56,073 bases of DNA from Erysipelotrichaceae bacterium. GTDB taxonomy: Bacteria; Bacillota_I; Bacilli_A; Erysipelotrichales; Erysipelotrichaceae. How positions within the stretch are numbered: the stretch's first letter is position 1; the number at the start of each line of letters is the position of its first letter. Below the pieces are notes generated by a model. The model saw nothing but the letters and a program-made list of their open reading frames with translations, did not search any database and was not told where the DNA came from. The position numbers and the translations under genes are program-made. The stretch is from NCBI GenBank assembly GCA_013334325.1, contig JAAXXT010000014.1, positions 1 to 56,073 on the forward strand, written 5' to 3'. Shown here piece by piece: positions 1-56,073 of this stretch.

Positions 1-649
1 TATGGATAGGTTTCGTAAAGCGTCTTGAGAATAAATAGACAACGACTGTCATAAGCGCCATCGCCAACAACATAGAATAAATCAAAGATTTCGCTAAAGT
101 AAACAAGGAATCATCGAGTTCAAAATTAGGAACCATGATCGCAACTGCTCCTACGATCTCACCATCAACTTTAATCGATTTTCCTACGAATAGACTTTCA
201 AAAGATAAACCATCGATCTTGACCATCCTAGAGATGTCTTGACCTTTGATCACTTGAAGTAGTAAGGCATCAACTTTCTTTGTATAATCGACACTGTTCA
301 TCGGATCGTTGGGTATACCCCCATGATTATCGATCGCACGAGAAGCAAATATGATCTTTCCTGTCGTATCTGAAATCAACAATTGACTGTTCTTAGGGAC
401 AGGTTGAGTCGATAAGACATGGATCATACTGTCTTCAGTGATATCTCCTTCTAAATAAGACTCAATGATATTAGACATCGAATCCATAATTGGAGCGACT
501 TCTACTTGTTTCTGATTGGTGATAAAAGAGCGTCCTGCTGGTATGAAAACCATAAATGTAAAAACCAGAGCCATTACGCTCATCGTTATAAACATCATCA
601 ACAATCTTAAAAATAAACTATGTCTAAATTTATTACCTTTTATTTTCAT
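1..649 (-). CDS. Sensor histidine kinase, N-terminal part (cut by window edge)
   Basis: Only the first 216 codons lie in the window; the rest is beyond position 1. The visible part has a basic N-terminus, one membrane segment at about residues 13-36, an extracytoplasmic region of about 145 residues (single Cache/PAS-like sensor by layout) and a second membrane segment at about 185-205. It then reads RRFTKPIH, the usual start of a HAMP linker. The ATG at 649-647 overlaps the stop of the response regulator as ATGA, so the two are translationally coupled. The kinase core is not visible, so the histidine kinase call rests on topology, the HAMP start and the partner gene. The ligand is unknown. 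Confidence 0.82.
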   Translation of the reverse strand, partial: MKIKGNKFRHSLFLRLLMMFITMSVMALVFTFMVFIPAGRSFITNQKQVEVAPIMDSMSNIIESYLEGDITEDSMIHVLSTQPVPKNSQLLISDTTGKIIFASRAIDNHGGIPNDPMNSVDYTKKVDALLLQVIKGQDISRMVKIDGLSFESLFVGKSIKVDGEIVGAVAIMVPNFELDDSLFTLAKSLIYSMLLAMALMTVVVYLFSRRFTKPIH

Positions 650-1326
650 AGATCTTTCTCAAACTTATACCCTACCCCATACACAGTCTTGATCATATCT
701 CTATAGCTTTCAGGCAATTTAGCTCTAATTCTTTTAATATGGGTATCGATAGAACGATCATCGATGTAGTCACTAAAGCCCCATACGCGATTTAGGATCT
801 GTTCACGTGTAAAGACTTGAGAAGGATGACTCATCAACATATATAAGATCTCTATTTCTTTAGGGGTCGCTTGAACGTGATCACCTAAATAAGTAATTGA
901 ATAATTCGATAAAGAGATGATCAAATCTTTGATTTGGATCACGCTTTTGATTTGGCCATCGTTTTGTTCCTTCGTTCGTCTTAAGATGGCTTTTATTCTA
1001 GCCATGACTTCTCTGGCACTATAAGGCTTTACGATATAATCATCCGCACCTAATTCAAAGCCTATGATACGATCGATTTCTTCACCTTTAGCGGTCAACA
1101 TAATGATAGGAACATCAGATGTCTTACGGATCTCTTTACACACCTCTGTCCCTTGTATTTTAGGCATCATTAAATCTAAGATCACAAAATCTAGGGATAC
1201 TTGTTTAAATTTATCAAGTGCTTCTTGACCATCTGCAGCCAAGATCACTTCAAAGCCTTCTCTTTTTAAATAGAGACTTAAGCTTTCACGTACAGTGAGT
1301 TCATCATCGCATAATAGAACTTTCAT
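646..1326 (-). CDS. OmpR/PhoB-family response regulator
   Basis: Transcription factor of the two-component system completed by the downstream kinase. The receiver domain (about 1-120) has the acidic pair D7/D8, the phospho-acceptor D51 in VILDLMMP, T78 and K100. A winged-helix DNA-binding domain follows (about 130-225, ending YGVGYKF). Length (226 aa) is normal for the family. It is the first gene of the pair. A perfect dyad, TGTGTC-N8-GACACA, lies 33 bases upstream and could be its own binding site, which would mean autoregulation (inference). Targets cannot be told from the sequence. Confidence 0.93.
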   Translation of the reverse strand: MKVLLCDDELTVRESLSLYLKREGFEVILAADGQEALDKFKQVSLDFVILDLMMPKIQGTEVCKEIRKTSDVPIIMLTAKGEEIDRIIGFELGADDYIVKPYSAREVMARIKAILRRTKEQNDGQIKSVIQIKDLIISLSNYSITYLGDHVQATPKEIEILYMLMSHPSQVFTREQILNRVWGFSDYIDDRSIDTHIKRIRAKLPESYRDMIKTVYGVGYKFEKDL

Positions 1327-1358
1327 AATTTTACCTCATCCTTATCCTAACAACAGAT

Positions 1359-1378
1359 TGTGTCTTAATTATGACACA
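1359..1378. promoter_or_regulatory. Inverted repeat upstream of the two-component operon
   Basis: TGTGTC-N8-GACACA is a perfect 6-bp dyad between the terminator of the upstream gene and the response-regulator start. The AT-rich centre (ATAATTAA on the minus strand) could include a -10 element. It may be an operator for the regulator; this is inference from position and symmetry only. Confidence 0.4.
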
Positions 1379-1387
1379 CAAGTTCTC

Positions 1388-1415
1388 ATAAAAAAACACG
1401 GTGTGAACCGTGTTT
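1388..1415 (-). terminator. Intrinsic terminator of the CoA-disulfide reductase gene
   Basis: On the minus strand the stem AAACACGG/CCGTGTTT has a 6-base loop and is followed by a run of T. The 5' arm overlaps the stop codon of the upstream gene. It separates that gene from the two-component operon. Confidence 0.85.
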
Positions 1416-3897
1416 AGATAAATAATGTCGTACCAACGTTTTCGTTGTGTGAGATGTATGTCCCAACACCACCCAATTCAACGCCTTCTACCAATTCTTC
1501 TGCTTTGATTCCCATAAGATCCATACTCATCGTACACGCAATGAACTTAACGCCTAATTCATTACAGCTCTTCATCATTAGATCTAGAGAATCTACATTC
1601 TTTTGTTTCATGATGAACTTGATCATTTCAGGACCCATTCCCAACATGTTCATATTGGATAAAGGAAGATGCTTAGTGCCTCTTGGCATCATAAAGCCAA
1701 ACATTTTTTCAATAAGATTCTTTTTAACTTTAACATGAGCTGCTTTACGTAAGACATTGAGTCCCCAGAAGGTAAAGAAGATGGTGACCTTCTTGCCTTG
1801 AGCTGCAGCACCTTGAGCGATGATCATCGAAGCCAAGGCCTTATCAAGTTCACCTGAGAATAAGACGATGGTGGCGTTTTCTTGATTATTAGCACCTGTA
1901 CTTAAGGTAGCTTGATCTTTCTTGCCTTTTAAGATCTCAGCGATGTACTTATTGCCTTCAAGATTTAGTGAAACAAGGGTATGACCATTGGTCTTACACC
2001 AGTTTTCAACATCCATAGAATAACCAGGATCTGTTGCGATGATCTTAACGGTATCGCCATCAGCGATGTTTTGAACAGCTTTATAGGTCGCCAATAATGG
2101 ACCTGGACATTGCATCCCTGTCACGTCGACGGTTTCTACTTTTCCTGTTGCGACTACTTTAGCTTGACCTGTTGTTTCGTCCACTTTAGCGGCTCCTTTT
2201 GAAGTACGATTGGCTGAATTCAAGACATACTTGAAGGACTTATAAGAACTATAGCCTCCAGATACATTGTATAGATTGGTGAAGCCATTGCCTTTTAAGA
2301 TACGAATAGCCACATAAGCACGTAAACCAACTTGGCAATTCACATAGATGGCAGTGTCTTTTGAGACTTTGATTTCTGATAAACGATCACGTAATTCATC
2401 GACTTCGATATTGATCGCATTGGTGATATGACCTGTACTGAATTCGATAGGTGTACGGACATCTAAGAAGTAAGCTCCAGAAGTCACTAATCCATCGATT
2501 TGACTAGGATAAGCCACTTTGTATTCCCCATCGATGATGTTTTCTGCGATATAACCTAAGATATTGACTGGATCTTTAGCGGAAGAGAATGGAGGCGCAT
2601 AAGCCAATTCTAGATCAGACAATTGAGTGACCTTGGCTTTACATTTGATCGCTGTTGCGATGACGTCGATGCGTTTCTCTGTCCCATCTTGACCAACAGC
2701 TTGAGCCCCTACGATTTCTAAGGTTTCTGTGTTATAGATAAGTTTAAGTGCGATATTGGTTGCGTTAGGATAATAGGACGCATGATTGTTTCTATGAGCA
2801 TGGATCGCTTGAACAGGGATCTTTCTCATTTCAGCCATACGTTGATTGTTTCCTGTCGCTGCGACAGTCAAATTGAAGACTTTTAATACGGAAGTCCCTA
2901 AGGATCCATTGTATTGGACGTCTTTTCCGTTGATGATGTCGGCTACTAAACGACCTTGACGATTCGCTGGCCAAGCCAAGGCAATCGCTGTATCCACATG
3001 TGCGACCGCATCTTTAACTTGGATCGCATCTCCGATGGCGTAGATCCCATCGACGATCTCATTGGTCTTCCCATCCATGACTTGAAGTTTAGAAGTTGTG
3101 GCGATATGACCACGAGGTCCTACAGCCAAGTCAGCTTTTTTCGCTAAGGTATTTTCTGGAACGACCCCGATCGCTAAGATGATGAGATCTGTCTCAATGG
3201 TCTTTCCTGATTCTAGATTGACATTCTTACCTTGATTGGAGAAATTAAGTAAGCCATCTCCTAAGACAAGGTGTACTCCATGTGTATTAAGTTCTTGATG
3301 AACGAGTTGAGCCAATTCAAAATCGATAGGTGCCATAACTTGAGGCATCTTCTCAACGATGGTAACTTCGATCCCACGTTCAACGAGGTTCTCAGCCATT
3401 TCTACCCCAATGAAGCCTCCGCCTACGACGACTGCTTTCTTAGGATGTTTTGATTCGATGAAATGGAAAATCGCATCGGTATCAGGAATGTTTCTTAGTG
3501 TAAATAAATTGGTGGCTTCTTTTAGACCTTCTAATGGAGGCACTATTGGTTTAGCCCCAGGTGAGAGAATCAATACATCATAAGACTCTGTATAGATTTC
3601 TCCTGTTTTGGTTTTTTTAACGGAGACAGTTTTATCAGCGCGATTGATATCGACGACTTCAGAGAAGTTACGAATATCCATTTTAAAGCGTTCAGTCATC
3701 CCATCGACAGTTTGAACCAATAGATCATCGCGATCAGTGATGACCTTACCGATATAATAAGGTAAACCACAATTGGCGAAACTGATATACTCATCTCTTT
3801 CAAACATAATGATCTGATCTTCTTCATTTAAACGACGAAGTCTGGCTGCTGCGGTAGCACCACCAGCGACGCCCCCAACAATAAGAATTTTTTTCAT
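1414..3897 (-). CDS. CoA-disulfide reductase fused to rhodanese, TusA and DsrE-like domains
   Basis: Flavoprotein pyridine-nucleotide disulfide oxidoreductase with three sulfur-handling domains on one chain of 827 aa. Residues 1-445 hold the FAD GxGxxG-like start (LIVGGVAGG) and the single active-site cysteine C43 in SFANCGLPYY, typical of CoA-disulfide reductases. Residues 465-560 are a rhodanese domain with C521 in CQVGLR. Residues 588-658 are TusA-like with C597 in MQCPGP. Residues 675-827 are DsrE/DsrF-like with C788 in ACTMS. The chosen start has AGGG nine bases upstream and fits the family N-terminus. An in-frame ATG at 3945 lies upstream of the predicted transcription start and is rejected. 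It probably reduces CoA- or persulfide-type disulfides and relays sulfane sulfur. It stands alone, with its own promoter and terminator. Confidence 0.92.
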   Translation of the reverse strand: MKKILIVGGVAGGATAAARLRRLNEEDQIIMFERDEYISFANCGLPYYIGKVITDRDDLLVQTVDGMTERFKMDIRNFSEVVDINRADKTVSVKKTKTGEIYTESYDVLILSPGAKPIVPPLEGLKEATNLFTLRNIPDTDAIFHFIESKHPKKAVVVGGGFIGVEMAENLVERGIEVTIVEKMPQVMAPIDFELAQLVHQELNTHGVHLVLGDGLLNFSNQGKNVNLESGKTIETDLIILAIGVVPENTLAKKADLAVGPRGHIATTSKLQVMDGKTNEIVDGIYAIGDAIQVKDAVAHVDTAIALAWPANRQGRLVADIINGKDVQYNGSLGTSVLKVFNLTVAATGNNQRMAEMRKIPVQAIHAHRNNHASYYPNATNIALKLIYNTETLEIVGAQAVGQDGTEKRIDVIATAIKCKAKVTQLSDLELAYAPPFSSAKDPVNILGYIAENIIDGEYKVAYPSQIDGLVTSGAYFLDVRTPIEFSTGHITNAINIEVDELRDRLSEIKVSKDTAIYVNCQVGLRAYVAIRILKGNGFTNLYNVSGGYSSYKSFKYVLNSANRTSKGAAKVDETTGQAKVVATGKVETVDVTGMQCPGPLLATYKAVQNIADGDTVKIIATDPGYSMDVENWCKTNGHTLVSLNLEGNKYIAEILKGKKDQATLSTGANNQENATIVLFSGELDKALASMIIAQGAAAQGKKVTIFFTFWGLNVLRKAAHVKVKKNLIEKMFGFMMPRGTKHLPLSNMNMLGMGPEMIKFIMKQKNVDSLDLMMKSCNELGVKFIACTMSMDLMGIKAEELVEGVELGGVGTYISHNENVGTTLFI

Positions 3898-3934
3898 TTT
3901 AGAGTGCCCTTTCATGTAAAGATAGTCCATAGAT

Positions 3935-3963
3935 AGTTTAGTCACTTTGAAGTGTTTCTACAA
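3935..3963 (-). promoter_or_regulatory. Promoter of the CoA-disulfide reductase gene, with palindrome in the spacer
   Basis: Minus strand TTGTAG, 17 bases, TAAACT. Between the two hexamers lies the perfect 12-base palindrome CACTTCAAAGTG (3943-3954), a plausible repressor site. The implied start near 3928 leaves about 30 bases of leader before the ATG at 3897. Confidence 0.5.
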
Positions 3964-4032
3964 GTAAAAATGATTAAAAACTTACGAATTTGTGAAAATT
4001 CTCTAAACTTTATAAAATATTAACTTTTTTCA

Positions 4033-4058
4033 CAAAAAAAGACCCGAAGGTCTCTTTT
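4033..4058 (-). terminator. Terminator downstream of the small lipoprotein gene
   Basis: Stem AGACC with a 4-base loop (TTCG) and GGTCT, followed on the minus strand by seven T. A-rich flanks could make it work on the plus strand too. It ends a transcript with an untranslated tail of about 130 bases after the lipoprotein stop. Confidence 0.75.
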
Positions 4059-4167
4059 TAAGGGGGAAATACAATGAAGGGAGGGCAATCAGATTTTAAG
4101 TTTTCTTACCTAGCACAGCTTCCTGCTCAAGTTGTTTTAGGATAGATCACCTCAAACTGTGGAAAGG

Positions 4168-4290
4168 TTAATTGGTCTGCGCAGTTCTTTTTGTAGAACC
4201 TGCAGTTGTATCGGTGGTAGTTCCACAAGCACTTAGTGTGATCAGAACCAATAAACCAACGATGACTATTTTAAGTGGCTTGTTTTTCAT
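4168..4290 (-). CDS. Very small lipoprotein, 40 aa
   Basis: A short reading frame with a clear lipoprotein signal: MKNKP, then about 15 hydrophobic residues, then the lipobox LSAC-G. The acylated cysteine would be residue 21, leaving a mature peptide of only about 20 residues, rich in Thr (GTTTDTTAG). The ribosome site AGGAG lies 8 bases before the ATG. It sits between two terminators, so it is its own transcription unit. The mature part matches nothing I recognise. It could be a small envelope lipopeptide, a signalling peptide precursor or the remnant of a longer lipoprotein. The signal and ribosome site argue that it is expressed. Confidence 0.65.
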   Translation of the reverse strand: MKNKPLKIVIVGLLVLITLSACGTTTDTTAGSTKRTAQTN

Positions 4291-4330
4291 AAGAGAAGCT
4301 CCTAGACTTTTGTTTGTCTAAACACATTAT

Positions 4331-4365
4331 AAAAAGCAATCATGGCTGAATTATGACATGATTGC
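4331..4365 (-). terminator. Terminator of the WYL/DprA-like operon
   Basis: Minus strand stem GCAATCATG/CATGATTGC (9 bp) with a 12-base loop, then TTTTT. The T-run continues into TATAAT, which could double as the -10 of the small lipoprotein gene. Confidence 0.85.
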
Positions 4366-4369
4366 GGCT

Positions 4370-5254
4370 TTATTTTGAATGTGGATGAAGCAACATCGAA
4401 TCGATGTTTTCTCGTAAGTGTTCTGGTCTTAAGGTTAAAATCAATTCATGACGTGCATATTCGAAGAAAGGTACGATGATGGGCTTATGTGAGCTGAGTA
4501 AACGAAGGCAACTTTCTAGCTTAAGATCAGAGGCTTGATCACTAAGCAAGACCCCTGCTTTAGACATCGATACAGCTAAGGTATCGGTGAGGTGTTGGTG
4601 TTGATCCAGATTAGATTCATCAGGTGATATGGCTGAAATCAAGAGATGCTTGATTTTGGTTTGATTACATGGGAAGAAAGTCGATTTAAAAATAGATTTA
4701 TTCAACGCATGATTAACGAAGACGATGCTGGAAACAGATAGGGTATGGATCTTAGAATAAACGATATGATTGAGTGGGGTCTGTTGAGATAGAACCAAGA
4801 CCTCTTTAGATCCATCAAATTGATCAAGTAAGTTTAAAGAAGCTTGAATCATCTGATCCGTTTTTCCCATAGTACTTACTAAAACCAATTTAGGTAATTT
4901 ACGATCAAAGAGATCGATGTCTCCACAGGTATAGATAAACAAAGGTGCATTCTGTCCTAGATCATGAAAAAAACTAATAGGGTATTCTTTCTCATATCGG
5001 TTATAAATTCTTATACGTGGTTTGAGTTGAGCGAAAGAAGCCTCTGTTTCTCGTCTAAGTAAGCCATAAACCATAGGAAAGAATTCCACAAACTTCATTG
5101 CGGAAAAATGTGTATGGTAAAAAGTTTGAACGTCTAAGAGTTCAAGTAAATTATCTTTAGTGATAAAGCGATTGACCTCTTGATCATCCTGAACAAGCTT
5201 CTTTAGGATGGCGTAGTTGATGGCCAATTGTCGATTAAGTTGATTTTGATTCAT
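4370..5254 (-). CDS. Degenerate DprA/Smf-like protein
   Basis: 294 aa. The segment at about residues 91-135 follows the DprA pattern: YPISFFHDLG, then APLFIYTCGDIDLF, then a hydrophobic strand and STMGKTD where DprA has its GSR motif. Later segments line up loosely with the second half of the DprA Rossmann fold. The glycine-rich SGxAxGID and RNR motifs that bind ssDNA are not recognisable. I call it a divergent relative that has probably lost normal DprA chemistry. It overlaps the WYL regulator by ATGA with no ribosome site of its own, so the pair is coupled. A role in DNA-damage or foreign-DNA response is possible but not shown. Confidence 0.5.
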   Translation of the reverse strand: MNQNQLNRQLAINYAILKKLVQDDQEVNRFITKDNLLELLDVQTFYHTHFSAMKFVEFFPMVYGLLRRETEASFAQLKPRIRIYNRYEKEYPISFFHDLGQNAPLFIYTCGDIDLFDRKLPKLVLVSTMGKTDQMIQASLNLLDQFDGSKEVLVLSQQTPLNHIVYSKIHTLSVSSIVFVNHALNKSIFKSTFFPCNQTKIKHLLISAISPDESNLDQHQHLTDTLAVSMSKAGVLLSDQASDLKLESCLRLLSSHKPIIVPFFEYARHELILTLRPEHLRENIDSMLLHPHSK

Positions 5255-6282
5255 TGGTGATGAGTTAGATTGAGCTCCAATAGTTTCTTATAGTCATCTA
5301 TAACGTGTTGAGGAGATAAGATCTTCATTTGATCACTGAAGGTAAACAACCAGCCATAAAAGGTAGGACTAGTTTGTATATTTAGTTTAACAGAGAAATG
5401 TTTATCATCAAAGGGAATGACCTCGATCTGTTTCCCATATTGATCAAGAATAACGCCTATGAGATCATTTCTAACCTTTAAAGTCACTGTTTCTTCTTGA
5501 CCAGAATACATATTAAAGATACCAGAGATGTGATTTTCGAGATTCAGTTCAACAGGCACAGGAACTGCTTTATATTCAGATTGAGAAACCTGTTCCATCT
5601 TATCGATACGATAAGAAGTAAATTCTTGATGTTTATCATGGTACGCAACCATATAATATTTATCATCGTCCCAGATCAAACATACAGGGTTCGCAGTATA
5701 AAAGCCTCCGCTTTTACGCATGACTTTTTCTTTTTTAGTGTTGATATCGAAGTATTTGAATTTTAACTGACGTTTTTCGCTGATGGCTTGATGGATCTCA
5801 TTGACAGAAATATAGATCTTCTCATTGTCTGTCTTAGGACGTTTGGTGACCAGGACTTGTTGCTGAAGTTTTTGTGCCTCATAGATACTAACACTGGAGG
5901 TAACCAGTTTCCCAATCAGTTCTTGGCTTTTTCTTTCAGTGATGAACTTGGCTGCCAAGACCGCATCGACCAATAATTTGAGTTCAGGAAGTTCAAACTG
6001 ACGATCTCCGATAAAGTATAGATTTTGTTTGGCTCGTGTCGTAATGATATCGACACCAGTGCTTTCTAGTAACTTGATGTATTGATAAATACTCTTGCGT
6101 TCGGTTGAGATACCTTCCGATGAAAGCATGTTCATAATAGCCTTTACACTTAGTTGATGTTGATCATCACTGTGTTTAGATAAGATATCCCATACTTTTA
6201 ATAATTTAAGCTGATTCTTCCCCGCTGTGCTCTGTAAAACATCTTGATCTTCTAACTTTAAATTAGTTTCGTTTGACCTCAT
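5251..6282 (-). CDS. WYL-domain transcriptional regulator
   Basis: 343 aa. A winged-helix DNA-binding region covers about residues 25-95 (AIMNMLSSEG, TERKSIYQYIKLLESTGVDI). The WYL region covers about 165-245, with ANPVCLIWDDDKYYMVAY and YRIDKM. A C-terminal WCX-like region follows to about 335. WYL domains are known to bind nucleic acid or other ligands and often control stress or defence genes. The start is supported by AAGGGG seven bases upstream and by a promoter in the gap to pepT. It leads a two-gene operon with the DprA-like protein, whose activity it may regulate. Confidence 0.9.
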   Translation of the reverse strand: MRSNETNLKLEDQDVLQSTAGKNQLKLLKVWDILSKHSDDQHQLSVKAIMNMLSSEGISTERKSIYQYIKLLESTGVDIITTRAKQNLYFIGDRQFELPELKLLVDAVLAAKFITERKSQELIGKLVTSSVSIYEAQKLQQQVLVTKRPKTDNEKIYISVNEIHQAISEKRQLKFKYFDINTKKEKVMRKSGGFYTANPVCLIWDDDKYYMVAYHDKHQEFTSYRIDKMEQVSQSEYKAVPVPVELNLENHISGIFNMYSGQEETVTLKVRNDLIGVILDQYGKQIEVIPFDDKHFSVKLNIQTSPTFYGWLFTFSDQMKILSPQHVIDDYKKLLELNLTHHQ

Positions 6283-6305
6283 GATGATCCCCTTACGTTG
6301 TTTCT

Positions 6306-6334
6306 ATTGTACAACTCTTTGGACAGATAAACAA
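6306..6334 (-). promoter_or_regulatory. Promoter of the WYL operon
   Basis: Minus strand TTGTTT, 17 bases, TACAAT, ending 23 bases before the ATG at 6282. It lies back to back with the pepT promoter. Confidence 0.6.
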
Positions 6335-6378
6335 GGACTCCCTATGTCAAAACACTTTCATTACCTTATCTTTTCTCT

Positions 6379-6384
6379 TATAAT
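6379..6384 (+). promoter_or_regulatory. -10 element of pepT
   Basis: A perfect TATAAT 23 bases before the pepT start. No good -35 hexamer is seen at 16-18 bases upstream. Confidence 0.55.
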
Positions 6385-6407
6385 GAAAACAGTGAAATGA
6401 GGATCTT

Positions 6408-7634
6408 ATGGAAACACTCTTAGAACGATTTATCAGATACGCAAAAATCAATACCCGCTCAGATGAAAACAGCACCACTGTTCCTTCTACACAGAGCCAA
6501 GTTGCTTTCGCACGACTATTAGAAAGTGATTTAAAAGCTTTAGGTTTATCAGAAGTCAAAATCAATCCAAAGAATGGTTTCGTGAGTGCAGCCTTGCCTT
6601 CTAATGTGGATGCCTCAGTAGATCCAATAGGCTTTATAGCCCACTTTGATACAGCTGATTTCAACGCAGAAAACATACAGCCACAAGTCATAGAGAATTA
6701 TAATGGAAAAGATATCCTTCTAAATCAAGCTCAAAACATCATCCTATCCCCTAGTGTATTTCCTAGTCTACTTGATTTAAAGGGTCATACCTTGATTACA
6801 ACCGATGGGACCACTCTATTAGGAGCTGATGATAAAGCAGGACTTGTAGAAATCATAGAAGCGATGATCTACTTAATGAAACATCCTGAAATCAAACATG
6901 GAAGAATCAAGATTGCCTTTGGACCTGATGAAGAAATAGGAAGAGGTGCTGATCTCTTCGACGTCAAAGATTTCGATACTGCTTTCGCTTATACGATGGA
7001 TGGGGCAACATTAGGAGAGTTAGAATATGAAAGCTTCAACGCAGCTAAGGCTACCGTTAAGCTTCATGGGGTCTCCGTTCATCCAGGAAGCGCAAAAGAT
7101 ACAATGATCTCGGCGAATAAACTGGCAATGGAATTTGATGCCTTATTACCTCAAAACGAAGTCCCTGAACATACAGAAGGACGAGAAGGATTCTACTTCT
7201 TAGCGGCCATGTCTACAGAGATCGAAGAAGGCATTATGCACTATATCCTTCGTGATCACGATAAAGCCAAGTTCAACTTAAGAAAAGAACAGATCCTAAA
7301 AAACGCAGCGTATTTAAATGATAAATATAAAGCAGAACGATTCAGTGTGACCCTAAGTGATCAATACTACAATATGAAAGATGTGATTCAAAATGATATG
7401 CGTTCTGTTGATCTAGCACTTAAAGCGATGAAGAATCTTGGGATAGAATCCAACATATCTCCTATTAGAGGAGGCACAGATGGATCTAAGATCTCCTTTA
7501 TGGGAATACCTACTCCTAATTTATTTACAGGTGGTGCCAACTATCATGGGAAATATGAATATGTATCATTGGATGTGATGAAGAAAGCTGTTGAGACGAT
7601 CGTTGAGATCGTTAGATTAAATGCCTTAACTTAA
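6408..7634 (+). CDS. pepT: Peptidase T (tripeptide aminopeptidase)
   Basis: Zinc-dependent M20 exopeptidase that removes N-terminal residues from tripeptides in the cytoplasm. At 408 aa it matches the usual PepT length. Visible family motifs are HFDTADF (metal His and catalytic Asp), LLGADDKAGL (bridging Asp), GPDEEIGRG (catalytic Glu pair), MDGATLGELE and the C-terminal IRGGTDGSKIS with NYHGKYE (last metal His). GAGG lies just upstream of the ATG. It is monocistronic, between its own -10 element and a strong terminator. The role is peptide scavenging. Confidence 0.96.
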   Translation: METLLERFIRYAKINTRSDENSTTVPSTQSQVAFARLLESDLKALGLSEVKINPKNGFVSAALPSNVDASVDPIGFIAHFDTADFNAENIQPQVIENYNGKDILLNQAQNIILSPSVFPSLLDLKGHTLITTDGTTLLGADDKAGLVEIIEAMIYLMKHPEIKHGRIKIAFGPDEEIGRGADLFDVKDFDTAFAYTMDGATLGELEYESFNAAKATVKLHGVSVHPGSAKDTMISANKLAMEFDALLPQNEVPEHTEGREGFYFLAAMSTEIEEGIMHYILRDHDKAKFNLRKEQILKNAAYLNDKYKAERFSVTLSDQYYNMKDVIQNDMRSVDLALKAMKNLGIESNISPIRGGTDGSKISFMGIPTPNLFTGGANYHGKYEYVSLDVMKKAVETIVEIVRLNALT

Positions 7635-7658
7635 AAAGACTGAAAAGTCTTTTTTTTT
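7634..7658 (+). terminator. pepT terminator
   Basis: Stem AAAAGACT, GAAA tetraloop, AGTCTTTT with T continuing for several bases. It is immediately followed by the oppositely oriented terminator of the next operon. Confidence 0.9.
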
Positions 7659-7659
7659 G

Positions 7660-7692
7660 GTAAAGAAAAGACCCGTTAATTTACGGGTCTTT
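7660..7692 (-). terminator. Terminator of the GH3/HD-GYP operon
   Basis: Stem AAAGACCCG/CGGGTCTTT. Its 8-base loop contains the TAA stop of the HD-GYP gene. The minus strand continues CTTTTCTTT. Confidence 0.85.
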
Positions 7693-10240
7693 CTAAGAAA
7701 CTGTCGATGGTATAAATATTCGTACGAGTAGGTTCTACGATGAGCTTACCACTCGCAATCAATTCTACGAAGATTTCAGTCAATTCAGGATCGAACTGTG
7801 TCCCAGAATTACGCTTGATCTCATTGATGGCGTATTCTGTATCCATATTGATCTTATATTGACGATCTGAGGTGATCGCATCGAAGGCATCTGCCAAGGC
7901 AATACATCTTGCCCCAAACGGAATAGCTTCACCTGCGATCTTTCTAGGATAGCCTTTCCCATCCCATCGTTCATGATGACCGATGACACTAGGAATAACT
8001 TTAGAGAATGAAGGCAAGTATTTGATGATCGTAATCGAGAGATCCACATGTTTCTTCATGGTTTCATATTCTTCAGTGGTCAAGCGAGAAGTCTTCGTTA
8101 AGACATTCTCAGGAACACCGATCTTACCGATATCATGAAGTAAGGAAGCCAATCTTATGATCTCTATCTCAGAAGGTTTAGCGCCAGTAGCTTCAGCGAT
8201 GGCTGTTGCGTATTTAGCGACACGTTGAGAATGACCGAAAGTAATATGATCCTTAGCATCGATCGTTGCGGTCAAGGCATAGACTGTCGCCAATTGATTT
8301 TCATCTAAAGCGATGCCTTCTTTAGTATCTTCAGAGATCGTTGAATTGTAGAGGACCGTCTTATTACGTCCACCACGCTTCGCTTCAATCAAAGCCAATC
8401 CTGCGTTCTTTAGTAAGAGTTTATCATCATTGGCTTGGGTAGGATAGGTACATAATCCACAGCTAACTGTGAGAGATCTCGCAGATTCATCAGGGGCAGA
8501 AACAGAGGTCTGTTCAATGACGACTCTTATTCTTTCCATCAGATCATAAGCTTTCTTTGTATCTGTATTAGGAAGGATAACAGCGAAGATATCTCCTACA
8601 TAGCGACATACGATCCCATTATCGCCTACGATTTGTTTTACTTTAGAAGCGAGTTTGGTTAAGGCTGTATCCCCTGCATAGTGACCATAAAGGTCATTAT
8701 ATACATTAAACATATCGATACCAGTCAAAGCCAAGGAGACATTGTTTGTCTTTGATTTACTGGTAACTTCAATCAATTGATCCATAAAATAGCGATGATT
8801 ATAGGTATTGGTCAAGGCATCGATGGTGGCTTCTTCTCTAGCCTTTTCAAACAAGATAGCATTGGCGATCGCGATTGACGCTGTCATACAGATCATATTG
8901 ATTTGATCAGTATGAGGTATATCTCTGATCGAATGGGTATCCTTATGACACATCAGTAAGATCCCAATCAGTTTCCCATTGGATTTTAAAGGAAGCGCAG
9001 TCTCAAATAAGATCCCATTAAGGGCTCTACGATCTTGATCCCACATCGTCTTAAAGAAGGCATTGGTATCTAAAGCTTTTCCGTTGATGAGTTCATCATA
9101 TTGATTGAACCATAAGACAAATGGATGAGTAGGACTGATCTCAAAGGATACACTTTCAAGTTTACGACTAGAAGCATAGAAAGAATAATTGACACTTTCC
9201 GCATCTTTCAAGAATAGATAATTACGTGGATTACCACTCACATCCGCAACAGCTCCCATTAAGCTTTCACTGATCTTACTTAAGACAAGGTTATTGGCGA
9301 TCTGATGGGTAAAGCTACTGATGCGTTCTTCTCTTCCTTTTTCTTCTTTATAGAATAGGTTATCAACTAAGGAATAAATGACTTTAAACAAAGGTTGGAA
9401 TACCAACAACGAAACAAAGGTAACGATCAAGATAAACAAGTTATTATCTAGACCTGTATTTAAGGTTTCAAAGACAGAGATAAGCGCATTGACAGCGAAG
9501 ATACTACCAATCGTAATGGCTGTCAACAACATCGTAAAGATAACAGCTTTCGTAATAACGAACTTCAGTTCCAAGACACGATTACGATAGATCGCATACA
9601 TGATGAAGACGGAGGCAATACTACCCGCAAAGAAGTCCAAAGGCCATTTCCCGATGACAGGCGCTAAATTCGCCCCGATCCCGATAAAGATGATAAACAA
9701 GGCGATCATTATGTTTTTAAGACCACCCATATATCTAGACTTACGATATTCTTTTTGAGCCAAGAACAAGCACATCAACAACAAGGCAAAGATCAAGACA
9801 TACGAGACATAGGCACCTAAGCCTAAGGTATATTGAAGTTCGATGAATGGGGAATAAGGCACTGCGACCATCTGAGCAGAGATCGTTGTATAGCCTAAGA
9901 TATTGACGACTTGCATCAAGACTTCTAAAAAGCCCCAGAAGAACAAGGAAGTATAACGTTTCATATGAATAAACACTGTAAAGAAGATATAGCCTGTATA
10001 AGGGATAAGCATCAAAGCCGCAACCATCGTACGTTGCCAGAAGAGGGTCCCTGGAGTGATGTTCATCTTCATCATCAAAGTCGAGAAACTCCACATTGTC
10101 ATCGAAGCTACCATCAACATAAATGTCGCTATGGTTTTATCTTTTTTAGACAAGGCTAAAATAACGAAGATACCGAATGAGAGAATTAAAGATACAATTG
10201 GGATACCCCAATAGATGTAGATGTAGATTTGATCCATCAT
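7676..10240 (-). CDS. Membrane HD-GYP phosphodiesterase with degenerate GGDEF domain
   Basis: 854 aa. About 9 membrane segments (roughly 10-285) resemble the 7TM histidine-kinase-type sensor plus extra helices. A GAF-like region covers 305-465 and a GGDEF-fold domain 475-635. The catalytic signature reads VGDIF (548-552) instead of GGDEF/GGEEF, so cyclase activity is probably lost. The C-terminal HD-GYP domain (about 650-830) is intact, with HDIGKIG (H702, D703), HHERWDGKGYP (755-765) and ADAFDA. It therefore probably degrades c-di-GMP, with the dead GGDEF possibly binding GTP as a regulator. The start overlaps the GH3 stop as ATGA. It is the last gene of a three-gene operon. Confidence 0.93.
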   Translation of the reverse strand: MMDQIYIYIYWGIPIVSLILSFGIFVILALSKKDKTIATFMLMVASMTMWSFSTLMMKMNITPGTLFWQRTMVAALMLIPYTGYIFFTVFIHMKRYTSLFFWGFLEVLMQVVNILGYTTISAQMVAVPYSPFIELQYTLGLGAYVSYVLIFALLLMCLFLAQKEYRKSRYMGGLKNIMIALFIIFIGIGANLAPVIGKWPLDFFAGSIASVFIMYAIYRNRVLELKFVITKAVIFTMLLTAITIGSIFAVNALISVFETLNTGLDNNLFILIVTFVSLLVFQPLFKVIYSLVDNLFYKEEKGREERISSFTHQIANNLVLSKISESLMGAVADVSGNPRNYLFLKDAESVNYSFYASSRKLESVSFEISPTHPFVLWFNQYDELINGKALDTNAFFKTMWDQDRRALNGILFETALPLKSNGKLIGILLMCHKDTHSIRDIPHTDQINMICMTASIAIANAILFEKAREEATIDALTNTYNHRYFMDQLIEVTSKSKTNNVSLALTGIDMFNVYNDLYGHYAGDTALTKLASKVKQIVGDNGIVCRYVGDIFAVILPNTDTKKAYDLMERIRVVIEQTSVSAPDESARSLTVSCGLCTYPTQANDDKLLLKNAGLALIEAKRGGRNKTVLYNSTISEDTKEGIALDENQLATVYALTATIDAKDHITFGHSQRVAKYATAIAEATGAKPSEIEIIRLASLLHDIGKIGVPENVLTKTSRLTTEEYETMKKHVDLSITIIKYLPSFSKVIPSVIGHHERWDGKGYPRKIAGEAIPFGARCIALADAFDAITSDRQYKINMDTEYAINEIKRNSGTQFDPELTEIFVELIASGKLIVEPTRTNIYTIDSFLERPVN

Positions 10241-11847
10241 GAGCGCTGTCCTGACCCAAAGGCAAGCTTCATCACTTCGATTTCATCGAAATGGTTAGGA
10301 TTGACTTTCTGCATAGGATGGGCAATCGTTGATTGATACTTCGCCAAAGTGCCTGATGGGATAATGGTGACCTTTAAGGGTTCAATTCCAAGCATCTTAT
10401 AAAGGTTCGCATAATCGCTATCGATGTATTTAAAGTAGATCTCTAGTTGTTCCTTAATAAGATCCGCATTATCGATCCCAGGTTCATTTTGAGGATGATT
10501 GACCTCTATGGTCAAGTTGATGTAAGGTCTTGCTTGTGTGTCATAGCACTTTCTCGCAAACCAGGCATCGATATGTAAATGAGACAAGGTTATGGCTTCT
10601 CTGATGGTTGCTTCAGTGATACGAGTAAACCCAGCCAAATCGATGACAGGATCAACGCGATCGATGTAACGGAAATGAGGTAAGGTTACCCCATCATTTT
10701 TCTCTGAGGCAACTTCATACTTAAAGATATCGCCAACTCTATAACGCGCAAAAGCTCCACCTTTAAAGGTAGTAATGACGAGTTCATAGTATTCATCTTC
10801 TTTGATCTCATCCATTGTATAGGTCTTACACTGATGGGCAGGATTCTCTAAGTTCTTATAGAATTCGCTCATTGGGATAAATTCGTAGTAACAAACATTA
10901 GGCAAAAGGATCAAACCGTCTTTTACCCAAGATTCAATGGCGATACAGGTGACTTCTGTTCCCCCAAAAACTTCTAAAGGACGAATGCCCCAGTATTGTT
11001 CAATTTTCTTTTTAAAGTGTAAAGTATCTGTCCCAATACATACAAAGCCTTTTAGATTAAAGACATCTTTTGGATAAACAGGTCTATTTTGAGCCTTAGC
11101 GATGACTTTGGCTTTCCCATAGTTCGCTAGACGACTAACTTTAAATTGACCAAGATTAGCTTTAGATGAACTCTTACTACCATCGATGAATTGTTCACTC
11201 ATACGTACGATGACACTGGATAAGCCATAGAAAAGATCTAACCCTTGTTGAAGACCCATCTTAAAGCCTTCTTTATTACGTTGGCTAAAACTCATCGCAT
11301 TTCCTTCTTTAGCAGGAGGAAAGAAATTAACCGTATATTCGCCTTCTAATACATCAGGTAATAAACCTGTTAGATAAGGCATTGGTGCCATCCCATTCAG
11401 AAAGTTCGCATTTAAAGGAAGATCGAATTGTCCTCTACCTTTACTAGACGCTAAAATGATGCACGCTAAACAAGCATCTTTATAGTTCTCAACCATGCCT
11501 TCTGAATAAGGCGCTACTTTTATAGGAGCCTTTCCACCTTCCCAGGTGGTTTCTATCCAAACCATAGGTTTGGAAGGCAACATTTTTTCATCTTTACTTA
11601 ATAAGATATCCGCATAATCATCGTACTCTGTTAAAGGACACATCTGTCTAAATTCAGCGATGGTTCTAGGATGTTTTCCATTGAGAATCTTATTACCTAA
11701 TTCTGACTTACTGAAAAGACCGATCTGTTCCATCAATAAACTGTTTTGGATCTCCATAAAACCTTTAGTAGACAAATCTAAGAAACCGCAATAGCGATCC
11801 CAGATTTCATTGGTTTTTTTAGACTTCAACAGCTCATCAAAATTCAT
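10237..11847 (-). CDS. GH3-family acyl-acid amido synthetase
   Basis: 536 aa, the full length of the GH3 family, an adenylate-forming superfamily first known from plant auxin/jasmonate conjugation. Visible landmarks are FGGTEVTCIAIESW (nucleotide-binding region), CYYEFIP, FARYRVGDIF and YIDRVDPVIDLAGF. Enzymes of this fold adenylate a carboxylic acid and join it to an amine, often an amino acid. The acid and amine used here are unknown. It overlaps the upstream methyltransferase-like gene by 11 bases and the HD-GYP gene by 4, so the three are tightly coupled. GH3 homologues occur in scattered bacteria with poorly known roles. Confidence 0.9.
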   Translation of the reverse strand: MNFDELLKSKKTNEIWDRYCGFLDLSTKGFMEIQNSLLMEQIGLFSKSELGNKILNGKHPRTIAEFRQMCPLTEYDDYADILLSKDEKMLPSKPMVWIETTWEGGKAPIKVAPYSEGMVENYKDACLACIILASSKGRGQFDLPLNANFLNGMAPMPYLTGLLPDVLEGEYTVNFFPPAKEGNAMSFSQRNKEGFKMGLQQGLDLFYGLSSVIVRMSEQFIDGSKSSSKANLGQFKVSRLANYGKAKVIAKAQNRPVYPKDVFNLKGFVCIGTDTLHFKKKIEQYWGIRPLEVFGGTEVTCIAIESWVKDGLILLPNVCYYEFIPMSEFYKNLENPAHQCKTYTMDEIKEDEYYELVITTFKGGAFARYRVGDIFKYEVASEKNDGVTLPHFRYIDRVDPVIDLAGFTRITEATIREAITLSHLHIDAWFARKCYDTQARPYINLTIEVNHPQNEPGIDNADLIKEQLEIYFKYIDSDYANLYKMLGIEPLKVTIIPSGTLAKYQSTIAHPMQKVNPNHFDEIEVMKLAFGSGQRS

Positions 11848-12412
11848 TCGCTTTTTCCTCAGATGGTTTTATCAACTTTCTAAGTTCTTTGATTCCAAAG
11901 AATAGAAAGGGGGTCGTCTTCTTATATAGAGTATAACCTTGTAGGGTCTTGACGAAAAATAGGGAATCTTGGATCCAAACATGAAGAATATCCATGGCTG
12001 TCCAAACAAGCGCTGCGATAAGTAAGCTTCCATTTCCAGTCGCTAAGGCTGCGAATAGATAGAAGATGAAGAAACCCCAAACACCAGGATGTCTACAAAG
12101 ACCATAAAGACCTGTCGTGATGATGTCTGAATTCGATGATGTTTTAACGTAGGTCTTACTAAATGGGAGAGCGAAGAATAAGGCATAAATCATTTCGATA
12201 AAGCCTAAACCAGAGATGACCCATAAAATAGGTAGAGATGTAAATGTAAATAAGGGCAAATCAACACTTAGGATCTGAGCAGTAGCGATGATCAATAGAC
12301 CTACACCAACTGCGAATAATCCATTTAAAAGAGGGTGAAGCATTTTTAGCTTATTGTAGTCAAACATCGTCAATACAAAGAAGGCAAAAATTCCAGACAG
12401 CAATGGATTCAC
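11837..12412 (-). CDS. Integral membrane protein, PEMT/ICMT-like methyltransferase fold
   Basis: 191 aa with about 5 membrane segments. The segment GLYGLCRHPGVWGFFIF is the GxYxxxRHPxYxG-type motif shared by phospholipid and isoprenylcysteine methyltransferases and NnrU-like proteins; it binds S-adenosylmethionine in characterised members. Start is GTG at 12412 with AGGGG five bases upstream, just after a good promoter. As first gene of the operon with the GH3 synthetase, it might methylate the product or a related lipid (inference). A non-enzymatic membrane role cannot be excluded. Confidence 0.6.
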   Translation of the reverse strand: MNPLLSGIFAFFVLTMFDYNKLKMLHPLLNGLFAVGVGLLIIATAQILSVDLPLFTFTSLPILWVISGLGFIEMIYALFFALPFSKTYVKTSSNSDIITTGLYGLCRHPGVWGFFIFYLFAALATGNGSLLIAALVWTAMDILHVWIQDSLFFVKTLQGYTLYKKTTPFLFFGIKELRKLIKPSEEKANEF

Positions 12413-12438
12413 GTGTTCCCCTAAAAGTGTGTATATTT

Positions 12439-12468
12439 ATTATACACCCCAACGAAAACACAATACAA
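12439..12468 (-). promoter_or_regulatory. Promoter of the methyltransferase/GH3/HD-GYP operon
   Basis: Minus strand TTGTAT, 18 bases, TATAAT, 26 bases before the GTG start. No riboswitch or strong dyad is seen next to it. Confidence 0.6.
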
Positions 12469-12543
12469 GCAATTTTTTAGCTTAAATATCGCAAAATAGC
12501 CTTAATTTACACAGTTTTTAATACTCCATCAAGACAACGCTGC

Positions 12544-13563
12544 CTATTGTGTCATTATAAGCAAGTCATGGATCAGTGATCTAATGGTTTGGATCTGATC
12601 ATTGTCTCGATGAGGATGTATACGATTAGTCAATAAAACGATGGCCAAATGACGCTCAAAATCGATATAAATCGAAGTTCCTGAGAATCCTGTATGGTAT
12701 AAAACATCTTGAGAAGCCATTGTCCCAAAACTACAGGACTCATCATGACGATACCATCCTAAAGTTCTTTGATGATCCAAAGAAGCAGTATAGGTGGTAT
12801 GTAAAAGTGCTTTGGTTGAGTTTTTTAATACTCGCTCATCATCAGATAGGATCATCTTCGCAAAGCTCATAGTATCTTTTAGAGTTGAAAAGACTCCCGC
12901 ATTACCACTGACTTCACCTAGACAAAAAGCTTTCCCATCATGAACGATACCTCTGATCAAACCTCTTTGGGGATTATTTTCAGTAGGTGCGCATCTATTT
13001 CGATCAATTGGACGATAACCACTATCTGTCATCCCTAAAGGTTCAAAGATATATTTCTTTGCGCATAGATCAAGTGGTCCCATCAAGACTTCAATAATGT
13101 ATCCTAAAAGGATGAACCCAAAATCTGTATAGATGACTTTCGTATTTGGAACTTCAGTTAAAGGTAGATCCATAATGAAAGCTCTTAAGGCTTCTTTCCC
13201 GCAATGATCTTTGTATCCTTTATGATCCGCAGCTAAACCTGAGCTATGGGTCAATAAATGAAGGATCGTAATCTCTGTGTGTTTGAAGTCAACTAAGATC
13301 GATGATACTTTTGTGTCTAAACTCAAGCGTTTATCTTCAATCAACTTTAGAATCAAGGTAGTGGTTACGATGACCTTGGTCAAAGAAGCCATATCGAAGA
13401 TCGTATCTAGGGTGAGCTTCTCGATATGTGGTACTAAAGATCTGTTGCCTGAGATCCAAGTCTCTTCATTAGAAGATGTTAAAAAGCCCAAAGCGATACA
13501 AGGTACGCGTTGAGCTAAGGTTATCTCATCAATTTTATTCTGTATTACTAATCGGTCAATCAT
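12544..13563 (-). CDS. Beta-lactamase-family serine hydrolase
   Basis: 339 aa, class C beta-lactamase/penicillin-binding-protein fold. The SxxK motif is S60-L-T-K63 in MASLTKV. The second motif is Y145-T-D147 where the family has YxN, and the KTG-like box is HTGFSG near residue 290. LTHSSGL is typical. No signal peptide is visible, so it may be a cytoplasmic esterase or peptidase, not a resistance enzyme. Its ATG overlaps the flippase stop, so the two form one operon. The substrate cannot be told. Confidence 0.88.
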   Translation of the reverse strand: MIDRLVIQNKIDEITLAQRVPCIALGFLTSSNEETWISGNRSLVPHIEKLTLDTIFDMASLTKVIVTTTLILKLIEDKRLSLDTKVSSILVDFKHTEITILHLLTHSSGLAADHKGYKDHCGKEALRAFIMDLPLTEVPNTKVIYTDFGFILLGYIIEVLMGPLDLCAKKYIFEPLGMTDSGYRPIDRNRCAPTENNPQRGLIRGIVHDGKAFCLGEVSGNAGVFSTLKDTMSFAKMILSDDERVLKNSTKALLHTTYTASLDHQRTLGWYRHDESCSFGTMASQDVLYHTGFSGTSIYIDFERHLAIVLLTNRIHPHRDNDQIQTIRSLIHDLLIMTQ

Positions 13564-15089
13564 TTTCTTACGCCAAAGATAGACAAGATATGAACTCGTT
13601 CTTCAGCTGTAAAATACATAAGATAAATAACACCTACTCCAACTAAGCCTAAGATCCCACAAGATAAGATCAGTTGTATCCAAGTCGTAGGCATAATGAC
13701 TTGACGCATCCCAAATCCAAACAAGACCAAGACTAAGAAAGTAAGGATACTTCTAAACATCAAAGGGAAGAAGGTTAACTTAGGAAGATCTAGACAATAA
13801 GCAGCATATGGCATCTGAAAGACAAAGGGCAACAAGATCCCATAAAAGGTAGAGACCCCTGCGATCGCATATACTCCGAAATTTGTATATTTTAAGAAGA
13901 GATAGGTTGTTAGAACTGAAATCAACCCATAGATCAAATGAACGATCGCATTTACTTTTAGATGATTGGTGATCGTAAAGATCGATTGTAAAGGAGACAT
14001 CAAGCCTGTCATGACCAACACCAAGGCTGTTAATACAGATAAGATATAGATCAATTGAACGTCTTGATGGGGTATCCATAGTTTATAAAATGGTAATCCA
14101 TATACGATCAATATGATATTTGGGAGCATCGTTACTGTACCCAATACTTTAATACCTCGTTTGACTTGGACCAACAAATGATCCATTCTTTTTTGAGCGT
14201 ATAGTTTTGTGAACATCACATTAAAGGATCCTATTGCCATCGTCAAAAAGCTTTGCATTGCCTTAGGCAAGATCTTACCTATAGATAATTGTCCCATCGC
14301 AATTTCAGATACCATCGTATTCGCAAATAAGAGATCTAACCCAACCAATAAGATATTGCTGGTTTGTTTAACCATGCTATAGAAACCAGATGATGTAATA
14401 TCCCTAAGCTTGGTCCATTTTACGTGTTTGAGTCTTATCTCTAGATGAGGAATAAATCTCTTCAATAAGACAAAATCATAGATCATTGTCAATCCTGATA
14501 AGACAACAGCTGAGATCCCTAAATAGTAGATCTTAGGTTCAAAGAAGATATACATGCTTAGAAGAAGTGCTGTCTCTAATATAACCGAGAAGAAATCTCT
14601 TATTGATATCAGATAGAACTTATTGACCATCTGGGTCCCTGTTCTAAAAATCAAGAAGAAGGTATTAAAGACAAAGTTGATCATCAATAAGATAAATAAG
14701 ATTTGAACATCTTGAACGATACTAGGATTGATCTTAATAAAATCTTTAAGTCTCCAAATCGCATAAGACACAGGAATGATCAACGCCAGTAAATACGCTA
14801 ACGTAGAATATACAGAACTAGAAAAGTATGCATTCACATCATCTTTGTTTTTTTGTGTAAACGAAATCATCGCAAAGCGAAATAAGGTCCCTGCGGTCAC
14901 AAAGGTAAAGATATCGAGATAAGAGATGAAGTTTTGACCTAAACCTAAGTAGCCGTATTCTGCTGCACCTAAAGCCATAACGATATAAGGTGTTAAGAAG
15001 AACTGGACCCCTATATTAACTGCATAAGCAGCAAATCGTGAACTGATGTTAATCGCCAGCATGCGCTGTTCTGTCATTTTATGTTTCAT
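13560..15089 (-). CDS. Polysaccharide-type flippase (MOP/Wzx-like)
   Basis: About 509 aa with 12-14 membrane segments and a MOP-superfamily start (NIGVQFFLTPYIVMALGAAEYG). Such proteins flip lipid-linked oligosaccharides across the membrane. A TTG at 15119 extends the frame upstream, but the TATAAT of a plausible promoter sits inside that extension, so I place the start at ATG 15089. AGGG is only two bases upstream of it; ATG 15074 is the alternative. No glycosyltransferases are nearby, so the cargo is unknown. It is followed by the overlapping serine hydrolase. Confidence 0.8.
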   Translation of the reverse strand: MKHKMTEQRMLAINISSRFAAYAVNIGVQFFLTPYIVMALGAAEYGYLGLGQNFISYLDIFTFVTAGTLFRFAMISFTQKNKDDVNAYFSSSVYSTLAYLLALIIPVSYAIWRLKDFIKINPSIVQDVQILFILLMINFVFNTFFLIFRTGTQMVNKFYLISIRDFFSVILETALLLSMYIFFEPKIYYLGISAVVLSGLTMIYDFVLLKRFIPHLEIRLKHVKWTKLRDITSSGFYSMVKQTSNILLVGLDLLFANTMVSEIAMGQLSIGKILPKAMQSFLTMAIGSFNVMFTKLYAQKRMDHLLVQVKRGIKVLGTVTMLPNIILIVYGLPFYKLWIPHQDVQLIYILSVLTALVLVMTGLMSPLQSIFTITNHLKVNAIVHLIYGLISVLTTYLFLKYTNFGVYAIAGVSTFYGILLPFVFQMPYAAYCLDLPKLTFFPLMFRSILTFLVLVLFGFGMRQVIMPTTWIQLILSCGILGLVGVGVIYLMYFTAEERVHILSIFGVRK

Positions 15090-15098
15090 ATCCCTAAT

Positions 15099-15126
15099 AT
15101 TATAGCGTAAAGAACTCAAGTCTTAA
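15099..15126 (-). promoter_or_regulatory. Promoter of the flippase operon
   Basis: Minus strand TTAAGA, 16 bases, TATAAT. Transcription would begin only a few bases before ATG 15089, giving an almost leaderless mRNA, or a 15-20 base leader for ATG 15074. Confidence 0.45.
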
Positions 15127-15212
15127 CCATAAGCGTTCAACTAAACGATAACTTGTATTCATCTATAGACTTTTTAACCCTGTTTAGAGATGTAAAGGGC
15201 TTGTTTTTCCTA

Positions 15213-15218
15213 TATAAT
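15213..15218 (+). promoter_or_regulatory. -10 element of the Lrp/aminotransferase operon
   Basis: A perfect TATAAT 24 bases before ATG 15243. No convincing -35 is seen. It is divergent from the flippase promoter. Confidence 0.5.
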
Positions 15219-15242
15219 AAAGACAGAATCAAGAGGTCCACT

Positions 15243-15728
15243 ATGGAAAAGATCCTAAGTTTACTGAGAAACAATGCAAGACTAAGCAATCGTGAATTGG
15301 CTGTGTTGTTGGGCATCACTGAAGAAGAAGCCGCTGCTAAAGTAAAGGCACTTGAAAAAGAAGGCATCATTAAAGGTTATTTGACTGTATGCAATGAATC
15401 AAAAATAGAGAATGCTCCTGTTCATGCCATGATCGAATTAAAAGTTGTCCCAATGAAAGAATTGGGTTTCCAAGACATCGCAAATCGTGTGGTCGCATTA
15501 GAAGCTGTAGATAGTGTTTATCTAATGGCTGGAGATTATGACTTGGCTGTTTTCGTTAAAGGCAAGACCATGCAAGAAGTAGCGACTTTCGTTGCGAAAA
15601 GATTGGCAACTTTAGATTCCGTACTATCGACAAACACTCATTTTATTCTCAATAAATACAAAGAAGACGGGATCATACTTGAGGATGGCAGCACTCAAGA
15701 TATACGTTCTACTTTAAAAAGCGAATGA
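15243..15728 (+). CDS. Lrp/AsnC-family transcriptional regulator
   Basis: 161 aa. The N-terminal helix-turn-helix (about 1-50) contains LSNRELAVLLGITEEEAAAKV. The RAM/AsnC ligand-binding domain (about 62-140) includes MAGDYDLAVFVKG. The start is ATG 15243, with GAGG six bases upstream; earlier in-frame starts lie upstream of the -10 box. Lrp-family proteins sense amino acids. The stop overlaps the aminotransferase start as ATGA, so this is probably a local regulator of amino-acid metabolism and perhaps of its own operon. Confidence 0.92.
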   Translation: MEKILSLLRNNARLSNRELAVLLGITEEEAAAKVKALEKEGIIKGYLTVCNESKIENAPVHAMIELKVVPMKELGFQDIANRVVALEAVDSVYLMAGDYDLAVFVKGKTMQEVATFVAKRLATLDSVLSTNTHFILNKYKEDGIILEDGSTQDIRSTLKSE

Positions 15729-16888
15729 GTCCCATTAAATTTAATGAACGATTGTCTAAGATTCCTGAAGGTGTGCTGCATAAATACCTGGAATTAGCGA
15801 CAGATCCAAGCATTTTATCCCTAAGTGTAGGAGAACCTGATTTTCCGACCCCTTTTCATATTCGTCAAGCTGCCATTGATTCTATTCAACTAGGCAAGAC
15901 CTTTTATACCCCTTCTAGAGGGCTCTTATCTCTTAGAAAAGAAATCTCTTCGATCTTAAGTCGTAAACATCATCTAGAATATGATCCTGTAAATGAGATC
16001 ATCGTTACTGTAGGAGCTTCTCAAGCTTTAGAAGCAGCGTTTATTACCCTACTTAATCCAGGCGATGAAGTCATCATCATCACCCCTGCCTACATTACTT
16101 ATGTCCCTATCATCGTTATGTGTGGGGCAACTATAGTTCCTGTCGTTACGAGCGCTGATAATGGATTTAAACTAACACCTGAAGCGCTTAACGCTGCGAT
16201 CACTGATAAGACGAAGCTGTTGGTGCTTAATTATCCATCCAATCCTACAGGAGGCGTCATGACCCATGAGGATTATGAAGCCATCGCAAAGATCTTACGT
16301 TTAAAAGAAATCGTGGTGATCTCTGATGAGATCTATAGTGAGCTAACCTATGGGGTTACCCATGCGTCCATCGCTCAATGTGATGGGATGAGAGAAAAAA
16401 CCATCCTAATCAACGGTTTCTCTAAAGCTTATGCGATGACAGGTTGGCGTTTAGGTTATATGTGTTCAACGCCTGAAATCATAAAAAATATTTCTATTTA
16501 TCACTCTAATGCGATCTTATGTCCTCAAACGATTTCTCAGTTTGCGGGAATAGAAGCTCTTAAGAATGGGGATGAAGACATCCATCATATGCGTGAGGAA
16601 TACGATATGAGAAGACGTCTTGTCATTGATCGACTCAATAAGATGGGACTCCCTTGCGCAACACCTCTAGGTGCTTTCTATGCTTTCCCAGATATACGCT
16701 CATCAGGTTTAAGTTCTATGGATTTCTGTAGTGCTCTACTTCAATCCAAGAAAGTCGCAGTTATCCCAGGCAATGCCTTTGGGGCAGCTGGAGAAGGCTA
16801 TATTCGTTTCTCTTATTCCTATTCCCTTCAACATATCCAAGAAGCACTTGATCGAATGGAAGCCTTTATGAATGAATTAAAAAAATAG
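15725..16888 (+). CDS. PLP-dependent class I/II aminotransferase
   Basis: 387 aa, fold type I aminotransferase of the aspartate/aromatic group. The PLP-binding lysine is K234 in GFSKAYAMTGWRLGY. Other family marks are SNPTG with N173, D201 in ISDEIY, Y204 and the C-terminal IRFSYS arginine. The N-terminal GEPDFPTP is typical. It transfers amino groups between an amino acid and a 2-oxo acid; the substrate is not clear from sequence. Coupling to an Lrp regulator points to amino-acid catabolism or balance. It ends at a bidirectional terminator. Confidence 0.93.
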   Translation: MSPIKFNERLSKIPEGVLHKYLELATDPSILSLSVGEPDFPTPFHIRQAAIDSIQLGKTFYTPSRGLLSLRKEISSILSRKHHLEYDPVNEIIVTVGASQALEAAFITLLNPGDEVIIITPAYITYVPIIVMCGATIVPVVTSADNGFKLTPEALNAAITDKTKLLVLNYPSNPTGGVMTHEDYEAIAKILRLKEIVVISDEIYSELTYGVTHASIAQCDGMREKTILINGFSKAYAMTGWRLGYMCSTPEIIKNISIYHSNAILCPQTISQFAGIEALKNGDEDIHHMREEYDMRRRLVIDRLNKMGLPCATPLGAFYAFPDIRSSGLSSMDFCSALLQSKKVAVIPGNAFGAAGEGYIRFSYSYSLQHIQEALDRMEAFMNELKK

Positions 16889-16909
16889 TCTCGCAAGAGA
16901 CTATTTTAC
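16880..16909. terminator. Bidirectional terminator between convergent genes
   Basis: Stem AAATAGTCTC, loop GCAA, GAGACTATTT. It has TTTT on the plus side and a longer T-run on the minus side, so it serves both the aminotransferase and the TIM-barrel gene. It contains the TAG stops of both. Confidence 0.88.
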
Positions 16910-17698
16910 TAGATGAGATGATTGATAGATCCTTAGTGTTTTAACGGTTTCACTTAAGGCTGAAGCTGTTTTGACTTCAATGACTGCTTTTGAAGCAGAC
17001 TGTGAGGCGAAAGCAATTTCTTGCGGAATATTCAGATCCCCAGTCCCAAAAGGTTGATGATCATTTTTTCCTTTACAGTCATGGACATGCATATGATTGA
17101 TACGAGAGGAATGCTTCTGTAAGAAATCCCAATCTTTATGATCATATCGATGATTGTGTCCACAATCATAGGTTAACCCAAAGACAGGACTTTCTAATAA
17201 GAACTCAATACCTTTTCTCATATAAGGCTCAAAGCCTCCTACGTTTTCGATATTGACCTTTACCTTACTATCACCTATGGCTTGTGTAACTTTAGTCTTA
17301 AAGACATTTAATCTTTCTAAGTAATACTCAGTATATTTCTCATAGACATAGACTTTCTTCTCAGGTAAGGTAAAGACTACCCCGTTGATGAAATGCATAG
17401 TTAAACTATCGATGTTTGCCTTTTTCGCAAACTCAATCGAACTGAGTACGCTTTGTATATATGCCTCTGATATTTTTGTGTTTGGATCTGTGATCGACAT
17501 AAATTCATCCAGATGAAAAGTAAACGCAATACCACTGGTTTCACTTAGCTTTTTTATGGCCAAAGGATCCATTGCGTCCACTTGAAATTCAGGCACATTA
17601 CAATTGATCTCAACGAAATCCAGACCTAAAGACTGAGCGTATTTTACATTAGTCTCTAGATTTTCAAACTCTAATAAAGTAGGCATTCCGTATTTCAT
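16901..17698 (-). CDS. Sugar-phosphate isomerase/epimerase-like TIM-barrel protein
   Basis: 265 aa, xylose-isomerase-like / AP-endonuclease-2 fold. Likely metal-site residues appear in IENVGG (Glu), YDCGHNHR (Asp and His), HMHVHDCKG (His) and VIEVK (Glu). GDLNIP near residue 220 is also typical. The family includes sugar and inositol isomerases as well as endonuclease IV. The lack of endonuclease IV motifs favours a sugar or sugar-acid isomerase. AGGAG precedes the ATG. It is monocistronic with its own promoter. The substrate is unknown. Confidence 0.82.
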   Translation of the reverse strand: MKYGMPTLLEFENLETNVKYAQSLGLDFVEINCNVPEFQVDAMDPLAIKKLSETSGIAFTFHLDEFMSITDPNTKISEAYIQSVLSSIEFAKKANIDSLTMHFINGVVFTLPEKKVYVYEKYTEYYLERLNVFKTKVTQAIGDSKVKVNIENVGGFEPYMRKGIEFLLESPVFGLTYDCGHNHRYDHKDWDFLQKHSSRINHMHVHDCKGKNDHQPFGTGDLNIPQEIAFASQSASKAVIEVKTASALSETVKTLRIYQSSHLVK

Positions 17699-17722
17699 GG
17701 GGCTCTCCTGAATATGTAGTCC

Positions 17723-17751
17723 ATCTTACTTAAAAGGACCCTTAAAGTCAA
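17723..17751 (-). promoter_or_regulatory. Promoter with operator-like dyad before the TIM-barrel gene
   Basis: Minus strand TTGACT, 17 bases, TAAGAT. The spacer is nearly all occupied by an imperfect dyad (ACTTTAAGGG/AAGGACCC type, 17728-17748, 8 of 10 positions symmetric), a likely repressor site. Confidence 0.6.
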
Positions 17752-17763
17752 GGAACTAAACCC

Positions 17764-17791
17764 AAATAAAAGAACGCAGATGCGTTCTTTT
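17764..17791 (-). terminator. Terminator of the minor-pilin operon
   Basis: Minus strand AAAGAACGCA/TGCGTTCTTT with a very short loop and following TTTATTT. It ends the three-gene pilin operon. Confidence 0.85.
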
Positions 17792-17811
17792 AGGTTTATT
17801 GATATACAATC

Positions 17812-19281
17812 TTAAGGCTGAAATTTATCATGAAGATACTGGGTAATCGCAATCGATTCAGCTGAGCTACTCAAATGTTTGGCATCGTAGATAATCAGTT
17901 CACCAAGCGTGAAATTATAATCGAAATTCACTTTGAATTCAGTGAGTTGCAAAGTCGCAGTTGTGGTGATCGGTAAGGTACAAGCATTAGACCCGTTGAT
18001 ATCGATGTCTAGAGTATCCTGGAATATGGAAAGTTTAAACACATTCCACACGGATCCTTTAAATGAAGCATTTGTACATGTCACTGAGAAGCTTGTCGTG
18101 TTTGCACTGTTGGTATAACGAACCAAGACTAGATCACCATTGTTGTCTGTCTTAAGTTCCCATCGGTTACCTGTAGTTGTTACAGCTCTAGATTGAAATA
18201 ATGTCGTACTGACTGGGTAGTCATCATCGAATTTCGCTGCGAAATAAACACTTAGGTTCGTCTTAGACCCCATAGATGGTGTACTGGCCATCAAAGAGGT
18301 CGCTGTTCCAGCGATTCCAGTTATACCTTGGACATACTGAGTATTTTCTTCCGTTCCCAAAGTAAAGTTATATAGAATTGGTTGATTCGCGGTTGTGGCT
18401 TGAATAAGGTTAGCCGCTGTACTATCAAGATCCGTCCAATTCTTCACATAGTATTTGATCGAAGTCCCTGCAGTTACGATACGAACTTGAGTCGTTGTAT
18501 CTGCTGGATTAATGTATGAGGCATCGACGTGAATCAAAGATCCAGTATTTACTGGGAAAGGCGAGATATAAAGGTCATTACTTTGAACAGCTGTTCCCAT
18601 TTGGGCTTTTTCACCTACAGGAATAACGACTAGTTTTAAGAATCTACCCGCATAAGTGCTAGGAACAGTCGAAATCAAATGAGAAGTATGATCAGTTATG
18701 ATCTCATATTCATCCGGAAATACAGGGGGACTCGTAGGGATGTATTGATTGGATTTAGAAATATACCAGTAATAGACATAACGAATCAACAAACCAGGGT
18801 TATTTACCACCAAGTCCGTACTTAGATCCACTGATAAACTCGGCATTGCGATGTTTGGATAGGTTTGAACAACAGAATTCGAAGATACCGCAATGGTTAC
18901 GCCACTTGTAATAACAGGGGTCAAAAGCACAGGAGGTCGAACAGCAGATACAAAAGTCTGTAGACTCTGCCCTACCGTCGTAGTTTGGGTAACATCATAA
19001 ACCAAAACGCTTCTCGCATTGGTTCCTGAAAACAAAGTGATGGTACGAGTTGTAAATCCAGTTGGTGTTCCACCTGTTTCTAAAGTGGTTTTTACATCAA
19101 CAATGCTTTGTTCAATTTGTTCTTGTGCGAGAAAAGCACCTTCTGTAATGGCTTTAGACTGATACATATTGATAAATACAGTAGAAAACATAGATAAAAA
19201 GCCAATACTGATGATCGCAAAGATGGTTATAGATAATAGTACTTCAATAAGGGTAAATCCTTTTTTACTTAGTTTTATCAT
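17812..19281 (-). CDS. Modular minor pilin with C-terminal LamG/ConA-like lectin domain
   Basis: 489 aa. It starts with a class-III prepilin signal: KKGFTLIEV, with cleavage after G8, F9 as first mature residue and E13 at the conserved +5 position, then a hydrophobic helix to about residue 30. The middle (about 40-245) is a beta-rich linker. The C-terminal half (about 250-487) reads like a concanavalin/LamG-type domain: LIHVDASYINP, DDDYPVSTTLFQSR, GELIIYDAKHLSS and the ending QYLHDKFQP. Modular lectin pilins of this plan are known from Streptococcus sanguinis (PilC). It is probably a pilus-tip adhesin for a glycan. It lies 6 bases after the vWA pilin gene. Confidence 0.85.
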   Translation of the reverse strand: MIKLSKKGFTLIEVLLSITIFAIISIGFLSMFSTVFINMYQSKAITEGAFLAQEQIEQSIVDVKTTLETGGTPTGFTTRTITLFSGTNARSVLVYDVTQTTTVGQSLQTFVSAVRPPVLLTPVITSGVTIAVSSNSVVQTYPNIAMPSLSVDLSTDLVVNNPGLLIRYVYYWYISKSNQYIPTSPPVFPDEYEIITDHTSHLISTVPSTYAGRFLKLVVIPVGEKAQMGTAVQSNDLYISPFPVNTGSLIHVDASYINPADTTTQVRIVTAGTSIKYYVKNWTDLDSTAANLIQATTANQPILYNFTLGTEENTQYVQGITGIAGTATSLMASTPSMGSKTNLSVYFAAKFDDDYPVSTTLFQSRAVTTTGNRWELKTDNNGDLVLVRYTNSANTTSFSVTCTNASFKGSVWNVFKLSIFQDTLDIDINGSNACTLPITTTATLQLTEFKVNFDYNFTLGELIIYDAKHLSSSAESIAITQYLHDKFQP

Positions 19282-19287
19282 GATAGC

Positions 19288-20751
19288 TTAATTCGTTTCG
19301 GCCAGTTTAGGTCCTAAGAAACGCCATAATTCATTAGTAATAGACATTTGGATCTGAGTAAAAGATAAGCCTAATTCATCTGCACTAGTAGCCGCATAGA
19401 TATGGTCTGCATCATTAGGTGTATTTGTTGAATCAGCGATAAACACGATCTGAGAAGGTGTCGTATCTCGAGCAAACGAAATGACATAATTAGATGTAAA
19501 GTCAGGATCACTTAAATTCGCCCCCATAAGTGCGACGTAATTGTCAGCGAGTGATGAATTTGATGTGTTCGTGACATAACCAGGGGTACATGTGGTCTGT
19601 GTAGGTGTGAAGGTACAGTTATCAATGGTATCGCTGGAAGAATAATATTCTTGAGTCCAAGATGTCGTACTTTTATATGTTCTACATGATCCATCTTTGT
19701 TATATCTTGTACACACCTGAGTTATCGTTTTCGTATTCGACATCGAATGTGTATTCGAATCACCATCGACCAAAATAATCGTATAGTTCTTAATGATGGT
19801 ATCAATCGTAGCAGATGATGCATCCGCTGTCGATTTGGTTAATAGTTGATAATAAGCTCTTCTTAAGCCATCCCCTGTATTCGTATAGCCATTCGCCCCA
19901 AGATTACTTATGGCTGTTTTTAAATTGGTTTTCTGAGTCGTATTTTTAATATCGTAGAAACTGCTCGGCGTTGGAGAATAAGTCGCAAACGGAACCAATG
20001 AGATATTGATTGAGACATCACTATTTGTATTGGATGCGAAATTATCGACCAAAGCAGCGACCTGAGTCCTCAAGATGCTGATTCGACTAGGGTTGCTTGT
20101 CGTTGCGTTATTCCCATTGATGGCACTGGCCATACTTCCTGAGGTATCTAAAACCAACGCAATATTAACGATGACTTTATAATTCTCATAAGAAGCAGTT
20201 TCATCACGATAGGCTAAAGCGGTCGCAGGATGACTTACGGTTCCATAATTGATAACCTGTAAAGCATTCAAAGCTTCGTAACCACTTACAATGTTGTATC
20301 GTTTTGTAGTTCCATCTGCAGCGTAGGTTTCAAAATATAATTTCAAAGAATTGTCTGTTGATAGATTGTTCTGTTTGGTAAAACCAATATTAAAAGTAAC
20401 ATCAGGATATGGACCAGCCATGATCTCTTCAATATGAGTTTGTGAAGTGCTATCCCACTTATAATTGATGATTTCGGTTCGATCCTCATTCATCCCAATG
20501 TAATTCCATTCAGGATCCATATAGGTGGTATCTGGTACCGCAAAAATTGCCGTTGAATAACGAACCAGTTTATCCGTTTGTTGAAGGGCTAAACGCGTAC
20601 CTGATTGGACCTGATATTCTGCGGAGGTCATATTGAATACATCGAAGCCATAGAATAATAAACTAAAGATCATTGTCAATACTATGCCAACTATGGCAAG
20701 GACGGTCATGACTTCGACCAGTGTAAATCCTTTTCTATTCATTTTTTTCAT
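19288..20751 (-). CDS. Modular minor pilin with von Willebrand A domain
   Basis: 487 aa. The prepilin signal is RKGFTLVEV, with cleavage after G8 and E13 at +5. A pilin stalk covers about 30-185. A vWA domain follows (about 195-470), with complete MIDAS-type residues: D202-T-S204-G-S206, T290/T292 in GYTNTGDG and D329 in LVDGDSN. An insertion at about 345-390 carries four cysteines (347, 356, 379, 388) that could form disulfides. This plan matches the vWA pilin PilB of S. sanguinis T4P, which binds host proteins. A metal-dependent adhesin at the pilus tip is likely. Confidence 0.88.
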   Translation of the reverse strand: MKKMNRKGFTLVEVMTVLAIVGIVLTMIFSLLFYGFDVFNMTSAEYQVQSGTRLALQQTDKLVRYSTAIFAVPDTTYMDPEWNYIGMNEDRTEIINYKWDSTSQTHIEEIMAGPYPDVTFNIGFTKQNNLSTDNSLKLYFETYAADGTTKRYNIVSGYEALNALQVINYGTVSHPATALAYRDETASYENYKVIVNIALVLDTSGSMASAINGNNATTSNPSRISILRTQVAALVDNFASNTNSDVSINISLVPFATYSPTPSSFYDIKNTTQKTNLKTAISNLGANGYTNTGDGLRRAYYQLLTKSTADASSATIDTIIKNYTIILVDGDSNTHSMSNTKTITQVCTRYNKDGSCRTYKSTTSWTQEYYSSSDTIDNCTFTPTQTTCTPGYVTNTSNSSLADNYVALMGANLSDPDFTSNYVISFARDTTPSQIVFIADSTNTPNDADHIYAATSADELGLSFTQIQMSITNELWRFLGPKLAETN

Positions 20752-20777
20752 ATGTGTTCCCCTAAGTATTTCCTACT

Positions 20778-21224
20778 TTATTCCCACTTCTGTATCTGCG
20801 GATACTTGACATTGAAACTCATCTTACTCACTTGAGTTACACTAGAGTTAGAAATACTACCAGTCGAAGTAATCAATACAAATCTTTCTGTGCCTTCTAC
20901 GTATGAACTTACTACGATCGAAGCACTTCCATTATCTAATGTGACTGTGTCTGACAATGGTGTTATAACCACCGTGGTTGCCTTATCGAAATAACTTGTT
21001 AATAAAGATCGATTGTTTTGAAGTAAAGCTCCAAACGCAACATCGACTCCAGTTTGGGCCACATAATGGGCCCGAATTGCATCTGTTTGCATTTGTTCTT
21101 CATTCATGTTGCTTGAAAACAAGGCGAAAATCGCCACTGACAAAGTGCTCATAATCAAAAGCACTGCCAACACAAATACTAGCGTTACACCTCGATTGTC
21201 TAAAACTTTTCGATATTTGTTCAT
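20778..21224 (-). CDS. PilX-like minor pilin
   Basis: 148 aa from ATG 21224, preceded by AAGAGG at 8 bases; an in-frame GTG at 21233 overlaps the ribosome site and is less likely. The N-terminus (DNRGVTLVFVLAVLLIM) is prepilin-like but has no Glu at +5, as in PilX/GspK-type proteins thought to sit at the pilus tip. The motif HYVAQTGVDVAFG is typical of PilX-family proteins. It is first in the minor-pilin operon and probably forms the tip complex with the vWA and lectin pilins. Confidence 0.8.
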   Translation of the reverse strand: MNKYRKVLDNRGVTLVFVLAVLLIMSTLSVAIFALFSSNMNEEQMQTDAIRAHYVAQTGVDVAFGALLQNNRSLLTSYFDKATTVVITPLSDTVTLDNGSASIVVSSYVEGTERFVLITSTGSISNSSVTQVSKMSFNVKYPQIQKWE

Positions 21225-21274
21225 ATCAATCACCTCTTAATGAGCATTAGCATAAGAAAGACATACCTAACCGC

Positions 21275-21303
21275 ATTATACACCCAAGACTTTTAACACG
21301 CAA
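21275..21303 (-). promoter_or_regulatory. Promoter of the minor-pilin operon
   Basis: Minus strand TTGCGT, 17 bases, TATAAT, about 50 bases before ATG 21224. No c-di-GMP riboswitch lies in the leader, unlike the main pilus operon. Confidence 0.6.
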
Positions 21304-21374
21304 TGTTCTCGATTTATATGTTATTAATGCATATTTTTGTTTTCTGATTCAAGTCATATCTATTCTATTCCCCA

Positions 21375-21410
21375 ATAATAAATAAGAAGGTCATAAGACA
21401 TGACCTTTTA
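21375..21410 (-). terminator. Terminator of the DegV gene
   Basis: Stem AAGGTCAT/ATGACCTT with a 5-base loop, followed on the minus strand by CTTATTTATTATT. The T tract is imperfect. Confidence 0.65.
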
Positions 21411-21439
21411 GAAATTTTAATTTGTTATTATGCTAGAAT

Positions 21440-22270
21440 TTACTCTTCATCATCTCTTAAAATATACTGAACCGCAACACAACCTGGACCACCTTGAGTT
21501 ACCATAACTGGTGATAAAGCTAGACATTCAATTTCGATAGAAGCAATCTTTTCTTTGATTCGTTGAATCATAAGATTAGCCACGTCTTGATTAAGTGCAT
21601 GAGAGACATAAATCTTATGTTTCGCAGAAACACCACGCTTGATCATAAAATCGATGATTTGATCCGCAGCGATATGCCATGTTCTTGCAACTCCGAATTT
21701 TTCTAATTTCTCTGAGCCCTCTGTTTGAGTAACGATAGGCTTAATATGTAAGAATCCACTTAAGCTCGCAGCCATTGGGCTTAATCTTCCGTTGCGTTTT
21801 AGGAAATTGAAATCAATAGGTACCAAGTAGGATTGACATTCACTCACACATTTTTCCATACGATCTACGATTTCATTGATTGTATGTTTACTGGATAAAC
21901 GAACTGCCAACTCCACCAGATACTTTTGGGTTCCAGCTAAGGTTCTAGAGTTAAATAAAGTAATGTGTTTTACGTTCATTTGACTTAAGATCCCCATCGC
22001 AGAATTATAGGTTGAACTTAATCCTTTGGTCATAGCGATGTGTAAGGCTTCTTCTGGTTTCTCATACTCAACCATAACTTCACCGATCGCTGGTTGAGAT
22101 GAATTTGGAACTGCGGTTTTAATCATCTCGACGAAAGTTTCTGTAGAGATCTCAAAGTAATCGCGGAAATTCTTTCCGTTGATTTCGACTTGAAGGGGTA
22201 ATAGACTGATGTTTAGTTTTTTAGCATCTTCTAGACTAATAAGGGAGCCACTGTCTGTAATGATTCTCAT
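21440..22270 (-). CDS. DegV family fatty-acid-binding protein (FakB-like)
   Basis: About 276 aa. DegV proteins bind a single fatty acid and present it to the kinase FakA for phosphorylation. Visible marks are MRIITDSGS, LPLQVEINGKNFRDY, SSQPAIGE, GLSSTYNSA and FLKRNGRLS. I start at ATG 22270, which has AGAGG in front and matches the family start. An ATG at 22291 lies right at the -10 element and would be at or before the transcription start. It is monocistronic. The window also holds a FakA-FakB fusion, so the organism has at least two FakB modules. Confidence 0.93.
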   Translation of the reverse strand: MRIITDSGSLISLEDAKKLNISLLPLQVEINGKNFRDYFEISTETFVEMIKTAVPNSSQPAIGEVMVEYEKPEEALHIAMTKGLSSTYNSAMGILSQMNVKHITLFNSRTLAGTQKYLVELAVRLSSKHTINEIVDRMEKCVSECQSYLVPIDFNFLKRNGRLSPMAASLSGFLHIKPIVTQTEGSEKLEKFGVARTWHIAADQIIDFMIKRGVSAKHKIYVSHALNQDVANLMIQRIKEKIASIEIECLALSPVMVTQGGPGCVAVQYILRDDEE

Positions 22271-22291
22271 GGGTTTTACCTCTGTGGACAT

Positions 22292-22300
22292 ATTGTATCA
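22292..22300 (-). promoter_or_regulatory. Extended -10 promoter of the DegV gene
   Basis: Minus strand TGATACAAT fits the extended -10 pattern TGnTATAAT. No strong -35 is needed or seen. Confidence 0.5.
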
Positions 22301-22321
22301 CGCCTTTTTAAAAACAATGGT

Positions 22322-22360
22322 AAATAAAAACGACACAAGTGAAATAGTTGTCGTTTTTAA
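22322..22360 (-). terminator. Terminator of the DUF2177 gene
   Basis: Stem AAAAACGACA/TGTCGTTTTT, 13-base loop, ending in TTTTT on the minus strand. Confidence 0.85.
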
Positions 22361-22375
22361 CTTTGTTATTTAAGT

Positions 22376-22771
22376 TTATAGAAGATTGATAATGAAATAA
22401 CTAAGACCACTTACGACAACAGACAAGGTCATTCCCCAAGTCAAATCGATCAAAGTGATTACTACCGGCCAATCTTTAATGGTAGCCAAGTTTGTTAGAT
22501 CATAGGTTGCGTAAGTCACCAAACCAAAGAGAGCAGCTTTAAGTAATAGATCAGAAACAGATTTAAGCTCTAAAGCTGGTTGGATGACAAAGACGAGTAA
22601 ACCTAGGATAAACAACAGATAAAACAACAAGGCTGCTCCCCAATTTACTTTAGGTGACATTAAGTAACCTAAGTATTTGGAATAGATACCTTTCGCAACG
22701 ACACCCAACCAAACCATATCGATCGTAAAGAATACCACTAATACAACCCCATACTGAACTAGATTTTTCAT
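22376..22771 (-). CDS. DUF2177 family membrane protein
   Basis: 131 aa with four membrane segments. The conserved pattern of the family is clear: FTIDMVWLGVVAKGIYSKYLG near the start, YATYDLTNLATIKDWP in the third segment region and IDLTWGM near the end. Function of the family is not known. AAAGGAG precedes the ATG. It is alone between short gaps and ends at a good terminator. Confidence 0.85.
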   Translation of the reverse strand: MKNLVQYGVVLVVFFTIDMVWLGVVAKGIYSKYLGYLMSPKVNWGAALLFYLLFILGLLVFVIQPALELKSVSDLLLKAALFGLVTYATYDLTNLATIKDWPVVITLIDLTWGMTLSVVVSGLSYFIINLL

Positions 22772-22855
22772 ATTTTCTCCTTTATTTTAAGATTTCTTCT
22801 TAATCCTACTTTATTATCGTCACTTTAACTCATCTATTGACTGAAATTTTAGTGC

Positions 22856-23536
22856 TTAATCGTTGGTACTATCCCCATTCCCATCAATGGGTATAGGATC
22901 TCCAAGATAGCTTGGTTTTGGTTTGATCATAAGCGTAAACACATCCTTGACTCTCGCCAAGAACTCTCTTAGGTCTCGTGCTTCATCTCCCCCATATTGG
23001 ATATCTTCTGCAGCTACACCAATCGCATCCATGCCTAAAGCTTCTGCGATATAGATGGCTCGATAAAGGTGTTCCTTCTGAGAAACGATCAATACCTTTT
23101 TTACTTGAAAAATCACTTTCGCTCGATATAGGCTCTCATAGGTCGAGAATCCAGCATGATCCATAAAGATATCTGATGAGTCTATCCCCATCGATATCGC
23201 ATAGTTCTTCATCACATTGACCTCATCATAGTCGACTTGGCCATGATCCCCACTCATTAAAAGTCGATTTGAAATATTAGCTTGATATAATTCTAACCCT
23301 TTATCAAGGCGATCTCTCAAGATTGGACTAGGCACACCATTAGTCCCAACACCTGCCCCTAAGACCAATATACACTCGACATCACTACCTATTGCTTCAT
23401 TGAGCGAAAGGATCTTACTTTGAGTTGACGACATCACTAAATAGTTTAAACCAAATAAACCAAGTAGACCGATGATGCCCAGTATGACACTTGCCTTAAC
23501 CAAGCCAATAAAACTAATTTTCTTTCTTTTTTTCAT
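22856..23536 (-). CDS. SanA/YdcF-like membrane-anchored envelope protein (DUF218)
   Basis: 226 aa. One N-terminal membrane anchor (about 10-32) is followed by the DUF218 domain: CILVLGAGV, SPILRDRLDKGLELY, LLMSGDHGQVDYDEV, HAGFSTYESLYRA and VSQKEHLYRAIYIA. E. coli SanA affects envelope permeability and vancomycin tolerance at high temperature; biochemical activity of the family is unclear. The C-terminal tail is Pro/Gly/Asp-rich. The ribosome site is weak. It lies 23 bases after the MFS gene and may be cotranscribed with it. Confidence 0.87.
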   Translation of the reverse strand: MKKRKKISFIGLVKASVILGIIGLLGLFGLNYLVMSSTQSKILSLNEAIGSDVECILVLGAGVGTNGVPSPILRDRLDKGLELYQANISNRLLMSGDHGQVDYDEVNVMKNYAISMGIDSSDIFMDHAGFSTYESLYRAKVIFQVKKVLIVSQKEHLYRAIYIAEALGMDAIGVAAEDIQYGGDEARDLREFLARVKDVFTLMIKPKPSYLGDPIPIDGNGDSTND

Positions 23537-23559
23537 ATGCCCCAGTTTACTTTCATATC

Positions 23560-24828
23560 TTATACAGTTTCAACGGGTGAAACTTCATCTGTTTGTTCAG
23601 TAGTCATCATTTTAGAAATGCCTTTATTAAAGAGGGCTGGTAATAAGGCAATAAATCCTAAGATTGTTCCTATGATGGATAAGAGGCTTAAATCGATCGA
23701 TTCCGCCAAATAACCATAAGCCAACATCGATAAGGCTACCCCTGCGATAGAAAACGAGGAAACGAAACCAAAAACAGTCGCTCGTTTATCTCGTGGAATC
23801 GCTAAGATCATCGTTGCGTTCAATAAAGCATTCCCGATAACCATAAAGAAATCTCCTAAGAAGAAGAAGATGGTAAGCCAAATAAACCCAGATCCCATCA
23901 AACCAACCACAATAAACAAAGTGTTGATCATAAAAGAGAAGATAAAGATAGGCATCTTTAGTTTAGCTGGGATTTTGAAGAGACCCATAAGTGCCATAGC
24001 CAATACAGCTGCCATACTACTTGCCGCAACAAAGAAGCCATATTCCGTTAACGTTAAGCCCTTCATTTCAGACAAAGGAAGTAGAAGTGCAGAATAACCA
24101 GAACCTAAGAAGTTCGCCAACAAAGCTGACACGATCAACACATTCAAACCCGGTGTAGCGATTGCATCTTTAGCCCCTTGGACCACATCTTCTAGAATAC
24201 GTTTAACGGTAATTTGTTGATTTTGATCTTGTTTAACTGTTCGTGGAACTGAGATAAATACAATTGTAGCTGCAGAAAATAGAAAGGATAGACCATTGAG
24301 AATGATCATCGGACCTACCCCAAAGAAAGTCAATAAAACTCCAGAAATACCTTTCCCAAAGAAATTGATCAGACTATTTGTTCCTGAAGTTAAAGACTGA
24401 GCTCTTACTAAATCAGATGGTTGAACCAAGTCTACAAACACTGTCATCGAAGCAGGAGAAAACATCGATCCACATAGAGCTGCAATAAAGGCCGTAAATA
24501 GGACCAGTTCTACACTAAGATTATTCTGGATCGCTAAGAATCCCACCCCTAACATCAATAGTCCTCTTACGATATCCGCTATAATCAAGACTGACTTTCG
24601 ATTGATTCGATCAACCAAAGCACCTGTAAATGGAATAAGAAACATCGCCACAAACATACTTATCGAAGACATAAGACCCATTAAACCTGTAGATCCAGTC
24701 TCATGATAGACCCAGAACCCTATTGCGATACTATAAAGGACATCCCCAAAGACACTTACAGAATGGCCTTGCCAAAGCAATATAAAGTTTTTATTCCATA
24801 ATTTTTTATTTTCTAATTTCTTTTCCAT
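23560..24828 (-). CDS. MFS exporter (MFS_3 type)
   Basis: 422 aa with 12 predicted membrane segments. The start NFILLWQGHSVSVFGD and the A-like motif GALVDRINRKSV between segments 2 and 3 place it in the MFS_3 group, which includes macrolide and siderophore exporters (MefA, EntS). The substrate cannot be told. AGAGGAACC precedes the ATG. No dedicated regulator is adjacent; the upstream region is long and AT-rich. Confidence 0.88.
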   Translation of the reverse strand: MEKKLENKKLWNKNFILLWQGHSVSVFGDVLYSIAIGFWVYHETGSTGLMGLMSSISMFVAMFLIPFTGALVDRINRKSVLIIADIVRGLLMLGVGFLAIQNNLSVELVLFTAFIAALCGSMFSPASMTVFVDLVQPSDLVRAQSLTSGTNSLINFFGKGISGVLLTFFGVGPMIILNGLSFLFSAATIVFISVPRTVKQDQNQQITVKRILEDVVQGAKDAIATPGLNVLIVSALLANFLGSGYSALLLPLSEMKGLTLTEYGFFVAASSMAAVLAMALMGLFKIPAKLKMPIFIFSFMINTLFIVVGLMGSGFIWLTIFFFLGDFFMVIGNALLNATMILAIPRDKRATVFGFVSSFSIAGVALSMLAYGYLAESIDLSLLSIIGTILGFIALLPALFNKGISKMMTTEQTDEVSPVETV

Positions 24829-25203
24829 GGTTCCTCTTCATTTTAGTTGATTAAAGATTCTTTTCAACCCTTATTTGAATTAATATATAAGTTATAGTAT
24901 CTTATAAAATTGATTATGTCAATATTGTTATTGATATATTAAATACTATAATTAATTATATTGATATATTTTTTAATAAAGACAAAATTTACTTAGCTTA
25001 TATGATCCTTGATTATTATTTATAGTCGATCTTGTAAAGTATATCCTTGTATATAAAATCTGAATTTATCGTTAAATCGTGAAAATTATTAAAATCATCA
25101 CACCCTAAAGCAGCTTACTATTGAAAAAGTACACTATTCTCAAAAATCGAGTTTAGTTATGCAAATAGACGATAAAACCCCCTTGTTTATAGTGTTTACT
25201 CCT
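24829..25203. other. AT-rich gap with a direct repeat, no gene
   Basis: No coding frame of note was seen. The segment 24880-24990 is very AT-rich and holds a perfect 11-base direct repeat, ATTGATATATT, at 24930-24940 and 24960-24970. The 30-base spacing is close to three helix turns. It could hold the MFS promoter and operator. Nothing recognisable was seen in 25000-25200. Confidence 0.5.
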
Positions 25204-25232
25204 TTGACATTTAAAAATAGTGCTATAATAAT
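25204..25232 (+). promoter_or_regulatory. Promoter of the pilus-assembly operon
   Basis: TTGACA, 17 bases, AATAAT. An overlapping alternative is the extended -10 TGCTATAAT at 25221-25229. The predicted RNA starts near 25236-25240, just before the riboswitch aptamer. Confidence 0.7.
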
Positions 25233-25249
25233 CGTAGATATTTGATTAA

Positions 25250-25331
25250 ATTATTCTTGGTAAACCATCCGAAAGGGTGGGACACAAAGTTCGGCGTCTA
25301 AGGTTCATGTAACTATGATCGGCCAATTGCA
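25250..25331 (+). promoter_or_regulatory. c-di-GMP-I (GEMM-I) riboswitch aptamer
   Basis: The conserved GEMM-I core is clear. GGTAAACC leads into hairpin P2 (CCATCC, GAAA tetraloop, GGGTGG at 25265-25280), then GACACAAAG, then the P3 region (TTCGGCGTCTAAGG to TATGATCGGCC). P1 closes with TTGG (25257-25260) pairing CCAA (25323-25326). The layout matches the Vibrio Vc2 aptamer (GGCAAACC, GAAA tetraloop, GGGACGCAAAG). It lies between the promoter and the pilC gene, so it should couple c-di-GMP to pilus expression. Confidence 0.9.
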
Positions 25332-25336
25332 CTATT

Positions 25337-25434
25337 AGGTTTTATTTGATTCCAGAAAGGAAACCTGCGTAGACTTTAAATGATCACAAGTTTGGTGGGA
25401 CTTACATTAGTCTATGATTCTATCGCGAAGGTTT
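25337..25434 (+). promoter_or_regulatory. Riboswitch expression platform (antiterminator and competing hairpin)
   Basis: AAACCTGCG (25361-25369) can pair with CGC-GA-AGGTTT (25424-25434), forming nine base pairs with a 2-base bulge and blocking the 5' arm of the terminator. The same AAACCT can instead pair with AGGTTT at 25337-25342, just 3' of the aptamer, which frees the terminator. A stem TAGACT/AGTCTA lies between these elements. Which state c-di-GMP stabilises is not decided by the sequence. Confidence 0.6.
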
Positions 25435-25446
25435 TTCGCTTTTTTG
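25425..25446 (+). terminator. Riboswitch-controlled intrinsic terminator
   Basis: GCGAA, 5-base loop, TTCGC, then TTTTTT. The stem is short, which suits a regulated terminator. It lies about 175 bases before the pilC start. Confidence 0.75.
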
Positions 25447-25620
25447 TCTGAGTTAAGTTAGTTTAACTCTGAATCGAATAAGTTAGTAGCCCTATTAGTT
25501 TAAGAAGATCCACATCATCAAATTTTTTCGCAAAATCTTTTTAAATGAAAAGAAGAATAGTTGAGGTTTTATAGTTTTACAACGTATATATTCTGCTCAC
25601 AAGGGAAAGGAGCGATTCAT
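25447..25620 (+). other. Remaining 5' leader of the pilus operon
   Basis: No gene. A perfect hairpin GAGTTAA-N6-TTAACTC (25450-25469) follows directly after the terminator and may protect or structure the read-through mRNA. AAAGGAG at the end serves pilC. Confidence 0.5.
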
Positions 25621-26817
25621 ATGCCAAACAAATTCCGCTATACAGCTGTAGACAGTTCTGGAAACACCATCACTGATACTTTAAGTGCTGATTCTCCCGA
25701 ACATCTCATGGCTCAAATTCACGCTAAGAATCTGTTCTGTATGGGTTATGAGGAAATCGGTGTCAATACCGCTACCGCTGCGAAATTAAACACGAAGAGT
25801 TTGGTTATCTTTTGTCGACAATTAGGAACCATGCTAAATGCGGGTATTCCTATATCCCTTGCTTTACATTTGATCCAAGATAAAGTTGATAATCTTCGCG
25901 CTAAGAAAGTTTTCTCTCAACTTTATGAAGATGTTCAAAAGGGTAATTCATTATCCATTGCGATGCAACTTCAACCGGGGATGTTTCCTAATCTATTGGT
26001 CAATATGATTCTTGCTGGTGAAGCTGGTGGTACTTTAGATTCTGCCATGAATCGTATGGCTGATCATTTTGATAAAGAAAACAAACTACAGAATAAAATA
26101 AAACAAGCCCTTGTTTATCCAGTCATCTTGTCGGTTATATCTGTCTTGGTTGTTTTAGTCTTAGTAACCTTCGTTCTACCTACGATAACCAATATGTTTG
26201 ATGCTAAATTAATGCCACCTACCACGAAGTTCCTTATTGGTGTCAGTAGTTTCTTGATCCATCAATGGTATATTGTCTTGATTGGTTTGGTAGTATTGAT
26301 TGTTGGTATTAAGTTATTATTCAGTATGCCTGCATTCAAATATGAATATGATCGGATCCTACTTCATATGCCAATCATAGGAAAACTTAATCGAACAATC
26401 TATTCAGCTCGTTGCGCACGTACTTTTGCCTCACTTTACTTAAGTGGAGTTCAAGCACTTGATATGATTGAAATCACAGGAAAAGTACTGGGTAATAGTT
26501 TTCTAGTTAAGCGGTTTGATGAAGTCATCACTTCAGTAAGTCGAGGAGAATTCATCTCTAAAGCCATCGCTGAAACAAAATCGTTTGACCCTATGTTAAG
26601 TTCTATGCTCTATATCGGTGAAGAATCCGGTTCCTTAGGAGATATCCTATTAAAAACAGCAGACTATTTTGATGGGGAATCTGAAACAGCCCTACAACGT
26701 ATGATCGCTTTGATAGAACCACTGATGTTGGTCATCATGGGTGTCATCATTGCTTTCATCGTTATATCGATTATGCAACCGATCTTTACAATGTATAACA
26801 CACTAGGGAATTCATAA
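25621..26817 (+). CDS. pilC: Type IV pilus inner-membrane platform protein PilC
   Basis: 398 aa with two GspF/PilC domains and three membrane segments. Marks are FRYTAVDSSGN at the N-terminus, FCRQLGTMLNAGIPI, ILAGEAGGTLDSAM and its C-terminal counterpart YIGEESGSLGDIL, and IALIEPLMLVIMGVIIAFIVISI. It anchors the assembly ATPases to the pilus base. The start is ATG 25621 with AAAGGAG 8 bases upstream; a TTG at 25561 extends the frame but lacks a ribosome site and family similarity. It is the first gene behind the c-di-GMP riboswitch. Confidence 0.95.
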   Translation: MPNKFRYTAVDSSGNTITDTLSADSPEHLMAQIHAKNLFCMGYEEIGVNTATAAKLNTKSLVIFCRQLGTMLNAGIPISLALHLIQDKVDNLRAKKVFSQLYEDVQKGNSLSIAMQLQPGMFPNLLVNMILAGEAGGTLDSAMNRMADHFDKENKLQNKIKQALVYPVILSVISVLVVLVLVTFVLPTITNMFDAKLMPPTTKFLIGVSSFLIHQWYIVLIGLVVLIVGIKLLFSMPAFKYEYDRILLHMPIIGKLNRTIYSARCARTFASLYLSGVQALDMIEITGKVLGNSFLVKRFDEVITSVSRGEFISKAIAETKSFDPMLSSMLYIGEESGSLGDILLKTADYFDGESETALQRMIALIEPLMLVIMGVIIAFIVISIMQPIFTMYNTLGNS

Positions 26818-26835
26818 AGGGAAAGAGGGAGAAAT

Positions 26836-27735
26836 ATGCCACTATCTATTGAGATTCGTACGAGACAGCTTCAAGTAGTGCAAACCACGGTAACTAAGAA
26901 CCGAGTGCACTATAAAAACACATTTAGTGTTGATTTAGAAGAGGGGTGGGTCGATGCGAAGGGTATTGTAAATCAAATCGCTGTTGTCTTTGCTTTGAAC
27001 CAAGCTCTAGAAAGCAGAGGTATCAAAGAGAAGAAATGCACCTTATGTATCAACAACCATTCTGTTATTTATCGTGAACTCCTTATTCCAAAGGTTGAAG
27101 ATAAACGTATTCCATTTATTGTAAGAAGTGAAATGATTGCTTCTTTGGATTTAACAACAGACCATCTCGTAGATTTCATTATCCTTGAAGAAGTCACAGA
27201 TGGGCATAAGACCAACTTACGTGTGCTCGCAGTAGCGATCGCTCAAAAAGCCTTAGGAAGCTATGTAGATTTATGTATGAAGCTTGGGTTAAGACCTGAT
27301 GTAATTGACACTGCTACTAGTTCAGTCATAAAACTCGTTGAGAAATCTGATCTCACTAAAGCGGGTGAGCCTATTATCGTAGCTGATGTCGAAAAGGATG
27401 TTATGAGATTGTATCTTTTTGAACATAAGAAATACATCCTGATACGTAATACAAAGTTAAATGAGATTGAAGATGGCAAGAAAGCTGATTGGATCAGTGA
27501 CATCGAAGATAACATCAATAAGATGCTTCAATATCAATTCACAAGAGAATCTCATACAGGCGTGGAAAAGGTCTTCTTCTTTGGGAATCATCCTCTCATA
27601 AATGAAATTCAAGATTCAGTCAAAGATAATCTATCCGTTGAAACTTCCCTGTATCCAAAACCTGACTTCTTGTCTGGAGGAGAGGAGAGCTACTTACCAT
27701 ATTTGAATGCCATTGGAGCAGCGCTGAGGAAATAA
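26836..27735 (+). CDS. pilM: PilM-like cytoplasmic actin-fold pilus assembly protein
   Basis: 299 aa, soluble, with the FtsA/PilM-type ATPase fold. It starts with LSIEIRTRQLQVVQ and has LGLRPDVIDTATSSVIKL and a later strand IIVADVEKDVMRLYLF. PilM binds the N-terminal tail of PilN, and the next gene indeed begins with the PilN peptide INLLEHY. Sequence similarity to classical PilM is weak, so position and this partner motif carry part of the call. The ribosome site GAGGGAG lies before the ATG. Confidence 0.85.
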   Translation: MPLSIEIRTRQLQVVQTTVTKNRVHYKNTFSVDLEEGWVDAKGIVNQIAVVFALNQALESRGIKEKKCTLCINNHSVIYRELLIPKVEDKRIPFIVRSEMIASLDLTTDHLVDFIILEEVTDGHKTNLRVLAVAIAQKALGSYVDLCMKLGLRPDVIDTATSSVIKLVEKSDLTKAGEPIIVADVEKDVMRLYLFEHKKYILIRNTKLNEIEDGKKADWISDIEDNINKMLQYQFTRESHTGVEKVFFFGNHPLINEIQDSVKDNLSVETSLYPKPDFLSGGEESYLPYLNAIGAALRK

Positions 27736-27737
27736 AC

Positions 27738-28310
27738 ATGAAAAAGGAAAACATCAATCTTCTTGAACATTATCAAATTATAGAGAAAAATCGTAAAAAC
27801 CAAGGAACAAAACCCCTTAACTTTATCGCAATTTTACTTATTGCAATTCTACTTCTCTCTGCTTATTCACTTACCCTCTTCTTACAAGACTCAAGTTTAA
27901 AAGCCAGCAATAAAGATCTTCAAGATTATACCTCTAGTACTGAAATCCTAGGCAAAATCCAAGTCATATCAATTAAACAAAGACAATTGTCTGATTTAAC
28001 TGAGATATTGACCGAATTGAAATCATTGAATGCTGCTTTTGTTGCAATGCCAGTTTTAAGAACAGAGGTTCTCGATTCTATCAATGCATGTATTCCTCCT
28101 GATACAAAGATCTTAATGGTTGATTTTGATGGGCAATGGATATCAATTCAAACCACTTCATCTAATCTACTAAGACCTTCTGAATTCGCTAGAAATTTAA
28201 GAAATACTCAACTCTTTGAAGACATCGTTTATAACGGCTATACCACAGACACATCAGGAAAAACTGCTTATATTGGATCTGTGAAGATTGCCTTAAAGGT
28301 AGGAAACTAA
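27738..28310 (+). CDS. pilN: PilN-like pilus alignment protein
   Basis: 190 aa. The cytoplasmic tail carries INLLEHY (residues 6-12), the PilM-binding motif. One membrane segment follows at about 28-50, then a coiled coil (about 53-100) and a small C-terminal alpha/beta domain. It starts two bases after pilM. In type IV pilus machines PilN and PilO form the inner-membrane bridge of the alignment complex. Confidence 0.87.
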   Translation: MKKENINLLEHYQIIEKNRKNQGTKPLNFIAILLIAILLLSAYSLTLFLQDSSLKASNKDLQDYTSSTEILGKIQVISIKQRQLSDLTEILTELKSLNAAFVAMPVLRTEVLDSINACIPPDTKILMVDFDGQWISIQTTSSNLLRPSEFARNLRNTQLFEDIVYNGYTTDTSGKTAYIGSVKIALKVGN

Positions 28311-28311
28311 G

Positions 28312-28959
28312 ATGAAACTTTCAAACCGTGAAGTGAATTTACTTTATGCTTTATCTACTTTAGGTGTAATCGTAGCATTCTTGATGTTGGTCATCTTCCC
28401 TTTACAAAAATCGATTGATGCCCAACAAACACTAAATCTTACATTGAATGACCAAAAGACCTTAGTAGATGCACAGATACTAAATGGAGCTGGTTTAGAT
28501 GATAAATTGGTCAAAGCCTTAGAAAATGTAAACTTAGAACTCGCAAAAATCGAATCTCCGATCAATGCTGAAGAATTTGAATTAAGAATTCAACCATATC
28601 TGGTAACCAATGATATTCAAATCTTGTCATGGAATGCCAACGAACCAGTTGTTTCTAAACCTAACCTTCCTGTATTTCAGAAAACAAACTTGATCTTTAA
28701 ACTTCAAGAGTTACTTGATAGTTATAGTCAAATCAATACTGCTACTGGTAATGTTCCTTCTTCAGAAACAGAATTGGTAAAAACCACCATCATCTTAACT
28801 TTCAAGAGTCCTTACTTAGTCTATACAGGCTTGTTAGACACCATCGCAGGATTCAATTCAACTATTTATGTATCTTCTGCTAACCGCGAGAATTCCACTG
28901 GTACAGCAACCATCAACATCGACATCTATACGTTGACCAAACCTGAACCTCAACCTTAA
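28312..28959 (+). CDS. pilO: PilO-like pilus alignment protein
   Basis: 215 aa. A short cytoplasmic tail, one membrane segment (about 12-30), a coiled coil (about 33-80) and a C-terminal domain form the PilO layout. Sequence is poorly conserved, as is usual for PilO, so the call rests on layout and position between pilN and pilB. The 89 bases to the next gene hold no terminator. Confidence 0.8.
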   Translation: MKLSNREVNLLYALSTLGVIVAFLMLVIFPLQKSIDAQQTLNLTLNDQKTLVDAQILNGAGLDDKLVKALENVNLELAKIESPINAEEFELRIQPYLVTNDIQILSWNANEPVVSKPNLPVFQKTNLIFKLQELLDSYSQINTATGNVPSSETELVKTTIILTFKSPYLVYTGLLDTIAGFNSTIYVSSANRENSTGTATINIDIYTLTKPEPQP

Positions 28960-29048
28960 GTTTTTCTTACCGAAAAGTTTAGTTAAACGACTTACTTCAT
29001 GGATCAGATAAAAACTATACAGAAGCCAAAGTAAAAGGAGCGATCACT

Positions 29049-30737
29049 ATGAAATCATTACCCTTAGGTCAAATCTTACTCGAAGAAAAGGTAATCAACG
29101 AACAAGAGCTTAATCAAGCTTTGGAACAACAAAAAGTTTCAAAGAAACGATTAGGAGCCGTGATTATCGAAATGGGTATCGTCGAAGAAAAAGACATTAT
29201 GAAAGCCTTAGCTAGGCGTCTAAAAGTCGACTTCCTAGAAACCCCTCTTTTCTCAATCGATCTAGAAACCGTTAAGCTCATCCCCGAGCAATTCGCTAGA
29301 AAATATCGAATCGTTCCTTTAAACATCAGAGAAGGACACTTAAACATCGTCACCAGTGATCCTCTAGACTTTGCTTGTCTAGAAGACATCAGTATGATCA
29401 CTTCAATGGAAGTTCATACTATTCTCTCAACTGAATCAGAAATCGATAAAGCCATCGACCGTGTCTATACACGTAGAAACGCTGATGAGATCATTGAAGA
29501 CATCCGTTCTGAATATGGTGACATCAATATCGAAATAAATCCTGAACAGGAAGAACAAGCTGCCATCGTCGAACGTGTCGACTCAGCGCCTATCGTTAAA
29601 CTGGTTAATTCCCTAGTTCAAGAAGCCTATCAAGAAAACGCTTCTGATATCCACATCGAACCAGAAGAAACACGCACTAGAGTACGCTTTAGAATAGATG
29701 GTGACTTGGTTGAACACTCAACTTTCTCTAAAGACATTCACGGTCTATTGACCACTCGTATTAAGATTATCTCTGGGATGAATATCGCTGAAAAACGTGT
29801 ACCTCAAGATGGTAGTTTCAACATCAGAACAGAATATATCCATGTTGATATGCGTGTATCTAGTTTACCTACTCCATTTGGAGAAAAGATCGTTATGCGT
29901 CTATTGGGAGCCAATAGAGCCATCGACTATGATATGAAAGCCTTAGGACTTTCTGCCCATACTTTAGGTCTTCTTGAGAAATCACTTCATATTCCTAATG
30001 GAATCATCTTAGTAACTGGTCCTACTGGATCAGGTAAAACAACCACCTTGTATTCCATGTTAAGTAGCATTACTAAACCTACCATCAATATCGTAACCGT
30101 AGAAGATCCTATTGAACGTCGTTTCGATAATATCACTCAAGTTCAAGTCAATCCTAGAGCAGGACTTACCTTCGCTTCCGGACTAAGATCCATCCTTCGT
30201 CAAGATCCAGATGTCATCATGGTCGGGGAAATAAGAGATGCTGAAACCGCAGAAATCGCGATAAGAGCCGCCATTACTGGTCACTTGGTCTTATCCACCA
30301 TCCATACCAATGATGCCTTATCAACCATAGTAAGACTAACTGATATGGGAGTCGAACCTTATTTGGTAGCCTCATCAGTCAAGTGCGTTGTTTCTCAACG
30401 GTTAGTCAAGAAAATCTGTCCTCATTGCAAAGCTAAAGCAGAAGTAAGTGTTGAACAAGGACGCCTTTTACAAACTAAGGTCAATCAAAGTTATGTAGGC
30501 AAAGGATGTCAACAATGTAAGTTTACAGGCTATTTAGGACGTCAACCAGTTCATGAAGTTCTTGTTGTTGATGCTACTTTCGAAGAATTAATTACTCGCA
30601 ATGCATCTATGGAAGAATTAAGAGCTCATGCTAAATCTAGAAGTATGAGAATGCTAAAAGATGAAATTACCGACCTTATTGAACAAGGGGTCACAACCAT
30701 TGAAGAAGGTCTAAGAATCTTGTATTCTGTCGATTAA
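29049..30737 (+). CDS. pilB: Pilus extension ATPase PilB (GspE family)
   Basis: 562 aa. An MshEN-type N-terminal domain covers about 1-140, a linker about 145-175 and the GspE ATPase core the rest. Walker A is GPTGSGKTT at 324-332, the Asp box ITVEDPIE-like segment is VTVEDPIERRF (349-359) and Walker B lies in DPDVIMVGEIRD. The C1 zinc site is C457/C460 and C487/C490. MshEN domains can bind c-di-GMP, which would add a second c-di-GMP input besides the riboswitch (inference). AAAGGAG precedes the ATG. Confidence 0.96.
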   Translation: MKSLPLGQILLEEKVINEQELNQALEQQKVSKKRLGAVIIEMGIVEEKDIMKALARRLKVDFLETPLFSIDLETVKLIPEQFARKYRIVPLNIREGHLNIVTSDPLDFACLEDISMITSMEVHTILSTESEIDKAIDRVYTRRNADEIIEDIRSEYGDINIEINPEQEEQAAIVERVDSAPIVKLVNSLVQEAYQENASDIHIEPEETRTRVRFRIDGDLVEHSTFSKDIHGLLTTRIKIISGMNIAEKRVPQDGSFNIRTEYIHVDMRVSSLPTPFGEKIVMRLLGANRAIDYDMKALGLSAHTLGLLEKSLHIPNGIILVTGPTGSGKTTTLYSMLSSITKPTINIVTVEDPIERRFDNITQVQVNPRAGLTFASGLRSILRQDPDVIMVGEIRDAETAEIAIRAAITGHLVLSTIHTNDALSTIVRLTDMGVEPYLVASSVKCVVSQRLVKKICPHCKAKAEVSVEQGRLLQTKVNQSYVGKGCQQCKFTGYLGRQPVHEVLVVDATFEELITRNASMEELRAHAKSRSMRMLKDEITDLIEQGVTTIEEGLRILYSVD

Positions 30738-30746
30738 GGAATGGAT

Positions 30747-31802
30747 ATGCTACAAGAAATCCTTAAAAAGGCCCAAGACGAACAATGTTCAGACATTCAT
30801 ATCTCAGGAAACGAGAAAGTTCTGTTTAGAAAAGATGGCCGTTTACTTTCTTATTCTGATGATATAATGAGTTCAGAAGATACCTTATCATTGGTCAACC
30901 AGTTGATCGACACCAAACACAGTGAACTATACACTTTGGGTGGAGATGTCGATGCAGCTTATACCGATGAGTTCAATAATCGATACAGACTTAACGTCTA
31001 CCGTCAACGCGGTGTACCCGCGATTGCGATCCGTTTATTAAGAAACACTATTCCAACTCTTAAAGAGTTGAAAATGCCAGATGTTCTTGGTAAACTGGCA
31101 ATGCTTCCTAGAGGACTAGTCTTAGTAACAGGTCCTACTGGAAGTGGTAAGTCCACCACCTTAGCCGCTATGATTGATCATATCAATCGTAATAGATCCG
31201 TTCATATTCTGACGCTAGAGGATCCCATCGAATACATCCACACCGCAAACAAAGGGATGATTCATCAACGTGAGATCCATACTGATGCAAACGATTTTGC
31301 TTCTGCATTACGTTCTGCGCTTAGAGAAGACCCGGATGTGATCTTGGTAGGAGAAATGCGTGATCATGAAACGATCGCCTTAGCTCTTACTGCCGCGGAA
31401 ACCGGGCACCTCGTATTGTCTACCCTCCACACTACAGGGGCAGCAAATACGATTGATCGTATCATAGACGTATTCCCACCCCACCAACAAGGTCAAATCA
31501 GAACTCAGTTGGCATCCTCACTTCAGGGTGTCATCTCACAGGATCTGTTGCCTCTTGAAGGTGGCCTCGGAAGAATCGCAGCTCATGAAATCTTATTGAT
31601 GACAGACGCCGTTGCGAATCTTATACGAGAAAACAAAATCGTTCAGATCAACTCTGCGATTCAAACTGGCATGAAGTTGGGCATGTGCACCCTGGACGGA
31701 TCCTTGGTTAACTTGATCCGAAAAAACCTGATTTCTCTGGATACCGCTATGGAGAATACTTCAAATCCTGAGGCTTTGAAACGATTACTCCAAAACTTTT
31801 AG
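30747..31802 (+). CDS. pilT: Pilus retraction ATPase PilT
   Basis: 351 aa. Marks are CSDIHISG, Walker A GPTGSGKST, LEDPIEYIH, DPDVILVGEMRD, HLVLSTLHTTGAANTIDRIIDVFPP and the PilT-specific LIRENKIVQINSAIQTG. I start at ATG 30747, which has AAGGA six bases upstream; ATG 30741 touches the ribosome site. PilT powers retraction, so these pili should be dynamic, supporting twitching, retractile adhesion or DNA uptake. Confidence 0.95.
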   Translation: MLQEILKKAQDEQCSDIHISGNEKVLFRKDGRLLSYSDDIMSSEDTLSLVNQLIDTKHSELYTLGGDVDAAYTDEFNNRYRLNVYRQRGVPAIAIRLLRNTIPTLKELKMPDVLGKLAMLPRGLVLVTGPTGSGKSTTLAAMIDHINRNRSVHILTLEDPIEYIHTANKGMIHQREIHTDANDFASALRSALREDPDVILVGEMRDHETIALALTAAETGHLVLSTLHTTGAANTIDRIIDVFPPHQQGQIRTQLASSLQGVISQDLLPLEGGLGRIAAHEILLMTDAVANLIRENKIVQINSAIQTGMKLGMCTLDGSLVNLIRKNLISLDTAMENTSNPEALKRLLQNF

Positions 31803-31837
31803 TCCAAAAAATCAAAAGAACTTCAAAAGGAGAAAAA

Positions 31838-32161
31838 ATGAAGAAATTAAACAAAAAAGGCTTTACACTTATTGAATTGATCGTTGTTATCGCGATCTTG
31901 GCCATCTTGGCTGCTATCTTGATTCCTGCTGTTACTGGTTATATTGCAAAGGCTCAAGACGCTGCCAATAAAGCAAATTGTCGTGCTGTTTATGCTGAAG
32001 TTTCATTGCAAGTTTTACTTGATCAAGCTTTAACATACGAAACAGGTGATGCTGTTGGTAAAGTAACATTCACTATTGACGCTGATGAAGATGCAAATAT
32101 TATTACAAACTTCTCTTGTGCAATGACCGGCGGGGTTGATGCAGTACTCGATCTGAAGTAA
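31838..32161 (+). CDS. pilA: Major type IV pilin
   Basis: 107 aa. A textbook class-III prepilin: KKGFTLIELIVVIAILAILAAILIPA, with cleavage after G8, F9 as the N-methylated residue and E13 at +5. The mature protein is about 99 residues, short for a pilin. It has two cysteines, C48 and C94, that could close a disulfide loop. It is last in the operon, behind AAAAGGAG and before a strong terminator, consistent with the main shaft subunit. No prepilin peptidase gene lies in the window. Confidence 0.92.
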   Translation: MKKLNKKGFTLIELIVVIAILAILAAILIPAVTGYIAKAQDAANKANCRAVYAEVSLQVLLDQALTYETGDAVGKVTFTIDADEDANIITNFSCAMTGGVDAVLDLK

Positions 32162-32189
32162 TACATACCTAAATAATTGAAATGTTTAC

Positions 32190-32216
32190 TAAACGGTTCC
32201 TCAGGGCCGTTTTTTA
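32190..32216 (+). terminator. Terminator of the pilus operon
   Basis: AACGG/CCGTT stem extended by CC/GG around a TCA loop, followed by TTTTTT. Confidence 0.88.
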
Positions 32217-32221
32217 TGCCT

Positions 32222-32256
32222 AAAATAAAAGATATCACCCATTAAGGTGATATCTA
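32222..32256 (-). terminator. Terminator of the FakAB-fusion operon
   Basis: Stem AGATATCACC/GGTGATATCT (10 bp), 6-base loop, then TTTATTTTA on the minus strand. It faces the pilin terminator. Confidence 0.87.
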
Positions 32257-32258
32257 TT

Positions 32259-32576
32259 TTACTTTCCTAAGAAGAATTCTAGTTCTGTTTTTGATTCATT
32301 GGCTGCTTTGAGGATGTACAAGGCTGTCGCTAAACTTCCTGTTGTCATCAATAAGAGAAACCAGATGACCTTAGTGAGTAGATCCTTCTCTCTTCGTAAG
32401 ATCCAAAGATAGAAGAGAAAGAATCCTACATAGAGATCCACCATACTCATCTGTCCCCAAACCATACCCAACAGGATCGATCCTTCCCCAAAGAAATCAC
32501 CTGTCACTAAGGAGAAGACAATCATACCAGCCATAATCAAAGCACCCAACCATGCTACTACTTTAACTTTTGTCAT
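32259..32576 (-). CDS. Small membrane protein, possibly DUF1475-like
   Basis: 105 aa with three membrane segments. Recognisable stretches are VVAWLGALIMAGMI, LLGMVWGQMSMVDLYVGFFL and a basic loop RREKDLL. I believe it belongs to the DUF1475 type, but I cannot check. It starts right after the DUF1295 stop with AAAGGA as ribosome site and is the last gene of a lipid-related operon. No function is known. Confidence 0.6.
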   Translation of the reverse strand: MTKVKVVAWLGALIMAGMIVFSLVTGDFFGEGSILLGMVWGQMSMVDLYVGFFLFYLWILRREKDLLTKVIWFLLLMTTGSLATALYILKAANESKTELEFFLGK

Positions 32577-33335
32577 TTATTTATTTCCTTTAAACCAGGG
32601 TATAAACACACTGGTATTTTTCGCATAGATCTTAAAATCTTCTCTATCCTTATATTTCTTCTCTAAGAGTGGAACTCCTGAGACATATCTAAGAAATAAT
32701 GTAATTAGTAAAGCACTTAATAGGACAGCGATTGGAGCTCCTACACTGACACTGTAAGCTGCCATACTCCACCACATTAACGCTTCACCGAAATAATTAG
32801 GGTGACGTGTGATCGACCATAGCCCACTCGTAATCAGTTTACCTTTATTCTCTGGATTCTTTCTAAAATCAGAGAGTTGTTTATCGCCTAAGACCTCAAA
32901 TATGAACCCTATGACCCAAAAGAAGATCGAGAAGTAACTTAGTAGACTTAACTGAGGATCAGTTAAGAAAGCCAATTGATAGTAAGGTTGATTGATAAGA
33001 AACAGAAGGACACCTTGTAGGGCATAGACATTTAGAAAGCTATAGAGGTAAGGATGTTTGACCCAACGCTTTCTCATATCAGTATAACGCTTATCTTCAG
33101 TCTTTCCCCAATTACGGATAAAGAGATAAATACTTAATCTTAATCCCCAGATCAACATCATCCCAAATCCTAAAAGCTTAACTACTGTGATCTCATGGGT
33201 AAACAAGGCTGCGAGTCCACTGACCACAAAGCCCATTCCCCATGCGATATCCACCAAACCGTGATTCTTTTTAACTGTCCCAACGGTAAAGGCAAATAGA
33301 AAATATAGTACTAAAGTTATTAAAACTGTGCTCAT
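32577..33335 (-). CDS. DUF1295 family membrane protein (steroid-5-alpha-reductase-like fold)
   Basis: 252 aa with about 6-7 membrane segments. Marks are KNHGLVDIAWGMGF, the central R-rich loop and the C-terminal signature ITSGLWSITRHPNYFGEALMW followed by LLEKKYKDREDF. This fold covers steroid reductases and ICMT-type methyltransferases; DUF1295 genes are often found with fatty-acid modifying genes. It overlaps the FakAB fusion by ATGA. GGAGG lies before the ATG. A lipid or fatty-acyl substrate is likely from context only. Confidence 0.87.
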   Translation of the reverse strand: MSTVLITLVLYFLFAFTVGTVKKNHGLVDIAWGMGFVVSGLAALFTHEITVVKLLGFGMMLIWGLRLSIYLFIRNWGKTEDKRYTDMRKRWVKHPYLYSFLNVYALQGVLLFLINQPYYQLAFLTDPQLSLLSYFSIFFWVIGFIFEVLGDKQLSDFRKNPENKGKLITSGLWSITRHPNYFGEALMWWSMAAYSVSVGAPIAVLLSALLITLFLRYVSGVPLLEKKYKDREDFKIYAKNTSVFIPWFKGNK

Positions 33336-35098
33336 GTGAGTTCCTCCACGTGTAAGGCGATCGCAAACGTTTTAGGTCCAGCACTCATCGCCACGATGGA
33401 GGACACTTCTTCTATGTATAAAGGAGCTTTGTTTAATTTCTGAGTCAATAGTTCAGAGAATCTTTGGGCTCTTTCTAAATCATTCCCATGAACGATACAA
33501 TAATTGATCAGTTTCTTTTCTGATGTCATCTTTATAACTTCATTGATCATTCGTTTTTCTGTTTGTTTCTTACTGAAGGCTGAACCCATGGTTTTCCCAT
33601 GGCCTTCTGAGTCGATCGTTACGATGGGCTTCATATTGGTCCATTTCCCGATCTTACCTAAGACAGGAGGTATTCTACCCATCTTAACCATATACTTCAA
33701 TGTATCGACAGAGACAAAGATCTTAGTGTTTCTAGAAGCTTCCTCTAGTTTAGTTTTGATGACTTCTATGGAGTGTCCTTCTAAGATAAGTTGATGAGCT
33801 AAGGTCACAAGTAGTCCTTGTGCACCTGAATTTTGTTTACTATCAACGACCATTACCTTCCCTTCTAATCCTTCTGCCGCTTTCTCAAAAACTTGATGGG
33901 TTCCACTCATTTTAGATGAGACAGATACCACCAAGACTTGGGAATAGTGCTCAAGAAGGCTAGAATAGATATCTTGGATGCTTTTTAGATTAGGCTGAGA
34001 TGAAGATGGATATTTCTTAAATTGAGACAGTTGGTCATAGAAGATCGAAGATGTCATCGTCAGACGATCAAGATAAGGTGCTTCGTCGATCATGATGGTT
34101 AAAGGATAGACGTGAACCTGTGCCTCATCGATGAAGCTTTGAGGTAGATCCGCTATTGAGTCTGTCAATAAAGCGATCTTCGTTTTAGGTTGTAGATCCT
34201 TATGTTGAAGGATCATATCTTCTGCTTTTTGTTGAATGATAGGTCCTAAAGGTCTTAATGCTTCCATAAGCTTATAGGGGGTATTTGTATGAAGATGAAT
34301 CTTTAAGTAGTTTCTACTCTTGACCATCAATAAAGAGTCTCCTAGAGCTTCTAATGTGTTTCTAAGCTCGTTTGATGCATCAGTTGATGTATACACTAAA
34401 GCTTCTGTACAATATCTATAGTTGATGATCTCATCACCTTGATGAATATGGATCTCTGAATCAAGATCTTCAATGCTTTCTTCGATCTTGATCTTTTCTG
34501 TGGTATATAATCCTTTAATAAATCCTTCAATAAAATGGACAAAGCCTTTAGCGCCACTATCTACCACATGGTGTTCTTTTAAAACCAAAAGTAGATTAGG
34601 TGTATCCTTTAATACCGCATAAGCTTTATTAAGCGAGGCATTTATAGCCTTCTTAAAATCATGAGAATTCTTATATAGTGTCTCAACTTCTTCTACCCAT
34701 AATCTCATGACCGTAATCATAGTACCTTCTACTGGATGACTTAAAGCCCCATAGACTTTCTTAACAGCTACTTTTAAACCATCGATGAAGTCATTATCGG
34801 AAAGATCATGATCAGGTACATTTTCAGAAAATCCTATAATAAACTGAGCCATTATGGCTCCTGAATTACCTTTGGCGTTCATACTGACTGCTTCAGCGAT
34901 CGAATTCATCGTTTCAGACATAGAGTCGCTTTGTCTGCTTTGTCTTAAAAGACCTTGCATCGTAGATGCCATATTGGATCCTGTATCCCCATCAGCGACA
35001 GGAAAAACATTGATCTCATTGAGTATCCTTTTTTGATTGATGAGTGATTGTGCACCTGAAACAAAGGCGTTGTAGACTTGTGTTGATTTAATGGTCAT
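33332..35098 (-). CDS. FakA-FakB fusion: DhaL/DAK2 kinase domain plus DegV domain
   Basis: 588 aa. Residues about 1-190 are a DhaL-type ATP-binding domain with NVFPVADGDTGSNM and MNAKGNSGAIMAQFI (metal and nucleotide binding). A FakA-like middle domain spans about 200-300. Residues about 305-588 are a complete DegV (FakB) domain: IALLTDSIADLP, SSSQPNLKSI, SVSSKMSGTHQ and YMVKMGRIPP. In Staphylococcus, separate FakA and FakB phosphorylate exogenous fatty acids. Here kinase and acyl-carrier are on one chain. It starts an operon with DUF1295 and a small membrane protein. Confidence 0.93.
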   Translation of the reverse strand: MTIKSTQVYNAFVSGAQSLINQKRILNEINVFPVADGDTGSNMASTMQGLLRQSRQSDSMSETMNSIAEAVSMNAKGNSGAIMAQFIIGFSENVPDHDLSDNDFIDGLKVAVKKVYGALSHPVEGTMITVMRLWVEEVETLYKNSHDFKKAINASLNKAYAVLKDTPNLLLVLKEHHVVDSGAKGFVHFIEGFIKGLYTTEKIKIEESIEDLDSEIHIHQGDEIINYRYCTEALVYTSTDASNELRNTLEALGDSLLMVKSRNYLKIHLHTNTPYKLMEALRPLGPIIQQKAEDMILQHKDLQPKTKIALLTDSIADLPQSFIDEAQVHVYPLTIMIDEAPYLDRLTMTSSIFYDQLSQFKKYPSSSQPNLKSIQDIYSSLLEHYSQVLVVSVSSKMSGTHQVFEKAAEGLEGKVMVVDSKQNSGAQGLLVTLAHQLILEGHSIEVIKTKLEEASRNTKIFVSVDTLKYMVKMGRIPPVLGKIGKWTNMKPIVTIDSEGHGKTMGSAFSKKQTEKRMINEVIKMTSEKKLINYCIVHGNDLERAQRFSELLTQKLNKAPLYIEEVSSIVAMSAGPKTFAIALHVEELT

Positions 35099-35123
35099 AA
35101 GTTCCCCTAACTTCTTTATGAGA

Positions 35124-35158
35124 TAAAAAAAGACGAGTTATTAAATGCTTCTCGTCTA
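35124..35158 (-). terminator. Terminator of the pst-pho operon
   Basis: Minus strand AGACGAG/CTCGTCT with a 13-base loop and seven T. A TATAAT on the minus strand at 35160-35165 may start the following FakAB transcript inside the hairpin. Confidence 0.8.
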
Positions 35159-35204
35159 GATTATACCAATTTAATCTTAAGTTACTTAAGTAGTGCCCAA
35201 AATT

Positions 35205-35846
35205 TTATCCGAAATCGTAATGTTGGCCTTTTATTTCATAGATAATATTTTCGCAGATGTTCTTAGTATGATCTCCTGCTCTTTCAATATTTCTCAACAT
35301 CCCAATCGTAGGAACCAAATGAGAGATATCTTTCTTTTGATTGTAGAGATCTTCAATATGATTGATCAAACTCTTAAAAGCCGCATCAATCTCATCATCT
35401 CTTGATGGTAGATCCAAGGCCAATTTCACATCATGGTCTGCATAAGCTTTCATCGTCTCATCAAAGAATTGAATGAATTTTTCTCCAATGGTATCGACAT
35501 TCTTAAGCAACTGTTGATCAAGATCATCGTTTTTGATGACGAAACGAGCGATTGCTTTGGCGTAATCCCCTATACGTTCAAGATCAGTTGCGATCTTGAT
35601 GCCTGCGATGACGATTCTTAAATCTGAAGCCACTGGAGCTAAAAGTGATAATACCTCCACGGCCTTATCATTGATTTCTTCGTTGGCGTTGTTGACATAC
35701 TCATCGAGTTCTACCACACTTAAGGCTTTTTCTTTATTGCCTGTGTGTAAGACTTCAATGGCGATCACAAACATCTTTCTTACTCTTTGACTCATTAATA
35801 GGATCTCTTCTTTGAATACTTGAATTTCTGTATCGATTCTTACCAT
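35205..35846 (-). CDS. phoU: Phosphate system regulator PhoU
   Basis: 213 aa, all-helical, with two PhoU repeats, each with an acidic metal-binding stretch (ATDLERIGDYAKAI and MLRNIERAGDHTKNI). PhoU links the state of the Pst transporter to PhoR and restrains phosphate uptake. It is the last gene of the pst-pho operon, after phoR. AGGAG precedes the ATG. Confidence 0.95.
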   Translation of the reverse strand: MVRIDTEIQVFKEEILLMSQRVRKMFVIAIEVLHTGNKEKALSVVELDEYVNNANEEINDKAVEVLSLLAPVASDLRIVIAGIKIATDLERIGDYAKAIARFVIKNDDLDQQLLKNVDTIGEKFIQFFDETMKAYADHDVKLALDLPSRDDEIDAAFKSLINHIEDLYNQKKDISHLVPTIGMLRNIERAGDHTKNICENIIYEIKGQHYDFG

Positions 35847-35893
35847 GATGTTCTCCTGATCTGCCGATTGGCGAGGTTTATGTGATCCATAGG

Positions 35894-37117
35894 TTAATGA
35901 CCCATAGGAATCTTTAAGGTAAAGGTAGAACCTTGACCAAGTTCACTGCTCACTTCTATATCTGCTTTATGGGCACTAAGATATGATTTAACGATGGCTA
36001 ACCCTAGTCCACTGCCTCCGCTTTGTCTTGATCTAGAGGTATCTGATCGATAGAAGCGTTCGAAGATGTATTTTTGATCTTCTTTAGGGATACCTACTCC
36101 TGTATCTTTTATCGTAAGGATACAGAAGAGTTCTTGTTTAATGGCGTTGATCGTAACGGATCCTTTTTCTGTAAACTTCAAGGCATTGATCAATAGATTA
36201 GTGATGACTTGATGGAACTTATCACGATCTACTGTGAGGATGATGCTTTCATCGATCTCACTGATAAACGTGATACTCTTTTCTTTGAACTTTTGTTTTA
36301 GAGGACTATAGGCTCCTTTAATGAGTTCTGAAAGCTGGATTCTTTCTAGTTCAAGTAAGACTTGTTTAGAAGATAACTTAGATAAGGTCAAGAGATCTTG
36401 AATGATGGAGTCCATTCTAAGGGCTTCTTCTTCGATCTGATGACTGAATTCTTTACGAGTTTCTTCATCGTTGAAGTCAGGTCGATTAAGGATCTGTATC
36501 ATACCAGTAATGGATGATAATGGCGTCTTTAATTCATGAGACGCATCTGCGATGAAACGCTTTTGGAAACGTTCTCCTTCTAAGATCTGGGTCACATCTA
36601 GAAACATGACCAGACAACCTGAGTAGCGACCTTTATCATACACCGGAACTGAGATGGCTTGATAATCGATGGTGTTGATGTTTAAAGTTTTTTGAGTAGC
36701 TTCTTCACTGATGTAGGTATTTCTAATAAACGACTTGATTTCAGGTAAGAAGTTTTTTGTATCGAAACTTAGAGGACCTGAAGTATTGATGGCGAACTGT
36801 TGAAACAAGAGATTGGATAAAATGATGTTGCCTTGTCCATCAACTAAGCTCATCGGAAAGGGTAAATTCGTTACGATGGTTTCTAATTGAACCGATTTGA
36901 TTTGGAAGTTTTTTTCTTTTTGTTCACTGACTGCTTTGGCTTGTTGTAATGCTACGAGATGCTCTTTTATAGCGTCTGTACTGTAATCATAGATGAAGAT
37001 CAAATTACATAGGATCGTAACCACAAAGGTAATGATCAGTTGTTCCTTAAACAATAATCCAAATATAAGTGCGATAGAATCTAGAAGTAAGATCCAATAG
37101 AGTTTTTTCTTATTCAT
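35894..37117 (-). CDS. phoR: PhoR-type sensor histidine kinase
   Basis: 407 aa. Two membrane segments (about 8-22 and 27-44) have almost no loop between them, so it senses from inside or through the membrane, as PhoR does with Pst/PhoU. A PAS domain spans about 75-180. The HisKA domain has the phospho-acceptor H194 in DASHELKTPL. The ATPase has the N box (NLLINALKF), DTGVGIP and GGSGLGLAIV. It overlaps phoB by ATGA. Context with pst genes makes the phosphate role firm. Confidence 0.93.
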   Translation of the reverse strand: MNKKKLYWILLLDSIALIFGLLFKEQLIITFVVTILCNLIFIYDYSTDAIKEHLVALQQAKAVSEQKEKNFQIKSVQLETIVTNLPFPMSLVDGQGNIILSNLLFQQFAINTSGPLSFDTKNFLPEIKSFIRNTYISEEATQKTLNINTIDYQAISVPVYDKGRYSGCLVMFLDVTQILEGERFQKRFIADASHELKTPLSSITGMIQILNRPDFNDEETRKEFSHQIEEEALRMDSIIQDLLTLSKLSSKQVLLELERIQLSELIKGAYSPLKQKFKEKSITFISEIDESIILTVDRDKFHQVITNLLINALKFTEKGSVTINAIKQELFCILTIKDTGVGIPKEDQKYIFERFYRSDTSRSRQSGGSGLGLAIVKSYLSAHKADIEVSSELGQGSTFTLKIPMGH

Positions 37118-37785
37118 ACACTGATCTCCAAGAGATAACCTATCCCACGAACTGATTTGATTTCTAAGGGGGTATTCTCTAATTTAGATCTTAGTTTAAA
37201 CACATGGACATCAACGATACGTGTATCCCCATCATATTCAAAGCCCCATATTTTCGTTAAGATCTGATCTCGAGATAAGACCGTAGAAGGATTTTGAGTA
37301 AAATAGATCAAGAGATCAAATTCAGTTTTAGTAAGTTCAATAGGTTTATCACTATGCGTTACACTTCTATTCATCAGATTGATATGAAGATCTTTATAAA
37401 CTAAAGTAGATGTAGGCTTTGTTTGAACTCGACTTAAGTGAGCTTTTATTCTAACCAAGAGTTCTCTTGAGGAGAAAGGTTTCGTAAGGTAATCATCTAC
37501 ACCAGCTTCAAAGGCATCGATGAGGTCTTCTTCTTCAGATTTCGCTGTCAACATGATCATGATCGATCCATTGTTTTCAGATCTTAGCTTTTTAACCAAA
37601 CTGATCCCCTCCATTTCAGGCATCATCCAATCGATGATGTAGACATCAAAGGCTTCAGTTTTACTTTTTAGATAAGCTTCTTGTCCATTTTCACACAGAG
37701 TAAAATCATAGCCTGCCTGTTTAAGATCATAGGCAACCAGTCGTCTGATATTTTGTTCATCGTCTACGAAACACACTTTGCTCAT
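37114..37785 (-). CDS. phoB: PhoB/PhoP-type response regulator
   Basis: 223 aa. Receiver with acidic D8/D9, phospho-acceptor D52 in IIDWMMPEM, and a C-terminal winged helix (about 125-220) ending VRGIGYLL. Located between pstB and phoR in the phosphate operon. It should bind the TTAACA-type repeats upstream of pstS and activate the operon when phosphate is low. Confidence 0.94.
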   Translation of the reverse strand: MSKVCFVDDEQNIRRLVAYDLKQAGYDFTLCENGQEAYLKSKTEAFDVYIIDWMMPEMEGISLVKKLRSENNGSIMIMLTAKSEEEDLIDAFEAGVDDYLTKPFSSRELLVRIKAHLSRVQTKPTSTLVYKDLHINLMNRSVTHSDKPIELTKTEFDLLIYFTQNPSTVLSRDQILTKIWGFEYDGDTRIVDVHVFKLRSKLENTPLEIKSVRGIGYLLEISV

Positions 37786-37829
37786 AGGTCCTCTGTATCT
37801 TTATTATAAACTACACGACACTTTTTGTC

Positions 37830-38585
37830 TTAACCGAAACGACCAGTAATATAGTCTTCTGTACGTTTATCCGCTGGGATCGTAAATAAGACCTTTGTCG
37901 TATTCTTTTCGATAACTTCTCCCATTAAGAAGAAGGCTGTATCGTCTGATATACGAGTGGCTTGTTGCATAGAATGGGTAACGATGACGATGGTGTATTC
38001 TCGTTTAAGGTTTTGGACAAGTTCTTCGATCTTAGCTGTTGCGATAGGATCTAAAGCTGAGGTAGGTTCATCCATTAAAATGACTTCTGGAGCCATAGCG
38101 ATGGCTCTAGCGATACATAAACGTTGCTGTTGACCACCTGATAGTTTATAGGCATTCTCGTTTAAACGGTCTTTAACTTCATCCCATAGGGCTGCTTTCT
38201 TAAGAGATTCCATGACAGAGCTCTTAAGAGCCGTTTTATCTTTGATGCCTTGGCATCTTAATCCATAAGCCACATTCTCAAAGATACTCATAGGGAAAGG
38301 ATTAGGCTTTTGAAAAACCATCCCGACTTTCGTTCTAAGATCAACTACATTGGTAGACTTCGCTAAAACATCTTCTGTTTCAGTTAAGATCTCCCCTTCG
38401 ATACGACATTCTGGAATCAAATCATTCATTCGATTAAAACAACGTAATAAGGTACTCTTACCACATCCAGAGGGTCCAATAAAAGCAGTGACTGCATTCT
38501 TACGAATCTCCATATTAACATTCTTTAAGGCATGATTCTGCCCATAATAGAGATTAAGATTCTTGATTTCAAAGGCATTTTCCAT
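37830..38585 (-). CDS. pstB: Phosphate ABC transporter ATPase PstB
   Basis: 251 aa. Walker [11 protein letters not shown]-loop [12 protein letters not shown] (a PstB hallmark), signature [14 protein letters not shown], Walker [13 protein letters not shown] and the H-loop in IVTHSMQQA. It energises phosphate import with PstA and PstC. AGGAG lies before the ATG. Confidence 0.97.
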
Positions 38586-38594
38586 TTTGTTCTC

Positions 38595-39821
38595 CTACCA
38601 GGTTTTACGCAAAGAATTTGCGATAAACTTCACTGAAATATTCATAAATAAGACAATGGCTAAGATGACGATCGATATAGCACAAGCCAATTGGAAGTTG
38701 GGTTGTTCCCCTCCCATAACAGACCATATTTGAACTGCTAAGGAAGTACTTCCTTTTAAGATAGAAGGATCATCGTTGATGAAGGTTCCCATCGTATAGA
38801 TCAAGGCAGCAGATTCTCCAATGATACGACCTATACTCAATAAGACGCCTGTCAATATCCCAGGGATCGCAGAAGGCAAGACGATCTTGAAGATGGTCTG
38901 AGACATATTCGCACCTAGTGATAAGGATGCACTTCTGAAATGATCAGGAACTGTTTTTAAGGATTCTTCAGTTGAACGAATGATGGTAGGAAGAAGCACG
39001 ATCGATAAGGTAAGCGATCCTAATAGGATGCTTGTCCCATTGGCTCCTGCTAAGGCTGTGATCGGATAAAGCACCAGCATTCCCATCAGCCCAAAGATGA
39101 TACTAGGAACCCCTGTCAAGAGTTCTATACTGCTTCTTATCCATGGGGTTAGTTTCCCATGAGAGGCATATTCGTTGATGTAGATGGCACTCATGATTCC
39201 TATAGGTAAGGCAATCAATAGAGATAGTAGGATCAATAATAAGGTTGCGATAAGAGATCCTCTAATGCCTCCACCTATCGTTTGAACGTAAGTGCTTTTA
39301 ATCGAGATAGACTTTGTTTCTAAGGTATCTATAAACTGAGCAGCGTTTTGTTTGATGATGGAACCTGCTGAATGTGAGATTCCTACGTCATCCATATAAG
39401 TAAACTTTTGAACCAACATATTGACCTTGATCGGATTGGCTTTCCCAAAATCAGGTCCATTGGTTAAGATCGAAGCGTCTAGTAAAGGTGAACTTGGATC
39501 GATATACACGATCTTGATTTGAGATATCTTCTGTTCATCGATGTAGTCTGTTACTGCGAAGCCATATTTACTACTATAGTATACAGTATTGCTTAAATCA
39601 GATGGCTTATTATATGAACTTTGGCTTCCTTCAGGAAGTGCTAAATACATATTAACTGACCAATAATCATTAGTAAACCAATTCCAGTTCAAAGTATTCC
39701 AACCTCTAGAGAAAACAAAGATAAAGATCAAGGATAATACTACAACCGAGATCCCACTGGATAAAAAGGTTACGCCGTTTAATAGACGATCTTTTAATGC
39801 TCTTAGTTTTTTTCTGTTCAT
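38595..39821 (-). CDS. pstA: Phosphate ABC transporter permease PstA, with an extracytoplasmic insertion
   Basis: 408 aa, well above the usual length of about 280-300. After the first membrane segment (about 20-38) there is an extra extracytoplasmic region of roughly 130 residues (about 40-175, from GWNTLNWNWF to the TIGGG before segment 2). The BPD-transport core then follows normally, with YINEYA and the EAA-like loop RSASLSLGANMSQTI. The insertion might help dock the substrate-binding protein. It overlaps pstC by 4 bases. Confidence 0.92.
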   Translation of the reverse strand: MNRKKLRALKDRLLNGVTFLSSGISVVVLSLIFIFVFSRGWNTLNWNWFTNDYWSVNMYLALPEGSQSSYNKPSDLSNTVYYSSKYGFAVTDYIDEQKISQIKIVYIDPSSPLLDASILTNGPDFGKANPIKVNMLVQKFTYMDDVGISHSAGSIIKQNAAQFIDTLETKSISIKSTYVQTIGGGIRGSLIATLLLILLSLLIALPIGIMSAIYINEYASHGKLTPWIRSSIELLTGVPSIIFGLMGMLVLYPITALAGANGTSILLGSLTLSIVLLPTIIRSTEESLKTVPDHFRSASLSLGANMSQTIFKIVLPSAIPGILTGVLLSIGRIIGESAALIYTMGTFINDDPSILKGSTSLAVQIWSVMGGEQPNFQLACAISIVILAIVLFMNISVKFIANSLRKTW

Positions 39822-40759
39822 TTCTGTGATCCGATCCTGTTCTTTAAGAGATTGATGGATAAGTTAGATATCAATATAACGATCATCAATACGATCCCCG
39901 CCGAGAATCGAATATCATAATCGACACCAGTGGTTTCTTTGAGGCCTGTCAAGATCGTACTTGTCAAAGTACGAGTAATATCGAAGAGATTAAACGTTGG
40001 CCCAAAGAGCTTATTCCCTGCAACCATACTGACCGCAGTAGCTTCCCCAAAAGCTCTTCCTAAACCTAAGATAGCGCCAGCGAATATCCCAGACTTTGCG
40101 GATGTTAAGACAACTTTAAAGTTGGTTTGAGTGGTAGTTGCTCCTAAAGCTAAAGATGCATGTTGAATGTCTTCAGGTACTGCTTGAATCGATGTGATGG
40201 CTAAGGATGTAATCGTAGGATAGATCATGATCGCTAATAGCAACATAACTGCCAATAAGGAACTTCCTCCTGCCGTTTGAATCGATAGCATGGCACCTAA
40301 GTTTTTAACCATAACAGTAATACTTCCTGCAGCGAAGACCCCATAAACTACTGAAGGAATAGACGCCAACAGTTCAACGACTGTCTGCATCGCATCCGCC
40401 AATCGTTTAGGTGCGATCTTGGCGATAAACAAGGCTGTTAATACAGCTAATGGAAAGGATATAAGAAGCGCCCCAAAGCCTGAGATCAGGGTATTGACGA
40501 CGATAAAGCCTACCCCATAAATACCTTGGTCTTGTCGATAAACCAAACCAACTAGGAATTCAAAGAAGTTACGAGTCCCATATTGATACCCTGCGATAAA
40601 AGGTTGTAAACCTTTTACAAGGATAAAAACGATGATGATTACGATCATCATCGAAGATAATAGAGCACTCAATTGAAAGATCGATTTAAAGAAGAGATCT
40701 TGCCTTATCTTTGATTTATATCTTTTACTGTTTTTGTATTTGCTTAGTTCAGTTCTCAT
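39818..40759 (-). CDS. pstC: Phosphate ABC transporter permease PstC
   Basis: 313 aa with six membrane segments. The PstC-type loop reads HASLALGATTTQTNF, and GLGRAFGEATAVSMVAGN lies in the last third. It forms the membrane channel with PstA. AAGGAG precedes the ATG. A strong hairpin separates it from pstS upstream, probably lowering its expression relative to the binding protein. Confidence 0.95.
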   Translation of the reverse strand: MRTELSKYKNSKRYKSKIRQDLFFKSIFQLSALLSSMMIVIIIVFILVKGLQPFIAGYQYGTRNFFEFLVGLVYRQDQGIYGVGFIVVNTLISGFGALLISFPLAVLTALFIAKIAPKRLADAMQTVVELLASIPSVVYGVFAAGSITVMVKNLGAMLSIQTAGGSSLLAVMLLLAIMIYPTITSLAITSIQAVPEDIQHASLALGATTTQTNFKVVLTSAKSGIFAGAILGLGRAFGEATAVSMVAGNKLFGPTFNLFDITRTLTSTILTGLKETTGVDYDIRFSAGIVLMIVILISNLSINLLKNRIGSQK

Positions 40760-40780
40760 GGGACTCCTTATGTAGACTTA

Positions 40781-40804
40781 AAGCTTAGCCTTTTGGCTAA
40801 GCTT
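40781..40804 (-). repeat. Hairpin between pstS and pstC
   Basis: Perfect 10-bp stem AAGCTTAGCC, 4-base loop, GGCTAAGCTT. On the minus strand it is followed only by TTAAG, so it is a weak terminator or an mRNA 3'-end stabiliser for pstS. On the plus strand it would have TTTTTT. Confidence 0.65.
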
Positions 40805-40836
40805 TTTTAAGGTTACTATATTTAATTGTGTATGAA

Positions 40837-41760
40837 CTACTTGGCTAATTCGTCCCATGTCTTTGTTACACCGGTGTAGATGTTGTGGATCATTTCAGTA
40901 GTAGCATCTGTAAGGACAGTGTTCTTAGCATTGACAACTACAACGATCGCATCAACACAATATGCTCCAGAAACAATGCCTAAGGCAACAGTTTCTTCAG
41001 CTTTGAACGCTCTGGAAGCAAATCCTACATCAACTGCGTTGACGGAATCTTTATCAGCACCTAAGGTACGTTTGAATCCATCACTAGAACCTGTATGATT
41101 CATCTCAAACTTAACACCTGTCAAAGCTTGGAAAGCTTCCAAAGCTGCTTTGACTGAAGAATCAACGGATGTAGATCCACCAGTTTTGATGGTGTATGTA
41201 GATACATCCCCAGCCAATAATGGATATTTAGCTTTTAGTGTATCCCAAGCTGTATCTTTTCCAGCTTCGACGATGCCACCTTTTGAGGTAACAACTTCTT
41301 GACCTTCTGTAGAATTCATCAAGAAATCAACGAAAGCTAATACGATTTGTTCTTGTTCAGGAGAACTAAAGGTCCCAGTAGCACGAGTAACTAAGTTAAA
41401 CGGTCTAGCTAATTTATAGGTTCCATTCAAGACATTGGTTTCACTTGCAGCAACGCCGTTATAGCTAAGTGCTAATAGACTAGGATTCGCAGCAGCGATT
41501 TCCATATTTGTATATCCGATACCATTTTCATCAGCAGAAACTTTTGTGGCCATATCAGCAGCACTGGTTACTTCGATCGCACTTGCGGTCAACGGTGTAG
41601 CTTCAACAACTGAAATAAATTCAAAGAATGCGGTGCGTGTCCCTGAGGATGCGTCACGTGTATAAACACTGATATTACCTGTGGTCTTAACTTCTTTTGG
41701 TGTACAACCTGTTAATAGAACTGCGATTAATACTGCAACAATGGCTAAACTCTTTTTCAT
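40837..41760 (-). CDS. pstS: Phosphate-binding lipoprotein PstS, circularly permuted
   Basis: 307 aa. Lipoprotein signal with C19 in LLTGC. The two lobes appear in swapped order relative to classical PstS. The usually C-terminal half comes first: ISVYTRDASSGTRTAFFE, then IGYTNM, then YKLARPFNLVTR, then FLMNSTEGQEVV. The usually N-terminal half follows: GGSTSVDSSV, then TGSSDGFKRT, then VDVGFASRAFKAEE, then DAIVVVVNAKN, ending IYTGVTKTWDELAK. Phosphate-contacting SGTR, STS and SR motifs are all kept. I recall similar permuted forms in some Clostridia. AAGGAGG precedes the ATG. Confidence 0.9.
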   Translation of the reverse strand: MKKSLAIVAVLIAVLLTGCTPKEVKTTGNISVYTRDASSGTRTAFFEFISVVEATPLTASAIEVTSAADMATKVSADENGIGYTNMEIAAANPSLLALSYNGVAASETNVLNGTYKLARPFNLVTRATGTFSSPEQEQIVLAFVDFLMNSTEGQEVVTSKGGIVEAGKDTAWDTLKAKYPLLAGDVSTYTIKTGGSTSVDSSVKAALEAFQALTGVKFEMNHTGSSDGFKRTLGADKDSVNAVDVGFASRAFKAEETVALGIVSGAYCVDAIVVVVNAKNTVLTDATTEMIHNIYTGVTKTWDELAK

Positions 41761-41787
41761 TCAATTTTCCTCCTTGAATACACCAGT

Positions 41788-41793
41788 ACTATA
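41788..41793 (-). promoter_or_regulatory. -10 element of the pst-pho operon
   Basis: TATAGT on the minus strand, 20 bases downstream of the last Pho repeat. No good -35 exists, as expected for an activator-dependent promoter. Confidence 0.55.
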
Positions 41794-41813
41794 ACAAGGC
41801 TTTATTTTTATTA

Positions 41814-41841
41814 AATGAAATGATTGTTAAGAATTGGTTAA
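41814..41841 (-). promoter_or_regulatory. Pho box (direct repeats at 11-base period)
   Basis: Minus strand TTAACC, TTAACA and TTCATT start exactly 11 bases apart (41841, 41830, 41819). This fits the TTAACA-type PhoP repeats of Bacillus. The position directly upstream of the -10 supports activation by the PhoB of this operon. Confidence 0.7.
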
Positions 41842-41843
41842 TA

Positions 41844-41863
41844 AAAAAGCCCAATTGGGCTTT
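41844..41863 (-). terminator. Terminator of the aldo-keto reductase gene
   Basis: The palindrome AAAGCCCAATTGGGCTTT followed by TTT on the minus strand. It abuts the Pho box. Confidence 0.82.
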
Positions 41864-42989
41864 AAATAGGCTTAGGTAAATCTTTTACGATTTGTTTAAG
41901 ATCATCGATGATATGTAGATGTTGAGGACATACATCTTCACAGGCGCTACAAGCTTGACACATATCAGCTCTTTCTTCAGCTTTCATATCGATCCAATAT
42001 CTTCGATTGGCTTTCTGTAGATCCTTATAGACCCCATAATCATTCCATATCTTAAAGTTACGTGGGATATTCACCCCAAATGGACAAGGCATACAATACT
42101 CACAACCTGTACATCCATTCTTCGTTCTTGAGTTGACGATCGAGGTAACTTCATCGACGATCGCATTTTCTTCAGGACTTAAGGCCTTATAGTTATTGAA
42201 AGTATTCAGATTATCATCGACATGTTCCATCGTGCTCATTCCACTTAAGATGACTTTTACGTTATCGTGTTGGGCAACCCAACGTAAAGCCCATGAAGAT
42301 AATGATGCTTTAGGATCATAGTTCTTAAAGACTTCAGCGATATCTTTTGGTAAAGCGGCTAAGGTACCTCCTTTAATAGGTTCCATAACGATCAAAGGTA
42401 TACCGAGCTTAACGGTCAAATCATAACCTTTTCTTCCTGCTTGGATATTTGTATCAAGATAATTATATTGAAGCTGACAGAAATCCCAATCACGATAGGT
42501 CGCAATCTTTTCGAATGCAGCATATTCATCATGAAACGAGAAACCCATAAAGCGTATCTTACCTTCTTTTTGTAGTTCAGCGACTTCTTCAGGTACTCCT
42601 AATTTAACCAGTTGATCCCATCGATCTCCATCTAACGCATGAAGCATATAGAAATCTACATAATCGACTTGAAGTCGTTTAAGTTGTTCAGAGAAGAGTC
42701 TTCTAACATCTGCTTTTGTCTTGATCAACCATACAGGTAACTTCGTCGCTAAAATAAATGAATCTCTTTTATGATTCTTTAGCACTTTACCTACAAAAGG
42801 TTCACTATCTCCGTTATGATAAGGATAGGCTGTGTCAATATAGGTTACCCCATTGGCCATTGCCTTCTCTATCATCTCTGTTGCTTTGGCTTCATCGATC
42901 TTCCCATCACTTAAAGTAGGGAATCTCATACAACCAAAGCCCAAGATCGACGGACTAACGTTTAATTTATTAATATTCCTTGTGTACAT
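41862..42989 (-). CDS. Aldo/keto reductase with C-terminal ferredoxin-like domain
   Basis: 375 aa. The N-terminal TIM barrel (about 1-290) has LGFGCMRFP, the catalytic Asp/Tyr pair in YIDTAYPYHNGDSE and YMLHAL. The C-terminal part has two cysteine clusters, CTGCEYCMPCPFGVNIP and MCQACSACEDVCP, for [4Fe-4S] binding. Such iron-sulfur AKRs are common in anaerobes and may exchange electrons with ferredoxin instead of only NAD(P)H. The substrate is unknown. Monocistronic; divergent from the DUF1893 gene. Confidence 0.93.
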   Translation of the reverse strand: MYTRNINKLNVSPSILGFGCMRFPTLSDGKIDEAKATEMIEKAMANGVTYIDTAYPYHNGDSEPFVGKVLKNHKRDSFILATKLPVWLIKTKADVRRLFSEQLKRLQVDYVDFYMLHALDGDRWDQLVKLGVPEEVAELQKEGKIRFMGFSFHDEYAAFEKIATYRDWDFCQLQYNYLDTNIQAGRKGYDLTVKLGIPLIVMEPIKGGTLAALPKDIAEVFKNYDPKASLSSWALRWVAQHDNVKVILSGMSTMEHVDDNLNTFNNYKALSPEENAIVDEVTSIVNSRTKNGCTGCEYCMPCPFGVNIPRNFKIWNDYGVYKDLQKANRRYWIDMKAEERADMCQACSACEDVCPQHLHIIDDLKQIVKDLPKPI

Positions 42990-43009
42990 GGGTGTAACCT
43001 CGCTATAAT
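42980..43009 (+). promoter_or_regulatory. Possible promoter of the DUF1893 gene
   Basis: TTGTGT, 18 bases, TATAAT, about 60 bases before ATG 43069. It overlaps the start of the divergent aldo-keto reductase gene. Confidence 0.4.
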
Positions 43010-43068
43010 TAATTGAACACTATATTCGTCATCAAATCAAGTTCTTTAAAAGGAATCGAAAGGAAAAT

Positions 43069-43497
43069 ATGACCCTTCTTCAAAAAGCAATCGATCGTTT
43101 AAAAAATGAACACCTTAGTTGTATCGCTACAAGAGGCGAATTTGAATACATCAGTATCGATAAAGGTCTAAAACCTTTATTGAAACCTTTAAGAGAAAAC
43201 CCTAACTTCTTTAAAGATACCGTCGTTATCGATCGTATCATAGGCAAGTCTGCAGCTTTTTTACTCATCAAAGGAAAGATAAAAAGTATCCACGCGATTA
43301 CCTTAAGTCAACACGCCTTAACCTTATTAGAAAAACACATGATTCCTGTGACCTATGAAAACTTGGTTCCTTATGTGGTCAATGCGACTCAGACCGGAAT
43401 GTGTCCTATGGAGGCAACTGTTATTGAGATTGAAGATGTTGAAGAAGCATACCTTGCCTTAATCAATAAGGTCAACGAGTTGATGGCTGCAAAATAA
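43069..43497 (+). CDS. DUF1893 family protein (TM1506-like deaminase fold)
   Basis: 142 aa. The family core reads IGKSAAFLLIKGKI, ITLSQHALTLLEKHMIPV and ATQTGMCPMEATVIEIED. The known structure (Thermotoga TM1506) has a cytidine-deaminase-like fold, but the typical catalytic zinc motif is changed to a CPME-type ending and no activity is proven. AAAGGAAAAT precedes the ATG. Monocistronic, ending at a strong terminator. Confidence 0.85.
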   Translation: MTLLQKAIDRLKNEHLSCIATRGEFEYISIDKGLKPLLKPLRENPNFFKDTVVIDRIIGKSAAFLLIKGKIKSIHAITLSQHALTLLEKHMIPVTYENLVPYVVNATQTGMCPMEATVIEIEDVEEAYLALINKVNELMAAK

Positions 43498-43524
43498 AAC
43501 ATTTCCGAAGAAATGTTTTTTTTA
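43497..43524. terminator. Bidirectional terminator at the right boundary of the DUF1893 gene
   Basis: Stem AAACATTTC, tetraloop CGAA, GAAATGTTT, with a T-run on the plus strand and A/T-rich flank on the other. The same 9-bp stem recurs at 46961-46982 on the far side of the radical-SAM cassette. Confidence 0.88.
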
Positions 43525-44928
43525 TTAAACGAAAATGATCTCCGCCTTAATGGCCCCATTTAAGGTTTGAGTTAAAGGATTATCGGTTAAGACTTCTTCT
43601 ACACTCATCATCTCAAAGTTAGATTCGATGGCCTTCTTTTCACTAGAAGTGCTTTCTTTAAGCGAGGCAATACCTTTTTCAGCACCGACCTCAAAGATGC
43701 CTTTGGTTAAACTGGTTCCTATCGCACTGGCTGTACTGGTCCCTGCGATGGATGCGCTTAATGAACCTTGGAGTACAGTATTCAATACGCTTGTCGCATC
43801 TTGAGCCCAAGGTGTTTCTGATAATTGACCCTTTAAGGCATTCGCACTAACGCTTATTAAAGCCTTTGCGAGATGTTTAGACTTATTCTTAGAATCTTTC
43901 TTCGCATCTTTGATTCCTGTAACCATGGTTTTAAGGGCACTGTAGGCGATCTTAAATTGTGGTCCCGCAAGATCAGAGAGACCTTCTAATGCGGTTTCAG
44001 TTCCATACTTAAGTGAAGTTGAGGCATTCATCGATAAATCAAAACGTGTCGCATTGATCAGATCAGATCTCATCTTAGAGGTCTTTTTCTCATAAGCTTC
44101 CATCATCTTGAGCTTATCTGCTTCGTTGAGGCTTGATACTTCTAACTCAAAGGCTTTACGTTCACTGGCGATCTGCTTCATCAATAAAGTAGTCTCATCA
44201 CTTAAGTGAAGTTCATCTTTAGAAGTAGCTTTATAAGATAAGGTCTCATTGGTACTTAATAGTGCTTCATTGAGTTCTGCCTTACGTGAATCCATTTCTT
44301 CTGGTGATCTTAGCCATAGACCTTCATCACCTGTGACTTTATAATACGCTGCGTTCAAATTATTTAAGAGAGATTCTTGTTCATTCAAAGTAATCAGATC
44401 TGCTTGGTTCTGTTGGATCCAGGCATCTCTAGAGTTGATCAAAGCTGTCTTTTCTTGACGACTTTTCTCAACTGATGATTTTTGAAGTTCAAGTTGTTTG
44501 AGTTGGAATTTTAGATATTCTAAATAATCTTCATTCTTTTTCTGAGCTAATGTATAATCACTGCTTGTTTTATCCGCAGTCTTATCATAAGTTTCCCAGT
44601 TCTTTTTAACTTGAGACATTTCTTGAGATAAAGATGAAGATGCTTTATCTAGTGTAGATAAGGCTTCTGTGTAGGCATCTTTGACGATCTTCTCTTGAGT
44701 ACGAGCATCTTCTAAAACACCTTCTGTGATTCGAGATGCGATCTTTTCTGATTCTAAGAGCATATCATCATAGAGTTTATCTTGGACTTGATCTGATGAT
44801 AAAGAACGATAGCCATTGGTTACCGAATCAAGCATAAACAATAAACCTACGGTCACCGCACTATCCGCTAAGACGACCCCAAATACTTCACTGGAAGAGT
44901 TGGTTACGTGATCTACTTTTATTTTCAT
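43525..44928 (-). CDS. Coiled-coil protein with N-terminal VTNSSSEVF motif, putative radical-SAM substrate
   Basis: 467 aa, no family recognised. It begins MKIKVDHVTNSSSEVF, a Ser/Asn-rich motif (residues 8-16) that I recall, in the form F-V-(S/T)-N-S-S-S, at the start of various uncharacterised Bacillota proteins. A hydrophobic stretch follows (about 15-35). Residues about 50-210 and 240-290 are rich in heptads (coiled coil; many Lys, Glu, Gln). The C-terminal third (about 300-440) is rich in Ala, Gly, Ser and Thr with amphipathic helices. There are no cysteines. It overlaps the radical SAM gene by ATGA and has its own AGGAG. A protein modified at its N-terminal motif by that enzyme is my inference. 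Confidence 0.6.
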   Translation of the reverse strand: MKIKVDHVTNSSSEVFGVVLADSAVTVGLLFMLDSVTNGYRSLSSDQVQDKLYDDMLLESEKIASRITEGVLEDARTQEKIVKDAYTEALSTLDKASSSLSQEMSQVKKNWETYDKTADKTSSDYTLAQKKNEDYLEYLKFQLKQLELQKSSVEKSRQEKTALINSRDAWIQQNQADLITLNEQESLLNNLNAAYYKVTGDEGLWLRSPEEMDSRKAELNEALLSTNETLSYKATSKDELHLSDETTLLMKQIASERKAFELEVSSLNEADKLKMMEAYEKKTSKMRSDLINATRFDLSMNASTSLKYGTETALEGLSDLAGPQFKIAYSALKTMVTGIKDAKKDSKNKSKHLAKALISVSANALKGQLSETPWAQDATSVLNTVLQGSLSASIAGTSTASAIGTSLTKGIFEVGAEKGIASLKESTSSEKKAIESNFEMMSVEEVLTDNPLTQTLNGAIKAEIIFV

Positions 44929-46013
44929 ACTGTGCTCTCCTGAAAGGTCTTAGAGACCCTATCACATAAGGTAATATTACTTACGATGGGACAACCTCCT
45001 AAACAAGACTCTTGATCACCACATCCCACACAACGATGATTCTGTTTGGATCTAAAACGTTCAAAGGGTTCTGATTCCCATGCCTCTTCGATACTGAACT
45101 GATCAAGCGATACTGCATAGCTTTCATCTTTCTCAAAACTACAAGGGACCAGTTTATTATCTGGGGTGATGTAGGCTGAGAATCGTCCTGCTTCACAAGC
45201 TTCTATACATGTTGGATCGATCTGTTGGGTCAAATTGAGAATCGCTGGAACACAACAGCTATCAAAGCCTGCTTTATTGGCGATCTTTGCTTGATCAAAC
45301 AAAGAGAAGAAATGAATTACTTTAGAATCCTTGATGTCTAAGACTTGACTAAGTGATCCAAAACCAACTGGTTTATGAAGCAAGAAGATGACTCGATTGA
45401 TGCCTGTAGGCCAAGCATCTTTTTCGATCAGATCGATGGCTTCATCGATAGAGGAATTCGATAAGACATAGTGTATGTTTGTTTTTATCCTAAACTCAGT
45501 CAACATTTTTATAGCGCTTAAGGTATAAGTATTTCGATACCAACTCACTGCGACTGCCCCACAGTATTGTTTGATGGCGGGAAGTAAAGAAGGATTTAAT
45601 CCATACCCAGAGGTCGTAAAGTTAGGTGTGATCCCATGATGATGGGCATAGGCAAGAAACTTGATGATGTCTGGATGTTGATCAGGATCTCCTCTTCCAC
45701 CTAAAGCTACTTGAAAGGTCTTGTGTTGAGCTTGATCGATGATCTTGGTGAAGGTCTCATAAGACATATGAGCCTCTTGGATCTCACCACCCTTTTGATA
45801 ACACTCTACCCCAGAAGATAGACATAGCCCAGAGTTTCCGTGATCGCAAGATCCCATGATCCCTATATCCAATAATTCAGGAAAACTACTTCGATAAGGG
45901 TCTTTACCTGTGTCTAACATCTGATCAGTATAGACATTACTACGCGCTCCTTTTCCTGTTTGTGGATCAAAGAAGACCGCATAACGATAGTTACTATCCC
46001 AACGCTTTTTCAT
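44925..46013 (-). CDS. Radical SAM/SPASM-type protein with unusual cysteine spacing
   Basis: 362 aa. The first cysteine group follows strand PELLDIGIMG and reads C56-x7-C64-x6-C71 (SCDHGNSGLCL, GVECYQKGG), not the standard CxxxCxxC. The barrel after it fits radical SAM proteins: ALGGRGDPDQHPDI in place of the GGE motif, then NFTTSGYGL. The C-terminal SPASM-like region has CIEACEAGRFSAYITPDNKLVPC and HRCVGCGDQESCLGGCP, for auxiliary [4Fe-4S] clusters. SPASM enzymes usually modify peptides or proteins. The gene overlaps the membrane-protein gene by 20 bases and the coiled-coil gene by 4. Confidence 0.8.
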   Translation of the reverse strand: MKKRWDSNYRYAVFFDPQTGKGARSNVYTDQMLDTGKDPYRSSFPELLDIGIMGSCDHGNSGLCLSSGVECYQKGGEIQEAHMSYETFTKIIDQAQHKTFQVALGGRGDPDQHPDIIKFLAYAHHHGITPNFTTSGYGLNPSLLPAIKQYCGAVAVSWYRNTYTLSAIKMLTEFRIKTNIHYVLSNSSIDEAIDLIEKDAWPTGINRVIFLLHKPVGFGSLSQVLDIKDSKVIHFFSLFDQAKIANKAGFDSCCVPAILNLTQQIDPTCIEACEAGRFSAYITPDNKLVPCSFEKDESYAVSLDQFSIEEAWESEPFERFRSKQNHRCVGCGDQESCLGGCPIVSNITLCDRVSKTFQESTV

Positions 46014-46812
46014 TTTTAACGACCGGTTTTGTGGAGGTAAAATTTAAGAGAAGTCCAATCCCAATTAATATGAAACCACAGATATAGCCTCCATACATAA
46101 TCTGCATAAAGATAAGTGGGGCATCCAATAATAGCCCTAAGATAAAACCACTTAAGATCACATAAGTATGGAAATCTGTATATCGATATTTCAATTTTAG
46201 TGCTTTCGCAAGATCAGAGAAAATCAATCGAGCGGCTTTAAAGATCCAATGTTTACGACCTTCTCCTAAAAGATATGAAATCGTAAACGAGATGACTAAG
46301 GCAATAAAATATTTATCGAACTTATTACGAGCCCCACTAAAGCGACTATAAGACGCAAAATTATTTGCGATGATAAGACCTACCCCAGCCCCTATACATA
46401 AATACACATTGGCTTTCTGTCTTAGGGCACTCAGTGAATTCAATAACTCTGGTTTTAATTGTTTAATGGGTCTAAAGGCTTCTTTTAAACCGTTCTTTTG
46501 AATACTCTTAAACAATCTTTTCCCAAAGGTAAAGATGATGATCCAATAGATGGTCTTAGGCAAGATATCATTATAGGTCGCTGTTAAGAAGATGACTGGA
46601 CCCGCAATAAAACTAGGGATGTATTGACTGATTGCGCTCCACCAAAAAGTAAATTGAAAGAGTAAAACGATGCCTAGTTGGATTGCCAATGACTTGACTC
46701 TTTTTGGGAGTTCTTTTAAAGCGGCTTTAAAAAGAACAGATAGCCATGAGGAAAGGGTCTCCTTTGGTTTAGCTGCTTGTGGTCCAATCTGCGGTTTGGA
46801 TGATGTGGTCAT
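45994..46812 (-). CDS. Multi-spanning membrane protein of the radical-SAM cassette
   Basis: 272 aa from ATG 46812, which has CAGGAG six to seven bases upstream; an upstream in-frame ATG at 46857 lacks one. The N-terminal 35 residues are polar (TTSSKPQIGPQAAKPKET). About five or six membrane segments follow, separated by a basic central loop (about 105-145) with many Lys and Arg. It matches no family that I recognise. It is first in a three-gene operon behind a near-consensus promoter. A transporter, anchor or immunity-type role for the product of the other two genes is possible but unproven. Confidence 0.65.
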   Translation of the reverse strand: MTTSSKPQIGPQAAKPKETLSSWLSVLFKAALKELPKRVKSLAIQLGIVLLFQFTFWWSAISQYIPSFIAGPVIFLTATYNDILPKTIYWIIIFTFGKRLFKSIQKNGLKEAFRPIKQLKPELLNSLSALRQKANVYLCIGAGVGLIIANNFASYSRFSGARNKFDKYFIALVISFTISYLLGEGRKHWIFKAARLIFSDLAKALKLKYRYTDFHTYVILSGFILGLLLDAPLIFMQIMYGGYICGFILIGIGLLLNFTSTKPVVKNEKALG

Positions 46813-46901
46813 GATGATCTCCTGTGTCAACACTTGTTGAAAGAAAATATGGATCAAAAAGACAATGAATTATGAACGTAATTGAGTCTACTTACGACTT
46901 A

Positions 46902-46929
46902 ATTATAGCACCCCTACCCCTTGTGTCAA
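46902..46929 (-). promoter_or_regulatory. Near-consensus promoter of the radical-SAM cassette
   Basis: Minus strand TTGACA, 16 bases, TATAAT, with the extended TGC before the -10. It is the best sigma-A type promoter seen in the window. The leader to ATG 46812 is about 80 bases. Confidence 0.8.
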
Positions 46930-46954
46930 CGAGCTAAAATACACCTATATGAAC

Positions 46955-46985
46955 AATAAAAAACATTTCCTGAGAAATGTTTTTT
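46955..46985 (-). terminator. Terminator of the etf-bcd operon
   Basis: Stem AAACATTTC, tetraloop on the plus strand CTGA, GAAATGTTT. Both flanks are A/T runs, so it may be bidirectional. The stem is identical to that at 43497-43518. Confidence 0.85.
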
Positions 46986-46993
46986 AGGAGGGC

Positions 46994-48013
46994 TTATGAG
47001 GCCACGTGGTGTTCTTTTAGAGTTTTGATTTCTTCTATTAAGTAAGGCAATATTTTGATCGCATCCCCAACGATACCGACATTGGCGATCCCAAAGATCG
47101 GCGCAGAAGCATCTGGATTGATGGCGATGATGAACTCAGATTTATCCATACCAGCAGTATGTTGAACAGCACCTGAGATTCCACACGCAAGATATAGAGT
47201 TGGTCTTACGGTCTTTCCAGTTTGACCTACTTGGATCTCTTTAGGAGCTCTATGACGATCAACGACACCACGACTTGCGGCGACAGTTCCACCCAATTGA
47301 GTTGCGACCTCTTGAAGTAGATCGAAGTGATCGATGACGCCTCTTCCTCCAGAGACAATGATCTTCGCTTTGGAGATGTCTATCCCATGAGTTTCTTTTA
47401 CGATGCGTTGTTTAAAGACAACTTTATCGATTGAACTCGGAGTAAACGCATAATCGATGACTTCACCTTTTCTATCTTTATCAAAGAAATCAGCGTCCAG
47501 TACTTTAGGTCGTATGGTCGCCATTTGAGGACGATGATTAGGACATACGATTGTACCGAATAGATTACCTCCAAAGGCAGGACGGGTGATCCATAGTTCA
47601 GTAGAATTACTTTCATTAGGATTGATCTCGATCTTGGTGGCGTCCGCTGTTAGTCCTGTATCAACACGAGCAGCGATACGTGGAGCGAGATCTCTACCGA
47701 TAACCGAAGCCCCAATCAATAAGGCATCCGGAGAATTCTTTTTGATGATGTCAGCGATGATGTCGGTATGGTATTGGGTTGAATAGTGTTCACAACTCTT
47801 AGAATCTGCGACGATGACCTTATCAGCCCCATGATGGATGACATCTTGGGCTAAGCCTTTGATGTCTTTCCCAATCAAGATGCCTACCACATCGAAGTGG
47901 ACATGGGTGATCGCAGAAACCAGTTTTCTGGCTTCGCTTAAGAGTTCATAACTTACATCTTGAATGACGCCATCGCGTTGTTCAATATATACATAAATAT
48001 CTTTGGTGTTCAT
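46994..48013 (-). CDS. etfA: Electron transfer flavoprotein alpha subunit
   Basis: 339 aa. The C-terminal FAD domain has VSGGRGV, GGTVAASRGVVDRH, VGQTGKTVRPTLYLACGISGAVQH and INPDASAPIF. The N-terminal half is the alpha/beta domain that packs against EtfB. ETF carries electrons between acyl-CoA dehydrogenase and other partners. In anaerobes Bcd/Etf complexes can bifurcate electrons from NADH to crotonyl-CoA and ferredoxin; sequence alone does not prove it here. Last gene of the operon; AAGGAG precedes the ATG. Confidence 0.96.
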   Translation of the reverse strand: MNTKDIYVYIEQRDGVIQDVSYELLSEARKLVSAITHVHFDVVGILIGKDIKGLAQDVIHHGADKVIVADSKSCEHYSTQYHTDIIADIIKKNSPDALLIGASVIGRDLAPRIAARVDTGLTADATKIEINPNESNSTELWITRPAFGGNLFGTIVCPNHRPQMATIRPKVLDADFFDKDRKGEVIDYAFTPSSIDKVVFKQRIVKETHGIDISKAKIIVSGGRGVIDHFDLLQEVATQLGGTVAASRGVVDRHRAPKEIQVGQTGKTVRPTLYLACGISGAVQHTAGMDKSEFIIAINPDASAPIFGIANVGIVGDAIKILPYLIEEIKTLKEHHVAS

Positions 48014-48021
48014 GGTTCTCC

Positions 48022-48801
48022 TTACTCGATGTAGGCACTGAGATAAGAAGCCACGAGTTTGGCTGCTTCTGGTGCACTTAGATCACTCTTCAAGGCATTG
48101 GCTTGAAGAGTTCTGGTAAATGTCTTCTTGACTTGGGTAGGAGATCCTTTTAAACCTACATCTTTTTCTGATAGATTAAGATCCGCAAAACCAATTCTTC
48201 TTATAGGCTTCTCAAAGGCATTCCAGACATCAGTAACGTTCATTGAACGAGGCGTATTCATCGTATTCAAGGTCGAGATCAATGCAGGACAAGTCACTTC
48301 TAGGATCTCACTGTATTCTTCATATGCTTTCTTAACGGTCAATATCGGAGCTTGATAGTCCATGATTTCTTCAACGTAGGTCACTTGAGGTATGCCTAAC
48401 TTCTCTGCGACTTGAGGTCCTACTTGAGCAGTATCCCCATCGATGGCTTGTCTACCAGCGATGATCAGATCATAAGGCAAGGTCTTAAGAAAAGCCGCTA
48501 GTGTCGTTGAGGTAGCCCATGTATCAGCTCCCGCAAATTTCATGTCACTCAATAAGACCACTTCATCTACACCACGCGCTAAGAGTTCTCTTAGCATATC
48601 TTCAGCTTGAGGAGGACCCATCGTGACTGCCGTTAAATGAGCTTGGAATCTATCTTTCAACTTCAAGGCTTCTTCTATTCCTGCCATATCATCAGGATTA
48701 GGAATACTAGGTACCCCTGTTCTAATCAAAGTACCTGTGACTTTATCGATCTTCATTTCCGTGGTATCCGGAACTTGTTTAACCAAACAGAGTATGTTCA
48801 T
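48022..48801 (-). CDS. etfB: Electron transfer flavoprotein beta subunit
   Basis: 259 aa. Family marks are LCLVKQVPDTTEMKID at the N-terminus, IPNPDDMAGIEEALKLKD, VTMGPPQAEDMLRELLARGVDE and IIAGRQAIDGDTAQVGPQVAEKLG. It binds AMP or a second FAD and docks to the dehydrogenase. It lies 8 bases upstream of etfA and 9 bases after the dehydrogenase gene, AGGA before the ATG. Confidence 0.96.
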   Translation of the reverse strand: MNILCLVKQVPDTTEMKIDKVTGTLIRTGVPSIPNPDDMAGIEEALKLKDRFQAHLTAVTMGPPQAEDMLRELLARGVDEVVLLSDMKFAGADTWATSTTLAAFLKTLPYDLIIAGRQAIDGDTAQVGPQVAEKLGIPQVTYVEEIMDYQAPILTVKKAYEEYSEILEVTCPALISTLNTMNTPRSMNVTDVWNAFEKPIRRIGFADLNLSEKDVGLKGSPTQVKKTFTRTLQANALKSDLSAPEAAKLVASYLSAYIE

Positions 48802-48810
48802 TGTGTTGTC

Positions 48811-49950
48811 CTATTTAAGAAGAGCAGCACTGATGACCATGCGCTGAACTTCTGATGTCCCTTCATAGATTTCTGTAATCTTAGCATCTCTCATCATACG
48901 CTCTACTGGATAATCTCGAGTATAGCCATATCCACCAAACAACTGGACTGCTTGAGTCGTGACTTCCATCGCAACTTCAGATGCATATAACTTAGCCATA
49001 GCGGCTTCCGTTGAATAGGGTTTACCACTGTCTTTTAGTAGCGCTGCTTTATACACCAATAAACGAGCAGCTTCTGTCTTCATCGTCATATCCGCTAATT
49101 TAAACTGAGTATTTTGAAAAGCTGAGATCGGTTTACCGAATTGTTTTCTTTGTTTAACGTATTTGACAGTCTCATCGATGGCACCTTGGGCAATACCCAA
49201 AGCTTGAGCTGCGATCCCAATACGACCACCATCTAAGGTACTCATTGCGATTTTAAAGCCCATTCCTTCAGTTCCTAATAGATTATCAAGAGGAACCTTT
49301 ACTTTATCAAATACGAGTTCACAGGTTGATGATCCTCTGATCCCTAATTTGAGTTCTTTTGGACTTACTGTAAAGCCAGGCATATCTTTCTCTAGGATAA
49401 AGGCAGAGATCCCTTTGGTTCCTACGCTTCTGTCTGTCATCGCAAAGATGATGTAGATGTCGGCGTATCCTGCGTTGGTGATGAAGATCTTAGATCCACT
49501 GATCAGATAATGATCATCATATTTCACCGCAACGGTTTGTTGACCAGCAGCGTCTGTACCTGCGTTAGGCTCGGTTAATCCAAAAGCTCCAAGCGCAGAT
49601 CCGTTACATAATCTCGTCAAGAATTTTTCTTTTTGGGCAGTCGTTCCAAATTGATAGATCGGATGAGCTCCTAATGAAGTATGCGCACTTAGGATGACGC
49701 CTGTCGTTCCACATACTTTACTCAGTTCTTCGATTGCTAAGATGTAAGCCAAGGTATCCGCACCTGCTCCATTTAGTTCAGTAGGGAAACAGATCCCCAT
49801 CATTTTAGCCTTGACCATTTTCTCAACGGTCTCTACTGGAAAGCGTTCTTCTTCATCGATCGCATGTGCGATGGGTTTAACTTCTTTTTCTGCGAAATCA
49901 CGATACAACTTCTGAAGTAAAAGATGACGTTTAGAAAGATTGAAATCCAT
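48811..49950 (-). CDS. bcd: Short-chain acyl-CoA dehydrogenase (butyryl-CoA dehydrogenase type)
   Basis: 379 aa, exactly the common Bcd length. Marks are FGLTEPNAGTDA, FITNAGYADIYI, LGIRGSSTCELVFDKV, RKQFGKPIS, QLFGGYGYTRDYPVERMMRDAKI and the catalytic E363 in YEGTSEVQ, in the position of short- and medium-chain enzymes. With EtfAB it would reduce crotonyl-CoA or oxidise butyryl-CoA. No thiolase or hydroxyacyl-CoA dehydrogenase is adjacent, so pathway direction is uncertain. Confidence 0.92.
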   Translation of the reverse strand: MDFNLSKRHLLLQKLYRDFAEKEVKPIAHAIDEEERFPVETVEKMVKAKMMGICFPTELNGAGADTLAYILAIEELSKVCGTTGVILSAHTSLGAHPIYQFGTTAQKEKFLTRLCNGSALGAFGLTEPNAGTDAAGQQTVAVKYDDHYLISGSKIFITNAGYADIYIIFAMTDRSVGTKGISAFILEKDMPGFTVSPKELKLGIRGSSTCELVFDKVKVPLDNLLGTEGMGFKIAMSTLDGGRIGIAAQALGIAQGAIDETVKYVKQRKQFGKPISAFQNTQFKLADMTMKTEAARLLVYKAALLKDSGKPYSTEAAMAKLYASEVAMEVTTQAVQLFGGYGYTRDYPVERMMRDAKITEIYEGTSEVQRMVISAALLK

Positions 49951-49951
49951 C

Positions 49952-50380
49952 TTATGCCTCTTCCTTAGGTGCTAAGACTGTTGCCTTACCACTGACTACG
50001 ATTTCACCAGCACTATTTCTAGCGATGGTTTCTAAGATGACACGATTCTTTTCAGCGATGATCTCGATGATGGTGACCGTCGCTGTGATGGTTTCGTCGA
50101 TGCGAACAGGTTTCATGAATCGAGATTCCTGTCCTAAATAGATGGTGCCCATTCCAGGTAGCTGTGTTCCTAAAACCTTAGAGAACAAAGACGCTACCAA
50201 AGCACCATGAACGATGCGTCCTTTAAACATGGTTGTCTGAGCAAACTCTTCGTTTACGTGAACTGGGTTATCATCACCTGAAACTTCCGCAAACAAAAGA
50301 ACATCCTTATTAGTGATTTGCTTGGTAAAGGATGAACTTTGACCTAACTTCAAGTCTTGAATCGATATTCCTTTTAACAT
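49952..50380 (-). CDS. MaoC-type enoyl-CoA hydratase
   Basis: 142 aa, single hot-dog fold. The hydratase-2 motif is SGDDNPVHVNEEFA with GRIVHGALVASLFS (Asp and His catalytic pair). Such (R)-specific hydratases add water to crotonyl-CoA-type substrates. It is the first gene of the operon and may take the place of the crotonase found in classical bcd clusters. AAAGG lies before the ATG. Confidence 0.9.
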   Translation of the reverse strand: MLKGISIQDLKLGQSSSFTKQITNKDVLLFAEVSGDDNPVHVNEEFAQTTMFKGRIVHGALVASLFSKVLGTQLPGMGTIYLGQESRFMKPVRIDETITATVTIIEIIAEKNRVILETIARNSAGEIVVSGKATVLAPKEEA

Positions 50381-50421
50381 AATTATTTACCTTTATGAGA
50401 TATGAATCACCTTTCATATTC

Positions 50422-50450
50422 AGTGTAGAAGATGGCTTTGATCTTGTCAA
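50422..50450 (-). promoter_or_regulatory. Promoter of the maoC-bcd-etfBA operon
   Basis: Minus strand TTGACA, 17 bases, TACACT. It lies 42 bases before the maoC start. Confidence 0.75.
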
Positions 50451-50454
50451 TAAG

Positions 50455-50474
50455 TTTGTTAATAAAATAACAAA
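50455..50474. promoter_or_regulatory. Rex-like redox operator
   Basis: Perfect 7-bp dyad TTTGTTA-N6-TAACAAA. It matches the clostridial Rex consensus TTGTTAA-N4-TTAACAA at 13 of 14 defined positions. It lies directly upstream of the -35 of the bcd/etf promoter, where Rex is known to act on crt-bcd-etf operons in Clostridium. Confidence 0.65.
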
Positions 50475-50697
50475 TGTTTTCAAACACTTTGTGAGCCCAC
50501 TTAAAAATTGCTTAGATCTCATACAAAAACACCCTTCTTTAACAAGCAGCTCTCATTGAGATGTCCACATACCCCTTTCCTTATCACTGTTACTACATTA
50601 TAAATATATACTCTACAAAATTATTTACATTACTTTAATATATACCTAGACAGGCGAAGTATATAATGTTAGAGTAGGGTTATGGAAGGAGATATTT
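50475..50697. other. Divergent intergenic region with repeated TATATAC half-sites
   Basis: No gene seen. TATATAC occurs at 50605-50611 and 50639-50645, and its inverse GTATATA at 50659-50665. The last pair forms a dyad with a 13-base spacer that overlaps the -10 TATAAT at 50662-50667 of the PadR gene. These are likely PadR operator half-sites. Confidence 0.5.
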
Positions 50698-51018
50698 ATG
50701 AACATTACCTCAGAACTCCTGCGTGGTCATACCGAGACCATCATCTTACGCCAACTACTTGATAAAGACAGTTACGGCTATGAGATCAACAAGGCCATCC
50801 AGGAGAAAACAAACAATCAGTATGAATTAAAAGAAGCTACCCTCTATTCTGCCTTCAGAAGACTAGAGAATGCTGGACTCATCCTATCCTATTGGGGAGA
50901 TGAGCAAACAGGAGCTAGAAGACGCTATTACGCCATCACAACTGAAGGCAAGAATCTGTATTCGCAAAACCGTAAAGATTGGGAAGATGCGAAAACATTG
51001 ATCGAAACATTGATCTAG
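50698..51018 (+). CDS. PadR-family transcriptional regulator
   Basis: 106 aa, winged helix only. Typical stretches are TETIILRQLLDKDSYGYEINKAI, LKEATLYSAFRRLENAGLI and RRRYYAITTEGK. PadR regulators of this short type often repress themselves and a downstream membrane protein, relieved by an envelope or drug signal. GGAAGGAG precedes the ATG. It leads a three-gene cassette with DUF1700- and DUF4097-type genes. Confidence 0.94.
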   Translation: MNITSELLRGHTETIILRQLLDKDSYGYEINKAIQEKTNNQYELKEATLYSAFRRLENAGLILSYWGDEQTGARRRYYAITTEGKNLYSQNRKDWEDAKTLIETLI

Positions 51019-51031
51019 AAAGGGAGAAATC

Positions 51032-51697
51032 ATGATCACAAAAATTAGAGCCTACATCAACCGTGCATTCGAGGATGTCCCTAAAACAAAGAAATCCACA
51101 GATATGCAAGAAGAACTTATCAGTAATCTTATCGAGAAATTCAACGACCAACTCAGATCAGGCAAAAGCGAAGACGAAGCCTATACAGCTGTCATCGCAG
51201 GTATTGGAGACTTAAGTGAACTCACTGAAAGTCTAAAAGAAAGACATGTCTTATCTGCCCCAAGTGCTCAAGATCGTAAAACAAGCGCTTTGTTTATCTC
51301 AGGTGCAGTCATGATCTACATCATGAGCCCTATGGCTTTGATCTTCAGTTCTGAAGTATTGAATCAAGAAGTAATGGGATTGATGATCATGTTTGGGATG
51401 ATCGCTGTAGCGACAGGTCTCTTGGTCTTCCATTTCAACAGTAAACCTAAATATCTTAAAGAAGACGACACCATGATCGAAGATTTCAAAGAATGGAAAT
51501 CATCTAGAGACAAAGACAAAGCTCTGTATGATGCCTTAAGTTCAGCTTTCTGGCTTATCGTCTTGGCCATCTATTTCTATGTAAGCTTCACTTATCATTG
51601 GTGGTCCTTCTCATGGATCATCTTCATCATCGCTTCTGCCATCTCTAATATCGCCAAGGCTTTTCTAAACATAAGCCGTCATGACCATGAGAAGTAG
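51032..51697 (+). CDS. DUF1700-like membrane protein (permease-prefix N-terminal domain)
   Basis: 221 aa. The cytoplasmic N-terminal part (about 1-75) has the prefix pattern of DUF1700: EELISNLIEKFNDQLRSG, DEAYTAVIAGIGDLSEL. Four membrane segments follow, in two pairs (about 88-135 and 165-210). This type is regularly encoded next to PadR regulators and DUF4097 proteins; function unknown, probably envelope stress sensing. AAAGGGAG precedes the ATG. Confidence 0.8.
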   Translation: MITKIRAYINRAFEDVPKTKKSTDMQEELISNLIEKFNDQLRSGKSEDEAYTAVIAGIGDLSELTESLKERHVLSAPSAQDRKTSALFISGAVMIYIMSPMALIFSSEVLNQEVMGLMIMFGMIAVATGLLVFHFNSKPKYLKEDDTMIEDFKEWKSSRDKDKALYDALSSAFWLIVLAIYFYVSFTYHWWSFSWIIFIIASAISNIAKAFLNISRHDHEK

Positions 51698-52598
51698 AAC
51701 GAAGAATCTTATCGTTATCCTAATATGGTTGTTTATTGGATCGATTGGAGCCTATTTCTTCTATTCAGCAGCTCAAAACGGAGGCATCAACTTCGATCCA
51801 GTCTATACAGGTGAACCTACTAATATCTTAAGCGATGTCACCTTAGATCAAGACATCGACAGTGTCACCATTGAATGGATCGCAGGCGGAGTTAAGATCA
51901 TACCTACGATTGATTCCAAAGTGCGTATCGTAGAGAAATCCTATCAAATCATCGATAAGGATAAAGAAGTTAAAGTCACAGTAAATGGGTCTAGTTTAAA
52001 CCTTAAGACGAGAAACAAATCAACCTTCTACTTCTTTGGATTCGCAAACACGGGTACTTTCTTAGAAGTCTATCTACCCATCACGACCAGTTTCAAGCTG
52101 ATCAAACTCAACAGTGTATCTGGAGATTATAGTATCGAAGAGGTCTATTCAGATTTGACACAGATCAGCTTAGTTTCAGGTGATCTAAATCTCCGAAACA
52201 TTTCCTCAAGTGTATTGTCTTTATCACTGACAAGTGGAGATGTGACAATCATGGATTCTGAGTTCTTATCATCGACCGTTGAGATGACCTCAGGAGAACT
52301 TAATTTCTCAGCTCAATCTAGTAGTTTTAGCGCTAATATGACCTCAGGTGATGCGATAATCAATCTACTCAACGAATTACCAACCACCTTAAATATCGAT
52401 GTTACTTCAGGGGATGTGGAACTCACACTTCATGGATCAAATCCTTTCAGTTTCAAGGTTGAACAGTTATCTGGTGATTTCAATACACACTTCAGCACCA
52501 TTAAAAACGGACATGTTTACTCTTACTTAACAGGTGGACCAACCTATACAATAGACATGACCAGTGGTAATATTGACGTCAACCTCATCACGAAATAA
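51681..52598 (+). CDS. DUF4097-type beta-repeat membrane-anchored protein
   Basis: 305 aa. One N-terminal membrane anchor (about 8-28) is followed by a long beta-solenoid-like region. Short repeats of the type VSGDY, VSGDL, TSGDV, TSGEL, TSGDA, TSGDV, LSGDF and TSGNI occur about every 20 residues from 130 to 300. This is the pattern of the DUF4097 adhesin-like family. It overlaps the preceding gene by 17 bases and has no clear ribosome site, so translation is coupled. It is probably exposed outside the membrane. Confidence 0.85.
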   Translation: MTMRSRTKNLIVILIWLFIGSIGAYFFYSAAQNGGINFDPVYTGEPTNILSDVTLDQDIDSVTIEWIAGGVKIIPTIDSKVRIVEKSYQIIDKDKEVKVTVNGSSLNLKTRNKSTFYFFGFANTGTFLEVYLPITTSFKLIKLNSVSGDYSIEEVYSDLTQISLVSGDLNLRNISSSVLSLSLTSGDVTIMDSEFLSSTVEMTSGELNFSAQSSSFSANMTSGDAIINLLNELPTTLNIDVTSGDVELTLHGSNPFSFKVEQLSGDFNTHFSTIKNGHVYSYLTGGPTYTIDMTSGNIDVNLITK

Positions 52599-52629
52599 TC
52601 CCAAGTCTTATATCCTAATTTACCTCAAG

Positions 52630-52660
52630 AAAAAACCCCTGAAATTTCAGGGGTTCATTT
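52630..52660. terminator. Bidirectional terminator between convergent genes
   Basis: A perfect 22-base palindrome (52634-52655, arms AACCCCTGAAA/TTTCAGGGGTT) with T-runs on both sides. It serves the DUF4097 cassette and the hydrogenase operon. Confidence 0.9.
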
Positions 52661-54424
52661 TTATTCAGACTCTGGAGTCTTAAATCTAGGCTTAGCTTTA
52701 TAATGCGTATGAAGCAATTGATGAGCGACATGACTTCCTGGCTCATGAAGGAAATTCGTATAGAGCTGTTGGATCTGCTTGTTCTCATGAGATTTTCTAT
52801 GAGTACGTGTTAGATCTTCATCATAGAGCGCATTGGCTCTAACTTTCATATAGGAGTTCCCTACTACATTACGGATGTTGGCGTTGACGATCGATTGACC
52901 ACCACCGTTTACACATCCACCTGGACAACCCATGATCTCAATGAAATGATAAGGTGATTTACCCGCTCTGATCTCATCGAGAAGAGGTTTCGCTGATTTC
53001 ATCGAATGAACGACAGCGACTCTTACAGTTGTTCCGTTGATGTCTAAGGCTGCTTCTTTGACGCCTTCTAGACCTCTTAAAGCCATGAAGTTGACATCTT
53101 CTAAAGGTTTCTTAGTGAGGATCTCGGTAACTGTTCTTAAGGCAGCTTCCATAACACCGCCTGTGGTCCCGAAGATGACCCCAGCGCCTGTGTATTCCCC
53201 AAACATATCTTGATCGAATTCTTCATCAGGAAGGGTTTCAAAATCGATCCCATAAAGCTTGATCAAACGTCCTAATTCTCTAGTAGTTAATACTGCATCT
53301 ACATCTCTCATATGAGAGGTATGATTGATTCTTGTCTTTTCTTCTTTCTTAGCTGTACAAGGCATGATCGATACAACGTAAACGTCTTTTGGATCGATAT
53401 TTTTAGCTTGAGCGAAGTAAGATTTCAAGATAGCCCCAAACATCATATGAGGACTCTTACAGGTAGATACATTAGGAATCAAATCTGGATATTCAAATTC
53501 CATATAACGGATCCATCCTGGTGAACAGGAAGTAAGTAGTGGTAATGTTCCCTTATTGGAGAAGCGTTGAATAAACTCAGTGCCTTCTTCCATAATGGTC
53601 AAATCAGCTGCGTAGTTGGTATCATAGACACGATCAAATCCAATGAGACGTAAAGCCGCAACCATCTTACCGGTAACTCTTGTCCCAATAGGCATATTGA
53701 ATTCTTCACCTAAAGATGCTCTAACTGCAGGCGCTGTTTGAACGACGACCACTTTGGTTGGATCATTAAGAGCTGCGATGACTTCATGGATCTCTTCTTT
53801 TTCACTTAGTGCGCCAACAGGACATACGTTGACACATTGTCCACATTGCATACAGTTGACATCGTTGAAACTACGATCAAAGACTGGGCCTACCTTAGTC
53901 TCAAACCCACGATTGATGAAGTTTAAGATGCCTAAGCCTTGGGTCTTCTTACATTGTTCAATACATCTTCCACATAAGATACATTTAGATGTATCACGGA
54001 TGATGCCTGGAGCCGCTTCATCTAAGGTCTGTTTCGATAAAGCACCTCTAATATAGGTATGTCTCACATTCATTTCTTGAGCTAAAGTCTGTAGTTCACA
54101 GTTTTGATTACGTACACAGCTTAAACAATCTTTACTATGATTGGATAAGATAAGTTCTACTGTTCTTCTACGAGAATTGATGACGCGTTTAGAATGGGTC
54201 TGGATATCCATCCCTTCTGTCACAGGATAATTACATGAAGTAACCAAAGATCTAAGACCTTTGATTTCAACGACACAAACACGGCAAGCCCCAGATTGAT
54301 TGATGTCTTTTAAGAAACATAGACTAGGGACTTGTATCCCAACCTTACGAACCGCTTGAAGAACGGTCTGATTGGATTCTACTTCATATTCTTTATTATT
54401 GATCTTGATTTTAACAGTGTTCAT
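52661..54424 (-). CDS. hydA: NADH-dependent [FeFe] hydrogenase, catalytic subunit HydA
   Basis: 587 aa. N-terminal [2Fe-2S] domain (C36, C47, C50, C64). His-ligated cluster (H96, C100, C103, C109). Two [4Fe-4S] clusters (C148/151/154/158 and C191/194/197/201). H-cluster motifs are TSCSPGW (C300), MPCTAKKEE (C356) and MGCPGGCVNGGGQ (C500, C504). The first motif has Ser where the classical form has a second Cys, as I recall for other NAD-linked enzymes. A small-subunit-like tail follows. With the NuoF-like partner it reoxidises NADH, probably with ferredoxin, to make H2. Confidence 0.95.
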   Translation of the reverse strand: MNTVKIKINNKEYEVESNQTVLQAVRKVGIQVPSLCFLKDINQSGACRVCVVEIKGLRSLVTSCNYPVTEGMDIQTHSKRVINSRRRTVELILSNHSKDCLSCVRNQNCELQTLAQEMNVRHTYIRGALSKQTLDEAAPGIIRDTSKCILCGRCIEQCKKTQGLGILNFINRGFETKVGPVFDRSFNDVNCMQCGQCVNVCPVGALSEKEEIHEVIAALNDPTKVVVVQTAPAVRASLGEEFNMPIGTRVTGKMVAALRLIGFDRVYDTNYAADLTIMEEGTEFIQRFSNKGTLPLLTSCSPGWIRYMEFEYPDLIPNVSTCKSPHMMFGAILKSYFAQAKNIDPKDVYVVSIMPCTAKKEEKTRINHTSHMRDVDAVLTTRELGRLIKLYGIDFETLPDEEFDQDMFGEYTGAGVIFGTTGGVMEAALRTVTEILTKKPLEDVNFMALRGLEGVKEAALDINGTTVRVAVVHSMKSAKPLLDEIRAGKSPYHFIEIMGCPGGCVNGGGQSIVNANIRNVVGNSYMKVRANALYDEDLTRTHRKSHENKQIQQLYTNFLHEPGSHVAHQLLHTHYKAKPRFKTPESE

Positions 54425-54432
54425 GAGTTCAC

Positions 54433-56073
54433 CTACGCTCTTTCAATCGCGCCGAATGGGCAGTTTTGGACACAGGCTCCACAACGGATACACTTGGCCG
54501 CATCGACCACATAAGCTTCTTTACCTAAGACACCACTAATGGCTGTCGTAGGACAACCTTTCGCACAAAGACCGCATTTCTTACACAGATCTTTATCGAT
54601 AGTATAATCCAAGAGTGCTTTACATACTTTCGCAGGACATTTCTTATCGATAACGTGAGCTAAGTATTCAGCCTTAAAGTGTTTCAATGTCGATAAGACA
54701 GGATTGGAAGCTGTTTGACCTAAACCACATAAGGAACTGTCTTTAACATGCAAGGCCAAGGTTTCTAGATCTGTTAAGGTCTGTAGAGTACCTCTTCCTT
54801 CAGTGATATCGATCAACATTTCCAACATACGCTTTGTCCCAATTCGACAAGGTGTACATTTACCGCAAGATTCATCAACGATGAAATCCATGTAGAAACG
54901 GGCAACGTCTACCATACAATTGTCTTCATCTAAGATGATCATCCCACCAGATCCCATCATGGATCCTAAGGCGATCAAATTATCGAAATCGATAGGTGTA
55001 TCTAGATGTTCCTCAGTGAGACAACCTCCAGAAGGACCTCCAGTTTGAACGGCTTTGAAATTCTTATGGTTAGGACAACCCCCACCGATCTCATAGATGA
55101 CTTCTCTTAAAGTCGTTCCCATAGGAACTTCAACGAGACCAGTATTGACGATCTTTCCGCCTAAGGCGAAAACTTTGGTTCCTTTGGATTTCTCTGTCCC
55201 AATCGAGGCAAACCATTCGGCCCCTGTATTGATGATCGCAGGAATATTCGCAAAGGTCTCAACGTTATTGATGATGGTTGGTTTTCCCCATACGCCTTTT
55301 ACAGCTGGGAAAGGAGGCTTAACACTAGGCATACCACGTCTTCCTTCAATGGAAGCAATCAAGGCTGTTTCTTCTCCACATACGAAAGCACCAGCACCTA
55401 AACGGATCTCAATATTGAATTTAAATCCAGTATTGAAAATATTATCCCCAAGCATCCCATATTCTTCAGATTGCTTAATGGCGATTTTTAAACGTTCAAC
55501 GGCGATAGGATATTCAGCACGGATATAGACATAGCCATGATGAGCCCCGATCGCATAACCCGCAATGGTCATGGCTTCGATGACTGAATGAGGATCGCCT
55601 TCCAAGATGGAGCGATCCATGAATGCTCCTGGATCGCCTTCATCGGCGTTACAGATGACATACTTTTCATCATTGACTTGATTGGCCGCAAATTGCCACT
55701 TATTACCAGTAGGGAATCCTCCCCCGCCTCTTCCTCTTAAACCACTCTTCTTCATCTCATCGATGACGTTTTGAGGAGTCATGGTCATTAAGACCTTGGC
55801 TAAGGCTTGATATCCATCTAAAGCGATGTATTCAGTGACGTCTTCTGGGTTGATCAAACCACAGTTACGTAAAGCGATGCGTTTTTGTTTCGCATAGAAT
55901 TTTATTTTTTCGAACTCAAAGATAGCTTCTTTGGTTTCTTCATCGATGTCGGTGATTTCTAAACGTTTAACTGGTCTTCCTTTATAGAGATGTTCATTGA
56001 CGATCTCATCGACATCGCCTAAGGTAACATGACTGTAGAAAACTTTATCGGGATGGATCGCTACGATAGGACC
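54433..56073 (-). CDS. hydB: NuoF-like hydrogenase subunit HydB (5' end beyond window)
   Basis: 547 codons are open to the right edge without a start, so the gene continues beyond 56073. A thioredoxin-like N-terminal part (about the first 65 visible residues: [20 protein letters not shown]) leads into [15 protein letters not shown]. The FMN/NADH-binding NuoF core has [14 protein letters not shown] and [13 protein letters not shown]. The [4Fe-4S] site reads [13 protein letters not shown]. The C-terminal ferredoxin domain has two clusters ([12 protein letters not shown] and [12 protein letters not shown]). It is the NADH-oxidising subunit of the HydAB(C) complex and lies 8 bases upstream of hydA. 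Confidence 0.95.

Follow-up and report, generated by a model that had tools for sequence, protein, structure and literature searches.

The leader of a type IV pilus (pil) operon in an Erysipelotrichaceae bacterium raises the question of whether the complementary segments behind its c-di-GMP riboswitch aptamer make up a working transcription-termination switch or have another origin. The window, meaning the whole stretch of 56,073 nucleotides that was analysed (contig JAAXXT010000014.1 of assembly GCA_013334325.1, genome G000 below), had been given a sequence-only reading in which a c-di-GMP-I aptamer was followed by a complete three-way terminator switch. The features of the locus are collected in Table 1.

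The first part of this reading, a c-di-GMP-I aptamer ahead of a type IV pilus operon, was borne out by Rfam and by the Pfam matches of the pil genes. The match to RF01051 (c-di-GMP-I) scored 63 bits, the gathering score being 35 (E-value of 5.1e-10), spans all 87 positions of the model (1–87) and is the sole Rfam match in the whole window. Thirteen of 13 P3 pairs are present in all three orthologous leaders (those of the window and of genomes G025 and G146, introduced below), with one double change from G-C to A-T. P2 has 6/6 pairs in the window and G146 and 4/6 in G025, where the P2 loop and stem are offset by one base in the leader alignment. The equivalents of Vc2 G20 and C92, which we take to be ligand contacts, are kept at 25259 and 25330. 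On every sequence feature that can be tested, the window leader belongs to the c-di-GMP-I family. Its promoter is overlapped by an extended -10 element, TGCTATAAT (25221–25229), which is kept or nearly kept in G025 and G146, and a promoter scan identified no further promoter-like site on the + strand between 25233 and pilC. Genome G000 was found to carry six c-di-GMP-I aptamers, along with 21 GGDEF and 3 EAL domain matches. Within the window, a 7TM-GGDEF-HD_5 (HD-GYP-type) protein encoded at 7676–10240 on the minus strand is likely a c-di-GMP turnover enzyme.

Behind the leader, the genes are arranged in the order pilC, pilM, pilN, pilO-like, pilB, pilT and a prepilin gene. The protein in the pilO position (215 aa) had no match in Pfam or NCBIfam. 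The MshEN domain carried by PilB, the assembly ATPase, is a known c-di-GMP receptor domain, and c-di-GMP may act on the pilus via both the RNA and PilB.

Table 1. Features of the pil leader and operon, in window coordinates.
Feature	Position	Strand	Remarks
Promoter TTGACA-17-AATAAT	25204..25232	+	11/12 matches; best site of the region
c-di-GMP-I riboswitch aptamer	25249..25334	+	RF01051, 63 bits; P3 kept in orthologous leaders
H1, weak hairpin of aptamer 3' arm GGCCAAT and ATTAGGTT, then TTATTTG	25321..25341	+	Counterpart of the sister terminators
H2 hairpin AGGTTTT...AAACCT, claimed anti-antiterminator	25332..25372	+	-10.5 kcal/mol
Claimed antiterminator pairing	25361..25434	+	25361–25369 with 25424–25434, 9/9
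Decayed 5' end of first minor-prepilin gene	25380..25451	+	23-codon open frame MITSLVGLTLVYDSIAKVFRFFV
Terminator-like hairpin T2, GCGAA-GGTTT-TTCGC-TTTTTTG	25425..25446	+	Within the pseudogene remnant
Non-coding spacer	25452..25590	+	About 2.4 kb of minor-pilin genes at the equivalent place in relatives
pilC ribosome-binding region	25591..25620	+	Conserved at the PilX-pilC junction of relatives
pilC	25621..26817	+	Pfam T2SSF, 7.8e-56
pilM	26836..27735	+	Pfam PilM_2, 2.4e-13
pilN	27738..28310	+	Pfam PilN, 1.9e-4, 21.9 bits, just below the cut-off of 22.8
pilO-like gene	28312..28959	+	Named by position only
pilB	29049..30737	+	Pfam T2SSE, 4.1e-131; MshEN, 4.2e-19
pilT	30741..31802	+	Pfam T2SSE, 8.3e-50
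pilA-like prepilin	31838..32161	+	Pfam N_methyl, 4.4e-10

The self-complementary segments described downstream of the aptamer are likewise present. The claimed antiterminator strand, AAACCTGCG (25361–25369), can form 9/9 pairs with 25424–25434 (duplex of -10.5 kcal/mol), and the terminator stem (25425–25429 with 25435–25439) runs into TTTTTTG, with six T. This stem, T2, was calculated at -3.9 kcal/mol, or -5.3 including its flank. For AGGTTT (25337–25342) as anti-antiterminator, the six of six standard pairs with AAACCT (25361–25366) stand; what had been missed is its overlap with a 3' arm that pairs with the aptamer's own 3' strand. AGGTTT serves as the 3' arm of a relic hairpin, H1 (GGCCAATTGCACTATTAGGTTTTATTTG), and opens its T tract. 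H1 has -1.1 to -2.2 kcal/mol, was matched by 6/20 and 126/200 shuffles and has a broken U tract. A stable hairpin on the aptamer 3' arm followed by a U tract, as in an ON platform, was not found in the window leader. As to chance, a terminator-like site arose in 37 of 1000 dinucleotide shuffles of 25380–25460 and is present in 49 of 1384 81-base tiles of the window. A terminator with an equally good upstream pairing arose in 3/1000 of the same shuffles, a post hoc figure as the feature was chosen after viewing.

The origin of these segments is best approached through the relatives. A PilC search of eight genomes of the genus gave matches in 8/8. The closest PilC proteins, at 79 and 80% identity to that of the window, belong to G025 and G146, and both genomes share the window's leader (promoter -10 region, aptamer and purine-rich stretch), with aptamers of 60.6 and 67.8 bits, respectively. 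The order in both is leader, prepilin gene (MIKTKLG(F/M)TFVEVI...), second prepilin gene, PilX-like gene of 518–536 codons, and pilC. The prepilin motif of the first two genes is recognised by NCBIfam and Pfam, and the third gene has solely a DUF7305 match below the cut-off in these databases. Searches with the PilX-like and first prepilin proteins placed both kinds of gene ahead of the pilC orthologue in 7/7 other genomes of the genus. In the PilC tree, G000 adjoins G025 and G146 with a support of 0.78, and the next, more distant branch (locus L070) has a PilX-like gene immediately before pilC. This placement, together with the L070 gene, makes gene loss the economical reading, and since prepilin and PilX-like genes lie upstream of pilC in all seven other genomes, three genes were most likely lost from the pil operon in the window lineage.

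Genome G000 holds no orthologous copy of the prepilin or PilX-like genes; the sole matches, at 25–32% identity, are on another contig (C33) in a second pilus cluster. Relocation of the lost genes within G000 was therefore rejected, these matches being merely paralogues. The second type IV pilus cluster (C33, 19935–21104 and flanks, locus L066) is equipped with prepilins and a PilX-like gene of its own, lacks a riboswitch match and may be a source of minor pilins for the first pilus system. A further sign of decay in pilus clusters was observed in G077 (contig C2, 6155–7350), where a relative of pilC is split into two frames and has an internal TGA. Similarity of the spacer 25452–25590 to the lost genes was not detected (161–290 of 300 shuffles scored as well), and the idea that the second prepilin gene or the PilX-like gene had left traces there was rejected. 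Beyond the spacer, 25560–25625 aligns with the PilX-pilC junction of the relatives with scores of 56 and 58, equalled by 0/300 shuffles.

The riboswitch leader is present at the pilC locus in three of the eight genomes. The pilC regions of G072, G145, G139 and G122 have no Rfam match, and the aptamers of G099 sit on different contigs from its pilC genes. A comparison by contig revealed no other genomes with an aptamer just before pilC besides G025 and G146, a count to be taken as a lower bound as the aptamer survey covered 145 genomes and the pilC survey 272, the two sets being different.

At the place where the relatives have the first prepilin gene, the window retains a recognisable trace of it. 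The alignment of the window with that gene begins at the ATG at 25380, is ungapped over its first 53 bases and continues beyond a gap of two bases. Identity is 42/69 bases to each relative, compared with 57/71 between G025 and G146, and for neither relative did any of 2000 dinucleotide shuffles score as high in local alignment (45 and 40). The prepilin motif has become GLTLVY in place of GFTFVE or GMTFVE and the frame closes after 23 codons, so that an intact G-(F/M)-T-F-V-E motif in an open frame is missing from the remnant. On these sequence grounds, 25380–25451 is classed as a pseudogene and not a gene. The T2 stem and its T run coincide with the codons Ala-Met-Ala-Ile-Phe-Ala-Ile-Leu. The corresponding prepilin start in G025 and G146 has no terminator-like site by the scan rule and folds at -3.0 and -2.3 kcal/mol. 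When drift was simulated from these two starts, a terminator-like site arose in 19–157 of 1000 runs, depending on start and rate, and a terminator with a matching antiterminator in 0–4 of 1000. The apparent terminator represents decayed codons of the lost prepilin gene. The preferred reading, of a stranded leader, is given a probability of roughly 0.6 and holds that a real c-di-GMP-I leader has lost its first three targets and that the terminator is prepilin debris.

Such a gap in gene content might also come from an assembly fault, as G000 is in 51 contigs and is represented by one assembly only. The junction is gradual, with 61% identity, a 2-base gap and 139 bases of unrelated spacer, and a chimeric join would not produce a drifted pilin start followed by an unrelated spacer. 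As the missing genes also have no orthologous copy elsewhere in G000, a fault of this kind is regarded as scarcely credible.

The relatives were also used to examine the claimed pairings, since the sequence-only reading had looked to their covariation. This test fails. In the alignment of the three leaders, the H2 columns keep 0/6 and 2/6 pairs in the two relatives and the antiterminator columns 3/9 and 7/9 scattered pairs, so that neither claimed pairing covaries in G025 or G146, whose leader is the same. The terminator stem keeps 4/5 and 3/5 pairs, and the antiterminator duplex falls from -10.5 kcal/mol in the window to -3.1 and -2.1. The three-way switch as a conserved device was rejected on these duplex energies and pair counts. 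The claim of a dedicated, complete switch is not supported either, the pairings being unconserved and the relatives having prepilin coding sequence without a terminator-like site in this region. Column-wise covariation of H2 was rejected as well; in G146 the same 3' arm is paired with a 5' arm shifted by 3–4 bases. Both relatives form some hairpin over the H2 3' arm with shifted 5' arms, which suggests that an H2-like hairpin may be old without being conserved by column.

A possible connection of H2 with translation was considered, as its 3' arm contains the purine-rich AAAGGAAA that precedes the prepilin start in the relatives. By hiding this stretch, in the window as in G146, H2 would set the translation of the first prepilin in the relatives and of the 23-codon remnant frame in G000, and a ribosome on the remnant frame, which stays open through the terminator (25380–25451), would melt the overlapping hairpin. 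The distance from the purine stretch to the ATG, about 16–21 bases, is long for a normal ribosome-binding site, and the H2 5' arm is not conserved by column; translational control is considered very improbable.

Folding predictions bear on whether the window's pairings could work as claimed. When the aptamer was not forced to form, the energy model gave 0.89 for the terminator, 0.89 for H2 and 0.068 for the antiterminator. With the aptamer forced, a mere stand-in for the ligand, the values were 0.97, 0.98 and 0.006, respectively. On these values the ligand would have little effect, and that toward OFF if in any direction; the model disregards tertiary contacts, pausing and true co-transcriptional kinetics. 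For the three-way switch to work, the remnant would have been recruited as a new platform after pilin loss. Without ligand, the aptamer 3' arm would pair with 25334–25341, H2 would be blocked and 25361–25369 would pair with the terminator 5' arm, allowing read-through; with c-di-GMP, P3 would be locked and H2 and the terminator would form (OFF). Every pairing is present in the window, the joint chance is about 3 in 1000 (post hoc), the run of six T and the gap of two bases give a sharper hairpin than the coding sequence of the relatives, and pilC has no other promoter-like site before it. Against this, the only link between aptamer and H2 is H1, which at -2.2 kcal/mol makes up <7% of the ensemble at all lengths tested; H2 and T2 dominate both states in the energy model, and the relatives give no support. 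A working switch of this design is therefore judged unlikely.

Some observations count against the preferred reading of a stranded leader. The T2 region (25420–25446) is more stable than 192/200 shuffles and H2 (about 25331–25373) more stable than 196/200, and the aptamer is well kept, which suggests that the leader retains a use. The joint rarity of terminator and antiterminator could reflect selection. One form of this would be exaptation, in which selection turned the opening codons of this prepilin pseudogene into a terminator and antiterminator, restoring c-di-GMP control of the leftover operon. This is retained as a distinctly unlikely alternative in view of how rarely the two elements arose together by chance and of the sharpened hairpin. 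The window species is represented here by a single genome.

The platforms of sister riboswitches were surveyed in 68 copies (67 listed aptamers and that of G146), scoring hairpins that start within the final 28 aptamer bases and run into a T tract. A terminator overlapping the aptamer at -10 kcal/mol or better was present in 23/68 copies and at -6 or better in 31/68, compared with 6 and 15%, respectively, of 1360 shuffles. As such a terminator shares the aptamer 3' arm, ligand binding and termination are exclusive, which makes an ON switch. Three further copies in G000 (contig C20, locus L063: 4574–4663, 4728–4818 and 8403–8490), a tandem pair and a third aptamer, precede two cadherin/VCBS-like surface proteins of 1121–1160 aa, a label given from reading the sequence. 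With aptamer-overlapping terminators of -16.4, -8.6 and -17.3 kcal/mol, each is predicted to be an ON switch. Double and triple tandem aptamers were also observed in loci L016, L017, L019 and L033 (G117, G036, G079 and G062), where outer GAACA/TGTTC flanks close each aptamer straight into the T tract; GAACAG recurs downstream in some of them, a different, P1-based platform.

The pilus leader has the sister layout in relic form, as H1. It is conceivable that H1 is the true terminator and that c-di-GMP, by occupying the aptamer 3' arm, would prevent it and turn pilC ON. The frequency of strong overlapping terminators among the 68 copies and the three C20 energies favour this, and the two relatives can each be drawn with an H1 hairpin. 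However, the low energy of H1, its performance against shuffles and its broken U tract speak against it; on the same energies, H1 as a strong terminator in G000 was rejected, and H1 as the true terminator is regarded as improbable.

Under the reading of a stranded leader, the following course may be envisaged. The leader precedes a minor-pilin/pilC-M-N-O-B-T operon in this small clade, and the start codons of the prepilin gene already had a partly palindromic, T-rich character before they decayed. With the loss in G000 of the three first target genes, the leader would now feed pilC directly. It would still head the pil operon and presumably still bind c-di-GMP, which would lock the P3 arm and block the weak H1 but leave H2. 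The remnant hairpin would be at most a weak or modest attenuator, largely independent of ligand, and the effect of c-di-GMP on the operon through the leader would be weak and, if anything, toward OFF. More of the action of c-di-GMP might perhaps pass through the MshEN domain of PilB.

Several described systems offer comparisons. As in the RF01051 family generally, the aptamer is complete here; the window platform differs in that the strong overlapping terminator of the sisters is absent and the original target is gone. In Geobacter metallireducens, PMC9262584 describes a GEMM-I-type riboswitch (pilM) ahead of a polycistronic pilus locus, in which aptamer and terminator are mutually exclusive (ON). 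The window resembles it in having a GEMM-I-type aptamer before a pilus locus, and the exclusive design is that of the 23 strong sister copies; unlike the pilM riboswitch, which is described as sensing cGAMP, the window's equivalent hairpin is weak and its operon begins with pilC (PMC9262584). In the Cd1 riboswitch of the Clostridioides difficile flagellar operon, as described in the same source, aptamer and terminator coexist and compete with an antiterminator (OFF). This is the logic of the claimed three-way scheme; the window differs in that a weak hairpin connects its aptamer with the antiterminator and in that its terminator is a pseudogene remnant. The Bc1 riboswitch of Bacillus thuringiensis has a long leader with two terminator-like hairpins, a dual terminator conserved in its group; according to PMC11218506, ligand binds, the downstream terminator stays folded and expression hardly responds. 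The window shares the long leader and the two terminator-like hairpins, its second hairpin being found in one genome only, and the mostly ligand-independent stop proposed for its remnant hairpin would be comparable.

The C. difficile precedent cited in the sequence-only reading holds in part. A c-di-GMP riboswitch does control type IV pili there, as it is proposed to do here, but pilA1 is described as being under the class II riboswitch Cdi-2-4 and not a class I copy (PMC6200980). The class I copies are described in that source as mostly OFF switches, five of them (Cdi-1-4, -5, -6, -7 and -10) being without a downstream coding sequence; the stranded window leader, unlike these, still runs into an operon. 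Judging by titles and the beginnings of abstracts, none of the papers listed in literature searches dealt with a riboswitch platform built from a pseudogene, and none of those listed used the name Erysipelotrichia.

The aptamer of this leader is ordinary; the real finding lies in the loss of its target genes and in the descent of the apparent terminator from a pseudogene. It is a case of a riboswitch keeping its aptamer after losing its first target genes, and it illustrates how, when complementary segments are read from a single sequence, a pseudogene can be taken for a designed switch. With three leaders available, two with the ancestral genes and one without, the fate of a stranded leader becomes testable, be it decay, use for the next gene or a platform evolved anew from coding debris. 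If exaptation is true, the riboswitch would have gained its expression platform from the remains of its own target.

Follow-up and report, generated by a model that had tools for sequence, protein, structure and literature searches.

The known substrates of radical SAM/SPASM enzymes are short peptides or a small number of individual proteins. The SuiB, KxxxW and WgkB maturases, for example, act on short precursor peptides, in which they install a Lys-Trp cross-link. Other enzymes with a SPASM fold include the sactipeptide/thioether maturases SkfB and CteB, as well as anSME, which acts on a Ser or Cys of a large protein. The nearest published concept to the system described here is the FxSxx peptide and SPASM enzyme of VMAP systems; in these conflict systems, the motif of the FxsB/FxSxx-COOH pair is C-terminal and is released by a peptidase (PMC7159879).

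Here we analyze a gene cassette in a 56,073-nucleotide stretch of DNA from an Erysipelotrichaceae bacterium (GCA_013334325.1 JAAXXT010000014.1:1-56073), the whole of which is referred to as the window. The cassette encodes a SPASM-type enzyme and a 467-aa protein that carries a short N-terminal tag. Taken with its relatives in other genomes, this pair points to an undescribed system for chemically modifying the front end of many proteins. No description of the motif or of the enzyme-tag pair was found in the literature searched (preprints and most subscription journals were outside its scope), nor is the pair covered by any curated family in NCBIfam or Pfam. The sole literature match to the string VTNSSS was a food-peptide paper. 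Radical SAM genes in T4-like phages have been mentioned, without the tag (PMC9960720, PMC5332604). In PHROGs v4, phrog_7293 matches the window enzyme (E 1.6e-25) and its relative at locus L015 (E 3e-99), while phrog_7397 matches the tag ends of the L014 and L015 proteins. Both are recorded there as separate families of unknown function, linked neither to each other nor to bacterial relatives.

The locus differs from each of the described systems. SuiB has the closest solved fold to the window enzyme (Z 25.9); in contrast to the substrates of the SuiB, KxxxW and WgkB maturases, however, the tag core has no Trp or Lys and a full-length protein serves as client. SkfB (Z 23.5) and CteB (Z 20.5) likewise have the SPASM fold in common with the window enzyme, but thioethers need Cys and the 467-aa protein has none. 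It therefore lacks the Cys donor of sactipeptides and ranthipeptides, and a thioether on the window tag was ruled out. The fold of anSME is also similar (Z 20.5), whereas its recognition sequence and client are different and no sulfatase is present here. FxsB shares with the present enzyme the SPASM architecture and a short conserved terminal motif beside NTPase conflict genes. Unlike the FxSxx motif, the tag is strictly N-terminal and, as far as can be read from the sequence, stays on its body. The cassette also departs from a classical RiPP locus, where a short precursor has a leader and a C-terminal core and a peptidase or exporter is usual, with a client of 467 aa, a conserved stretch at the N-terminus, and no peptidase or exporter gene.

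Genes and enzyme of the window cassette

Three overlapping genes on the minus strand make up the cassette. They encode a 272-aa membrane protein with hydrophobic segments (family F5; 45994..46812), a 362-aa radical SAM/SPASM enzyme (44925..46013), and the coiled-coil-rich 467-aa tagged protein that is the proposed substrate (family F4; 43525..44928). The promoter, TTGACA-N16-TATAAT with an extended TG, lies at 46902..46929 on the same strand and matches the consensus at 12 of 12 positions. Weaker promoter-like sites in the region did not exceed the number in shuffled sequence (8 seen, 10.4 expected). The membrane protein and enzyme genes overlap by 20 bp, and the enzyme and 467-aa protein genes by 4 bp (ATGA). 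A first-pass annotation of this DNA had proposed three overlapping genes under one promoter, with ATGA coupling of the last two; both points hold, and the genes look like one transcription unit. For the membrane protein, the ATG at 46812 is the best start and has AGGAG ahead of it, while ORF calling offers a longer version from a TTG at 46857. No Pfam or NCBIfam family matched this protein, and the 467-aa protein is similarly without a curated NCBIfam match. Between the cassette and a convergent 142-aa gene sits an inverted repeat with a T run on both strands (43496..43525), which was read from the sequence and is a probable terminator common to the two. It was not reported by the terminator scan, which demands three G-C pairs.

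The 467-aa protein has the N-terminus MKIKVDHVTNSSSEVF. Its tag, residues 1-17 (MKIKVDHVTNSSSEVFG; 44878..44928, minus strand), matches the 20-residue tag profile at 45.5 bits, and no other match is present in its genome. Within the tag, the core V8-T9-N10-S11-S12-S13 is encoded at 44890..44907 on the minus strand. The lack of cysteines and the Ser/Asn-rich VTNSSS opening had both been remarked on in the first-pass annotation and are confirmed. Straight after the tag, residues 15-33 (44830..44886, minus strand) form a hydrophobic segment with a Kyte-Doolittle mean of 2.18 over 19 residues.

The enzyme had been described as SPASM-like, and both profiles and fold bear this out. It exceeds the cut-offs of PF13186 (30.0 bits; cut-off 21.5) and TIGR04085 (30.6 bits; cut-off 27), and its SPASM cysteines, starting at C273, follow the motif CX2CX5CX3C (CVGCGDQESCLGGC). 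Some phage relatives are without parts of the SPASM domain. The score to PF04055 is 18.4, below the cut-off of 29.5; across the family, this model matches 51 of 66 members at E 0.001. No named NCBIfam radical SAM equivalog (PqqE, MftC, GeoRSP etc.) scored over its cut-off, the best reaching 44.6 against 380 bits.

The cluster cysteines of the window enzyme are arranged as C56-x7-C64-x6-C71-Y instead of the canonical CX3CX2C. This CX7CX6CY form is common to the Bacillota clade of the family; CX3CX2C is found in relatives from Alphaproteobacteria, Bacteroidota, Cyanobacteria and others, and CX7CX2C in relatives from T4-like phages. Cysteine spacing therefore varies within one enzyme family. In a 66-row alignment of the family, the first and third cluster cysteines are invariant, and the invariant positions include C56, C71, C253, C273, C291 and the S-F after C291. 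The odd spacing and the low PF04055 score stand as a counter-point to the tag-modification reading given below, though relatives have the canonical motif. By motif, the window enzyme is an atypical radical SAM member, placed by its predicted fold and its relatives.

An AlphaFold2 model of the enzyme (mean pLDDT 93.8) aligns nearly full-length with solved radical SAM enzymes, with Z up to 25.9, and has the radical SAM barrel fold. In addition to SuiB, SkfB, anSME and CteB, its nearest solved folds are PqqE (Z 20.8) and ChlB (Z 20.6), so that the neighbours of the model are mostly peptide- or protein-modifying SPASM enzymes. SuiB is also the best profile match among PDB sequences (E 4e-14), and the WgkB and KxxxW models match many family members weakly. 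At its N-terminus the model has an additional strand-rich piece, which can be aligned with the corresponding part of SuiB. In the profile alignment, the invariant C253 falls on a SuiB Cys just ahead of the SPASM cysteines, and it is therefore more likely to be a cluster ligand than a hydrogen donor. The same alignment weakens the idea of an epimerase, which the invariance of C253 had raised.

The N-terminal tag and its linkage to the enzyme

The tag was defined from 254 tag proteins encoded beside 144 enzyme genes, corresponding to 231 unique proteins. Its 17 residues follow the consensus MK[IV][KR]xD[FYH][VI][ST]NSSSx[SN][FY], or MKIKxDFVTNSSSxSF in short form. An aromatic residue is found exactly at position 7 in 253 of the 254 proteins. 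Across the unique set, N10, S11 and S12 are invariant (231/231), position 13 is Ser in 228, F, Y or H occupies position 7, and 229 have F or Y at position 16. Beyond S13 the count of Ser residues differs between tags, with E-V in the window tag; as a result, not every Ser can be required. Cys is rare in the tag region.

Behind the tag, the bodies of these proteins fall into 42 groups without BLAST links between them, a grouping that allows for deep relationships among bodies. Within the largest body family that could be aligned, mean identity is 77% over the first 18 columns and 25% over the remainder. The majority of tagged proteins are soluble and of small size (100-200 aa). The model of one small tagged protein (pLDDT 88.4) has residues 1-9 disordered and a strand starting at residue 13, which suggests that the tag is accessible. 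The best PDB match to this fold had a Z of 3.3 among the chains compared, and the fold suggests no function. Among the tagged families measured, a membrane-spanning-like segment follows the tag in the F4 family and at L193; mean hydropathy after the tag is 1.96 in the F4 family, compared with 0.69 or less in the others. The first-pass annotation had envisaged a large structural protein as substrate in this cassette. The pairing of enzyme and tag that it proposed is supported; it caught a small part of the system, which extends beyond this cassette and in which most tagged proteins are small.

To trace the linkage, enzyme relatives were drawn from public genomes and viral contigs, giving 80 cellular and 80 viral loci; many are metagenome assemblies and many of the viral contigs are fragments. 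A search beside this enzyme family for proteins starting with (F/H)V(S/T)NSSSxxF, as the first-pass annotation had proposed, placed the tag on a neighbouring ORF at 75 of the 80 cellular and 60 of the 80 viral loci. In four of the five cellular exceptions the enzyme is at or near a contig end, and in two the tag genes are on another contig of the same genome. As a point against the tag-modification reading, no tag was found within the stretch examined at 20 viral loci, nor on the 12 of these contigs that were searched whole (5-42 kb), which may be fragments. The strings PNHVTNSS and PNQVTNSS at four tagless viral loci lie well inside short frames rather than at a start; they were judged to be chance. 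All 251 tag genes measured share the strand of the enzyme gene, with a median gap of 0 bp in cellular loci. Nearly all tag genes adjoin the enzyme in 28 genomes from many phyla. In the reverse test, the enzyme was also present on 33 of 48 tag-bearing viral contigs.

The two also co-occur perfectly in three genome samples, which supports their pairing through the N-terminal motif. In the phylum of the window, a tag above 40 bits was found in 4 of 392 genomes, the same four that hold the enzyme (class sample, 296; Bacilli). Likewise, tag and enzyme occur in the same 5 of 245 Clostridia genomes and the same 2 of 289 Alphaproteobacteria genomes; each sample has few positives, and some of these had contributed sequences to the profiles. 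When the two Clostridia genomes that fed the enzyme profile are left out, a three-for-three match among 243 genomes would arise by chance with a probability of about 4e-7. Sequence comparison establishes, in our view, the family of the enzyme, the tag with its fixed position, and the linkage of tag and enzyme.

Architectures and distribution

Four architectures were distinguished. Type A, with 53 loci, comprises a NACHT/STAND-type NTPase, then a small untagged protein (F0a), a tagged protein (F0b) and the enzyme, sometimes together with a metallo-beta-lactamase (MBL)-fold protein. The N-terminal domain of the NTPase is SMEK or trypsin-like, and F0b is a tagged distant paralogue of F0a (profile match probability 97.5%). 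Among models of defence proteins, the NTPase hits Avs2, and the MBL protein hits LmuA and Avs1a; in this respect type A resembles AVAST (Avs) and Lamassu-type systems. Related operons of this STAND type have the look of anti-phage defence. Avs and Lamassu-type systems are not known to include a radical SAM enzyme or a tagged protein. Both the STAND NTPase and the MBL protein are absent from the window cassette, which is not of the Avs/STAND kind.

The window belongs to type B, in which F5, the enzyme and the tagged coiled-coil protein F4 follow one another in nine loci; two of these (the window and L022) are from the window's own species. The first-pass annotation would have been undermined by homologues of the three genes that are rarely adjacent, and this order shows that they are adjacent elsewhere. 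The gene immediately before the enzyme is F5 in 9 loci, and F4 comes after the enzyme in 10. The membrane protein is a conserved partner in window-type cassettes. Type B enzymes form a supported clade with those of two Clostridia loci (L192, L193). Type C, from Lachnospiraceae and kin, consists of a tag protein and the enzyme alone.

Type D is found in phages, where one enzyme is accompanied by up to ten tag proteins, usually encoded downstream. Among 50,697 phage records, the enzyme is present in 174 and two tag proteins in 174 and 175, with the same host genera; the carriers are closely related, and these record counts do not represent independent events. T4-like phages of Klebsiella, Enterobacter, Cronobacter, Citrobacter and Escherichia, among them RB16 (record HM134276) and RB43, carry the enzyme and two tag proteins. 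In phage PMBT1, the enzyme and tag genes are about 20 kb apart, and the enzyme therefore probably acts in trans. The unnamed enzyme family spans at least ten bacterial phyla, conjugative plasmids and phages. Throughout, it accompanies a tag that is strictly N-terminal and sits on about 40 unrelated kinds of protein, and the phages include some that grow on laboratory E. coli.

Proposed modification of the tag and alternative readings

The reading that we favour, with a probability of about 0.78, is that a SPASM-type radical SAM enzyme recognises and oxidatively modifies the N-terminal tag on unrelated proteins. We infer that the tag is the substrate of the enzyme. The enzyme would bind the exposed, disordered N-terminus of its client, a 5'-deoxyadenosyl radical would alter one or more of the invariant-core residues between positions 7 and 16, and the auxiliary clusters would handle electrons during the modification. 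The chemistry and cellular role can be guessed at. With aromatics at positions 7 and 16 and an N-S-S that never varies, the most plausible products would be a cross-link inside the tag (side-chain C-C or C-O) or oxidation of a core Ser, with epimerisation less likely. In the window, the client would be the 467-aa coiled-coil protein, anchored in the membrane with the modified tag beside it. Given that the tag is followed by a membrane-spanning-like segment and that a conserved membrane protein is co-made, the modified tag probably serves the assembly or function of a membrane-bound complex.

Should the tag prove to be modified, the pair would represent a general protein-modification system, overlooked until now through the annotation of its tagged proteins as hypothetical. 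Such a system would offer a direct way to find the clients, probably new chemistry on the N-S-S core, and a connection to candidate operons of anti-phage defence. We give somewhat less than even odds to a broader proposal, that the tag is a portable N-terminal code through which one enzyme serves many unrelated tag-bearing proteins in trans. Phages would use it for up to ten small proteins of their own, and bacteria in STAND-type defence operons and membrane complexes; the modification may then be a currency in phage-host conflict.

As a counter-point, the tag could be a docking site only. It would then recruit the enzyme, with the tagged proteins acting as its carrier, activator or regulator while modification takes place elsewhere, on body residues or on a third partner. 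The N-terminal half of the tag, MK[IV][KR]xD, does resemble a recognition sequence, the core is framed by aromatics, and the SuiB-like N-terminal piece of the enzyme would suit such a role. However, a shared target outside the tag is hard to find in bodies that are unrelated by BLAST, and the strongest invariance is in the N-S-S core rather than in the leader-like half. We consider docking without modification of the tag unlikely, though it is the most serious competitor to tag modification.

It is considerably less probable that the enzyme makes a small molecule or modifies some other target, with the tag proteins as sensors or immunity proteins. Some relatives are indeed in operons with STAND NTPases, protease-like domains and MBL-fold proteins, as in defence, and there are weak matches to prokaryotic viperins. 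Yet this would leave unexplained why dozens of small, unrelated phage proteins need an identical 17-residue stretch, always equally far from the start codon, and both profile and fold are nearer to SPASM peptide modifiers than to viperin. A viperin-like function was itself rejected, as the matches to the viperin model are far below its curated cut-off.

A DNA or RNA signal at gene starts, such as a translation or regulatory element, would account for the fixed position of the conserved stretch relative to the start codon, but it is contradicted by codon use and we give it almost no weight. S11, S12 and S13 are encoded by all six serine codons, from both the TCN and AGY families, which are not interchangeable by one synonymous step, and tag genes start with ATG, GTG or TTG. 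With both codon families in use, selection acts at the protein level.

Ser-rich N-termini are common in general, so the tag might be a low-complexity start with the enzyme a mere neighbour by chance, but this equally improbable reading is contradicted by the genome samples, where strong tag matches occur only in enzyme-holding genomes (392, 245 and 289 sampled) and, in the first sample, the best other match reached 25 bits against at least 41.7 for these.

Operons with a STAND NTPase

In loci L018-L021 and L045-L101, relatives of the radical SAM enzyme are encoded in a conserved operon together with a STAND NTPase, often an MBL-fold protein, an untagged small protein, and a paralogue of the latter that carries the 17-residue N-terminal tag. 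The NTPase is Avs2-like and has a SMEK or trypsin-like N-terminus; the MBL-fold protein, where present, is LmuA/Avs1a-like. We consider this operon a candidate anti-phage defence system. PADLOC 2023 contains no dedicated model for its radical SAM enzyme or tag protein.

Tagged proteins in phages

The enzyme and two tag proteins are also found in T4-like phages of Enterobacteriaceae, among them Klebsiella phage PMBT1 (L314; 954-1424 and 4809-5324) and the RB16 and RB43 records, which provide a tractable laboratory model. In the viral contigs L118, L141, L149, and L165, several different small tagged proteins, up to ten per contig, are encoded in a row downstream of a single enzyme gene.

Variation in tag, enzyme, and neighbourhood

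The tag is carried at L193 (4693-6846) by a 717-aa protein with a HELAH metallopeptidase-like motif; in L192, an untagged relative of it (1216-4107), whose start is signal-like, is encoded upstream of the window-type cassette. Two tag proteins encoded in tandem have a paralogue at L317 (2080-2559) with a decayed tag (MYYHNEYAPNSSPTKF), perhaps a client (a putative substrate of the enzyme) whose tag was lost. Spacing of the radical SAM cluster motif varies within the single family aligned (A4; window 44925-46013, minus strand, and relatives), including CX3CX2C, CX7CX2C, CX7CX6C, and other forms. Beside the window cassette is a probably ordinary aldo/keto reductase (41862-42989) with a Cys-rich, ferredoxin-like C-terminal part, which is kept adjacent to the cassette in L013 and in L022, the latter from the window's own species.
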